From positions 1-38,584 of the IMG/VR virus record IMGVR_UViG_3300027714_002866: a DNA stretch of 38,584 nucleotides; one strand, 5' to 3'. Position numbers and translations under genes: made by a program. Source of the DNA: a virus. Shown here piece by piece: positions 1-38,584 of this stretch. Numbering within the stretch: the stretch's first letter is position 1; every line of letters begins with the position of its first letter. Under the pieces are notes generated by a model. It ran no database searches and was not told where the DNA came from. It saw only the letters and a program-made list of their open reading frames with translations.

Positions 1-136
1 GGGATAGAAAATGACTAAAAACAAACTAATAATAATAGAAAAAGAAAGTGAATTAGAAGAATATGAATTAGATGGAGAGTTATATTTCCCTTCTGATGTC
101 CAATTCAGTATAGATATATTCACTAAGTTTTCTATA
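1..136. repeat. Direct terminal repeat (left copy)
   Basis: Bases 1-136 recur in the same orientation at 38449-38584; the only difference is G at 127 versus T at 38575. This is what a circular or terminally redundant genome looks like after linear assembly, with a unit length of 38448 bases. The repeat lies in the conserved leader of the hexapeptide-repeat genes, which exists in several copies. An assembly join between different copies is therefore also possible. Confidence 0.75.
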
Positions 137-664
137 AGGTCAGATGGGGATATCAGCTCAGATGGGTCTATAAGGTCAGATGGGGATATCAGCTCAGATG
201 GGTCTATAAGGTCAGGTGGGTATATAAGGTCAGGTCGGTCTATAAGGTCAGGTCGGTCTATAAGGTCAGGTGGGTATATAAGGTCAGGTCGGTCTATAAG
301 CTCAGGTGGGGATATAAGGTCAGGTGGGGATATCATCTCAGATTGGTCTATAAGGTCAGGTGGGGCTATAAGGTCAGGTGGGTATATAAGGTCAGGTCGG
401 TCTATAAGCTCAGGTGGGGATATAAGGTCAGGTGGGGCTATCATCTCAGGTGGGGATATAAGGTCAGGTGGGGATATCATCTCAGATGGGGCTATCAGCT
501 CAGGTGGGTCTATAAGCTCAGGTGGGGATATAAGGTCAGGTGGGGATATCATCTCAGATTGGTCTATAAGGTCAGGTGGGGCTATCAGCTCAGATGGGTA
601 TATCAGCTCAGATGGGTATATCAGCTCAGGTGGGGATATCAGCTCAGATGGGAATAAAAAATGA
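11..664 (+). CDS. Hexapeptide-repeat protein, array copy B
   Basis: This 217-residue protein has a 41-residue leader, acidic and hydrophobic (around LIIIEKESELEEYELDGEL), then 29 perfect six-residue units of pattern I-x-S-x-G-x, ending in KK. Invariant I, S and (mostly) G alternate with variable positions: R/S/I, D/G, and S/D/Y/A/N. The I to small-residue spacing resembles hexapeptide left-handed beta-helix proteins, so a beta-solenoid is inferred; no transferase active site is visible. There is no signal peptide or membrane segment. The start is preceded by GGGAT in the end of copy A, and the stop overlaps the start of copy C (ATGA), so the copies are probably translated in series. The function is unknown; surface recognition is a guess. 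Confidence 0.8.
   Translation: MTKNKLIIIEKESELEEYELDGELYFPSDVQFSIDIFTKFSIRSDGDISSDGSIRSDGDISSDGSIRSGGYIRSGRSIRSGRSIRSGGYIRSGRSISSGGDIRSGGDIISDWSIRSGGAIRSGGYIRSGRSISSGGDIRSGGAIISGGDIRSGGDIISDGAISSGGSISSGGDIRSGGDIISDWSIRSGGAISSDGYISSDGYISSGGDISSDGNKK
134..655 (+). repeat. 18-bp tandem repeat array, 29 units
   Basis: There are twenty-nine consecutive 18-base units with no indel. Each unit reads X, ATA or ATC, a third codon AGG/AGC/ATC, TCA, GAT or GGT, then usually GGG (sometimes CGG or TGG). The first codon X is GAT, TCT, TAT, GCT or AAT. The units are combinations of a small set of codons rather than randomly diverged copies. Confidence 0.95.
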
Positions 665-1116
665 GTAAAAACAAACTAATAATAATAGAAAAAGAAAGTG
701 AATTAGAAGAATATGAATTAGATGGAGAGTTATATTTCCCTTCTGATGTCCAATTCAGTATAGATATATTCACTAATTTTTCTATAAGGTCAGATGGGGC
801 TATCAGCTCAGATGGGGATATCATCTCAGGTGGGTCTATAAGCTCAGGTGGGTATATAAGCTCAGGTGGGTCTATCCTCTCAGATGGGGGTATCATCTCA
901 GATGGGGGTATCATCTCAGTTGGGGCTATAAGGTCAGGTGGGGATATCATCTCAGATTGGTCTATAAGGTCAGGTGGGGATATCATCTCAGTTGGGGCTA
1001 TCAGCTCAGGTGGGGATATCATCTCAGATGGGTCTATCCTCTCAGATGGGGATATAAGCTCAGATGGGGATATCAGCTCAGTTGGGTATAAAAATAAGGG
1101 GAAAAACAATGACTAA
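661..1116 (+). CDS. Hexapeptide-repeat protein, array copy C
   Basis: This is the last and shortest of the three array genes at 151 residues: the same 41-residue leader, 17 hexapeptide units and an eight-residue tail (KNKGKNND) unlike the short KK/RK tails of the other two. It uses CTC (Leu) and GTT (Val) variants more than copy B. Its leader differs from copy B at codon 2 (AGT versus ACT) and at codon 39 (AAT versus AAG). Its start overlaps the stop of copy B, and its end overlaps the next gene at 1109 by 8 bases. The predicted fold is a beta-solenoid, the function is unknown, and it is probably one translational unit with its neighbours. Confidence 0.8.
   Translation: MSKNKLIIIEKESELEEYELDGELYFPSDVQFSIDIFTNFSIRSDGAISSDGDIISGGSISSGGYISSGGSILSDGGIISDGGIISVGAIRSGGDIISDWSIRSGGDIISVGAISSGGDIISDGSILSDGDISSDGDISSVGYKNKGKNND
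784..1089 (+). repeat. 18-bp tandem repeat array, 17 units
   Basis: Seventeen in-frame 18-base units of the same family as 134-655 and 37968-38453. This copy adds the GGT first codon and the CTC third codon. All units keep the reading frame. Confidence 0.95.
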
Positions 1117-1273
1117 AGAAGAATTAGAAAGCATCGAGAAACTAACAGGGAATACAAACCGTATCATATCAAAGGTATCACAATCATCAAATGAATTGAA
1201 TGATTTACTAGAAGATTATAATTACAATTACGGTTACAACTCAAGATATAACTTTATGGAGGTAGTTTTATGA
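1109..1273 (+). CDS. Small acidic protein, unknown
   Basis: This 54-residue protein begins MTKEELESIEKLTGN. I chose the ATG at 1109 because an AAGGGG Shine-Dalgarno lies about 8 bases upstream. A longer in-frame start at 1064 would lie inside copy C's repeats. It is predicted helical, then Asn/Tyr-rich near the C-terminus (NYNYGYNSRYN). The stop overlaps the next ATG. No family is recognised. Confidence 0.6.
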   Translation: MTKEELESIEKLTGNTNRIISKVSQSSNELNDLLEDYNYNYGYNSRYNFMEVVL

Positions 1274-1530
1274 ACATAGCAAGAGCAGCGGGATTATTAA
1301 CAAGATCAGTGCCAGTAACGGCAAGAAGTTTTAGTAAAAGTATAAAAGCAGAGGCGTTACATACACTAAATAAGATGGAAAATAGGGGTGAGGTAGTTAT
1401 AAATAGTGTAGATACATTAGTCATAATCAAACAAACGGAGATTAAAGTACTCAGTAAATCCGAGACTCAGCTTATCAAAGATTTAATTAAGTCGATTAAA
1501 GACAAAGGAGAAATAAATGATATTAAGTGA
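1270..1530 (+). CDS. Hypothetical protein, 86 aa
   Basis: A basic 86-residue protein that begins MNIARAAGLLTRSVPVTARS. It starts in the ATGA overlap with the preceding gene and ends 14 bases inside the following one. The middle part (about residues 20-60) looks like a short helix-strand fold, and the C-terminus is Lys/Ile-rich. There is no membrane segment. I do not recognise it; its place between the two repeat-protein types suggests only a shared transcript. Confidence 0.6.
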   Translation: MNIARAAGLLTRSVPVTARSFSKSIKAEALHTLNKMENRGEVVINSVDTLVIIKQTEIKVLSKSETQLIKDLIKSIKDKGEINDIK

Positions 1531-2293
1531 GTTTTTAGACGCAGTATGCGGGGATGAGCAAGACATAATAAAATACACACCAGCAGAGGCACTTGAGGCA
1601 GTTAAGCAGAATGGTGATTCACTCCAGTATGTAAATACACAGACAGAAGATATATGTCTTGAGGCAGTTAAGCAGAATGGTGAGGCACTTCAGTATGTAA
1701 ATACACAGACAGAAGATATATGTCTTGAGGCAGTTAAGCAGAATGGTGAGGCACTCCAGTATGTAAATACACAGACAGAAGATATATGTCTTGAGGCAGT
1801 TAAGCAGTATGGTTATGCACTCCAGTATGTAAATACACAGACAGAAGATATATGTCTTGAGGCAGTTAAGCAGAATGGTTATGCACTCCAGTATGTAAAT
1901 ACACAGACAGAAGATATATGTCTTGAGGCAGTTAAGCAGAATGGTGAGGCACTTCAGTATGTAAATACACAGACAGAAGATATATGTCTTGAGGCAGTTA
2001 AGCAGTATGGTTATGCACTTCGGTATGTAAATACACAGACAGAAGATATATGTCTTGAGGCAGTTAAGCAGAATGGTGAGGCACTTCAGTATGTAAATAC
2101 ACAGACAGAAGATATATGTCTTGAGGCAGTTAAGAAGTATGGTGAGGCACTTCGGTATGTAAATACGACTATCTTTGAAAAGGATATAGATATGTACTCT
2201 TTTAAAACAGAAGAACCCCTAATAATGTCGAGAATATCAAGTAGATTAGATGAAATAGAGAATCGCTTAAAAGAATTAGAAAGAATAGAGTAA
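1517..2293 (+). CDS. DUF4116-like 22-residue repeat protein
   Basis: This 258-residue protein has a 25-residue N-terminal part, nine 22-residue units (residues 26-223) of the form LEAVKQNGxALQYVNTQTED plus IC, and a C-terminal segment that looks like a short coiled coil (residues 238-258). The AVKxNGxALxY core matches the DUF4116 repeat pattern, an all-helical family seen in some bacteria and large viruses. Within the units only a few residues change: N or Y, E/Y/D after Gly, and Q or R. A good AAAGGAG precedes the start. The function is unknown; a helical-repeat binding surface is inferred. The following gene starts in its stop codon. Confidence 0.75.
   Translation: MILSEFLDAVCGDEQDIIKYTPAEALEAVKQNGDSLQYVNTQTEDICLEAVKQNGEALQYVNTQTEDICLEAVKQNGEALQYVNTQTEDICLEAVKQYGYALQYVNTQTEDICLEAVKQNGYALQYVNTQTEDICLEAVKQNGEALQYVNTQTEDICLEAVKQYGYALRYVNTQTEDICLEAVKQNGEALQYVNTQTEDICLEAVKKYGEALRYVNTTIFEKDIDMYSFKTEEPLIMSRISSRLDEIENRLKELERIE
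1592..2185 (+). repeat. 66-bp tandem repeats, nine units
   Basis: Nine 66-base units, nearly identical at the DNA level outside three variable codons. They encode the DUF4116-like protein. The last unit diverges in its second half. Such near-identity suggests recent expansion or continued homogenisation. Confidence 0.9.
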
Positions 2294-2532
2294 TGACTAG
2301 ACTAATGACTAGACTAGACATTATGTATAAAGACTGGAAATGGTTAAATATAATAATAACAGTCATATTATTACTAGGGTTCCTTCTATATATTGAATTT
2401 TATGTATTAAAGCCTAACTATGAGAATAAGAAAAAATATAAATACTACAGTACATATTATAGTCAGTTCGGAGACATAGATTTTCTAACATTCGAGGAAT
2501 GGCTGGCCAGAAAGGCTGATTTAAAGGAGTAG
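2293..2532 (+). CDS. Small single-pass membrane protein
   Basis: A 79-residue protein with one membrane segment at about residues 18-38 (LNIIITVILLLGFLLYIEFY), then a Lys/Tyr-rich stretch and a soluble tail. The start overlaps the previous stop (TAATG). A second ATG four codons in (2305), in a short duplication (MTRLMTRL), could also be used. No family is recognised. It sits between two repeat-protein genes and could anchor something at the membrane, but nothing in the sequence shows this. Confidence 0.6.
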   Translation: MTRLMTRLDIMYKDWKWLNIIITVILLLGFLLYIEFYVLKPNYENKKKYKYYSTYYSQFGDIDFLTFEEWLARKADLKE

Positions 2533-2535
2533 CAA

Positions 2536-3021
2536 ATGACACATAAATTATTAGAAGCAGCTTATAAAGGTGATAAAGAGTTAGTAAAAGAGTTAGTTAA
2601 GGCAGGGGCAAATCTAGAGGCTAGAGATAGTTGGGGATATACAGCTCTTATATTGGCAACTTTTTACGGTAATAAAGAGGCAGTAAAAGAGTTAGTTAAG
2701 TTAGGGGCAAATCTAGAGGCTGCAGATGATAATGGAAAGACGGCTCTTATGTTGGCAGCTTGTAAAGGTCATAAAGAGATAATCCAAGTGTTAGTTAAGG
2801 CAGGGGCAGATATAGAGGCTACAAATAGGTATGGATATACGGCTCTTATGGTGGCAGCTTTAAGAGGTCATACAGAGGCAGTCAGCGCGTTAGTTCAGGC
2901 AGGGGCGGATATAGAGGCTACAACTGAGCGTGGAAGGACGGCTCTTATGTTGGCAGCTTCTAACGGTAATAAAGAGGTAGTAAAAGAGTTAGTTAAGTTA
3001 GGGGCAGAAAATAAAGGATAA
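2536..3021 (+). CDS. Ankyrin-repeat protein
   Basis: A 161-residue protein made almost wholly of about five ankyrin repeats of 33 residues. The hallmark GxTALMLAA segments lie near residues 34, 67, 100 and 133, with intervening ELVKxGAxxEA helices. Neither a signal peptide nor another domain is present. Ankyrin repeats bind proteins; the target here is unknown. The repeats are similar to each other in DNA as well, so they probably expanded recently. An AAAGGAG lies just before the start. It is the third repeat-protein class in this arm. Confidence 0.92.
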   Translation: MTHKLLEAAYKGDKELVKELVKAGANLEARDSWGYTALILATFYGNKEAVKELVKLGANLEAADDNGKTALMLAACKGHKEIIQVLVKAGADIEATNRYGYTALMVAALRGHTEAVSALVQAGADIEATTERGRTALMLAASNGNKEVVKELVKLGAENKG

Positions 3022-3026
3022 AGAGA

Positions 3027-3176
3027 GTGATTAAGGAAGAAATAATTAAAGGATTATTACAAATAGCATTAGGTGGTGTGTTCTTTGTATTATTAGTTTT
3101 TTTTTCAGGGTTACTTATACTGATATGTCGTTTATTGATTATGTTTCTTAGTTTTATTGGTATTCGAGTGGAATAG
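3027..3176 (+). CDS. Small hydrophobic membrane protein, GTG start
   Basis: A 49-residue frame from GTG at 3027 to TAG at 3174-3176. A GGATAAAGAG sequence just upstream can serve as ribosome binding site. After a short charged N-terminus (KEEIIK), residues 9-45 are almost all hydrophobic, enough for one or two membrane passes. The function is unknown. The gene is supported by its position in the gap between two well-formed genes and by its membrane-protein composition. Confidence 0.5.
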   Translation: MIKEEIIKGLLQIALGGVFFVLLVFFSGLLILICRLLIMFLSFIGIRVE

Positions 3177-3190
3177 GAAAGGAAAAAATA

Positions 3191-4393
3191 ATGAAAATAT
3201 TTGGTAAAGAAATTATAGATGAAAAATCAATTAGACAACTTGAAAGGTGTATTGGTGAAGAAGATATAGGTGTTCTTACCGCTGACGCACATTACGGTTA
3301 TGCTCATCCTATAGGAGGGGCTATAGCATATAAGAAGCACGTATCAGTGTCAGGTGTGGGATTTGATATAGCTTGCGGTAATAAGGCCGTAAGAACGACA
3401 ATAAAAGCCAACGATGTAGATGTTGAAAATGTAATGGATGAAATAGTTAGACGTATATCATTTGGTGTAGGACGTATAAATAATGAGCCAGTAGACCATC
3501 CTGTTTTCGATAAAATACAGAATTCTGTATTTAAACCGCAAAGAGAGCTTTTAAAGACGGCTATTCCTCAATTAGGTACTATTGGGAGCGGTAATCATTA
3601 CATTGATTTATTTGAAGATGAAGAGGGTTTTTTGTGGGTCGGTGTTCATTTTGGATCTAGAGGATTTGGGCACAAAACAGCAACTGGGTTTATTGCATTG
3701 TCTCAGGGTTTAGAATTTAATGAAAAAGGAAAAGAAGGCTCAATGGATTCTAAGCCTATTCTTCTAGATATTGATTCTACTATTGGACAAGACTATATAG
3801 AAGCCATGAAGTTAGCCGGGGATTATGCTTATGCTGGTAGAGATGTTGTCGTTGATAAGGTTCTTTCAATATTAGGCACAAAAGATGTCTCATTTGAGGT
3901 ACATAATCATCATAATTTTTCTTGGGAAGAAGAGCATTTTGGTAAAACGTATAATGTTGTTAGGAAGGGTTGCACTCCTGCATTCCCGGGGCAGTTTGGA
4001 TTCATCGGTTCAAATATGGAGGACTATTCCGTAATAGTAAAAGGTGTCGACTCAAAAGAAGCTAGAGAAGGGCTTTACTCTACTATACACGGGGCGGGTA
4101 GGGTAATGTCTAGGTCAGAAGCGGCTGGTAAAAAGAGGTGGATGCGCGGAGAGGATGGAGTAAAGCGTCCAACAATAGTTACTAAAGGTAAGGTTGACTT
4201 TGACACGGTAAAAGAAAGGGTCAGTAGTAAAGTTGTATTACGTGGAGCTGGAGCAGATGAAGCACCTGAGTGCTATAAAAATCTTGAAGAAGTTCTCACT
4301 TACCAAGGTAGTACAATAGAGGTAGTGCACAGGCTAAGACCTATTGGCGTTGCAATGGCTGGATCTGAAATTATCGACCCTTATAAAGATTAA
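3191..4393 (+). CDS. rtcB: RtcB-type 3'-phosphate RNA ligase
   Basis: A 400-residue homologue of RtcB, which joins RNA 2',3'-cyclic or 3'-phosphate ends to 5'-hydroxyl ends using GTP and manganese. Visible motifs are DAHYGYAHPIG (residues 32-42), GFDIACG (57-63, with D59 and metal-ligand C62), GTIGSGNHYID (129-139), HFGSRGFGH (153-161), HNHHNF (238-243), RKGCTPAFPGQ (258-268) and HGAGRVMSRSEA (300-311), whose His300 corresponds to the guanylylated histidine. Length and all key residues fit an active enzyme. A tRNA-Gln follows 23 bases downstream. In a phage, RtcB could reseal tRNAs cut by a host anticodon nuclease; that role is an inference. AGGAAAGGA precedes the start. Confidence 0.95.
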   Translation: MKIFGKEIIDEKSIRQLERCIGEEDIGVLTADAHYGYAHPIGGAIAYKKHVSVSGVGFDIACGNKAVRTTIKANDVDVENVMDEIVRRISFGVGRINNEPVDHPVFDKIQNSVFKPQRELLKTAIPQLGTIGSGNHYIDLFEDEEGFLWVGVHFGSRGFGHKTATGFIALSQGLEFNEKGKEGSMDSKPILLDIDSTIGQDYIEAMKLAGDYAYAGRDVVVDKVLSILGTKDVSFEVHNHHNFSWEEEHFGKTYNVVRKGCTPAFPGQFGFIGSNMEDYSVIVKGVDSKEAREGLYSTIHGAGRVMSRSEAAGKKRWMRGEDGVKRPTIVTKGKVDFDTVKERVSSKVVLRGAGADEAPECYKNLEEVLTYQGSTIEVVHRLRPIGVAMAGSEIIDPYKD

Positions 4394-4416
4394 CATACGC
4401 AAGACATAGGTAATTA

Positions 4417-4490
4417 TGACGAATAGTGTAATGGCAGCACACGAGTCTTTGGTACTCGTAGTCCAGGTTCGAGCCCTGGTTTGTCAGCCA
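4417..4490 (+). tRNA. tRNA-Gln (anticodon UUG)
   Basis: The 74-base cloverleaf folds cleanly. The seven-pair acceptor stem is TGACGAA with TTTGTCA (one G-U), the D stem is GTG/CAC, the anticodon stem is CGAGT/ACTCG with loop CTTTGGT (anticodon TTG), and the T stem is CCAGG/CCTGG with loop TTCGAGC. The discriminator is G and CCA is encoded. The U1-A72 pair and three-pair D stem resemble bacterial tRNA-Gln. It lies directly after rtcB and may supplement CAA decoding or replace cleaved host tRNA. Confidence 0.95.
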
Positions 4491-4510
4491 AATCAGGAAA
4501 GGACAACTAA

Positions 4511-4708
4511 ATGCTACAGAAACAAATAATTAATGCAGTGACTCAACATATAAAATTAGGAGAATATGAGGGTCGTGATGAGAGAATTAGAGAAGTTTTA
4601 CACACACTCTCAAGTGTAATCAGTACATTAGTGGAGTTAGTAGAAGACAACGGTGATGTGAGTGAGTTTGACGATGTGATGAGGTCAATTATTAAGGGTG
4701 ATTTATGA
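4511..4708 (+). CDS. Hypothetical helical protein, 65 aa
   Basis: A 65-residue, mostly helical and acidic protein that begins MLQKQIINAVTQHI. A GGAAAGGACAAC sequence upstream holds the ribosome binding site. Its stop overlaps the start of the next gene (ATGA). No family is recognised. Confidence 0.6.
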   Translation: MLQKQIINAVTQHIKLGEYEGRDERIREVLHTLSSVISTLVELVEDNGDVSEFDDVMRSIIKGDL

Positions 4709-4818
4709 GTAAAATGGACCAATGCTGGCTATGTGTCTGTGACTTAGACGATAGTGTGCTGGAGACAACAGATATATGTGTGTGTGACGATTGCGCTAAA
4801 GACCAGATTATAGGTTGA
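4705..4818 (+). CDS. Small Cys-rich zinc-ribbon-like protein
   Basis: A 37-residue frame translationally coupled to the preceding gene by ATGA. It has cysteines at 7, 10, 12, 25, 27 and 30 (CWLCVC and CVCDDC), two close knuckles that could bind one zinc. Such mini zinc-ribbon proteins are common in phage early regions; the function is unknown. Confidence 0.55.
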   Translation: MSKMDQCWLCVCDLDDSVLETTDICVCDDCAKDQIIG

Positions 4819-4863
4819 AAAAAGGATATGAAAAATGACAATAAGTAAAAAAAAGCGACATTG

Positions 4864-5025
4864 ATGAATATATTAAAAATACTATCGAGTCTTAATGATG
4901 ACTTAATAGAGTATGAGACGAACGGTTCTAGACTTATCGGGGGCGCTTATTTTGAGGACATAGACGAGTTAATTGAGCTTATCAGAGGTAAAATACTTGA
5001 TGCTATTGATAATGTAGACAGGTAA
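4864..5025 (+). CDS. Hypothetical protein, start possibly lost to an A-run frameshift
   Basis: The 53-residue frame beginning MNILKILSSLNDD has no Shine-Dalgarno of its own. Upstream, an ATG at 4835 with a good AAGGA opens a nine-codon frame that runs into an eight-A tract (4847-4854) and stops in TGATG at this gene's start. One extra A would join the two into a single 63-residue protein. The explanation may be coupling, slippage on the A-run or a homopolymer error. The protein is acidic and helical (EDIDELIELIRGKI). No family is recognised. Confidence 0.5.
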   Translation: MNILKILSSLNDDLIEYETNGSRLIGGAYFEDIDELIELIRGKILDAIDNVDR

Positions 5026-5026
5026 A

Positions 5027-5056
5027 AAAGGGAGAACTAAAAATGCTACTACAAAA
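5027..5056 (+). promoter_or_regulatory. Shared SD/start leader motif, copy 1
   Basis: AAAGGGAG, then ATGCTACTACAAAA from 5043. The same ribosome-binding and first-five-codon sequence recurs at 6021-6047 and 36870-36898, before otherwise unrelated proteins. It is therefore conserved for its RNA or DNA sequence rather than its protein. Confidence 0.6.
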
Positions 5057-5234
5057 TACACGTGAGTTGACGATATATAAGAAGGACGAACGTACAGGGT
5101 TATGGTGTAAGAAAACAATCATATACAACAGTGACTGTACAGAATATGTCATAAAAAAAAGGAAGACTACGCTATTCGAGAAGAAGTTCGGGTACACTAG
5201 ACGACAATGTAAGAAATGGGGGATACAACTATGA
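5043..5234 (+). CDS. Hypothetical basic protein, MLLQ leader
   Basis: A 63-residue basic protein with cysteines at about 22, 31 and 56. The first codons (MLLQ) belong to a leader shared with the genes at 6034 and 36885. A strong AAAGGGAG lies upstream, and the stop overlaps the next ATG. No family is recognised; its charge suggests nucleic acid contact but no motif shows it. Confidence 0.6.
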   Translation: MLLQNTRELTIYKKDERTGLWCKKTIIYNSDCTEYVIKKRKTTLFEKKFGYTRRQCKKWGIQL

Positions 5235-5425
5235 TAGATATACAAGACCCATTCACTATATTCACAGAGCTAACAACAGCCACTAAAACATACTGTGCTA
5301 GTATGACTATAAGAGGCGAGAAAAATGGAGTTATCACCGATAGAGATACTGATAGCAGCGAGTTACTGTGTGATATTAATAATCCCATACAGCATAGCCG
5401 TTGCAGCTGTGAAACTAACCCATAA
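5231..5425 (+). CDS. Hypothetical protein overlapping the next gene
   Basis: A 64-residue frame beginning MIDIQDPFTIFTELTT. It is coupled to the upstream gene by ATGA. A longer in-frame ATG at 5216 lies inside the preceding gene and lacks a good ribosome site. Its last 101 bases overlap the gene at 5325 in another frame. The C-terminus after the overlap point is Ser/Cys/Asn-rich and less protein-like, so this half may be the by-product of the overlap or of a frameshift. Confidence 0.45.
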   Translation: MIDIQDPFTIFTELTTATKTYCASMTIRGEKNGVITDRDTDSSELLCDINNPIQHSRCSCETNP

Positions 5426-5555
5426 AAAAATAGTTATACGCAGGATTAAAACTAATGCACTCAGAGAATTAGACATAAAAAGTTATGTTGAGCACAAATT
5501 AACTGAATTTACCACTAAAATACAAGATATATATGTAAAAAAAGAGAATAAATAG
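5325..5555 (+). CDS. Small membrane protein with overlapping start
   Basis: A 76-residue protein with a membrane segment at about residues 6-29 (IEILIAASYCVILIIPYSIA), a basic stretch (KKIVIRRIK) and a helical charged tail. The AGGCGAG before the start can act as ribosome site. It starts inside the gene at 5231 in a different frame, with 101 bases of overlap. The hydrophobic segment makes it the more convincing of the two. The nested-start layout recalls lysis-accessory gene pairs, but no lipobox is visible. Confidence 0.5.
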   Translation: MELSPIEILIAASYCVILIIPYSIAVAAVKLTHKKIVIRRIKTNALRELDIKSYVEHKLTEFTTKIQDIYVKKENK

Positions 5556-5559
5556 ATAC

Positions 5560-5588
5560 TTGACAAGTACTTATTTATTATATATTAT
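5560..5588 (+). promoter_or_regulatory. Sigma70-like promoter
   Basis: TTGACA at 5560-5565, exactly 17 bases, then TATTAT at 5583-5588. The predicted start is near 5595, about 25 bases before the gene at 5620. It lies in the 64-base gap between 5555 and 5620 and is the clearest promoter in the rightward arm. Confidence 0.8.
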
Positions 5589-5619
5589 ACCTATAACTTA
5601 AGAAACAAAGGGAGAAAAT

Positions 5620-6015
5620 ATGAGAACAACAGATGAGAGATATATGTCAAAACGCAATATTGCTGAGGCATATAAAACACTAACACTGGCCTTCATAGAA
5701 TCAAATTCTATTGTGCCTGGCAGTAAAATTGAGATATTGAGATCTTGGGACGCTGGAGAAAATGGTTCTGTGAACAGATGGAACCCTTTTGAACTTCACG
5801 TAGGAGATATTTTTTATGTGGATGAATGTGTAGTTGACTGTGATTACGGTATACAGGTTAAGAGTGAATTAGACTGCAAGAGAACATTCCAGCTACCTTT
5901 TTTTGCAGTAAGACTAATTGAGAACCCGTCAAAATATCAGATGATATTGAACGATGAAGTAATTAAATTAACAGATTACCAATACTCAGAAATACAAGAC
6001 ATATTAAGCTCATAA
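5620..6015 (+). CDS. Hypothetical protein, 131 aa
   Basis: First gene after the promoter at 5560, with AAAGGGAG upstream. The 131 residues begin MRTTDERYMSKRNIAEAYKT. The N-terminal third is helical and the middle (residues 40-105) looks like a small beta-barrel (PGSKIEILRSW, FELHVGDIFYVDE). The C-terminus ends in a short helical YSEIQDILSS. No family is recognised. As first gene of its transcript unit it may be made early and in quantity. Confidence 0.65.
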   Translation: MRTTDERYMSKRNIAEAYKTLTLAFIESNSIVPGSKIEILRSWDAGENGSVNRWNPFELHVGDIFYVDECVVDCDYGIQVKSELDCKRTFQLPFFAVRLIENPSKYQMILNDEVIKLTDYQYSEIQDILSS

Positions 6016-6020
6016 AACTA

Positions 6021-6047
6021 AAGGGAGAAAAAAATGCTACTACAAAA
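6021..6047 (+). promoter_or_regulatory. Shared SD/start leader motif, copy 2
   Basis: AAGGGAGAAAAAA, then ATGCTACTACAAAA from 6034. It matches the copies at 5027-5056 and 36870-36898 across ribosome site, spacer and the first codons. Confidence 0.6.
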
Positions 6048-6201
6048 AACTGAAACATTGCCTAGAACTTTACAAGAATGCCTTCACTGTAACCCAGATC
6101 ATCGCATTGAATTGTGTGATTTATGTATGGAGAATTTAACGCAGTCAGATATAAATGAGTTATTGAATAACTGGGTTTACTCACAAGGGAGAGGTAATTA
6201 A
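6034..6201 (+). CDS. Small zinc-binding-like protein, MLLQ leader
   Basis: A 55-residue frame with two CxxC pairs (C16/C19 and C30/C33), probably holding one zinc. It begins with the shared MLLQ leader and has a strong AAGGGAG upstream. TAATG joins its stop to the next start. The remainder is acidic and helical. The function is unknown. Confidence 0.6.
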   Translation: MLLQKTETLPRTLQECLHCNPDHRIELCDLCMENLTQSDINELLNNWVYSQGRGN

Positions 6202-6650
6202 TGACAGATCAATTTGAAGAGTTATTACAACGTAAGAAAGAGTTAACGGAGTTAACGAAGAAGGTAGATATATACTCTATAGAGTTATTGACACGTAAGA
6301 GACAGTTAGTTGACGAGGTTGAGAGTATAATGAAAGAGGAGATAAAGCCACGTAAGGACGAGATGTCGGAGTTAGATTCAGATATTGAGAAGATATTAAA
6401 AGACACTGGTCAGGATAAGATTGTCAGTAGTAATTACGGAGCTTACATGTCTGACGAGCTGAGTATAAAGGTAACTGACATAGAGAAGTGTCTGTATTGG
6501 GTGTCAAAGAACCCTCAATTATTAAAGAAAGATATTTTAAAAGCATCAGAGATAAATAAGTTATTAAAAGACGGGATCGTACCAGACCCAATCACAGATG
6601 GAGTTGACTGCAATGATTCGTATCAAAAAATCACGTTCAGGAAGAAGTAA
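6201..6650 (+). CDS. Coiled-coil protein, possibly Gp157-like
   Basis: A 149-residue protein. Residues 1-70 form a long charged helix (coiled coil) and residues 75-149 a compact C-terminal part. The layout resembles phage Gp157-like or Gam-like early proteins found beside SSB genes, but I see no diagnostic motif. It stands two genes upstream of the probable SSB, which fits a replication or recombination accessory role. The start overlaps the preceding stop. Confidence 0.55.
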   Translation: MTDQFEELLQRKKELTELTKKVDIYSIELLTRKRQLVDEVESIMKEEIKPRKDEMSELDSDIEKILKDTGQDKIVSSNYGAYMSDELSIKVTDIEKCLYWVSKNPQLLKKDILKASEINKLLKDGIVPDPITDGVDCNDSYQKITFRKK

Positions 6651-6777
6651 AAATAAAGGAGGAGAGATAAAGTCGTTTTTACCTCGATTATATGAGGAGA
6701 AGGAAGTAGGGCTTACTGGTGTAGCTAGGATTAAGCTATTTTTTATTACGTTCTATCGGTTAATTAAAGACAGTTAA
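6613..6777 (+). CDS. Small basic protein, uncertain
   Basis: A 54-residue frame, strongly basic at the N-terminus (MIRIKKSRSGRSKNKGG), with a hydrophobic segment near residues 40-50 (IKLFFITFYRL). It overlaps the preceding gene by 38 bases, and its ATG has no clear Shine-Dalgarno. A strong AAAGGAGGAG at 6656-6665 lies inside the frame but has no ATG, GTG or TTG at the right spacing. It fills the gap before 6789. The exact start is doubtful. Confidence 0.35.
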   Translation: MIRIKKSRSGRSKNKGGEIKSFLPRLYEEKEVGLTGVARIKLFFITFYRLIKDS

Positions 6778-6788
6778 AGGAGAATAAC

Positions 6789-7487
6789 ATGACAAACGAA
6801 ATACAGACAACAAAAGAAGAGGTGGCATTAGTGCCAGCATACTTGAAGAAATTTAGCGCAGACGGAGCGGACGATATTACATCGGATATTATTGAGAAGT
6901 CGTTTCTACAGATGGCACATGAGGACAAAGAGGGTGTTAATAAAGGTGAATGGTATGACTCAGCAACAGGACAGGGATTAGGTAAAGAGGTCGTTGTGAC
7001 TGTATGCCGTATTAAACAAACCTGGCGAAAGTTTAACTCTGATTTCCAGCTAGAAAAGCAAAGCTCAGACGGTCAAGTATGGGATAACGGAGATTTACTA
7101 AATGAAGAAGATAAGTGGAAATGTGCGTTTATAGATATGTTTGTTATTTTAAATAATAACCCAGGTCTTCCGTTCATAGTCTCATTTAAGGCAACTAGTT
7201 ATAGAACAGGTAAGAAATTATCTACTGCTATTGCTAAGTTTGTGAAGGGTAATAGTGAGCCTGTATTTGCTCGTAACTACACACTATATACAGAAGAAGC
7301 TAAAAAAGGCACTAAGTCATATACTGTTGCCAGATATAAAATTAACCCTGGTTTCAACGACGAGTCAGTAGTCAAAGAAGCATCTAAAGTACGTAAAATG
7401 GTTATGGATATCAACCCTGTAATGTCAGACTTAAGTGATTCTGAGCCAGACGATGAGCCTAAGTTTGACGTTAGTGAGCTAGATTAA
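6789..7487 (+). CDS. Probable single-stranded DNA-binding protein
   Basis: A 232-residue protein with a strongly acidic C-terminal tail (about residues 213-232, DSEPDDEPKFDVSELD), the hallmark of phage and bacterial SSBs that recruit partners through their tails. The body has aromatic-rich beta segments (about residues 60-190) compatible with an OB-fold. It lies just before the helicase and primase genes. AAGGAG precedes the start and the following gene is coupled by TAATG. Identification rests on tail, size and context, not on a sequence signature. Confidence 0.6.
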   Translation: MTNEIQTTKEEVALVPAYLKKFSADGADDITSDIIEKSFLQMAHEDKEGVNKGEWYDSATGQGLGKEVVVTVCRIKQTWRKFNSDFQLEKQSSDGQVWDNGDLLNEEDKWKCAFIDMFVILNNNPGLPFIVSFKATSYRTGKKLSTAIAKFVKGNSEPVFARNYTLYTEEAKKGTKSYTVARYKINPGFNDESVVKEASKVRKMVMDINPVMSDLSDSEPDDEPKFDVSELD

Positions 7488-7705
7488 TGGCTAAGAAAAC
7501 TAAAATGGTTCATTTGAACATAGACGAAGATGATCACGAGATATTGCGTAAGGCAGCGGAGGCACTAGACATGCCTCTCGCTACTTACTGTAAGGCAATT
7601 GTTCTAAGAAGCTCAAATAACAAAGAGTCGCATATCGAGTGTCCTGTGACAGAGACAGAGCGAGTCACGCAACGTAAACAAAGAACAATCACTAACAGAA
7701 GATAA
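7487..7705 (+). CDS. Ribbon-helix-helix-like DNA-binding protein
   Basis: A 72-residue protein. Residues 5-45 fit the MetJ/Arc ribbon-helix-helix pattern: a beta strand (MVHLNIDE), helix A (DDHEILRKAAEALD), the turn MPLA, then helix B (TYCKAIVLRS). The C-terminal 25 residues are polar and basic and probably disordered. Such proteins bind operators as dimers. It may control this operon or assist the helicase encoded next. It is coupled to the SSB gene. Confidence 0.7.
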   Translation: MAKKTKMVHLNIDEDDHEILRKAAEALDMPLATYCKAIVLRSSNNKESHIECPVTETERVTQRKQRTITNRR

Positions 7706-7709
7706 TTCT

Positions 7710-9302
7710 ATGGAATTAAAAATACGTAACAAAAAAATGGTGCTTTACTGTAGCTATAGGGAGAGAGATTTCCCAAAATTCTTAGGTGGTAGATGGAGTG
7801 GGGCATTGAAGGGCTGGGCATTTAGCCCGTCATTAATGACTTATAACGCTATTATTGAGAAGGCGAGAAGCGAGTCTATATCTATTACAATAGAGCCCAA
7901 GATCGTCACTTTTTTTACTGAGAAAATGTCTAAGCTAGATAAGTTCTTAGAGAGTCTTGAGTACAAGACAACTCCATATAAACATCAGGAGTCTATAACG
8001 TCACTGATAGTGAATAAGAGAAAATGTTTTATATTCGCAGGAGTTGGTACAGGTAAGAGTAAAGGTGCGATTGATGCAGTCAGTTACTTATGGGCTAAGG
8101 GTGAGGTTAAGAAGGTATTAGTTGTATCCCCCGCCTCTATAATGTGGAATTTCGGTAATGAGATCAAGATACACTCAGACTTCGACCACACTATAATTGT
8201 TGGGTCATTAGATAAACGTAAGCAATTAATCGAAGACTCAGCTACTGTATTCGACATCATAAACTACGAGATTTTAGGGAAGTTATCTGACAACCTGATA
8301 AAGAAGAAGTACGACATGGTTATATTCGACGAGATACATAACTGTAAGTCACGCACCTCTATTCGAGCTAAAGCCTCATTTAAGATAGCGAGTTCTATAG
8401 ATATAAGAGTCGGGTTAACAGGTACTATTATTAGTAATAACTATGATGACCTGTTCATGCCATACCAGATCATAGACCCTAGTGTCTTTGGTAGTAAGTA
8501 CACTAGTTTTAAGAATAGGTACTTTATTATGGGCGGGTATATGGCCTATGAGATAGTGGGTACTCGTAATGAGAGAGAGATAAAAGAGTTAGTGGCAACA
8601 AATTCTATTAAGTTCGACATTAGAGATGTTATGGACAATTTGCCTGACGAGAAGAATATAATAAAGACCGTTCATTTAAATAATAACACAAAAAAGTTAT
8701 ACAAAGAGTTAAAGACCCATATGATGATAGAGAATGACAGAGGTGACATTGAGGCCTCTAATGTCCTTGAGCGTATGATCAGATTATCTCAGATAACGTC
8801 TGGTTTCTTGGTAGATAAAGAGAACGATATCATCGACGAGATAGGACGAGATAAAATTGAGGTCTTAAAAGAGACTTTATCAGGTATCACTGAGAAGACA
8901 GTCATTTTCTGTCGGTTCAGACGAAGTATAGATAATGTTGCTTCTTTATGTGATGAGTTAGGTTTGAGTTATTATATTTATGACGGGCGTACTAAAGAGA
9001 AGGACTTATACCTTAAGTATAATACCGACAGTACTATGGTGTGGATTGCTCAGTTACAGAAGTCTGAGGGCTATTCTATACCGTCAGCTCAGTACTGTAT
9101 TTTCTACGAGTTAGACTATTCTCGTAAGAATCATGTTCAGTCTAGAGGACGTATTTTAAGGGCTACAGGTAGTAAGCACACCTGTCTGTTCTATATCTAT
9201 TTATTGGCAGAGAATAGTATAGATGAGGCAGTGTACAAGGTTTTACAGAGTAAGGATTTTAATAGTAAACAGGCCCTTGAGCTTGTGAGAGGTGTTGAGT
9301 GA
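7710..9302 (+). CDS. SNF2/DEAD-type superfamily 2 helicase
   Basis: A 530-residue helicase. Walker A is GVGTGKSKG (residues 111-119), motif II is DEIH (207-210), motif III is GLTGT (235-239), and motif VI is QSRGRILRATG (477-487), preceded by SEGYSIPSAQ (452-461). The first 65 residues form a small domain (FLGGRWSGALKGWAFSP) seen at the N-terminus of many phage helicases of this type. It is an ATP-driven DNA translocase or helicase, probably for replication or recombination of phage DNA. No strong ribosome site precedes the ATG, which is 4 bases after the preceding stop, so coupling is likely. Confidence 0.88.
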   Translation: MELKIRNKKMVLYCSYRERDFPKFLGGRWSGALKGWAFSPSLMTYNAIIEKARSESISITIEPKIVTFFTEKMSKLDKFLESLEYKTTPYKHQESITSLIVNKRKCFIFAGVGTGKSKGAIDAVSYLWAKGEVKKVLVVSPASIMWNFGNEIKIHSDFDHTIIVGSLDKRKQLIEDSATVFDIINYEILGKLSDNLIKKKYDMVIFDEIHNCKSRTSIRAKASFKIASSIDIRVGLTGTIISNNYDDLFMPYQIIDPSVFGSKYTSFKNRYFIMGGYMAYEIVGTRNEREIKELVATNSIKFDIRDVMDNLPDEKNIIKTVHLNNNTKKLYKELKTHMMIENDRGDIEASNVLERMIRLSQITSGFLVDKENDIIDEIGRDKIEVLKETLSGITEKTVIFCRFRRSIDNVASLCDELGLSYYIYDGRTKEKDLYLKYNTDSTMVWIAQLQKSEGYSIPSAQYCIFYELDYSRKNHVQSRGRILRATGSKHTCLFYIYLLAENSIDEAVYKVLQSKDFNSKQALELVRGVE

Positions 9303-9379
9303 TGAGGTTTAAAATAATGACTAGAAAAGTAGATCATTCTTTATCTAAGTTAATAGAGGACTTAGAAGAAGATGAGTGA
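9302..9379 (+). CDS. Micro-protein, 25 aa
   Basis: A 25-residue frame coupled to the helicase stop by TGATG. It is basic at the start and acidic at the end (LIEDLEEDE), and its last codons overlap the next start at 9372. It may be a real peptide or only a translational bridge to the next gene. Confidence 0.35.
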   Translation: MRFKIMTRKVDHSLSKLIEDLEEDE

Positions 9380-9500
9380 TAATAGAATAAATATAGACCT
9401 TAGTGGATTTTTTATAGTTCTTCTCATAATTCTTCTCATAATTCTATGTATTGGTGAGCCAGATTTACTTGATGCTCTAATACATAATTTAATGAAATGA
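9372..9500 (+). CDS. Small single-pass membrane protein
   Basis: A 42-residue frame from ATG at 9372. Residues 12-27 are all hydrophobic (GFFIVLLIILLIILCI), encoded partly by a doubled 12-base unit (TTCTCATAATTC). GAAGAAGATG precedes the start and the stop overlaps the following gene (ATGA). The function is unknown. Confidence 0.5.
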   Translation: MSDNRINIDLSGFFIVLLIILLIILCIGEPDLLDALIHNLMK

Positions 9501-9697
9501 CTAAAGACCCAATAAATAAAGTCTCACTATACTCAGCAAGAAACATACAAGCAGGGACAAGATTAGAGCATAGAGACATCGCATTATTTGAGAATGACAA
9601 AGGGATACCTGTAGATGAGGTACATAAAATATACGGACGAGTTTTAACAGAAGATTTATGTATATTCAAGCCAATAACGTTTGATATATTGCACTAA
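9497..9697 (+). CDS. Standalone SAF-domain protein
   Basis: All 66 residues fit an SAF (antifreeze-like) domain: VSLYSARNIQAGTRLEHRDI (residues 9-28), then KGIPVDEVHKIYGRVLTED (35-53), closely following the pattern in the C-terminal domain of sialic acid synthases and in FlgA/CpaB proteins. Here the domain is alone, with no synthase domain in the same or neighbouring genes. It may bind a sugar or another protein; the role is unknown. It is coupled to the membrane peptide upstream by ATGA and ends 13 bases before the YopX-type gene. Confidence 0.65.
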   Translation: MTKDPINKVSLYSARNIQAGTRLEHRDIALFENDKGIPVDEVHKIYGRVLTEDLCIFKPITFDILH

Positions 9698-9710
9698 AAG
9701 GGAGAAGTTT

Positions 9711-10142
9711 ATGAGAGAGATTAAGTTTAGGGGCTGGGATGAAGATAATAGTAAAATTGTTCAGTTATATGAAATAGATCTAAGTGACGAATATCAGGTT
9801 TATTGTGGGGAACATAAGGGTTTTAATACATGTAAAACTAAAACTTTAATGCAATACACAGGAATAAAAGATAAAAATGGATCTGAGATTTATGAAGGTG
9901 ATATATTGATATTCCCAGATTCTTTTAATAATGACAGCTGTGAGTTCTTTTGGCTTGATGAAAACTTAGGATTTAATAGAGAAGATAAATATGAAGTGCG
10001 TTTTAAAGTAGGTTCCTTTGCTTTATTCGAATTAAATAAACCTTATATTATTGGTTCTTTTATTTCACACGGGTATATAGGATATATGGAAATAATAGGA
10101 AATAAATATGAGAACACTAAGCTAATCGAGTCAGTTAAATGA
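9711..10142 (+). CDS. YopX-family protein
   Basis: A 143-residue protein starting MREIKFRGWDEDNSKIV, with the family's LMQYTGIKDKNGSEIYEGD motif at about residues 44-62. It ends in a typical VIGNKYEN-type segment (EIIGNKYENTKLIES). YopX proteins are widespread in phages of many hosts and their function is not established. I chose ATG 9711 because AAAAGGGAG lies just upstream; a longer frame from 9681 overlaps the SAF gene. The gene ends in ATGA with the primase. Confidence 0.88.
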   Translation: MREIKFRGWDEDNSKIVQLYEIDLSDEYQVYCGEHKGFNTCKTKTLMQYTGIKDKNGSEIYEGDILIFPDSFNNDSCEFFWLDENLGFNREDKYEVRFKVGSFALFELNKPYIIGSFISHGYIGYMEIIGNKYENTKLIESVK

Positions 10143-13084
10143 CAATAATAGATGACATAAATAATGTACTGACGACAGATGAGATTCTGGCATTAGTACC
10201 AGGATTAGAGCTGCAAGGTCATAACTATATAGGACGATGCCCTACAGGTCATGACTCTCAGTCAGGTACAAGCTTCCAGGTCAATACAATCTCACCGACA
10301 TTTAATTGTTTTAACTGTGGGGCTCATGGCAGTTATATACATTTAGTAGAGTTAGTTAAATTCGGCCAGTCATCAGCAGGTAAGGGCGGTACGGACTCCT
10401 TTAAACAAACAATCAGACACTTAGCCGAGAAGTATAATCTGTCTAACTCAGACACGTATAGTAATAGCGAGTCTGTCTTCGACATTATTGAGTGTGTTGT
10501 AGCCGATTATAAACGTCAGTTATTCAAGAGATCTAGGCCATTACTTGAGTCAGTTATGCGTAATTATGGGTTAAGTGAAGACTTTTTAAGTAGTGAGTCG
10601 TGGGGTTTCGGAGGAGAATGCCCCTCTATACGTCTATCTGAGTTCTTCACAACGGAGGAGTTATTATCGACTGGATTATTTAATAAATCTGAGAAGACAT
10701 CTACTGGAGTATTTCATATCTACCAAGGACGTATAGTTATACCTTACAATAATTTCGGTAGGATTAAATATACCATAGGTAGGAAAACGTCATCTACAAA
10801 TAAGTGGGGGGATAAAGACCCTCCCAAGTATTTTAAGCAGTATATTAATTCAGTTAAAAGGCCGTATGTGTCTACTGCAATCAATAACGAGATAGTGTCA
10901 TGTAGTAGAGATCATGATGACGTAGTTATTACAGAAGGGATTACTGATTATTTATCCTTAAAAATGCACAATATTAACTCAGTATCAGCTGTAACTACAT
11001 CATTTAAAAAGGACGAATATGAAAAAGTTGTGGGCTTTTGTAAGAAATTTAATACTGTATATATTGCTAACGATAACGATCAAAACGGAGCTGGGCAGAA
11101 AGGCACTGGACGAATTTGTGAAATGCTTATTGATGCTGGTGTTAACCCTTTTATTATACTTCTGCCTAGACCTGATGGGCAGGATAAGATAGATGTTGCT
11201 GAGTTTATTAGTAAATATGGTATCGATAAGTTCACAGAACTCAAGCCAAAGGCTAAGACATACCTAGAGTCTTTATTAGACGCAATACCTGCAGATATTG
11301 ATAAAGCGATATTAATGGACGCATTGTCAGATATATTAACTATATTATCTAAGCAGTCACAAGAGCTAGCTGAGGTTTTTATACGAGATAAAATTAAGAA
11401 GCGATTTAGATTGTCGTCATTGCCTAAACTGCTTAGTAAGATGATGCAATTAACAAAAAATCCTAATAGAGATAAGTCACTGACTGAGATGATAGACTTT
11501 CAGGATAAGAAAGATGAGTCTATATTTGAGGACAACAATACAGATATAAAACTTATCAGTAGTGGGCAGGACTATAAAGAAGGCGTTCTATACTACACAA
11601 TCACAAGACCTCAGCATGTCACTGACAATAGAGGGATTATGAAGATAATTAATAAAGCATTTCTTGTCACGTCTAATAAAAAAATTAATGAGTTAATTGA
11701 TTATCAGATAATCACAGAGAGTTCTGCGCTTACTAAAAAACTAAACCCTGACTTTATATGTGAGTACTGGTCATTTAAAGATTCCCCTTATTCTGTAGAG
11801 AACTATATAAAAGGTGATAGTAAAGTAAATCCGGCTGAGTTATACAAAAAAATTAAAGAAAGAATACTGAAACATGTGTATTTCAAGGAAGATTACGAGG
11901 CATCCTTTTGTGCGATAGTTATTATGACCTCTATGGTGTATATGTTGTTCAACGCTACTGGTTATATACATTTATGGGCTGAGAAGCGTTCTGGGAAGAC
12001 AACTTTACTTGAGATATTCCAGATGCTAGGTTTTAACGCAAAAATGAGTTCATCTATCTCAGACGCTGCGTTATTCAGGTCAATTGAGATGTACAGACCT
12101 ATTCTATTAATGGACGAGGCAGAAAACTTAAACCCAAGTCACAAGGCTAAAGATAATAGTGGGTCAGAGAAGTTAGAGTTACTTAAGTCAGGCTATAAAA
12201 AGAGTGGTAGTGCAGCTAGATGTGAGGGACCTAATAACTCAGTTGTGTCTTATAGTAACTATTGCATTAAAGTTTTTGCAGGGATTAAGACTTTAGATCA
12301 GGTTTTAGCTGATAGGACTATTATGATAGAGATGAGACGTGCTAAAGAAGACGTTAAAATAGAAGAGCTTATAGAGGAGAAGATAGCTCCACAGATCACA
12401 GAGCTTAGAGATATGCTGTACACATTTGGCATGCAGTACGCAGATGATATCAAAGATATATACGTCTCAGAGATCGAGCATTATAAAGAAGACTTAAGTG
12501 ACCACAAGGTTACGTTTAGGGCAAAAGAGTTATGGACTCCGTATTTATCTGTGGCCTTGTTGGTCGATAGTTATGACGATGACTTTGACGTATTCGGTGA
12601 ATTATTATTAAAGGCAAAGCGTGCGGTGGAGACAGCAGAGGCTTTTGGTGGCGATAGTAAATCTCTTGAGATTGTAGAGCTGCTGTATAAATGGACGAAG
12701 AACGTCCAGCAAGGGTTGCAGGAAGATATGACACTATATCACGATGGTGACATTTATATGCGTACAGGGATTACTGACTCGTTTATCAAAAGGACATTAA
12801 AGACAAGAGAGTATGAGGACGACTTCGAGTATGTGAACTACCAGGTACTTAAACAACTGTTACGTAAATTTGACGTGATAGACAAGGAATGTGAGCACAA
12901 GACTTATAACAATAAAGGGAAAAGAGGAGCTGCGTTATTATTAGACCCTACACGTATGCTGGAGTCATTGATCACTTATAAGAAGGACCATGACGAGGAT
13001 GTGATGGAGGACATCTATATATACAAATCAAATAAAGGCGTACCTGTAGAAGATCAAATATTTAATATGGAGGATTTTGACTAA
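10139..13084 (+). CDS. Primase-helicase (CHC2 zinc finger, Toprim, P-loop ATPase)
   Basis: A 981-residue replication protein. The N-terminal zinc finger has C34, H38, C57 and C60. The Toprim domain follows with VVITEGITDYLS (262-273, Glu267) and IANDNDQNG (309-317). A P-loop ATPase lies in the second half: Walker A EKRSGKTTL (615-623) and Walker B PILLMDEAEN (654-663). It would lay primers and unwind DNA at the phage fork. The C-terminal 200 residues have no motif I can name. With no polymerase gene in the window, it presumably recruits host polymerase. It overlaps YopX by ATGA and the next gene by TAATG. Confidence 0.92.
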   Translation: MTIIDDINNVLTTDEILALVPGLELQGHNYIGRCPTGHDSQSGTSFQVNTISPTFNCFNCGAHGSYIHLVELVKFGQSSAGKGGTDSFKQTIRHLAEKYNLSNSDTYSNSESVFDIIECVVADYKRQLFKRSRPLLESVMRNYGLSEDFLSSESWGFGGECPSIRLSEFFTTEELLSTGLFNKSEKTSTGVFHIYQGRIVIPYNNFGRIKYTIGRKTSSTNKWGDKDPPKYFKQYINSVKRPYVSTAINNEIVSCSRDHDDVVITEGITDYLSLKMHNINSVSAVTTSFKKDEYEKVVGFCKKFNTVYIANDNDQNGAGQKGTGRICEMLIDAGVNPFIILLPRPDGQDKIDVAEFISKYGIDKFTELKPKAKTYLESLLDAIPADIDKAILMDALSDILTILSKQSQELAEVFIRDKIKKRFRLSSLPKLLSKMMQLTKNPNRDKSLTEMIDFQDKKDESIFEDNNTDIKLISSGQDYKEGVLYYTITRPQHVTDNRGIMKIINKAFLVTSNKKINELIDYQIITESSALTKKLNPDFICEYWSFKDSPYSVENYIKGDSKVNPAELYKKIKERILKHVYFKEDYEASFCAIVIMTSMVYMLFNATGYIHLWAEKRSGKTTLLEIFQMLGFNAKMSSSISDAALFRSIEMYRPILLMDEAENLNPSHKAKDNSGSEKLELLKSGYKKSGSAARCEGPNNSVVSYSNYCIKVFAGIKTLDQVLADRTIMIEMRRAKEDVKIEELIEEKIAPQITELRDMLYTFGMQYADDIKDIYVSEIEHYKEDLSDHKVTFRAKELWTPYLSVALLVDSYDDDFDVFGELLLKAKRAVETAEAFGGDSKSLEIVELLYKWTKNVQQGLQEDMTLYHDGDIYMRTGITDSFIKRTLKTREYEDDFEYVNYQVLKQLLRKFDVIDKECEHKTYNNKGKRGAALLLDPTRMLESLITYKKDHDEDVMEDIYIYKSNKGVPVEDQIFNMEDFD

Positions 13085-13512
13085 TGAGTAGCTTTTTCAA
13101 AACAAAAGAATATAAATTTTTAAATAAAATTAAGGATTATTTACTGATACTGAACACTAAAAAAAACTACAGTATTTATGAAGAGCACCTGGCTGTATGT
13201 AAGAAACTGGCGAGTGAGAAATATAATAATGTGGGGTGGCGAGAAGAAGAGGGTCGGTATAACTGGGATTCTGTGAAACGTACTGACTTCCCTGACACGA
13301 TGACCTCTCTAGGAGATGAATCTGGGATGTCGTTCTACCCTGGGAAAACGTTGTATATGTCAGAAGACTTTACTTCTATGGCTCTTAAAGGTGATGACGG
13401 GAGAGTTGTGCATTATACAAAAGAGGAGACAGCCTCTGTGAAGCATATGTCTATTAAAGAACTTCGTGTACTACACGATATAAAAATGCAATATGAAGGG
13501 ATTGTTAAATAA
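13084..13512 (+). CDS. Hypothetical protein, 142 aa
   Basis: A 142-residue protein coupled to the primase stop (TAATG). It is mixed charged and has aromatic residues in the centre (NVGWREEEGRYNWDS). The C-terminal helix (SIKELRVLHDIKMQYEG) is amphipathic. No family is recognised; its position suggests a replication accessory. Confidence 0.6.
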   Translation: MSSFFKTKEYKFLNKIKDYLLILNTKKNYSIYEEHLAVCKKLASEKYNNVGWREEEGRYNWDSVKRTDFPDTMTSLGDESGMSFYPGKTLYMSEDFTSMALKGDDGRVVHYTKEETASVKHMSIKELRVLHDIKMQYEGIVK

Positions 13513-13841
13513 TGATAAATGAAGAAGAAAATATATTGGACAATGATATCAGACGTAGGAATAGGGCAAAGGCTTTAATTGAAGGGAAAGAAGAATTAAT
13601 AAAAGAAAATAAAAGATTTTATAACTTATATAGACAAATAGAAAAACTAGATGATCTAAAATACTTAGACAGCATTGGAATTAATACAGAGATCCTTTTT
13701 AAGTTACTGATAAATGATATAGATAAAGTAGTATGTACATCATGTGATAATCACACTATAGCTAATTATAATAACAATTGTGCAGCACTCTGTGTTAATA
13801 CAGACGGTTACTGCAATATGTTTACGAAAAGAATTAAATAA
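13512..13841 (+). CDS. Hypothetical protein with Cys-rich C-terminus
   Basis: A 109-residue protein. Residues 1-70 are charged and helical (KALIEGKEELIKENKRFYNL). The last 40 carry five cysteines (CTSCDNHTI, CAALCVN and YCNMF), probably a zinc site. It is joined by TAATG to both neighbours. It is more AT-rich and Lys/Asn-rich than the genes around it, as is the gene at 14437. The function is unknown. Confidence 0.55.
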   Translation: MINEEENILDNDIRRRNRAKALIEGKEELIKENKRFYNLYRQIEKLDDLKYLDSIGINTEILFKLLINDIDKVVCTSCDNHTIANYNNNCAALCVNTDGYCNMFTKRIK

Positions 13842-14143
13842 TGGCATCTAAACCAGAGACTCTGATAGTTAAGAAAATACAGACATATTTAAATAGTTTA
13901 GGTAAAGGGTTCTTCTTTAAAATACATGGAGGCCCTATGCAGATGTCTGGCATCTCAGATTTACTAGGACTTATTAACGGTAAGTTTGTAGCCATTGAGG
14001 TTAAGACACCTGAGAATAAGGCAGGAGCTACTAAACTACAGGTACGATTTATTGATAAAGTTATTAACTGTGGTGGTATAGGTTTTGTGGCTAATAGCGT
14101 TGATGAGGTTAAGGATTACTTGACTTCTCATAACATTGTATAG
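13841..14143 (+). CDS. VRR-NUC domain endonuclease
   Basis: A 100-residue, single-domain VRR-NUC protein of the PD-(D/E)XK nuclease group. The core is GISDLLG (residues 37-43, metal-binding Asp40) and AIEVKTPENK (51-60, Glu53 and Lys55), followed by an LQVRFIDKVINCGG helix with the family Gln. Phage VRR-NUC proteins are taken to be structure-selective or Holliday-type resolvases. Placement right after the primase-helicase supports a role in replication or DNA maturation. Confidence 0.88.
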   Translation: MASKPETLIVKKIQTYLNSLGKGFFFKIHGGPMQMSGISDLLGLINGKFVAIEVKTPENKAGATKLQVRFIDKVINCGGIGFVANSVDEVKDYLTSHNIV

Positions 14144-14155
14144 TACATTTTACGT

Positions 14156-14437
14156 ATGACTGAAAAAAAATCAATATTAGAAGAAGCCCTTGAACTCACC
14201 AGAGGAAGTAGACAGAAAGACTACGGACATCCAGTAGAGAACTTTACTAAAATTGCTAATTTATGGACTGCGTACCTTGAGAATAAAGATGAGTGTGTAA
14301 TATTAACACCTAAAGACGTAGCTCTTATGATGATATTATTTAAGGTTGCTAGAGAACAGTCCGGTCACAAAAGAGATAACCTAGTAGATATCGCAGGTTA
14401 TGCTAGTACAACTGCTATGGTAGAGGGTCTTGAGTAA
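14156..14437 (+). CDS. DUF6378-family protein
   Basis: A 93-residue protein with the family signature RQKDYGHPVENFTKIANLW (residues 18-36) followed by LTPKDVALMMILFKVARE and the KRDNLVDIAGYAS segment. This family is common in phage replication blocks; its biochemical role is not established. The stop overlaps the next start (TAATG). Confidence 0.85.
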   Translation: MTEKKSILEEALELTRGSRQKDYGHPVENFTKIANLWTAYLENKDECVILTPKDVALMMILFKVAREQSGHKRDNLVDIAGYASTTAMVEGLE

Positions 14438-14808
14438 TGGACAGAGAATTTTATTTAGAAATAGCTATCGGTTACATACGTGATAGAGTTTATGATATAT
14501 GTGATGAAATGGAAATGAAGGATAAATCTATATGTCTTTTTGGAATTGACTCTAATTTCGAAAAAGAATTTTATGAAAATAAAGATATTTTAAATTATAT
14601 TAATTCTTATGATTATAAATATATAAAAAGATATAGACAGTCACATCATAATAAAAAGGTAAGAAAAACTGTATTAAAATTTATTTTAAAAAATAATAAT
14701 ATGCCTAAATTTATAAATTCATTATCAATAAAAGTATATAATAAATCTATTGAAAAATTAGCAATTTATGATGGCATATTAATAGATTGCAGTGGTAGCT
14801 GTAGGTAA
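14437..14808 (+). CDS. Hypothetical AT-rich protein, 123 aa
   Basis: A 123-residue protein, very rich in Lys, Ile, Asn and Tyr (DYKYIKRYRQSHHNKK) and from a markedly AT-rich stretch. It begins MDREFYLEIAIGYIRDRV. The last gene before the double hairpin, it may be a recent acquisition given its codon use. No family is recognised. Confidence 0.55.
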   Translation: MDREFYLEIAIGYIRDRVYDICDEMEMKDKSICLFGIDSNFEKEFYENKDILNYINSYDYKYIKRYRQSHHNKKVRKTVLKFILKNNNMPKFINSLSIKVYNKSIEKLAIYDGILIDCSGSCR

Positions 14809-14812
14809 ACAA

Positions 14813-14851
14813 GGCCCTTCCTTAAATATTAAATGTATTTAAGGAAGGGCC
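14813..14851 (+). terminator. Perfect 16-bp hairpin, likely attenuator
   Basis: GGCCCTTCCTTAAATA, a seven-base loop (TTAAATG), then the exact complement TATTTAAGGAAGGGCC. It starts 4 bases after the stop of the preceding gene. It lacks a T-run, so it may be a weak terminator, an RNA 3'-end protector or a processing site rather than a classic intrinsic terminator. Confidence 0.75.
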
Positions 14852-14854
14852 CTC

Positions 14855-14897
14855 TGGTAGGGCTATGATAGGTGTCCCAGTTAAAGGAGCCCTACCA
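14855..14897 (+). promoter_or_regulatory. Second hairpin, 10-bp stem with large loop
   Basis: TGGTAGGGCT (14855-14864) pairs perfectly with AGCCCTACCA (14888-14897) around a 23-base loop containing a GGTGTCCCAG segment. It follows the first hairpin by three bases and is followed by an A8 run and AAGGAA, the ribosome site of the gene at 14916. It may control translation of that gene. Confidence 0.55.
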
Positions 14898-14915
14898 AAA
14901 AAAAGGAATTGATTA

Positions 14916-15053
14916 ATGGATAAAAAGAAAGAATACTTTTATATGAGAATAACAAATGGTCAGAAGAAAATACTAAGAGACAAGTCGTCTCATCGAGACA
15001 TGTCTATGACTCAGTATATCTGGTTCTTAATAACAAATGACGAGGAGAAATAA
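14916..15053 (+). CDS. Small basic protein, possible RHH
   Basis: A 45-residue protein that begins MDKKKEYFYMRITNGQKK. A beta strand, a helix (KKILRDKSSHRD), a turn and a second helix (SMTQYIWFLIT) are compatible with a minimal ribbon-helix-helix fold. AAAAGGAATT is its ribosome site, just after the second hairpin. It may be a DNA-binding regulator; the evidence is weak. Confidence 0.5.
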   Translation: MDKKKEYFYMRITNGQKKILRDKSSHRDMSMTQYIWFLITNDEEK

Positions 15054-15055
15054 AA

Positions 15056-15460
15056 ATGAGTACTGATACAGTAAAGCCAGTGGGAACTACCTTTGGACTG
15101 ACAATGAATGAGCTTAAAAAAGCTTATGAGTCGCTTAAAGTAATTGAAGACATTAAAGACGCTGAGTTTAGCTTTAACTACGAGATAGCTAAACTAATCA
15201 CTCACATTGAGCCTATAGTGACTCCCTATGAGGAATCATTTAATAAATTTATTATTAAATATGGTACTATAGACGATCAGAAAAAAAACTATAAATTAGA
15301 CACAAAGGCAGAGGGGTACTTAGACGAGTTGCAGGAGATTAACGATACTCTAAGCGATGTTCACGATATAACATTCACAAAAATACCAAAAGAACAGTTT
15401 ATGACATATAAAATAAAAGCTAAGTATTTAAAAACTATACTCTGGCTAATTGAGGAATAA
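15056..15460 (+). CDS. Hypothetical protein, 134 aa
   Basis: A 134-residue helical, acidic protein (KKAYESLKVIEDIKDAEF at residues 19-36). It starts 2 bases after the preceding stop, with GAGGAG upstream. It ends in a hydrophobic ILWLIEE. The layout recalls small helical phage accessory proteins near late-gene borders, but I cannot assign a family. Confidence 0.6.
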   Translation: MSTDTVKPVGTTFGLTMNELKKAYESLKVIEDIKDAEFSFNYEIAKLITHIEPIVTPYEESFNKFIIKYGTIDDQKKNYKLDTKAEGYLDELQEINDTLSDVHDITFTKIPKEQFMTYKIKAKYLKTILWLIEE

Positions 15461-15510
15461 ATAAAATTATAATACTAGATATCTCTTTAATTACGAATAT
15501 AGCTGCTGGA

Positions 15511-15573
15511 ATGGTAATAGGAACTATTTTTATTAGCCTTGTGTCGTCTATTATTGTTAGTATTATGCGTTAA
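15511..15573 (+). CDS. Hydrophobic peptide, start uncertain
   Basis: The frame ending at TAA 15571-15573 is hydrophobic throughout (MVIGTIFISLVSSIIVSIMR from ATG 15511). It stays open upstream to about 15460 without an ATG. A GAGGAAT lies upstream with an ATT or ATA at the right spacing, so a rare start codon is possible. A one-pass membrane peptide is likely if it is made. Confidence 0.3.
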   Translation: MVIGTIFISLVSSIIVSIMR

Positions 15574-15579
15574 CTTTTT

Positions 15580-15714
15580 ATGGAGTTTATAGACACATTG
15601 TTAAACGTAATAATAAAAACTTTCTTTGCACTAATAATGCTGATACTTGGGTTTGGGCTAACGAATATACTTAAGTACCTTTATGAAAAATTATTCCCCA
15701 TTAATATCGACTAA
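15580..15714 (+). CDS. Small membrane protein at the end of the rightward arm
   Basis: A 44-residue frame with a membrane segment at about residues 9-28 (NVIIKTFFALIMLILGFGLT) and a charged tail. Its last 24 bases overlap the 3' end of the leftward ejection-protein gene, so the two arms converge here without room for a terminator. There is no strong ribosome site. The function is unknown. Confidence 0.4.
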   Translation: MEFIDTLLNVIIKTFFALIMLILGFGLTNILKYLYEKLFPINID

Positions 15715-17658
15715 CATAGTCTGAAGCATCTGTTTAACTGTTTCGTTTTTAACAGTAGGGCTTCTCAATGTTGCATTTATAAAGTCAGTCAAAATAGGGT
15801 CAACTGTATCTGCTACAACAGGAGCCCATTTCCTTAAAGAAAAAAGATTAAGCGACGCACGAATAGCGTTAGAGAAAGGCGCAGATGTGAATGCAGCTAT
15901 ACTATTACCAGCTATATATATACCTAGTAAATCCTCAGATATTTTCGAGCTTTTAGCTAACTCAGATAATTTAACATCAAATAATAATTTAAGCTCACTT
16001 TGTTTAAGTACTTTCTTCTCAAGTTCAGATGATAACTCAGAAGCAATCTTATCATCTGCGCCAAGTGTTTTAAGACTTTGTTTAATATTAGATTTACTGA
16101 CAGTAGCCCTTGCAGCTCTTATCAAAGACTTATCAATAGAGTCAGCCATCTCAACCATCTCAGGTACTTTAGAGGCTCTTAATACTTTAGACTGATTAGT
16201 AAGTTTAAGTGCTTTTTGACTACCTAAATTAAAAATAGTCTCCCCTTTTCTTGCTGCAGCCAATGCTTTTTTAGGTTCTACTCTAAAAAAGTTATCTCCT
16301 GATTTAGCTGCGTCATCTTGGAGTGATTTTAAATTTATTCTTACAATATCCTCAGCATTCTGTAATCCAGCATTACCAGCCCTTGCTAAATCATCTCTGA
16401 ATAGCTTATTAGCCTTACTAAGATTAAGAACTTCTCTATATCTTTTATTTAACTCAGATGATCCGCCATCTGTAGCTACATCTAATTGTGAGTCTAATTT
16501 AGTTAATATATCTGACATATTATCTGCAAGCGCACCGCTCATTTCTCCACCTCTATTATAAAGTGCTCTTATTTTACTACTCATAGCTCGTCTCAATGCA
16601 ACTGCGTCTGATACATTAAATGGAGATCCTGATTTCACTTTAGATGCTAATTTATCAGATATACCCTTCACGCTGCTTAAAGAACTTAATATTAATGGGT
16701 CATCAGATTTTAATATAATATCTAAATCCTCAATAGAATCACTTAGATCAATATTGTTTTTACCGAAAATTTTGTCTAATTTATCATATTCAAGACCTAC
16801 AGCTTTAAGTGCTTTATTAGAAGCCATAGAAAGATCCTTTGCTACCGTTGCTGCTTCTTTATTTACAATACCTGATAATTTATCTATAGCCTTGTTTGAT
16901 ATTCTTTCTTTATGTAAAGACTTTGTATTAAACGTATTTTTAATAGATTTATTAGCATCTTTAACTTTTATTTTTATAGATTTAATCTGGTTCTGTAATT
17001 TTCTCGTTGCTAAATTAGATCTATCTGAAGCTAATTTAAGAGCTTTAAGACGACGAATATCTTTAGACACACCTCTTAAAAATGGTCTAAATGCTGCCTT
17101 TGCGAATTTACCTGTTCCTAATGTAGCTACATCTACTACTCCACTTGTGATTGCCTCTGATTTTGCCTTACTTAATTTCTGTTCTCTAGTAGTTTCTTCT
17201 CCACCAAAGTTTTCCCTTAACACATCCCCGACAACACTACCTACTCCAGACATCAATGATCCCCCTAATATACCACCGACAACTGTACCCACCCCTGGTA
17301 ATATTGCAGTGCCTATAGCCGCCCCACCTAAAGATCCTCCAATACCAAGAGATATAGGGGCGCTCCCTGCTATAACTGACTCTCCACCAGTTAAACCCAC
17401 ATTAGGAGCTGTAAACGCTTCTCTTTGTGTATCTTTTCTTAACGGGCTAATAAAAGAAGGTATTTTTGATGGCTCTTCAATTACAGGCTCTTCTTTTACA
17501 ATCTCTTGTTCTTTTACAATCTCTTGTTCTTGTATAATGTTTTCTGTAGGTAATTCTTCATCTTCTATAAATGTAAAAGAAGTTTTCTTTGTATCATTTA
17601 ATAATTTAAGGTCTACTTCTGATGGTATATTATCTTCCTCTATAAATGTAAAACTCAT
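15691..17658 (-). CDS. Large internal virion/ejection-type protein
   Basis: A 655-residue protein, last gene of the late arm. The N-terminus carries an imperfect duplication of SFTFIEEDNIPSE (residues 2-14 and 27-39). A long glycine-rich hydrophobic stretch (about residues 95-155, with GIGGSLGGAAIGTAILPGVG) could insert into or cross a membrane, and long helical or coiled regions follow. This composition and place are typical of podovirus internal proteins ejected with the DNA to form a channel through the cell envelope. It has no transglycosylase motif. The start overlaps the preceding gene. Confidence 0.65.
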   Translation of the reverse strand: MSFTFIEEDNIPSEVDLKLLNDTKKTSFTFIEDEELPTENIIQEQEIVKEQEIVKEEPVIEEPSKIPSFISPLRKDTQREAFTAPNVGLTGGESVIAGSAPISLGIGGSLGGAAIGTAILPGVGTVVGGILGGSLMSGVGSVVGDVLRENFGGEETTREQKLSKAKSEAITSGVVDVATLGTGKFAKAAFRPFLRGVSKDIRRLKALKLASDRSNLATRKLQNQIKSIKIKVKDANKSIKNTFNTKSLHKERISNKAIDKLSGIVNKEAATVAKDLSMASNKALKAVGLEYDKLDKIFGKNNIDLSDSIEDLDIILKSDDPLILSSLSSVKGISDKLASKVKSGSPFNVSDAVALRRAMSSKIRALYNRGGEMSGALADNMSDILTKLDSQLDVATDGGSSELNKRYREVLNLSKANKLFRDDLARAGNAGLQNAEDIVRINLKSLQDDAAKSGDNFFRVEPKKALAAARKGETIFNLGSQKALKLTNQSKVLRASKVPEMVEMADSIDKSLIRAARATVSKSNIKQSLKTLGADDKIASELSSELEKKVLKQSELKLLFDVKLSELAKSSKISEDLLGIYIAGNSIAAFTSAPFSNAIRASLNLFSLRKWAPVVADTVDPILTDFINATLRSPTVKNETVKQMLQTMLVDINGE

Positions 17659-18887
17659 TAGTCTACTCTAGCCTTAGTATATTTAGACCCATTAAATACA
17701 TAAATAATTGTACCTGATGGTAATGATGCATTATTAGCATCTTCAAATGTTTTAAATCTTGGGGCTGATGAAAACTCAAGATCAGATGATATTTTAGTAA
17801 ACATATCTATATCCTTATTTATTGCTTCTTTTCTATCAGCAATAAGAGAAAGTAATTGACTTACTATCGCTTTATTATATGGAGCTGTACCTTTTAACAT
17901 AGGTAATGCTTTTTGTACCAAAGATATATCTTTATCAGATTGAGCACCTAAATTTTTAGCTAAAGACTTCGAAGTAAATGGGGTCATTATATTTAATATA
18001 GTATTAAATCGTGCAATAAGAGGATCATTAGGTGCTACTACATCTTTAAGGTTAGATAATCTTCCTGAAATAGCTCCAAGTTTACCTGATTCTGCTAGTT
18101 CATCTGTTATTTTACCTAGATCAATAAATGATTTTTCTATAGGATCTAGATCATTTAACTCTGATTGAAAGGCAGGAATATCTTTAGTATCAATATCTAA
18201 TTTTCGTTTCTGCAATCTTTTAACCTGAGTCTGTGCTACATCTCTCTGTCTTTTTAATTGATCTAAATCTGCATTTATACCAGACGCAGCCTCTTTTCTT
18301 TTTATCGCCTCAACGGTCTGTGATTCTTTTCTTCCTTTTAATAATTCATCTTCACCAATTCTAGAGACTTTTTTAAGTCCTAAAAAATCACCAATATTTC
18401 CTGAGTTATCTGTCTTAAATGTTCCAATAAACTTACCTTTTGCATCTTGTTCACCTTTTTCATTAACAAGCAAATCCTTGCTTCGAGATAATTTAGAAGA
18501 TTCTTTTGCACCTCTGTTAGCTGCTGCTTCTGAGAAAGAAGTAGCTAACCCTAAACCAGCACTAATCCCCTCAGCAGCCTCTCCAGTTGGCCCCACATTA
18601 GATGAAACGCCAGAAGCGCCTCCACCAATAGCTCCGCCAACCTTAGCTCCAGCAGAAGCTCCTTGAGGAGAGCCTCCTGTAGCAATCGCTCCACCTGCAG
18701 CTCCTAATAATGCACCAATAGTCTGAAAAGTACTTTTCTTTTGTCTAGCTCTACTAAAAACTCTCTGAGCCTCTACTTTTCCTTCAAGGACTCTAGCCTG
18801 ACCTAATTGCTCCGCTTCTCTTTGTCTTCTGTCTAATGTAGGCTGTAACCCTAGACTCTGTATTAAACTCGTACTAGTTTGTGCCAT
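17658..18887 (-). CDS. Internal virion/ejection-type protein
   Basis: A 409-residue protein with a charged helical N-terminus and a Gly/Ala-rich membrane-compatible segment (about residues 55-100, GALLGAAGGAIATGG). Central coiled coils (residues 190-240, KRQRDVAQTQVKRLQKRK) and a compact C-terminal part follow. Gly-zipper plus coiled coil, between two larger similar genes, fits a component of the DNA-ejection machinery. A clear GGAGG precedes the start, inside the end of the previous gene. Confidence 0.6.
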   Translation of the reverse strand: MAQTSTSLIQSLGLQPTLDRRQREAEQLGQARVLEGKVEAQRVFSRARQKKSTFQTIGALLGAAGGAIATGGSPQGASAGAKVGGAIGGGASGVSSNVGPTGEAAEGISAGLGLATSFSEAAANRGAKESSKLSRSKDLLVNEKGEQDAKGKFIGTFKTDNSGNIGDFLGLKKVSRIGEDELLKGRKESQTVEAIKRKEAASGINADLDQLKRQRDVAQTQVKRLQKRKLDIDTKDIPAFQSELNDLDPIEKSFIDLGKITDELAESGKLGAISGRLSNLKDVVAPNDPLIARFNTILNIMTPFTSKSLAKNLGAQSDKDISLVQKALPMLKGTAPYNKAIVSQLLSLIADRKEAINKDIDMFTKISSDLEFSSAPRFKTFEDANNASLPSGTIIYVFNGSKYTKARVD

Positions 18888-20439
18888 ATTTTAACCTCCG
18901 CTTTGTGAAAATACCTATTACTCTACATAGTGGCATCCCTACAGCCTCTAATAGTCTACCAAGTCTATTAGATTCTTTAACAACATTTTCTCTATATGCC
19001 ATCTGATATGCCCAAGCTGTAATAAAAGGGGACAATAAATTAGTTACTAACTCACTTCTTTGCATCACTTTAACTAAAGGTTTAGCCCAATAGTGATACC
19101 CAGCTACTACATCTGGATGTATTTTAGAGGCATGTCTGTTATCAGCCATTAATATATCGAACGGAAGTCTTCCTTGTGAATATAACTCAGTGCATAATAC
19201 TTTCTTAGCTTGCTCTTCAGCAGATTGTACTTGAGCTTGAGCTTGAATATTAGCTAACTGTAATTGAAATTGTTTAGCTGCCTCAGGGTCTTGTATAAAA
19301 TTATTAATATTCGAGACGTTTCCTGTTACAGTAGATGGTCTAGTACCAATAGCCCCATTCTCAGCTTCTAATACAGCTAGTTCAGCAGCAGTAATCTCAG
19401 TACCTCTAGTAATTCCTAATCGATCATAAGTACGATCATCGCCGATAAAGAATAACTCTTCACCAGAGTCATTTGTCTTAGGGATCTCACCTTTATGAGT
19501 ACCTAATATAGTAGCCCCTTGTGCTGTACCAATTGCTGATCTTAAGCTTGTATAGTCTTCTACACTAAGGCCTGATGCAGAAGCTATCCTCTGTAGTGTT
19601 GCCTCATCATCATTAGTTAAAACAGCGCCTTCACCAAGTAAGTTTCCGATCTGATCCTGTACTTCTTCTTGTGAGACATTACCTCTTAATACTAAGTCTA
19701 ATGCCTGTTGGTTTAAACTATCTTGTCGTTGCTGATCTACAAGTGATGTCTGTTGATCAAATCCTGCTTGCTGAGATGCTAACTGAAGATCTCTCTGTAA
19801 TTGGTTTTCTTCTGCAGAAAATTCTCTACCTAATAAATTCTGTTGTGCATTTAATTCAGCCTGTTGAGTTAATAAATTAGATTGCGTTTGAGCAGCTATT
19901 TCTTGATTAAGCCTTTGTTGCTCTGCCCTAGTACCAATTAGTCCAGTTTCACCTGCTAATTGTTGAGTTAATAAATCTGACTGAGCTTGAGCACCAGTTG
20001 CTTGAGTAAGTCGTTGCTGTTCTCCTCTAGTACCAATTAGTCCAGTTTCACCTGTTAATTGTTGAGTTAATGTCTTGCGTTGCTCTCCACTAGATTCAGC
20101 TAGAAGTCTAGATTGAACATCTGCGCCTAATTGAGTCGATATAATATCTCTCTCAAATCCACGTTTTCTAAGGGCCTCATCAGTACGAGCTTTAGCAAAC
20201 TGAGTACCTAATGCTCCACTTACACCTTCTCTTTCTCTAGCAAAAGCTCCTTCTGTAAAAGAACTTCTGCCAAAGCCTCTAGAGGCAGCACTCTCAAGTT
20301 GTCTAGACTGAGACTCTTCTAATTGACGACCTACTTGTTCAGTTACCGCTTTCTCTTGTGCAGCAAAAGGATCTTTAGTTGAATCCTTATTCAAACCAAA
20401 TTCACCAGCTATTTGACTTATTGTTCTTCCACCTGACAT
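18874..20439 (-). CDS. Gln-rich virion protein with a C-terminal conserved phage domain
   Basis: A 521-residue protein. Residues 25-240 are Gln/Arg/Glu-rich and helical, with a 33-residue tandem repeat (residues 126-158 and 159-191, each with GETGLIGTR). The C-terminal 100 residues contain CTELYSQGRLPFDILMADN, then GYHYWAKPLVKVMQRS and WAYQMAYRE. I have seen this pattern at the C-terminus of other phage virion proteins; its function is unknown. It is the first of three ejection-type genes, and AGGAG precedes the start. Confidence 0.6.
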   Translation of the reverse strand: MSGGRTISQIAGEFGLNKDSTKDPFAAQEKAVTEQVGRQLEESQSRQLESAASRGFGRSSFTEGAFAREREGVSGALGTQFAKARTDEALRKRGFERDIISTQLGADVQSRLLAESSGEQRKTLTQQLTGETGLIGTRGEQQRLTQATGAQAQSDLLTQQLAGETGLIGTRAEQQRLNQEIAAQTQSNLLTQQAELNAQQNLLGREFSAEENQLQRDLQLASQQAGFDQQTSLVDQQRQDSLNQQALDLVLRGNVSQEEVQDQIGNLLGEGAVLTNDDEATLQRIASASGLSVEDYTSLRSAIGTAQGATILGTHKGEIPKTNDSGEELFFIGDDRTYDRLGITRGTEITAAELAVLEAENGAIGTRPSTVTGNVSNINNFIQDPEAAKQFQLQLANIQAQAQVQSAEEQAKKVLCTELYSQGRLPFDILMADNRHASKIHPDVVAGYHYWAKPLVKVMQRSELVTNLLSPFITAWAYQMAYRENVVKESNRLGRLLEAVGMPLCRVIGIFTKRRLKYGTN

Positions 20440-20508
20440 ATTAAGCTCCTGTTGTTTCTGCTAATTATTCTGTTTTTAAAGTATGTGATATTGTCATAAT
20501 CAGTTACT

Positions 20509-20520
20509 TTTATTATAGCA
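20509..20520 (-). promoter_or_regulatory. Possible extended -10 promoter in late arm
   Basis: On the minus strand TGCTATAAT (TATAAT at 20517-20512 with an upstream TG) lies in the 101-base gap between 20541 and 20439. No good -35 is visible, as is common for extended -10 promoters. It would drive the three ejection-protein genes. Confidence 0.4.
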
Positions 20521-20540
20521 TTAAATATTTAAATTATTTA

Positions 20541-20852
20541 TCATATTGCATTAATCCTATATGAGGTATTTGATATCCATATAACTCGAATTGAATGTAT
20601 ACTCATATTATTGAAAGGATATGTTTCATTTTTCTTTATTCGGGCATTTTGCCAGTAATTAGTCCCGTCTGATGTCCAGGTCATGTATAGATCTCCAGGT
20701 CCATCATTAATTAGATATCCATCATGTGTATTGATTCCTATAATGGCATGTATATTATGTGTAGCAGGAGAGTCCCCCGTTACAAAACTAGTGTCTTCTG
20801 CTGAGAAGGATCTGTCTTTAGGTTTTAAAAAATCTCTCTGATATACATTCAC
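20541..20852 (-). CDS. Hypothetical protein, 103 aa, GTG start
   Basis: A 103-residue, probably all-beta protein (GYLINDGPGDLYMTWTSDG at residues 45-63). It starts at a GTG overlapping the previous stop (TAGTG), with AAGGATAAG upstream. Its size, beta character and place among tail and lysis genes suggest a small virion or fibre-associated protein; no family is recognised. Confidence 0.5.
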   Translation of the reverse strand: MNVYQRDFLKPKDRSFSAEDTSFVTGDSPATHNIHAIIGINTHDGYLINDGPGDLYMTWTSDGTNYWQNARIKKNETYPFNNMSIHSIRVIWISNTSYRINAI

Positions 20853-21154
20853 TAGTCACTTATCCTTTTTATTAATCTCTGTATTTTAATGTTTCTCTGT
20901 AATAAAACAACTTTAATTTTCTTTTGTATATCAGCTTTAACTTTTTCATTTCTTATCTTATCAATTAAACGATTATCAAGAGTTTCTATAACTTTATCTC
21001 CTAAATCATAAAATTTATCAATATACTTTGTTGGGTTTAAAATTGTATTGATAGTTTTATAAATATAAAATACTGCAACTCCAGAACCACCTGTAATTAC
21101 TGCAGTTAGTGGGTTATTAAAAGTCTCTGATAAATTTATTCCAAAAAATTCCAT
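20852..21154 (-). CDS. Small membrane protein, holin candidate
   Basis: A 100-residue protein from ATG at 21154, which has AAGGAG just upstream; a longer frame from 21211 would overlap the endopeptidase gene. Residues 15-35 are hydrophobic (PLTAVITGGSGVAVFYIYKT), followed by a charged, helical and very basic C-terminal half. One membrane segment next to an M15 peptidase makes it a candidate holin or lysis-accessory protein. Confidence 0.5.
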   Translation of the reverse strand: MEFFGINLSETFNNPLTAVITGGSGVAVFYIYKTINTILNPTKYIDKFYDLGDKVIETLDNRLIDKIRNEKVKADIQKKIKVVLLQRNIKIQRLIKRISD

Positions 21155-21167
21155 AATAATCTCCTTA

Positions 21168-21623
21168 TTAACTATAATACCATACGGCTGATTTTTCTCT
21201 ATCAGAATCAATATGACAGTATGTTTTACCTATTCCTATTCCTAACTTAATATCTAACTCTATTTCTATTTCTTTTAAAAACTCATATATCTCATTACCT
21301 GAGTATCTAGATTTAATTCCATTTTCTATTTTTATAGCATTAATATCAACCGCTCTAAGTTTCTTTCCAAATGCGGGTAAATGACGAGAGGACCACGGGA
21401 TTGCTTCGTACCATTTCTTATCGCCTAATTTTCCTCTTTCTTCTAAATCTTTATAAATCTCAATATGTTTCTTAGGGGTTCTTGGTCCACTTGTTATGAT
21501 TATTGCATGACCTGTCTTTTTTCTTAATTCTTCTAGTACCGCCAATAATGAATTTTCGGGTTCTACATAATCAAACTCATTTGACCAAAAATGTTCTGAA
21601 TACTTTTCTTTTTTTAATACCAT
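21168..21623 (-). CDS. M15-family peptidase endolysin
   Basis: A 151-residue protein with the M15 metallopeptidase layout: SGPRTPKKH (residues 45-53), WSSRHLPAFGKKLRAVDINA (77-96, zinc ligands His81 and Asp93) and CHIDSD (136-141, His137). It would cleave peptidoglycan stem peptides (D-Ala-D-Ala or L-Ala-D-Glu type). There is no signal peptide, so it needs a holin for release. Membrane proteins lie on both sides (21626-21982 and 20852-21154), forming a lysis cassette within the late arm. Confidence 0.8.
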   Translation of the reverse strand: MVLKKEKYSEHFWSNEFDYVEPENSLLAVLEELRKKTGHAIIITSGPRTPKKHIEIYKDLEERGKLGDKKWYEAIPWSSRHLPAFGKKLRAVDINAIKIENGIKSRYSGNEIYEFLKEIEIELDIKLGIGIGKTYCHIDSDREKSAVWYYS

Positions 21624-21625
21624 TT

Positions 21626-21982
21626 TTACACTACCTTAATTGCTGCTATAAACATTGAAGCTACAATAAAAAACCTTATAGCCTCAAGTCCCCAGCTTAT
21701 TTTCTCTTTATAGGATGAGAAGGCTTCGTTTATTTTTGTATCTATTTTTAACTCAAGATCCGAATGTGCTTTAGATAAAGTGTTCTGAATATCAAGTTTA
21801 AATGAACTAGAAAAGTTTTTTAATTCAAGATCAATAATTCTGTCTCTGTCTTCTAATTTATTAATTAATATAGAAGTAGTTTTATCAATAAATGACTGAC
21901 TTGGATTGTTTTTAATATCAGAAATAGATTTTTTTAAATCATCTATCTGTAATTCTAGAATATTCATACTTTTATTACTCAT
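21626..21982 (-). CDS. Coiled-coil protein with C-terminal membrane segment, XhlA-like holin candidate
   Basis: A 118-residue protein with a long coiled coil (residues 5-95) and one C-terminal membrane segment (WGLEAIRFFIVASMFIAAIK). This arrangement is like XhlA-type lysis proteins, which work with a holin and an endolysin. It lies 2 bases upstream of the M15 peptidase gene. The ribosome site is weak. The family assignment rests on architecture only. Confidence 0.55.
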   Translation of the reverse strand: MSNKSMNILELQIDDLKKSISDIKNNPSQSFIDKTTSILINKLEDRDRIIDLELKNFSSSFKLDIQNTLSKAHSDLELKIDTKINEAFSSYKEKISWGLEAIRFFIVASMFIAAIKVV

Positions 21983-21993
21983 AATTATTTTTA

Positions 21994-23376
21994 TTAAGAT
22001 CCATTATTTGATCTAGATATTTCAGTCCATCCAGATCCATTATTTATCAAAAACATTGAGTCTGCTGATCCATCCATACTAAAATCACCGGCAAGTGATA
22101 GATTCCCTGTACCATCTTTAACTACAACTGTTCTTGCTGCTGAATTTGGTATAATTAATAAGAAATCACCTGCTGACCCACCGTTTATAGTATTTAGATC
22201 ATCAGTTGATGAGGACCCCTGAGTATTTATCTCATGAGCTGATCCGGTAGCAGTTATTGCCCCACTAGATATAGTTAATAGAACTGTATATCCTGATGCT
22301 CCTATAAAATTAGTTGCCTTTAAATCTCCAGTTACGTTTAAAGTAACATCACCAGAGCCACTATTATTGATATCTAATACTTTATCTCCTGAACCTACTA
22401 GATCAATATTACAGGTAGTGTCATTGTCCCAGTAAACTTGATAGATAGCTCCCCCAGTACTATCAAGTCGATATCCATTCCCTGCTGCATCAACTGCAGA
22501 ATTTATATAAACAAGATTAGTATTAACAGATACATTATCAACTATTAAATTACCACCTGTTATTGCTCCAGTGGTTGTTATAGTCGAAGATCCATTATCA
22601 ATTGATCCAAAACCACTTGTTATACTTCCTGAATTTAATGCAGCTACTGTTGTAAGTGATGAAGTCACTACACCTGATCCTAATACAGTAGCTGATAGAA
22701 CACTTGTTGAATTAATTTTATAATCAGCGCCTGATGCTATATTTAATGCCGTTAAAGTCCCTACACTTGTTAAGCTAGATGCTAGTACACCTGATCCTAA
22801 TACAGTAGCTGACAATACATCTGTGCCAGCTATTTGATACTCTGCTCCTGACACTAAGTCTAATTTACCGTCAGATTGAAAACGTGCAATCTCTGCAGCT
22901 CCTGATCCTGCAGTCATAAGTTTTACTACTAAATCGAAATCCTCACTTGTAGCTGTTGCATCTGTAGTAACTGATTCTAAAATGGATCCAATCTCATTAT
23001 TACTAGCACTAGTCTCAGTTATAAACTCAAGCCCAGTTCCTATGCCTGCTGCTGGGGTCCCTGTAGTTGTATGTGTTAATGAGAAATTCTGTACTGAATT
23101 TGTGAGAGCACTTACTGCAATTATTACAGGTTTAGACCCATCATATAAAAATGCAGCGTCATTACTCGTACCTACTGTAAAAGATCCTGAGGCAGCAACT
23201 GTTGTCCCATCTACACCTGTTTTAAAAAGGTTAGCTGTAGACCCTCCTGTGATTGTCATATCTGCACTAGCAGTTGCCCCATTAAAAAATTCTTCTATCT
23301 CTGCAAATATAGCATTAACTACTGACGAGCTAATTGAACTATTTGCAATTATATTGGTTAAACTAATTGTACTCAT
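21994..23376 (-). CDS. Tail-fibre or receptor-binding-type repeat protein
   Basis: A 460-residue protein, rich in Gly, Ser, Thr, Ala and Val and poor in charge. About two imperfect repeats of the kind VLSATVLGSGVLASSLTSV lie between residues 185 and 260, and beta-rich segments resemble phage fibre or tail-spike shafts. The N-terminus (NIIANSSISSSVVNAIFAEI) may attach to the tail. It directly follows the nozzle gene, where a receptor-binding protein is expected. AAGGAGG precedes the start. Confidence 0.55.
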   Translation of the reverse strand: MSTISLTNIIANSSISSSVVNAIFAEIEEFFNGATASADMTITGGSTANLFKTGVDGTTVAASGSFTVGTSNDAAFLYDGSKPVIIAVSALTNSVQNFSLTHTTTGTPAAGIGTGLEFITETSASNNEIGSILESVTTDATATSEDFDLVVKLMTAGSGAAEIARFQSDGKLDLVSGAEYQIAGTDVLSATVLGSGVLASSLTSVGTLTALNIASGADYKINSTSVLSATVLGSGVVTSSLTTVAALNSGSITSGFGSIDNGSSTITTTGAITGGNLIVDNVSVNTNLVYINSAVDAAGNGYRLDSTGGAIYQVYWDNDTTCNIDLVGSGDKVLDINNSGSGDVTLNVTGDLKATNFIGASGYTVLLTISSGAITATGSAHEINTQGSSSTDDLNTINGGSAGDFLLIIPNSAARTVVVKDGTGNLSLAGDFSMDGSADSMFLINNGSGWTEISRSNNGS

Positions 23377-23378
23377 TT

Positions 23379-24890
23379 TTATGCCTCCTTACGCATTAAT
23401 TCATATAATAAATCAAAGCCACTTATAGAGAATCTACTAGTACCAGTAGCTTTTACTCCAAATGATATAGTAACTCCATATCCTAAATTTCTCTTTTTTT
23501 CTGAAACAAACTTAATGCTACCTGAGTCCCAGTTTAATCCAGAATCCCAGGTAATACCTGCATCCCATTCAATACCTGCCCCTATTAATGTAACATCTTT
23601 TGTGCCAGATGTACCTTCTACGCCATTTATATACCACTCAAGTATAACACTTTCTGATGATGTGAATGTTTTAAATGTTGCTAATAATTTCTCAAATAAC
23701 TTATAAAACTGGTCTGTTTCTAAGTTAAAATCTTTTGTTCTAATATGCGAAGTAACCGACCCTGAAGCGTTGGCATTAATCTGATAATATTTTGATCCTT
23801 TAGCACAGAATAAATTATCACCGTCTTCTATAAATACCTCAGCTCCACCTACTGTCCATTTACTCCACCCACCTGTGATTTCATCAAATACTAACGTAAC
23901 TGTATTCCCATCTGATAAATAATATTTATCTTTAAAGGCATAACCTCTGGCTAGAGTGATATCTGGGAATGTAGTTATTTCAGGTTTTATTTTTCTATCA
24001 ATACTAATAGAGCTGATTGAATCAAATTGAGTAGTCTGATCTTGTGTAGTAATCCCTTTAAATTGCTTTACACCTTCTCTAGATAAGAAGTAAATAGATA
24101 AATCTGACTTACCTATAGAGAAATCAGATATAACCCCTCTAGAATTAAATGATTTAACAATAGTAGAAGTTAATATAGTAACTCCAGTTACAACAAATAT
24201 TGTAAATTCTCTAAATACAGTTAACTGACCAAAATGAGACACCATTCTTCCTATTTGGTCTTCAGTATTATTATCTAGCTGAATTAATCCAGGGGCATTA
24301 GATCCAGCATAGTCTCTTGTAGCATCCCAGTCTCCATCTGCTGCTGTAGGGAATTGTATTGATACAAATATTTTATTATTCTTAGAAATCCATATGCGTT
24401 CTAAATGAAGAACTATTCTATTTATTCCCTCTTCAAGTCCAGATGATACTGTTAATCCTGACAATGTATTTGATGTATTGATAAAATGTAATACATTTGA
24501 ATTTGTAGTTAATCCATTAACAAACCATATATTATCGTTATATATCTCGAAATCAGCCAAGGCATCAGGATCGAAGTTAACACTTGATACTTCTGTCCAA
24601 GTGCCAGAATTAAGGTATACCATTCTTGCTTCAGAATCATTACTAGCCAATAAATAAATGTTTCCATTAAATTTAACGCCACCTAATATCTTAGTTGCGG
24701 TACTACTATTTACAGTAATTGTACCGCCTACCTGAAGTAACCCATCAATGGATTCTGCTTCCCCAGATAATAAATATGTAACATTCTGAGCAATCTGTAA
24801 ATCAGAGTTCTCCATATCATGAGGACTATCAACTATATTTAATCCTGTAGAAAATTTATCAATAATGAATTGTGATGAATTTTTAGCCAT
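23379..24890 (-). CDS. Tail nozzle/stabilisation-type protein
   Basis: A 503-residue beta-rich protein beginning MAKNSSQFIIDKFSTGLNIVD. Regular blocks such as LGGVKFNGNIYLLASND and DFEIYNDNIWFVNGL resemble propeller blades, as in the nozzle proteins of short-tailed phages (T7 gp12 or P22 gp10 type). It lies directly after the adaptor gene, overlapping it by 8 bases, as in those phages. The late ISFGVKATGTSRFSISGFD segment is also typical. Confidence 0.65.
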   Translation of the reverse strand: MAKNSSQFIIDKFSTGLNIVDSPHDMENSDLQIAQNVTYLLSGEAESIDGLLQVGGTITVNSSTATKILGGVKFNGNIYLLASNDSEARMVYLNSGTWTEVSSVNFDPDALADFEIYNDNIWFVNGLTTNSNVLHFINTSNTLSGLTVSSGLEEGINRIVLHLERIWISKNNKIFVSIQFPTAADGDWDATRDYAGSNAPGLIQLDNNTEDQIGRMVSHFGQLTVFREFTIFVVTGVTILTSTIVKSFNSRGVISDFSIGKSDLSIYFLSREGVKQFKGITTQDQTTQFDSISSISIDRKIKPEITTFPDITLARGYAFKDKYYLSDGNTVTLVFDEITGGWSKWTVGGAEVFIEDGDNLFCAKGSKYYQINANASGSVTSHIRTKDFNLETDQFYKLFEKLLATFKTFTSSESVILEWYINGVEGTSGTKDVTLIGAGIEWDAGITWDSGLNWDSGSIKFVSEKKRNLGYGVTISFGVKATGTSRFSISGFDLLYELMRKEA

Positions 24891-25536
24891 TACCGTACAC
24901 AGATAATCCTTCCTGATATTGACTTTCTAATTGTCCCGCTACTAGTTTAATGAGATTGAAATAAATATCTCGTGCAATAGCAGCTTCGTCTGGCTCTCTT
25001 CGTCTTACCCAAAACTTCCATTCACACCATAAATACATTAATTCTAAATATTGATTAGGTATATCTATAAATGCACCGTCTGTAGCAGGAAATGTAGGTA
25101 TTCTAGTACCATATGCTCTAAATGTTCCTGTTATAGGTGTATTACCAAAAATCTCTATATTCTGCCCATTTCTTATATAATAATTTGTTGAACCTGTATC
25201 ATACCCACGTTGTGTAAGTTCTTGTAAATTTGTAGGCTCAATCAATGTATATCTGGCTGGGCTATCTGTGCTCACAAAATATAAACTTCCTATTTCAACC
25301 ATATCCTCCGGTAATGTATAAGATGATGATCCATCTAAAGAAACAGTCGCATACTCAGGTAATAATTTTGTTCTAAAACAGATGTCGTAATTACCCTGTC
25401 TAATAAATGACTGAATTTGTATATCTGTAATTGTATCAGCTGTGTCTTCATCCACTCTTGTTCTGAGGTTAGTAATAAAGTTAGCTCTAGTTAAATTGTC
25501 GTTTGTAAATAAACTTGTAAATGTGAATGTTGGCAT
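24883..25536 (-). CDS. Head-tail adaptor / tail tubular A-like protein
   Basis: A 217-residue protein. The N-terminal helical part (FITNLRTRVDEDTADTITD, then IQSFIRQGNYDI) is followed by a beta domain and a C-terminal helical segment (YLELMYLWCEWKFWVRRREP). This is the usual architecture of podovirus adaptors joining portal to nozzle. GGAGG precedes the start. Its distance from the portal gene is unusual because capsid genes and a sugar/methyl-transfer cassette intervene. Confidence 0.65.
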   Translation of the reverse strand: MPTFTFTSLFTNDNLTRANFITNLRTRVDEDTADTITDIQIQSFIRQGNYDICFRTKLLPEYATVSLDGSSSYTLPEDMVEIGSLYFVSTDSPARYTLIEPTNLQELTQRGYDTGSTNYYIRNGQNIEIFGNTPITGTFRAYGTRIPTFPATDGAFIDIPNQYLELMYLWCEWKFWVRRREPDEAAIARDIYFNLIKLVAGQLESQYQEGLSVYGNG

Positions 25537-25563
25537 AAGGTCCTCCGTATTTATTTTAACAGA

Positions 25564-26790
25564 TTAAAGATCATTAATATATTCTATCTTATTTTTTAAT
25601 GCTGCCATATAAAAATCATACCATTTATGGGCATGAGTCTGAATGGTATATTTTAAATTCACTTCTTTTTTCGCATTAGCACCAATGTTAAATCTTAAAA
25701 ATGGATCTTCAATTAATGTTTTAATCGAATCATACCAGTCATTTGTTGAGTGACATAAAACTCCGGTAACATTATTCTCAATATTCTGAATATATGGCTT
25801 ACAACCAGAGACTACTGATGGTATACCATAATAAGAATACTCTAGCCATTTTATATTTGATTTAGAAATATTAAATTTATTTACCTCAGGATCTAATAAC
25901 GGAATTAGTCCTATATCTAATATATCTTCTGAAAATTTATCATAAAATTTATCAGGCTCAATCCAGGGTATGAACTCAGCATCTAACTCTTTATACATTT
26001 TAGTAAATTTAGCTCCTGTAAATCTAAACTTTACCTTATCTTTATACTCATCTTTAATTCTTTTTAATGCTGGCATAATAAGTTTTAAGTCATGATGATG
26101 ACTATCCCCGCCCTGCCATCCAATTAATATATAGTCACGTTTTTTCTTTTTACCATCTGGCATCACATCTGGGTTAATATAATTTGGTAAAACACAGATA
26201 TTACTGTTATAAGTTCTAAATACGTTCGCTAATTCTTTAGTTGTAGTCGTTATAATATCTGAGTACATGACCGCTCTTAATATTTTTAAAACTCGTTTTC
26301 TATTTAAATCTAAATCAAAAATAAATTCTTTTTGTTCTTCTTTAGTTTTATCTTTATGCTCATTTGAGTGGTCACAAAGTGTTTTATCTTTCCAAAGCCA
26401 CTTATTATTTATTTTAATGTTTTCTAAACCTCCATATCTATAATATCTATTGGACGGATGTGTTTGAGTGACATCATCATCAAACTCAGATATAAATAAT
26501 TTAGGTATTTTTTCTTTTATACAGAGGTCATTAAATTTTGTGAGAATATCTGATGGAGCTGAGTACTGGAATATAAATATATCTGCCCAGTCAATAACTT
26601 TATCAAACCACTGAGCTGGATTCTTAATGAACTCCTTATTAGTTAAATCAATTCCAATTACCTCAACTAGTCCTCTTCTCTCAAGCTCCGCTAATGGCCA
26701 TTTGATACGGTAGTAATAGCAGAACCCCTCTTGTCTTGAAATAACACATATACGAAGCTTCCACCCTTCTGGTTTATTAATCTCCATCAT
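25564..26790 (-). CDS. Glycosyltransferase, GT-B type (GT4-like)
   Basis: A 408-residue protein beginning with a GT-B N-terminal strand (LRICVISRQEGFCYYYRIKW). The C-terminal donor-site region has SNIKWLEYSYYGIPSVVSG (about residues 320-338) and a GVLCHSTNDWYDSI segment, as in GT4 enzymes that move a sugar from a nucleotide donor. No membrane segment is seen. It starts in the ATGATG overlap with the methyltransferase and is last of a four-gene coupled cassette. It may decorate virion proteins or change host surface glycans; the substrate cannot be read from sequence. Confidence 0.7.
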   Translation of the reverse strand: MMEINKPEGWKLRICVISRQEGFCYYYRIKWPLAELERRGLVEVIGIDLTNKEFIKNPAQWFDKVIDWADIFIFQYSAPSDILTKFNDLCIKEKIPKLFISEFDDDVTQTHPSNRYYRYGGLENIKINNKWLWKDKTLCDHSNEHKDKTKEEQKEFIFDLDLNRKRVLKILRAVMYSDIITTTTKELANVFRTYNSNICVLPNYINPDVMPDGKKKKRDYILIGWQGGDSHHHDLKLIMPALKRIKDEYKDKVKFRFTGAKFTKMYKELDAEFIPWIEPDKFYDKFSEDILDIGLIPLLDPEVNKFNISKSNIKWLEYSYYGIPSVVSGCKPYIQNIENNVTGVLCHSTNDWYDSIKTLIEDPFLRFNIGANAKKEVNLKYTIQTHAHKWYDFYMAALKNKIEYINDL

Positions 26791-27464
26791 AATGACATTC
26801 CAATTAATCTAAAAATAGATTCATAATGATTTAAGTCATCTGAATTTATAAATTCATTTAAATTTTTATTTATATTTTTACCCACACATATCACTCCTAA
26901 TCCTTTTGAAAAATTCATACTGATAGATGGATACTCTAATGATATCTCAGTCCAATAACGTGATATCTCACAGTTATGAGAAAAGTCATTTATATAATTT
27001 ATTAAAATAATACCTGTATCACTCATTCGTGGTATGAAATCTGTTACTATTTCTTTTATATCAGAATACTTTTTAATTAAGTCTATGTTAAGAAAATCAA
27101 TATTATTGATATCTGTATCTTTAAAATCTTTTTCTATGATAGTTGAGAAGTTGATATATTCAGAATTTAGTTCTTTTATTTTATCAGAAGCTTCTTTTAT
27201 TTTGTCATAATTTACCCAATTCTCTATTCCATAGCATTTAGATTCTAATTTATACTCTTTAACAAATTGGCAAAAAGAAAAGTAAGAAGTACCTGCACCA
27301 ATGCCTAACTCTACTATTTTTTTAGGTTTAGTTAGTGCTAATAAGAAAAACCCAAAAGGTATATATTCTTTCCATTCTGATCTATACTTTACTCGATTAT
27401 TCATAAATATAGGGGCTTTATAGAAGTTTATAAACTTAAGTTCTAACATGTCTAAGAATTTCAT
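26787..27464 (-). CDS. Class I SAM-dependent methyltransferase
   Basis: A 225-residue protein with motif I IVELGIGAGTSYFSF (residues 50-64), a YGIENW acidic loop and an IDFLNIDLIKK strand near residue 120. GLGVICVGKN sits near the C-terminus, as in Methyltransf_24-type enzymes that often act beside glycosyltransferases. It probably methylates a sugar or a small substrate. It is coupled to both neighbours by 4-base overlaps, so cassette proteins should be made together. Confidence 0.7.
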   Translation of the reverse strand: MKFLDMLELKFINFYKAPIFMNNRVKYRSEWKEYIPFGFFLLALTKPKKIVELGIGAGTSYFSFCQFVKEYKLESKCYGIENWVNYDKIKEASDKIKELNSEYINFSTIIEKDFKDTDINNIDFLNIDLIKKYSDIKEIVTDFIPRMSDTGIILINYINDFSHNCEISRYWTEISLEYPSISMNFSKGLGVICVGKNINKNLNEFINSDDLNHYESIFRLIGMSL

Positions 27465-28204
27465 TTATTATAATCCTTTATAATCTCTTCTATTTTTTCT
27501 ATAATTCGACTACAGCTCTTCCCATCAATAAGAACCTCTATTTTACGACCCTTATTTACATGCATATAAGGACTATTATGACGTTGTTTATCTCTTCCTA
27601 ATATTTTTATACCGTGTTGCTCTCCAGTAATGTCAAATGTAGACATCACATCTGTATAAATTACTTTAGCGTTCTCATATAAATACTTACATTTAGCAAA
27701 GTGACTGACTGCAAATGTCTCAAATCTATCACTGAATAATATATTTAAATCCTGGTATAAGTCTCTATTAGTGTCTTCTGTCACTGTAGTCACAAAGTCA
27801 TCGCAGTAGTGTTCTTTACATAGAGTCTTAAGTTCTTCTCTCGTTAATGGTGGATGATTCCATTCCACAGGCATGTCATGGTCCTCAAATCTAAAATGCT
27901 GTGGAGCATAGACAAGTAAATGGGGTTTCTTTTTAGTTGGAATTGTTCGATCAAGAAATATACTACCCATATGATACGCTTTTAAACCTTTTTCTTTTAA
28001 AAACTCATATGTACATGAATTATTACAGAAGTAATGAATGTCATCATGCCACTGGTCTGGTCTTATAATACTGCTATCAGGTATCCCATGCTCAAACCAT
28101 ATAGTAGGCATATCATACTTTGTATACCCAAACTCTAGAGTCCATAGAATAGACACTTTCTCAAATAACTCATCTGGTATCCAGTCTACAGAGTGATGAC
28201 TCAT
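27461..28204 (-). CDS. Possible GT-B-fold glycosyl- or glycerophosphotransferase-like protein
   Basis: A 247-residue protein. The features PTIWFEHGIPDSS (residues 34-46), KAYHMGSIFLDRTIP, PHLLVYAPQHFRFED and a late VIYTDVMSTFDITGEQHGI recall the C-terminal half of CDP-glycerol transferases and related GT-B folds. No complete catalytic set is clear, and it is shorter than those families. It is placed in the same coupled cassette as the methyltransferase and glycosyltransferase, which supports a sugar-related role. Confidence 0.45.
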   Translation of the reverse strand: MSHHSVDWIPDELFEKVSILWTLEFGYTKYDMPTIWFEHGIPDSSIIRPDQWHDDIHYFCNNSCTYEFLKEKGLKAYHMGSIFLDRTIPTKKKPHLLVYAPQHFRFEDHDMPVEWNHPPLTREELKTLCKEHYCDDFVTTVTEDTNRDLYQDLNILFSDRFETFAVSHFAKCKYLYENAKVIYTDVMSTFDITGEQHGIKILGRDKQRHNSPYMHVNKGRKIEVLIDGKSCSRIIEKIEEIIKDYNK

Positions 28205-28533
28205 ACTATGCTACTGTGAAGTAAATATGGGTGATGTGTTTTAACCCATTGCATTAGTGCTTTTTTATCATTTCTTATTTCTTTAGGTAGGAGTACAAAT
28301 GCATCTTGTGGTATATCACACTCATGTTTAAGACCTCTGTTCTCAGTCCACCCTTTTTTATGGATATAGTCCGCTTTTTTTCTATCTAAATACGCTCTAT
28401 TCTCAGGATCTGTCATCCATTTTCTAACTAATTGGTTAGCCATCTCTAATTTCTGTGCGTAGGCTGACTCATATGGATTTATGCGCTCAAGGTCAATTCC
28501 TGACGCAATTGCTAGTTCTTGAAATGAAAACAT
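28201..28533 (-). CDS. Hypothetical protein, 110 aa, first of the cassette
   Basis: A 110-residue helical, charged protein (YAQKLEMANQLVRKWMTDPE). AGGAGG precedes its start. It follows the terminator after the capsid gene and overlaps the next gene by ATGA. No family is recognised. It may be a virion accessory protein or a partner of the transferases. Confidence 0.55.
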   Translation of the reverse strand: MFSFQELAIASGIDLERINPYESAYAQKLEMANQLVRKWMTDPENRAYLDRKKADYIHKKGWTENRGLKHECDIPQDAFVLLPKEIRNDKKALMQWVKTHHPYLLHSSIV

Positions 28534-28568
28534 ATAACATCCTCCTATACAATGTTATGAGATAAGAC

Positions 28569-28608
28569 AAAAAAGGAGGGGAGATGCTACTACACAAACT
28601 CCCCATCC
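28569..28608 (-). terminator. Hairpin terminator after major capsid gene
   Basis: On the minus strand GGATGGGGAG (28608-28599), a 15-base loop, CTCCCCTCC (28583-28575), then six T (28574-28569). The stem is nine pairs with one bulged T. It lies 12 bases after the capsid stop and would reduce transcription into the following cassette. Its loop is complementary to the ATGCTACTACA start motif of three rightward genes. Confidence 0.8.
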
Positions 28609-28620
28609 TTTCATTATAGC

Positions 28621-29550
28621 TTAAGTAGCAGTAATAATACCACCAGCTTTTTGTGTTTTACCATCAAGCGTTAACTCACCAATGATAGCAACTTGAGTAC
28701 TGTCATTAGTTACAGCTAATTTTTTCTCTTGGAATCTACGAAGATAACTTACTTCCCACATATCAAGTGCAAGAGCAATAATATTAGCGTCAGGCACATA
28801 TCTATCAAGAATAATATTTACAGTCCCAAAGTCGGAATCATACATATTAATTGAAAGAATTTGTGTTTTCTCTTCAGCTTTTACATTTCTTGTTACTTTA
28901 GTAGATAATTTAGAAATTCTTCGTTTACGATTACCGCCAACAAGAATAGTGTCTGCAGATTGCCCATTGCTCCACATTGTATCTAGTAAGTCGTTAAATA
29001 GATCCTCAAAATCTGCTAAATTAGCATCAGAAGTTCCTGTCCATGCTGCGCCTGAAGCGGTAGCTGCTACAATATTAGTAGTTATTTTCTCAATAAGTCC
29101 CGATAATTTACGACCTGCACCTACAGCAGTTGTACCTGATGCAGATGATCCTTGAATGAATGCTTCCTCAACGTCAGTAGCAAGCTCAGTAAATTTCTTT
29201 TTAGTGACATATGCAATCTCAGAAACAACACCACCATACTTTGCAACAACTTCTTGTGATCCTGTTACAGATATAGTTTTAGTAAAGATTTGCATGACAT
29301 TACTCTCAATGTCTCTAGGTATAATTGTCTGAGGAGTGGTTAAAGAACCGCCCTCTGGAAGTGCATTGTCTTTATTAGCAGCTGTAAGACTATCTACAAC
29401 AACTTCTTTAACTCTAGCAGACGCAGAATTACTTGCGACTAGCGAGAATAAAGGTGAATCCTTTGGTGATATGTTTGTGACGTAATCCGATACGTCTCTT
29501 CTATTGGTTGCGTTAGCGTCCTGTACATAGGTACTATTTAATGTAGCCAT
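28621..29550 (-). CDS. Major capsid protein, SU10 family (HK97 fold)
   Basis: A 309-residue protein. The start (TYVQDANATNRRDVSDYVTN, residues 7-26) and the IISPKDSPLF-like segment (NISPKDSPLFSLV), then EAFIQGSS and GNRKRRISKL, match the SU10-type major capsid family (DUF5309). It forms the icosahedral shell. AAGGAG precedes the start; scaffold gene upstream, terminator downstream. Its position separated from its tail adaptor by four non-structural genes is noteworthy. Confidence 0.85.
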   Translation of the reverse strand: MATLNSTYVQDANATNRRDVSDYVTNISPKDSPLFSLVASNSASARVKEVVVDSLTAANKDNALPEGGSLTTPQTIIPRDIESNVMQIFTKTISVTGSQEVVAKYGGVVSEIAYVTKKKFTELATDVEEAFIQGSSASGTTAVGAGRKLSGLIEKITTNIVAATASGAAWTGTSDANLADFEDLFNDLLDTMWSNGQSADTILVGGNRKRRISKLSTKVTRNVKAEEKTQILSINMYDSDFGTVNIILDRYVPDANIIALALDMWEVSYLRRFQEKKLAVTNDSTQVAIIGELTLDGKTQKAGGIITAT

Positions 29551-29575
29551 TTTTATTTCTCCTTGTTAATTTAAA

Positions 29576-30412
29576 TTAAGAAAGAAGATTTTCTGCAAAA
29601 CTATTTATCCCATAATTAACAGCGTCTGCTTTATTAGTAGAGTTCGGATCATTAAGAATACTTAATGCTTTCTTTCTATTATTAGCCATGTCTACAGTTT
29701 TCTCAGATGGTACTGACCCAGAATGCCCACTAAATACTTTATCAGGACTTTTAACCTGAGTTTTAGTACTAGATTTAGGCCTACTTGCTTCATACATCCC
29801 ATATATTTCATTTACAGTTAGTTTTCTATCAGCCAATAATTGGGCAATATCAGGTTTTGCTTTTAAATAAACATACATACCATCTACTAACTCTTGTTGC
29901 TTTGCTTTTAAATTAGGGTTGTTATCAAAAAATAAATTCTCTTCTTTAAGAAGCGACTCTTGTACCTTATCGGTCTCAATTTTCCCTACAGATTTTTCTA
30001 ATTCTGCATATTTTTTTGTAAGAATCTCATGCTTCTCATAAAGAGATTTCTGTGTCTCATCCATATACTGAGTAGGGTCTTCGTCTACAGACTCTTCTTC
30101 TTTGTTATTCATGACATTTAACATACCCTTTAACTCAGATAGCTGGTTCTCAAGGGCAGATACCTTATCTCTATCATCATCTCTCTGCTTTCTCATCTTA
30201 TCTAATCTGATACTAGCATTTGGTATGTCACTGTCTTCTTTTTCTTCTTCTGTATTATTCTCAGACTGAGCCTCATCTGAAACTTTTTGCTCCACAACTT
30301 CTTCTGAATCTGATTGCGCACTCAAGTCTCCAAATAAACCTTCGCTTATTAAAGATTTGATACCAGTCTCAACGTCATCTGCGTTTTTTATCTCTATATC
30401 TTCTAATGCCAT
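29576..30412 (-). CDS. Capsid scaffolding protein
   Basis: A 278-residue, highly charged and helical protein. It has an acidic N-terminal half (residues 35-65), a coiled coil (about residues 80-170) and a small basic C-terminal part that would contact the capsid protein. This composition, and the position immediately before the capsid gene, are typical of scaffolds. AAGGAG precedes the ATG. No protease motif is seen. Confidence 0.75.
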   Translation of the reverse strand: MALEDIEIKNADDVETGIKSLISEGLFGDLSAQSDSEEVVEQKVSDEAQSENNTEEEKEDSDIPNASIRLDKMRKQRDDDRDKVSALENQLSELKGMLNVMNNKEEESVDEDPTQYMDETQKSLYEKHEILTKKYAELEKSVGKIETDKVQESLLKEENLFFDNNPNLKAKQQELVDGMYVYLKAKPDIAQLLADRKLTVNEIYGMYEASRPKSSTKTQVKSPDKVFSGHSGSVPSEKTVDMANNRKKALSILNDPNSTNKADAVNYGINSFAENLLS

Positions 30413-30476
30413 TTTGTTCTCCTTAACGTCTTTTTAACGTGGGTTACGACCACGTAGGAATTACGATCTATAAAAT

Positions 30477-30728
30477 TTATTCTGAAATTCTTGATTCTAT
30501 ATCAGTTAAATCTTTTATAGTGTCATATATAAACATTATACCATCTATTTGTTTGGCACAACTCATAACAACGTATGGGTCATCTGAATAATACATTTTA
30601 TCCTTTATAATAGACAATTTTTCTTTAAGAAGTAAGTCAATTATATTCCAGCCTCTACTATCCACTAAATCAGTGATATCTACTCGGTCTTGTATAAACG
30701 ATAACTCCTCAGGTGTCTGTTCTTTCAT
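30477..30728 (-). CDS. Hypothetical protein, 83 aa
   Basis: An 83-residue acidic, helical protein (MKEQTPEELSFIQDRVDITD). It begins right after the portal stop (TAA then ATG). Between portal and scaffold, it is probably a small head-assembly protein. No family is recognised. A hairpin (ACGTGG/CCACGT) lies in the 64 bases before the scaffold gene. Confidence 0.55.
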   Translation of the reverse strand: MKEQTPEELSFIQDRVDITDLVDSRGWNIIDLLLKEKLSIIKDKMYYSDDPYVVMSCAKQIDGIMFIYDTIKDLTDIESRISE

Positions 30729-32714
30729 TTAATTAGTCCTTAGTTCTTGTGTCTCACCTTGTAATCGCTCACCTTCTTGAAATAAATCTTTATTTTGTGC
30801 GCCAACTTTCTCTAATGCCTGCTGTAATTGTGCGATCTGGTTCTGCATCTGACTCACTAAATTGTCTGGGTTCACATACTTAGCTAACTTAGGTGAAAGA
30901 CTAGTCGCTATGTCCTGCAACATTGGCACTACATCAAGAGCTCCCATAAACTTGTCATTTATAGACGCTATACTCAATAACTCTAATATCGCATCACGGT
31001 TCTGACGTTCTTTTAAATACTCAGAACCAGTAGACACACTCAATCTAAACTGACCAACAATCTCAGATGGTGTCTGCATTTTACTACTAATCACACCGTC
31101 TGACCCTTGGATAGCTATCAAAATATCATCGTCAAAAAACTGTATAATTATATCCCAGCACTTCTGTAAACTTTTCTCTACAAGTCGCTTCTCAGCCTTA
31201 CGTAAAAACTTGCTGAATTGTGAACGTGTTTGGCCCATTAACGTATCTAATGCCTTACCTGATCTGTCAGCTTGTGTCCCAGTAGGTGATCCAGCTGCTA
31301 ACGATGTTGCCCCTGTACCACTCTCTATCATATTCTGAATACGAAATTGCTCGTTATTTAAATGAGCCAATGGGACATCAACGGTAATCTTACGCACAGA
31401 ATCTCTCTGCTTCACAAATAATGGTACATTAGGTTTCTTACGCGCTAATATGAGGTCTGATGCCTTAATCCCAGATCCTTGCTGCACCTCAATTGGACCG
31501 TTCAAATTAAATGTTAACGCATCTAACGACTGATTCTCTTTATCGTTCGTACTAAACTGAAGATCTGCATACGGACTTATCACAGAGTCAGAATTAAACT
31601 CACCCACCATACTGTCATAATTACACCCTGAAAATGTCTTAAAATCTCCGATCACAGGGCCTTCAATTAATCGTAGACAGTGAGCTCTCTCACCGATATC
31701 TATCCAGAAAATCTTGCGTATCTTGTCGCCGGATGTCTCGTCTTTAGTCGTAAATAACCCCTGGAATCTAAGGACCTCATACGTCTGATCTGTCTCCTGG
31801 TTCTCACGAATTACTGTGTCCTTTATAAATGTATGACCTGCAGTACTACCTCCCTGTGTACTACCATCACCAAACGAATCACCATATGTAGACTGCGATG
31901 CCAACATCTCAGACACTGCCTTCTCGTTGTACACACCACGCTCACTCATATTTAATAGCTGCTGCGTTGTCATCGCATCCTGATAAATAATGTCGTCCTT
32001 CTCAGGATCATCCAATAAATGATTCACATACATTCGGTATATGTCACGAACCTCGATCTTAACTGTAGGTTTGTCCTCGTCGATCTCAAGAATCTCAATT
32101 GTTGTATCTAAAAATGGCTCCCCTGTATTAGGGTCTGCTGCTGGTTGTTGTGTGCTAGGGTCAATCACAGGACTTGTCTTCTTACTTCGATAAACACCAG
32201 TAACCTTCTTCTTAGAATACACAGACTCCACCCAAGTAGAGTCATATATAAGTGCTTGCTTTACTGCCAGCTCAAAGTTATACACATAGTCTTCTTGGTC
32301 AGAATAATACTTCAATGTGCCATATGCCTCACGGGACATCTCAATACTCTCCTCGTCATTCCCCCTAGCATCTACACTAAAATAGTCCTCACGACTAAAT
32401 AGCGCATTACTAATCTCAGACTCAATTGTATTCACAGATTTACGTAAAATCGGGTTAAATACATGCGCTGTCCCATCATAACTATGATCTCCCTTAAGAT
32501 ATATCGCCTTATAAATACGATATCTTTTGTCCCACTCACGAGGTAGAGAAAATTGCTTGCCACCACGCTGAAAATTACGCAAATCTCTATACTTCTCAAA
32601 CACAGCAATCACTTGATTAACTGCCTTCTTAGCATGCTTCTTATTGCCAGAAAAATCCTCTCCGACTAACTCTTCCTCATATAACTCATCAAACTCTAAC
32701 TTCTGCTCAGCCAT
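30729..32714 (-). CDS. Portal protein
   Basis: A 661-residue portal. I chose ATG 32714 because TGGAGG lies just upstream; a GTG four codons earlier touches the terminase stop. The N-terminal region (WDKRYRIYKAIYLKGDHSYD) and central domain (VNTIESEISNALFSREDYFS) resemble the large portals of P22- or SU10-like phages. A long helical and Gln-rich C-terminal segment (MQNQIAQLQQALEKVG) would form the barrel. The dodecameric portal is the DNA entry site and the terminase dock. It is located directly after the large terminase gene. Confidence 0.82.
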   Translation of the reverse strand: MAEQKLEFDELYEEELVGEDFSGNKKHAKKAVNQVIAVFEKYRDLRNFQRGGKQFSLPREWDKRYRIYKAIYLKGDHSYDGTAHVFNPILRKSVNTIESEISNALFSREDYFSVDARGNDEESIEMSREAYGTLKYYSDQEDYVYNFELAVKQALIYDSTWVESVYSKKKVTGVYRSKKTSPVIDPSTQQPAADPNTGEPFLDTTIEILEIDEDKPTVKIEVRDIYRMYVNHLLDDPEKDDIIYQDAMTTQQLLNMSERGVYNEKAVSEMLASQSTYGDSFGDGSTQGGSTAGHTFIKDTVIRENQETDQTYEVLRFQGLFTTKDETSGDKIRKIFWIDIGERAHCLRLIEGPVIGDFKTFSGCNYDSMVGEFNSDSVISPYADLQFSTNDKENQSLDALTFNLNGPIEVQQGSGIKASDLILARKKPNVPLFVKQRDSVRKITVDVPLAHLNNEQFRIQNMIESGTGATSLAAGSPTGTQADRSGKALDTLMGQTRSQFSKFLRKAEKRLVEKSLQKCWDIIIQFFDDDILIAIQGSDGVISSKMQTPSEIVGQFRLSVSTGSEYLKERQNRDAILELLSIASINDKFMGALDVVPMLQDIATSLSPKLAKYVNPDNLVSQMQNQIAQLQQALEKVGAQNKDLFQEGERLQGETQELRTN

Positions 32715-32726
32715 GTAATCCTCCAC

Positions 32727-34616
32727 TTAATATCTATAATTGTCATTATAATTGTCATTATAACCCTCACCACTATCATACATCATCTGCTCGTCTTGCT
32801 CGTCACATGTCAAAAAGCCCCCCTGCTCAATGCACCACGCAAGTGTATTTATCTCAGGCGTACTCTTTGTAGTTGTCTCTGTTAACTGCACTTGTATCTC
32901 CCATGCATCAGACAGCGCATCGATCACGTCATCTCTCGTGCCAAGTGACGTTGCCGTTACCTGTGATAACTCCTCCTCAATCACATAATGCTCACGGTCC
33001 CAGAAAATCTTATTAGCTTTAATAGGGGCCTTTAATGACTTAATTCTATATATCTTCCTAATATTACTCCGAGCTATCTCATGAATAAAGAAGAACTTAT
33101 TACGTACCGTCATCTCTCGGTCCAACATCTTCTTAAATGTATGCTGCAGTGCCACCCGCTCCATTGTAATCGAGTCACACGACCACTTCTGTAACATCTC
33201 AAATATAATATTTATCTGCTCATATGGATCTGATGAGCGAAACCGCTCATACTCCAGTACATATAAATTACTGTCATCGTCCATACCCGTCATCATAAAC
33301 ACCGTATAGTCAGCACCCTCCCTCTCTGATAACGCAAGGTCAGTAGTCATCAACACATTAACCTTCTTATTCCGAACATACGTATCCCCCTCCTTAGTTA
33401 CTCGTATGTCATCACTGGTTATATAATTATACTCATCCCTCTGGAACACTGCCATCGCACCTGAACTGGGGTTGTTCTGATACTCTTGCGCAAATGTCTC
33501 AGGGTCAATCTCACGTAATCTCTGCAACTCAACTAACGGCTTATGCTCAGGCCATAACGCCGTCTCCTTACCGTTCTTTGTGCTAATCGCAGAATACCAA
33601 AGTACTTGCCAAGACACATGGTCCTTCACCTTATTCTCAGAAATATTCTGTAACAATGAGTCCATATGCAAAATAGTGCCCGTAATAATAACTCTCCCAT
33701 TACGAGACTTACACGGCAACAACGCCTGACTAAACCACTTCGCCAGTTTAGACCTACGGTCCTTACTACTCACCTGCTCATCTTCCTCTAAGTCATCTAT
33801 ATATATTAAATCTGGCCGACCCTTCTCATTAGCACCACGTATCTTCTGGCCAGCACCCTTAGCACTCACCTTAATCCCCGTATTAGTCTGGAACTCTGTA
33901 TCTGCCCACTTATCCTTATTCTTGAAATAACCAAACACATCAGTCAACTTCTCATTATCAGTCAACTGGTCCCTCACCCACCTCAAATTCTGGGCAGCCA
34001 TCTCCTCACTCGCTCCAACTATAATAATATACGTACTTAACTTATATAAAATCTGATGTAATAAATACTTACGTGCAGTCGTTGACTTCGCATGACCCCT
34101 AGGACACACCACACAAGCTCTTGGCGCAGCCTTATAAAGACCAACCATCTCAAAGTGGAAGTCAGCTGTAGGCACACGGTCCTGCAAGTCATCAAAAAAG
34201 TCCTCGTCAAATGCCTTAAAGTCATACCTATACTTTATCTTCTTCTCTTCATTATCTAACCGCTTCAATACCTTATAAATAGTACGTAACTCGTTCTCAG
34301 TAGCCTTCTCAGCCTTACCTTTAAGGACCTCTTTATTCTTACGAATCTTATTAATAATATCCTGATCTACCTCAGGTATCACCACCTTCTTCAGGTCAAT
34401 TTTCTCTTTAAAAAAATTAATGTAATTCTTACGTGTAGCAACAACTGCTGCAGATGGCGCAGAGTTATCTCCCTCAGGTTTAGGGTTCTCTTGCTCCCAT
34501 CTCCACAATGGAATAGTCTCAGACCTAGCAACCTCTCGGGCCTCAAGCCAGTCCGCAAACTCGTTATTCCCAACACTACGAAGTTTACGGACTCGCCGTT
34601 TAACAGACCCAGCCAT
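32727..34616 (-). CDS. terL: Terminase large subunit
   Basis: A 629-residue packaging motor. Walker A is CPRGHAKSTT (residues 171-180), Walker B LIYIDDLEED (270-279), and the coupling motif is IITGTILH. The C-terminal RNase H-like nuclease shows MTTDLALSEREGADYTV (about residues 424-440) and a late TRDDVIDALSDAW. It drives DNA into the head and cuts it. The first 130 residues are an N-terminal extension of charged helices beyond the ATPase. Coupled to the 44-residue gene upstream and portal gene downstream. Confidence 0.92.
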   Translation of the reverse strand: MAGSVKRRVRKLRSVGNNEFADWLEAREVARSETIPLWRWEQENPKPEGDNSAPSAAVVATRKNYINFFKEKIDLKKVVIPEVDQDIINKIRKNKEVLKGKAEKATENELRTIYKVLKRLDNEEKKIKYRYDFKAFDEDFFDDLQDRVPTADFHFEMVGLYKAAPRACVVCPRGHAKSTTARKYLLHQILYKLSTYIIIVGASEEMAAQNLRWVRDQLTDNEKLTDVFGYFKNKDKWADTEFQTNTGIKVSAKGAGQKIRGANEKGRPDLIYIDDLEEDEQVSSKDRRSKLAKWFSQALLPCKSRNGRVIITGTILHMDSLLQNISENKVKDHVSWQVLWYSAISTKNGKETALWPEHKPLVELQRLREIDPETFAQEYQNNPSSGAMAVFQRDEYNYITSDDIRVTKEGDTYVRNKKVNVLMTTDLALSEREGADYTVFMMTGMDDDSNLYVLEYERFRSSDPYEQINIIFEMLQKWSCDSITMERVALQHTFKKMLDREMTVRNKFFFIHEIARSNIRKIYRIKSLKAPIKANKIFWDREHYVIEEELSQVTATSLGTRDDVIDALSDAWEIQVQLTETTTKSTPEINTLAWCIEQGGFLTCDEQDEQMMYDSGEGYNDNYNDNYRY

Positions 34617-34618
34617 TC

Positions 34619-34753
34619 TTACTTACTACCGCCCATTCTTATAACAGGTCCGTCAGTTCCTTTACTAAGACCCACTGCTTTACCAGCAGATCCAGTATTC
34701 GTCTTATTCATAGTACCAGGTTGTCCAGGCACGAAATCTTTTCCTTTTGACAT
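34619..34753 (-). CDS. Small Gly-rich protein between terminase genes
   Basis: A 44-residue frame beginning MSKGKDFVPGQPGTMNKTN and ending RMGGSK, with an AAAGGAG ribosome site. Its stop is 2 bases before terL. It is basic, glycine-rich and probably disordered. It is too short for most gene finders, but the spacing and ribosome site support translation. A packaging accessory is a guess. Confidence 0.6.
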   Translation of the reverse strand: MSKGKDFVPGQPGTMNKTNTGSAGKAVGLSKGTDGPVIRMGGSK

Positions 34754-34774
34754 ATAATTCTCCTTTCTACTTAT

Positions 34775-34806
34775 TAGGGATCCTCAGCGCTCAACATAAA
34801 TCCCTA
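34775..34806 (-). promoter_or_regulatory. Intergenic hairpin
   Basis: TAGGGAT (34806-34800) pairs with ATCCCTA (34781-34775) around an 18-base loop, in the gap between the putative small terminase and the 44-residue gene. No T-run follows, so it is more likely an RNA-processing or stability element than a terminator. Confidence 0.4.
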
Positions 34807-34813
34807 CCCTATT

Positions 34814-35194
34814 CTACATCTTTTCTATTGCCCCAAACAATTCATCTGTACTCATATGGTCCAAATCCGCATTTAAATTTATATTCGTCTTAGGAAATTT
34901 AGGGGCAAGTACCAACTCAATAGCTCTCATGTCAGCATCCTCAATGACAAATCCCTGACCTTGGCACATCCCACACTGGTCACCATTACTCTTCTCTCCC
35001 TCACCTTTACACGTATTACACATCTTTGTCCTAGGCTCAAGTCTCCGCTCTAATGCAGAGAAAGCCTTCCCCGCTAAACGATCCTTTATACGCACATCAC
35101 TAATAATACTGGTAACAGATGTAATCTCCGTTAACTCCTTATCCCTCATCTTATCCTTAATACTTATATCATCTCTATCCATTAAATTATCCAT
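34814..35194 (-). CDS. Putative small terminase subunit with a DnaJ-like zinc motif
   Basis: A 126-residue protein at the head of the late arm. A helical N-terminal region is followed by CNTCKGEGEKSNGDQCGMCQ (residues 59-78), two CxxCxGxG-type knuckles like the DnaJ zinc domain. The C-terminus DADMRAIELVLAPKFPK and MSTDELFGAIEKM resembles the ends of small terminases. Position before terL supports this. The start could also be ATG 35182, where GGATAA is slightly better placed. Confidence 0.6.
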   Translation of the reverse strand: MDNLMDRDDISIKDKMRDKELTEITSVTSIISDVRIKDRLAGKAFSALERRLEPRTKMCNTCKGEGEKSNGDQCGMCQGQGFVIEDADMRAIELVLAPKFPKTNINLNADLDHMSTDELFGAIEKM

Positions 35195-35220
35195 ATACTA
35201 ATTCTATCATATATAATTTA

Positions 35221-35450
35221 TATGTACTGTACGTTGTGATGATTAATTGGGGTTTTTACAGCAGCCACCTACAAAGGGGCAGCGGGTGACTGCTGTCATT
35301 ATTCTATCATAATTCTTTGATTTGTACTATACATTGTTATGATAACTGTTTGTTTTTTTATATATTGGTTTTTGTACTATACATTGTTATGATAATTGTT
35401 TGGGTTTTTTTGTACTATACATTGTTATGATAACTATTTGGGTTTTTTTG
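35221..35450. repeat. Iteron-like direct repeats upstream of late arm
   Basis: Three near-identical copies of TTTGTACTATACATTGTTAT followed by GATAA and TTTG start at 35321, 35371 and 35409. A degenerate copy (TATGTACTGTACGTTGTGAT) starts at 35221. Spacings are 100, 50 and 38 bases. They lie between the leftward promoter and the small terminase gene. They could bind a replication initiator or a late-gene regulator. Confidence 0.85.
35258..35296. promoter_or_regulatory. Imperfect hairpin between iterons
   Basis: ACAGCAGCCACC (35258-35269) pairs with GGTGACTGCTGT (35285-35296), 11 of 12 positions, around a 15-base loop. It sits between the degenerate first iteron and the second. There is no T-run in either direction after the stem. 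Confidence 0.5.
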
Positions 35451-35879
35451 TTGTTGGGTGTTGGGGTGGCAGCCAAGTATAAATAACGAAAAGCCCAATG
35501 TACCCCCCTTCCAACTTTCTGACCCTCTGCCGGTCTACATCTTTAATTGTCTAAGTCTTTAATTACTAACCCGGTGGACTATTTGACGGGTGAAGAGGGG
35601 GAAGGGTTGAGTGTTGGCTGACAATCAGCAACCACGCCCATCAAATACACCGATAACAGGCCACTCAAAGCCCATATAACTAACAGCCAACAAAGCACAA
35701 CTAACCAACCCAATACATTCCTCACATCCCATATAACCAACCTCTCAGCCAATCCACAGCAATAAAGTAACTGTATAAATAAATAATAGTGTGGATTACG
35801 ATAACTAATAACTGGTAACAGTTTAAAAGTTAGGGAAGTATCTTAATAATTTAAAATACTATATCAAAGAGCTATATAT

Positions 35880-35908
35880 ATAGTACAGTAAAGTAATAAG
35901 TATGTCAA
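35880..35908 (-). promoter_or_regulatory. Leftward sigma70-like promoter for late arm
   Basis: On the minus strand TTGACA (35908-35903), a 17-base spacer, TACTAT (35885-35880). The predicted start is near 35873, about 680 bases before the small terminase, giving a long leader through the iteron repeats. It is one of only two TTGACA/17-spacer promoters I found. Confidence 0.7.
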
Positions 35909-35994
35909 TATAGTTATAACTGTATACATTTTAATATAGTAATATATATAGTATCGTATACAATAGTCACTATATTTGACGAGGTTTTTCGAAT

Positions 35995-36045
35995 AGTTTT
36001 CTGCAAAAACGCATCATTTAGCCTCAACGTGCAGAAAACTTTTTA
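35995..36045. repeat. Left half of nested inverted repeats
   Basis: AGTTTTCTGCA (35995-36005) and its complement TGCAGAAAACT (36030-36040) make a local stem. The segment CTCAACGTGCAGAAAACT plus TTTT (36023-36044) also occurs inverted at 36328-36350. Four copies of the GCAGAAAACT core therefore lie in a symmetric layout. Confidence 0.85.
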
Positions 36046-36149
36046 GGGGTCAGGGTAGTACCACCATCAAAAGTACCTGCCAGAGGGGTAGTATAAGGGG
36101 GGTCTCGCGATTTTTATATATATATATTTATAACTTGTTATAAACACAC

Positions 36150-36326
36150 ATGAGGAAATTCAAACTGCTACGTCACGTTGCACGAAGCACAACAACCCTG
36201 AAACAAACAAAGAAAACAACAACCACATCACCACCAGTCACATCACGCCAAAACAAACCACAACCAACCAAACCCAACAGAAACACCAAAAAAACAAAAA
36301 AAACTTACACACAACAACCCAACACC
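36150..36326. other. A/C-rich, G-poor strand between inverted repeats
   Basis: From about 36180 to 36326 the plus strand is nearly all A and C, with hardly any G and few T. An 84-codon frame runs through it (36150-36404) but has no ribosome site and a low-complexity Thr/Lys/Pro product, so I do not call it a gene. Such strand asymmetry would keep one strand unstructured. Confidence 0.6.
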
Positions 36327-36377
36327 AAAAAAGTTTTCTGCACGTTGAGCCTAGCACTTGCAGATTTGCAGAAAACT
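36327..36377. repeat. Right half of nested inverted repeats
   Basis: AGTTTTCTGCA (36332-36342) and TGCAGAAAACT (36367-36377) form a local stem, mirroring 35995-36040. The arm AAAAAGTTTTCTGCACGTTG (from 36328) is the complement of the left arm. The two halves are about 280 bases apart. Confidence 0.85.
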
Positions 36378-36486
36378 CACCAGATATCAAATCCAATTAC
36401 CTAGACTATCATATACAACACAACCAACAAAGTAACCCCTCAGAAAGGTTACCTTTGTATACAACCCATTAAGCCCATAGGGTTAA

Positions 36487-36609
36487 ATGATAGATATTTA
36501 TCGAGTCCCTCATGGAATAAAGTATAGCGACACCAAAGAACCTGTACTAACACATAAGGCCCAATCACCTAACACAACAGGATCTTTCGATGTTACACAT
36601 ACCGATTAA
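36487..36609 (+). CDS. Possible small protein, 40 aa
   Basis: A 40-residue frame beginning MIDIYRVPHGIKYSDTKEPV and ending DVTHTD. An AGGG lies about 5 bases before the ATG and overlaps a hairpin (TTAAGCCC/GGGTTAA). Its composition is protein-like but it overlaps the probable promoter of the next gene. It may be non-coding. Confidence 0.3.
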   Translation: MIDIYRVPHGIKYSDTKEPVLTHKAQSPNTTGSFDVTHTD

Positions 36610-36622
36610 TAGGGTATATTAT
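36593..36622 (+). promoter_or_regulatory. Possible rightward early promoter
   Basis: TTACAC (36593-36598), 18 bases, TATTAT (36617-36622), within an AT-rich TATATTATATAA run, 36 bases before the RHH gene. It shares TATATTATA with the promoter at 5560. The -35 is weak; it is supported mainly by position at the head of the rightward arm. Confidence 0.45.
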
Positions 36623-36657
36623 ATAACGTAAAGTAAAACAAATGGAGGTAGATAAAA

Positions 36658-36855
36658 ATGGAAAAGTTAGGGAAAACAATAAAAAAAGCAATTACAATCA
36701 CATTAAGCGATGGTGATGCGGGACGAATAAACGATTACTTTAAAGGTAAGGATTACGTATCATTTGCTGGATTCACAAGAATGGCAATTATGGAGAAGAT
36801 CGAGCGAGAAAGTAAAGGAACGGACCAGAATCAGTTCAAGGCAGAGTTAGACTAA
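36658..36855 (+). CDS. Ribbon-helix-helix-like regulator
   Basis: A 65-residue protein. KKAITITLSDGDAGRINDYF (residues 9-28) gives the strand and first helix, and YVSFAGFTRMAIMEKIERES the turn and second helix, as in small RHH repressors. As first gene after the control region it may regulate the arm-switch promoters or bind the iterons. AATGGAGG is its strong ribosome site. Confidence 0.65.
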   Translation: MEKLGKTIKKAITITLSDGDAGRINDYFKGKDYVSFAGFTRMAIMEKIERESKGTDQNQFKAELD

Positions 36856-36869
36856 GTAAATATAAAACA

Positions 36870-36898
36870 AAGGGAGAAAATAAAATGCTACTACAAAC
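36870..36898 (+). promoter_or_regulatory. Shared SD/start leader motif, copy 3
   Basis: AAGGGAGAAAATAAA, then ATGCTACTACAAAC from 36885. It matches the leaders at 5027-5056 and 6021-6047. Confidence 0.6.
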
Positions 36899-37088
36899 AA
36901 AACAACAATCAGAGAGATTAAGTATCAGAGACTATATAATAATGAGTGTTACAGCTACATTATTCACATCAGCGATAGTATATATAACCCCACCAGTCAC
37001 AGAAGCACTCATCATGTCAGGCGCACTATTAGTAATATTAGTTGTATTGTGTTGGCTCATCGTGTCATTAGTTAGAGGAGTTAATTAA
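36885..37088 (+). CDS. Two-pass membrane protein, MLLQ leader
   Basis: A 67-residue protein with two hydrophobic segments (about residues 19-37, IIMSVTATLFTSAIVYI, and 42-63, LIMSGALLVILVVLCWLIVS). It begins with the shared MLLQ leader. An early membrane protein could act in superinfection exclusion or alter host membrane; nothing in sequence decides this. Confidence 0.6.
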   Translation: MLLQTKQQSERLSIRDYIIMSVTATLFTSAIVYITPPVTEALIMSGALLVILVVLCWLIVSLVRGVN

Positions 37089-37089
37089 A

Positions 37090-37635
37090 ATGAAGAAAGC
37101 ATATTTAATGATAGATGAGATATACAGAGACAAAGATTTCAATGAAGTACATGCCGATGAGTTTTTAGATATGAAAGAGGACACATATATAAAATTCATA
37201 GATCAGGATAAGTTTAACGCATATAATTCAAGAATATCACTATCAGATATAAAAGAAATAAAAGAATTAGTAGATGACTGGAAAGAGGTTATCGGGAATA
37301 TTAAGGAAAGTGAATCAGATTTTGAGGTAGACGGTTATAGATTTATAAGAAAAGAAGATATTGATCAGATTATGATCGATGAGCTATCAAGCGATACTTA
37401 TACGCTGGGTTGCTTTAACTCTTCATTTATAGCAGGTATAACAGGACTGGGCCAGGATATGATAGATAGGGCTCAAAAGGCTGATAACTTTGAGTTGCTA
37501 GGTGAATTAATGTTATTGAAAATAGATGCAGTACAAGAAGAATATTCCGCATTATACGGATACGGTAATCATTTCGCGAGTTACGACCATAACGAGAACG
37601 AAATATTAGATTATTATGCATTTAGAGTTAATTAG
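37090..37635 (+). CDS. Hypothetical phage protein, 181 aa
   Basis: A 181-residue acidic protein. The C-terminal half (GCFNSSFIAGITGLGQDMID, then YGYGNHFASYDHNENEI and YYAFRVN) has the look of a conserved phage early protein family with a YGxHFxxYD element, for which I know no function. GTTAGAGGAG before the start is its ribosome site. Confidence 0.6.
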   Translation: MKKAYLMIDEIYRDKDFNEVHADEFLDMKEDTYIKFIDQDKFNAYNSRISLSDIKEIKELVDDWKEVIGNIKESESDFEVDGYRFIRKEDIDQIMIDELSSDTYTLGCFNSSFIAGITGLGQDMIDRAQKADNFELLGELMLLKIDAVQEEYSALYGYGNHFASYDHNENEILDYYAFRVN

Positions 37636-37656
37636 TAAAAATAAAGGGGTAAATAA

Positions 37657-37848
37657 ATGAAGAATAATATCGAGTTAAGAGATTGGTTTGCGGGGATGGC
37701 TATTAGTTCAATAGATTTTAATAAAGCAGGTACTACGTATGCATTAGCGAAACTAGCCTATGAAATAGCCGATGAGATGATGAAAAGAAGGGAACGAGAG
37801 AGCATTAGAGTAAGGCAACAGGGAATAGCCGATGGGAATAAAAAATGA
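37657..37848 (+). CDS. Small phage protein leading into the hexapeptide array
   Basis: A 63-residue helical protein (NIELRDWFAGMAISS, then TYALAKLAYEIADEMMKRRE), like small phage proteins often annotated only as hypothetical. Its last codons (GATGGGAATAAAAAATGAG, 37834-37852) are identical to the end of array copy B, and its stop overlaps copy A's start (ATGA). The array junction thus seems to have been copied from or joined to this gene. Confidence 0.6.
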   Translation: MKNNIELRDWFAGMAISSIDFNKAGTTYALAKLAYEIADEMMKRRERESIRVRQQGIADGNKK

Positions 37849-38462
37849 GTAAAAACAAACTAATAATAATAGAAAAAGAAAGTGAATTAGAAGAATATGA
37901 ATTAGATGGAGAGTTATATTTCCCTTTTGATGTCCAATTCAGTATAGATATATTCACTAATTTTTCTATAAGGTCAGGTGGGAATATCAGCTCAGATGGG
38001 TATATCATCTCAGATGGGAATATCATCTCAGTTGGGAATATCATCTCAGATGTGGCTATAAGCTCAGGTGGGTATACCATCTCAGGTGGGAATATCATCT
38101 CAGGTGGGAATATCAGCTCAGATGGGGCTATAAGCTCAGATGGGTATATCATCTCAGATGGGGCTATCATCTCAGTTGGGAATATCATCTCAGGTGGGTA
38201 TATCATCTCAGATGGGGATATCATCTCAGATGGGGCTATCAGATCAGTTGGGAATATCATCTCAGGTGGGTATATAAGGTCAGTTGGGGCTATAAGGTCA
38301 GATGGGTATATAATGTCAGGTCGGTCTATAAGGTCAGGTGGGGCTATAAGCTCAGTTGGGGCTATCATCTCAGATGGGGATATCATCTCAGGTGGGGCTA
38401 TCAGCTCAGATGGGGATATCATCTCAGTTGGGTATATCATCTCAGATGGGGATAGAAAATGA
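37845..38462 (+). CDS. Hexapeptide-repeat protein, array copy A
   Basis: A 205-residue protein: a 41-residue leader, 27 hexapeptide units and RK. Its leader differs from copies B and C by F for S at residue 28 (TTT versus TCT). Its unit set favours AAT first codons and ATC-ATC second-third codons, unlike copy B's ATA-AGG. Rare variants are ATG at position 3 (IMSGR) and Thr in place of the invariant Ile (TISGG). Its stop overlaps the start at 38459. A beta-solenoid is inferred; the function is unknown. Confidence 0.8.
   Translation: MSKNKLIIIEKESELEEYELDGELYFPFDVQFSIDIFTNFSIRSGGNISSDGYIISDGNIISVGNIISDVAISSGGYTISGGNIISGGNISSDGAISSDGYIISDGAIISVGNIISGGYIISDGDIISDGAIRSVGNIISGGYIRSVGAIRSDGYIMSGRSIRSGGAISSVGAIISDGDIISGGAISSDGDIISVGYIISDGDRK
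37968..38453 (+). repeat. 18-bp tandem repeat array, 27 units
   Basis: Twenty-seven units of the same 18-base family, in frame. The mix of codon variants differs from both other arrays, with more ATC-ATC and GTT and many AAT first codons. Confidence 0.95.
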
Positions 38463-38584
38463 CTAAAAACAAACTAATAATAATAGAAAAAGAAAGTGAA
38501 TTAGAAGAATATGAATTAGATGGAGAGTTATATTTCCCTTCTGATGTCCAATTCAGTATAGATATATTCACTAATTTTTCTATA
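38449..38584. repeat. Direct terminal repeat (right copy)
   Basis: Matches bases 1-136 except T at 38575 for G at 127. The T is also what array copies A and C carry at this leader site. Confidence 0.75.
38459..38584 (+). CDS. Truncated start of array copy B (or a further copy)
   Basis: The leader of a hexapeptide-repeat gene (ATGACT start, like copy B) that runs off the window end at leader codon 42. It is most simply the same gene as 11-664 seen again through circular redundancy. The one-base difference leaves room for a fourth copy lost in assembly. Confidence 0.7.
   Translation, partial: MTKNKLIIIEKESELEEYELDGELYFPSDVQFSIDIFTNFSI

Follow-up and report, generated by a model that had tools for sequence, protein, structure and literature searches.

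The closest counterparts of the repeat genes described here are uncharacterised phage hexapeptide-repeat β-solenoid proteins (L075, L085, L039, L044, L053, L054, L071 and A0A6J5SK54), which likewise begin with a short leader and continue with I-x-S-x-G-x units. They are mostly encoded by a single gene in the available stretch, and some carry a C-terminal domain that is missing in the present genes. The same repeat style is seen in the bactofilin, FapA and MinC C-terminal β-helix families, with weak profile matches to the present genes or their relatives. Tandem copies of a phage gene are known from T4, which amplifies its anti-defence gene tifA in tandem through 6-10 bp microhomologies (PMC9391042), while tandem repeats within a gene occur as the BACON-domain repeats of crAss-like phages (PMC6949934). 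The locus under study lies in the IMG/VR virus record IMGVR_UViG_3300027714_002866, the whole of which (38,584 nt) is referred to as the window. It resembles the T4 case in its tandem gene copies and in the apparent short microhomology at their joins; however, the gain in T4 is higher expression of one gene, whereas the copies in the window have different arrays. Likewise, the BACON repeats are domain-sized, in contrast to the six-residue units in tandem paralogs found here. We propose, with a probability of roughly 0.6, that the locus consists of tandem paralogous solenoid genes whose copies change by leader recombination and whose arrays change by slower unit recombination or slippage, and that these genes are accessory and probably early.

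Three plus-strand genes make up the locus. g1 (37845-38462, 205 aa) combines a 123-nt leader with 27 hexapeptide units, g2 (11-664, 217 aa) the leader with 29 units, and g3 (661-1116, 151 aa) the leader with 17 units and a short tail. Their leaders differ at three sites in 123 nt, namely nt 5 (S/T), nt 83 (F/S) and nt 117 (N/K), all of them non-synonymous. An additional leader copy on the plus strand at the right end of the window (38459-38584) carries C5, C83 and T117 and differs from the leader at 11-136 by a single mismatch. In g1, g3 and the copy at 38459, the start codon overlaps the stop codon of the preceding gene, which supports translation of all copies. An earlier note on this DNA had correctly located three genes with a near-invariant 123-base leader; its description of them as consecutive holds for the adjacent g2 and g3, and for g1 and g2 only if the window ends are joined. 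Long reverse-strand ORFs across the arrays are not genes but a consequence of a unit length divisible by three.

All 73 units (27 + 29 + 17) are 18 bp long and in frame, with zero indels in any of the three genes, as the same note had stated. They fall into 38 distinct sequences at the DNA level and 34 distinct peptides. Variation mainly concerns codons 1, 3 and 5 and the use of ATA or ATC as codon 2; codon 6 varies rarely, and the third positions of codons 1, 4, 5 and 6 are invariant in 73/73 units. The units can hence be regarded as combinations of a few codon choices, as previously suggested. The impression that they occur in different orders and mixes also holds statistically, since pairs of arrays align no better than shuffled units: equally good unit-level alignments were obtained in 404/500 shuffles for g1-g2, in 369/500 for g1-g3 and in 85/500 for g2-g3, the last likewise not significant. 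g2 contains a 79-bp exact internal duplication (0/60 shuffles) and has a 53-bp exact stretch in common with g3 (2/60 shuffles). Neither the g1 nor the g3 array contains internal block repeats beyond chance, which counts against ordinary slippage, as this would normally leave such a signal. Linkage between variable sites declines from 0.19 at 1-3 bp to approximately zero beyond 15 bp, and few singleton changes are found among the units. Shuffling thus seemingly proceeded faster than point mutation, most simply by recombination among a small number of founder unit types.

The AlphaFold2 model of g2 (pLDDT 95.4, pTM 0.90) is a regular solenoid to which every unit contributes one short strand. The protein is therefore predicted to be a β-solenoid in which the leader forms an N-terminal cap and each unit adds one strand. 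Such a capped β-solenoid is also indicated by the best viral fold match in BFVD, the uncharacterised Caudovirales protein A0A6J5SK54 (E 1.3e-6, TM 0.74), and the arrays of six-residue units, all in frame and nearly invariant at I, S and G, agree with the phage hexapeptide-repeat β-solenoid proteins introduced above. A fold search of solved structures in the PDB gave no match at E <= 0.001. The window genes also stay under the Pfam cut-offs of the known β-helix families: the best MinC_C score is 22.8 bits (cut-off 33.2) and that of FapA 16.2 (cut-off 31), and the bactofilin profile has no match among the window genes but does match relatives. The haemagglutinin-repeat profile Fil_haemagg (cut-off 21.5) is passed only by g3 (24.6). 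Membership in the left-handed β-helix acyltransferases (LpxA/GlmU/gamma-CA) is not indicated (YrdA, E 0.034). By analogy with the FapA, MinC_C and haemagglutinin-repeat families, three units likely form one turn. A three-unit period, as for stacking on one face, is not supported, as none of the three arrays shows excess similarity at lag 3.

A terminase search retrieved G003 and four near-identical contigs (G004-G007) of a related phage, which are syntenic with the window over most genes. At the slot of the window's repeat genes, G003 and G005 likewise carry multiple short-unit repeat genes, but these belong to other repeat classes and have unrelated leaders. G003 (L026/L027) encodes two pentapeptide-repeat genes with two small ORFs between them. 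A partial copy is located at the start of this contig, whose ends again lie inside a repeat gene. In G005, two tandem genes have leaders differing at 11/231 nt, followed by GNSxQY hexapeptide arrays that cannot be aligned with each other. The solenoid model of the G005 protein was unusable (pLDDT 45); its secondary structure has one strand per unit. The arrays of G005-G007 are the same, with no unit changes; in G004, the contig ends fall inside the array, and their join cannot be relied on. Outside this group, tandem pairs were found on two unrelated viral contigs, L071 and L167. In L167, the leaders share 79% identity but the arrays cannot be aligned, whereas the L071 arrays are still collinear, so that leaders are alike and arrays unlike in two of three pairs (G005 and L167). 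Moreover, window-type I-x-S-x-G leader-plus-array genes are present on at least seven further viral contigs. g3 had no match in GenBank phages and the leader none in plasmids, and the matches inspected in a non-exhaustive search of GTDB genomes for the hexapeptide pattern were low-complexity or unrelated, with no small leader-plus-array gene among them. The statement that no phage system with this layout had been described is in line with our search of the open-access literature, which yielded no such description; this phage is not the only one with the layout, however, which recurs in the relatives, L071 and L167.

The surroundings of g1 and g3 point to how the copies may have originated. A 63-aa ORF upstream of g1 (37657-37848, plus strand) ends in GATGGGAATAAAAA, the 14 nt preceding the g1 start, and the same stretch recurs at the g2/g3 junction (647-660, plus strand), where the last repeat unit runs into it and the next ATG follows. 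GATGGGAATAAAAA before g1 is the probable left breakpoint of a tandem duplication. The unit type GAT-GGG-AAT-A has ten bases in common with GATGGGAATAAAAA, which suggests the point of joining: the copies would have arisen by a tandem duplication that apparently fused a unit with the terminal part of the upstream ORF via the shared GATGGGAATA. An equivalent of this 14-nt scar can be recognized in G005, in which the last ~21 nt before the first of the two repeat genes are found again between them, with 2 mismatches. The proteins searched included no identifiable phage recombinase; given the amplification of tifA in T4 through 6-10 bp homologies, no new machinery would be needed.

Evidence for a change in gene number comes from a near-identical contig of 4311 bp from another IMG/VR assembly (IMGVR_UViG_3300006947_003276, termed L006), which was the sole match in IMG/VR searches for further strains with the DNA-unit pattern as well as with the upstream gene as probe. 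L006 equals positions 37368-38584 of the window for 1217 bases with zero mismatches and then enters the g3 array. Independently of the window, a single contig thereby links the upstream gene with g1 and with a leader of the C5 type; the order in L006 is g1, one hybrid leader and the g3 array, and g2 is absent. At nt 5 this second leader carries the C of g2 and at nt 117 the T of g3, the haplotype that also forms the last 126 bases of the window, whereas the first bases of the window are the g2 leader. An apparent loss of g2 together with a hybrid leader is as expected for recombination between leaders. The ends of the window overlap by 136 bp with 1 mismatch, at leader nt 117, which rules out a clean terminal repeat as a sign of circularity, and a further repeat-gene copy may be located at the window break. 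The source population may hold both alleles, and an assembly chimera is possible.

The latter explanation deserves consideration, as both contigs are metagenome assemblies, probably from short reads, and identical leaders are sites where assemblers collapse or mis-join. L006 and the 3' end of the window could thus be short-k chimeras over identical leaders, with gene number being constant in reality. The 123-nt near-identical leader is a classic place for a false join, and the window's own ends do not close cleanly. Yet, a mere collapse would not explain L006, which differs from the window by a substitution in an 86-aa ORF, by one instead of two copies of a 12-bp repeat and by several changes in the DUF4116 gene, and so represents a distinct strain. 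In addition, the hybrid leader requires C5 and T117 together, a combination found in two contigs. We therefore consider an artefact possible but rather unlikely. The g1 array and the g3 array are each base-identical between the two contigs; at this distance, gene number may change, while unit order does not. The earlier note had held that an identical unit order in all related genomes and in single molecules would speak against its candidate variation system, and the order of both arrays is indeed identical in L006. Of the proposed recombination or slippage, the part concerning recombination at the locus appears to be upheld (absence of g2, hybrid leader, nine versus six DUF4116 units), whereas a fast or dedicated shuffling of units is not supported, the arrays being the same.

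On the reading of tandem paralogous solenoid genes, the locus would comprise a few related accessory genes in tandem, probably early ones, in which each I-x-S-x-G-x unit would add a six-residue strand-turn with the x residues as variable face. Copies would now be gained and lost via homologous recombination between near-identical leaders, and arrays would diversify at a slower pace, through recombination or slippage by whole multiples of 18 bp, so that the frame is always kept. Cap, start codon and coupled translation would stay fixed while the arrays change, and the outcome would be paralogs with the same fold and different surfaces.

Alternatively, diversifying selection may have acted on point mutations at surface residues of the solenoid, with the remainder homogenised in concert and shuffling being secondary. 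The location of the variation at codons 1, 3 and 5 would fit, as would unit pN/pS ratios of 2.1, 1.9 and 1.9 in the window, 4.3 in L044 and 1.95 in L075, although pairwise unit ratios are non-independent and synonymous sites may be homogenised. However, the ratio is 0.31 and 0.48 in G005 and 0.34 in L054, and the few singletons leave little mutation visible. The selection signal is hence suggestive but not general (~2 in the window, below 0.5 in G005 and L054), and this explanation appears unlikely.

The repeat genes are on the plus strand upstream of replication genes (primase, helicase) and beside small ORFs, a placement kept in the relatives, whereas the structural module (terminase, portal, capsid) is on the minus strand. 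From this placement, an intracellular, early host-directed role may be inferred. The neighbouring DUF4116 repeat gene (1517-2293, plus strand) and ankyrin-repeat gene (2536-3021, plus strand; same protein in L006) also encode repeat proteins of a binding type, and the proteins of the locus would most likely serve to bind host or defence factors inside the cell at an early stage of infection. The DUF4116 gene consists of 66-bp units, nine in the window and six in L006, with little silent variation; the first five are identical and the last different between both contigs. The 12-bp repeat TAGACTAATGAC at 2286-2316, with ~2 copies in the window and one in L006, alters the N-terminus of the next ORF (MTRLMTRLD in the window, MTRLD in L006). 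At 3191-4393, this 38-kb phage genome encodes an RtcB-type RNA ligase (Pfam E 1.4e-61) with no counterpart in G003-G005 by protein comparison. A 38-bp tandem repeat (35369-35451) and a threonine/lysine-rich ORF (36150-36404) are positioned between the structural and early modules, and a glycosyltransferase-like gene with two neighbours (25564-28204) lies amid capsid and tail genes and is conserved in the compared relatives.

β-Solenoids are common in phage fibres, and the proteins might accordingly be virion or receptor-binding solenoids. Considering the strand and neighbourhood of their genes, which are shared by the relatives, this is very improbable, and the "new surfaces" envisaged previously are unlikely to be displayed on the virion. 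A dedicated fast variation system that shuffles units and keeps leaders as recombination anchors would account for the free combination of units, with linkage gone within ~15 bp, and for nearly fixed leaders next to unrelated arrays, but is highly improbable, as arrays are identical between strains (L006 and the window; G004-G007, with G004 cut by its contig ends) and the proteins searched contained no switching gene such as a reverse transcriptase or an invertase. As regards a diversity-generating retroelement, which would comprise a reverse transcriptase gene and a template/variable repeat pair, the subset of window ORFs covered gave no reverse transcriptase profile match.

Phage genomes repeatedly contain short-unit repeat genes to which no function has been assigned. 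As tandem paralogous solenoid genes, the present locus offers a natural example of a cap and an array evolving at unequal rates, and a candidate recombinant allele has been recorded. It is conceivable, if doubtful, that it exemplifies an undescribed recurrent phage strategy, in which fixed-cap tandem solenoid genes exchange or scramble their arrays by recombination and would thereby supply a repertoire of binders of the same fold against changing host targets, the fixed slot accepting different solenoid classes across relatives. The unequal rates, the candidate allele and the recurrence of the layout in unrelated phages together make the idea that tandem repeat paralogs represent a repertoire of binding surfaces testable.
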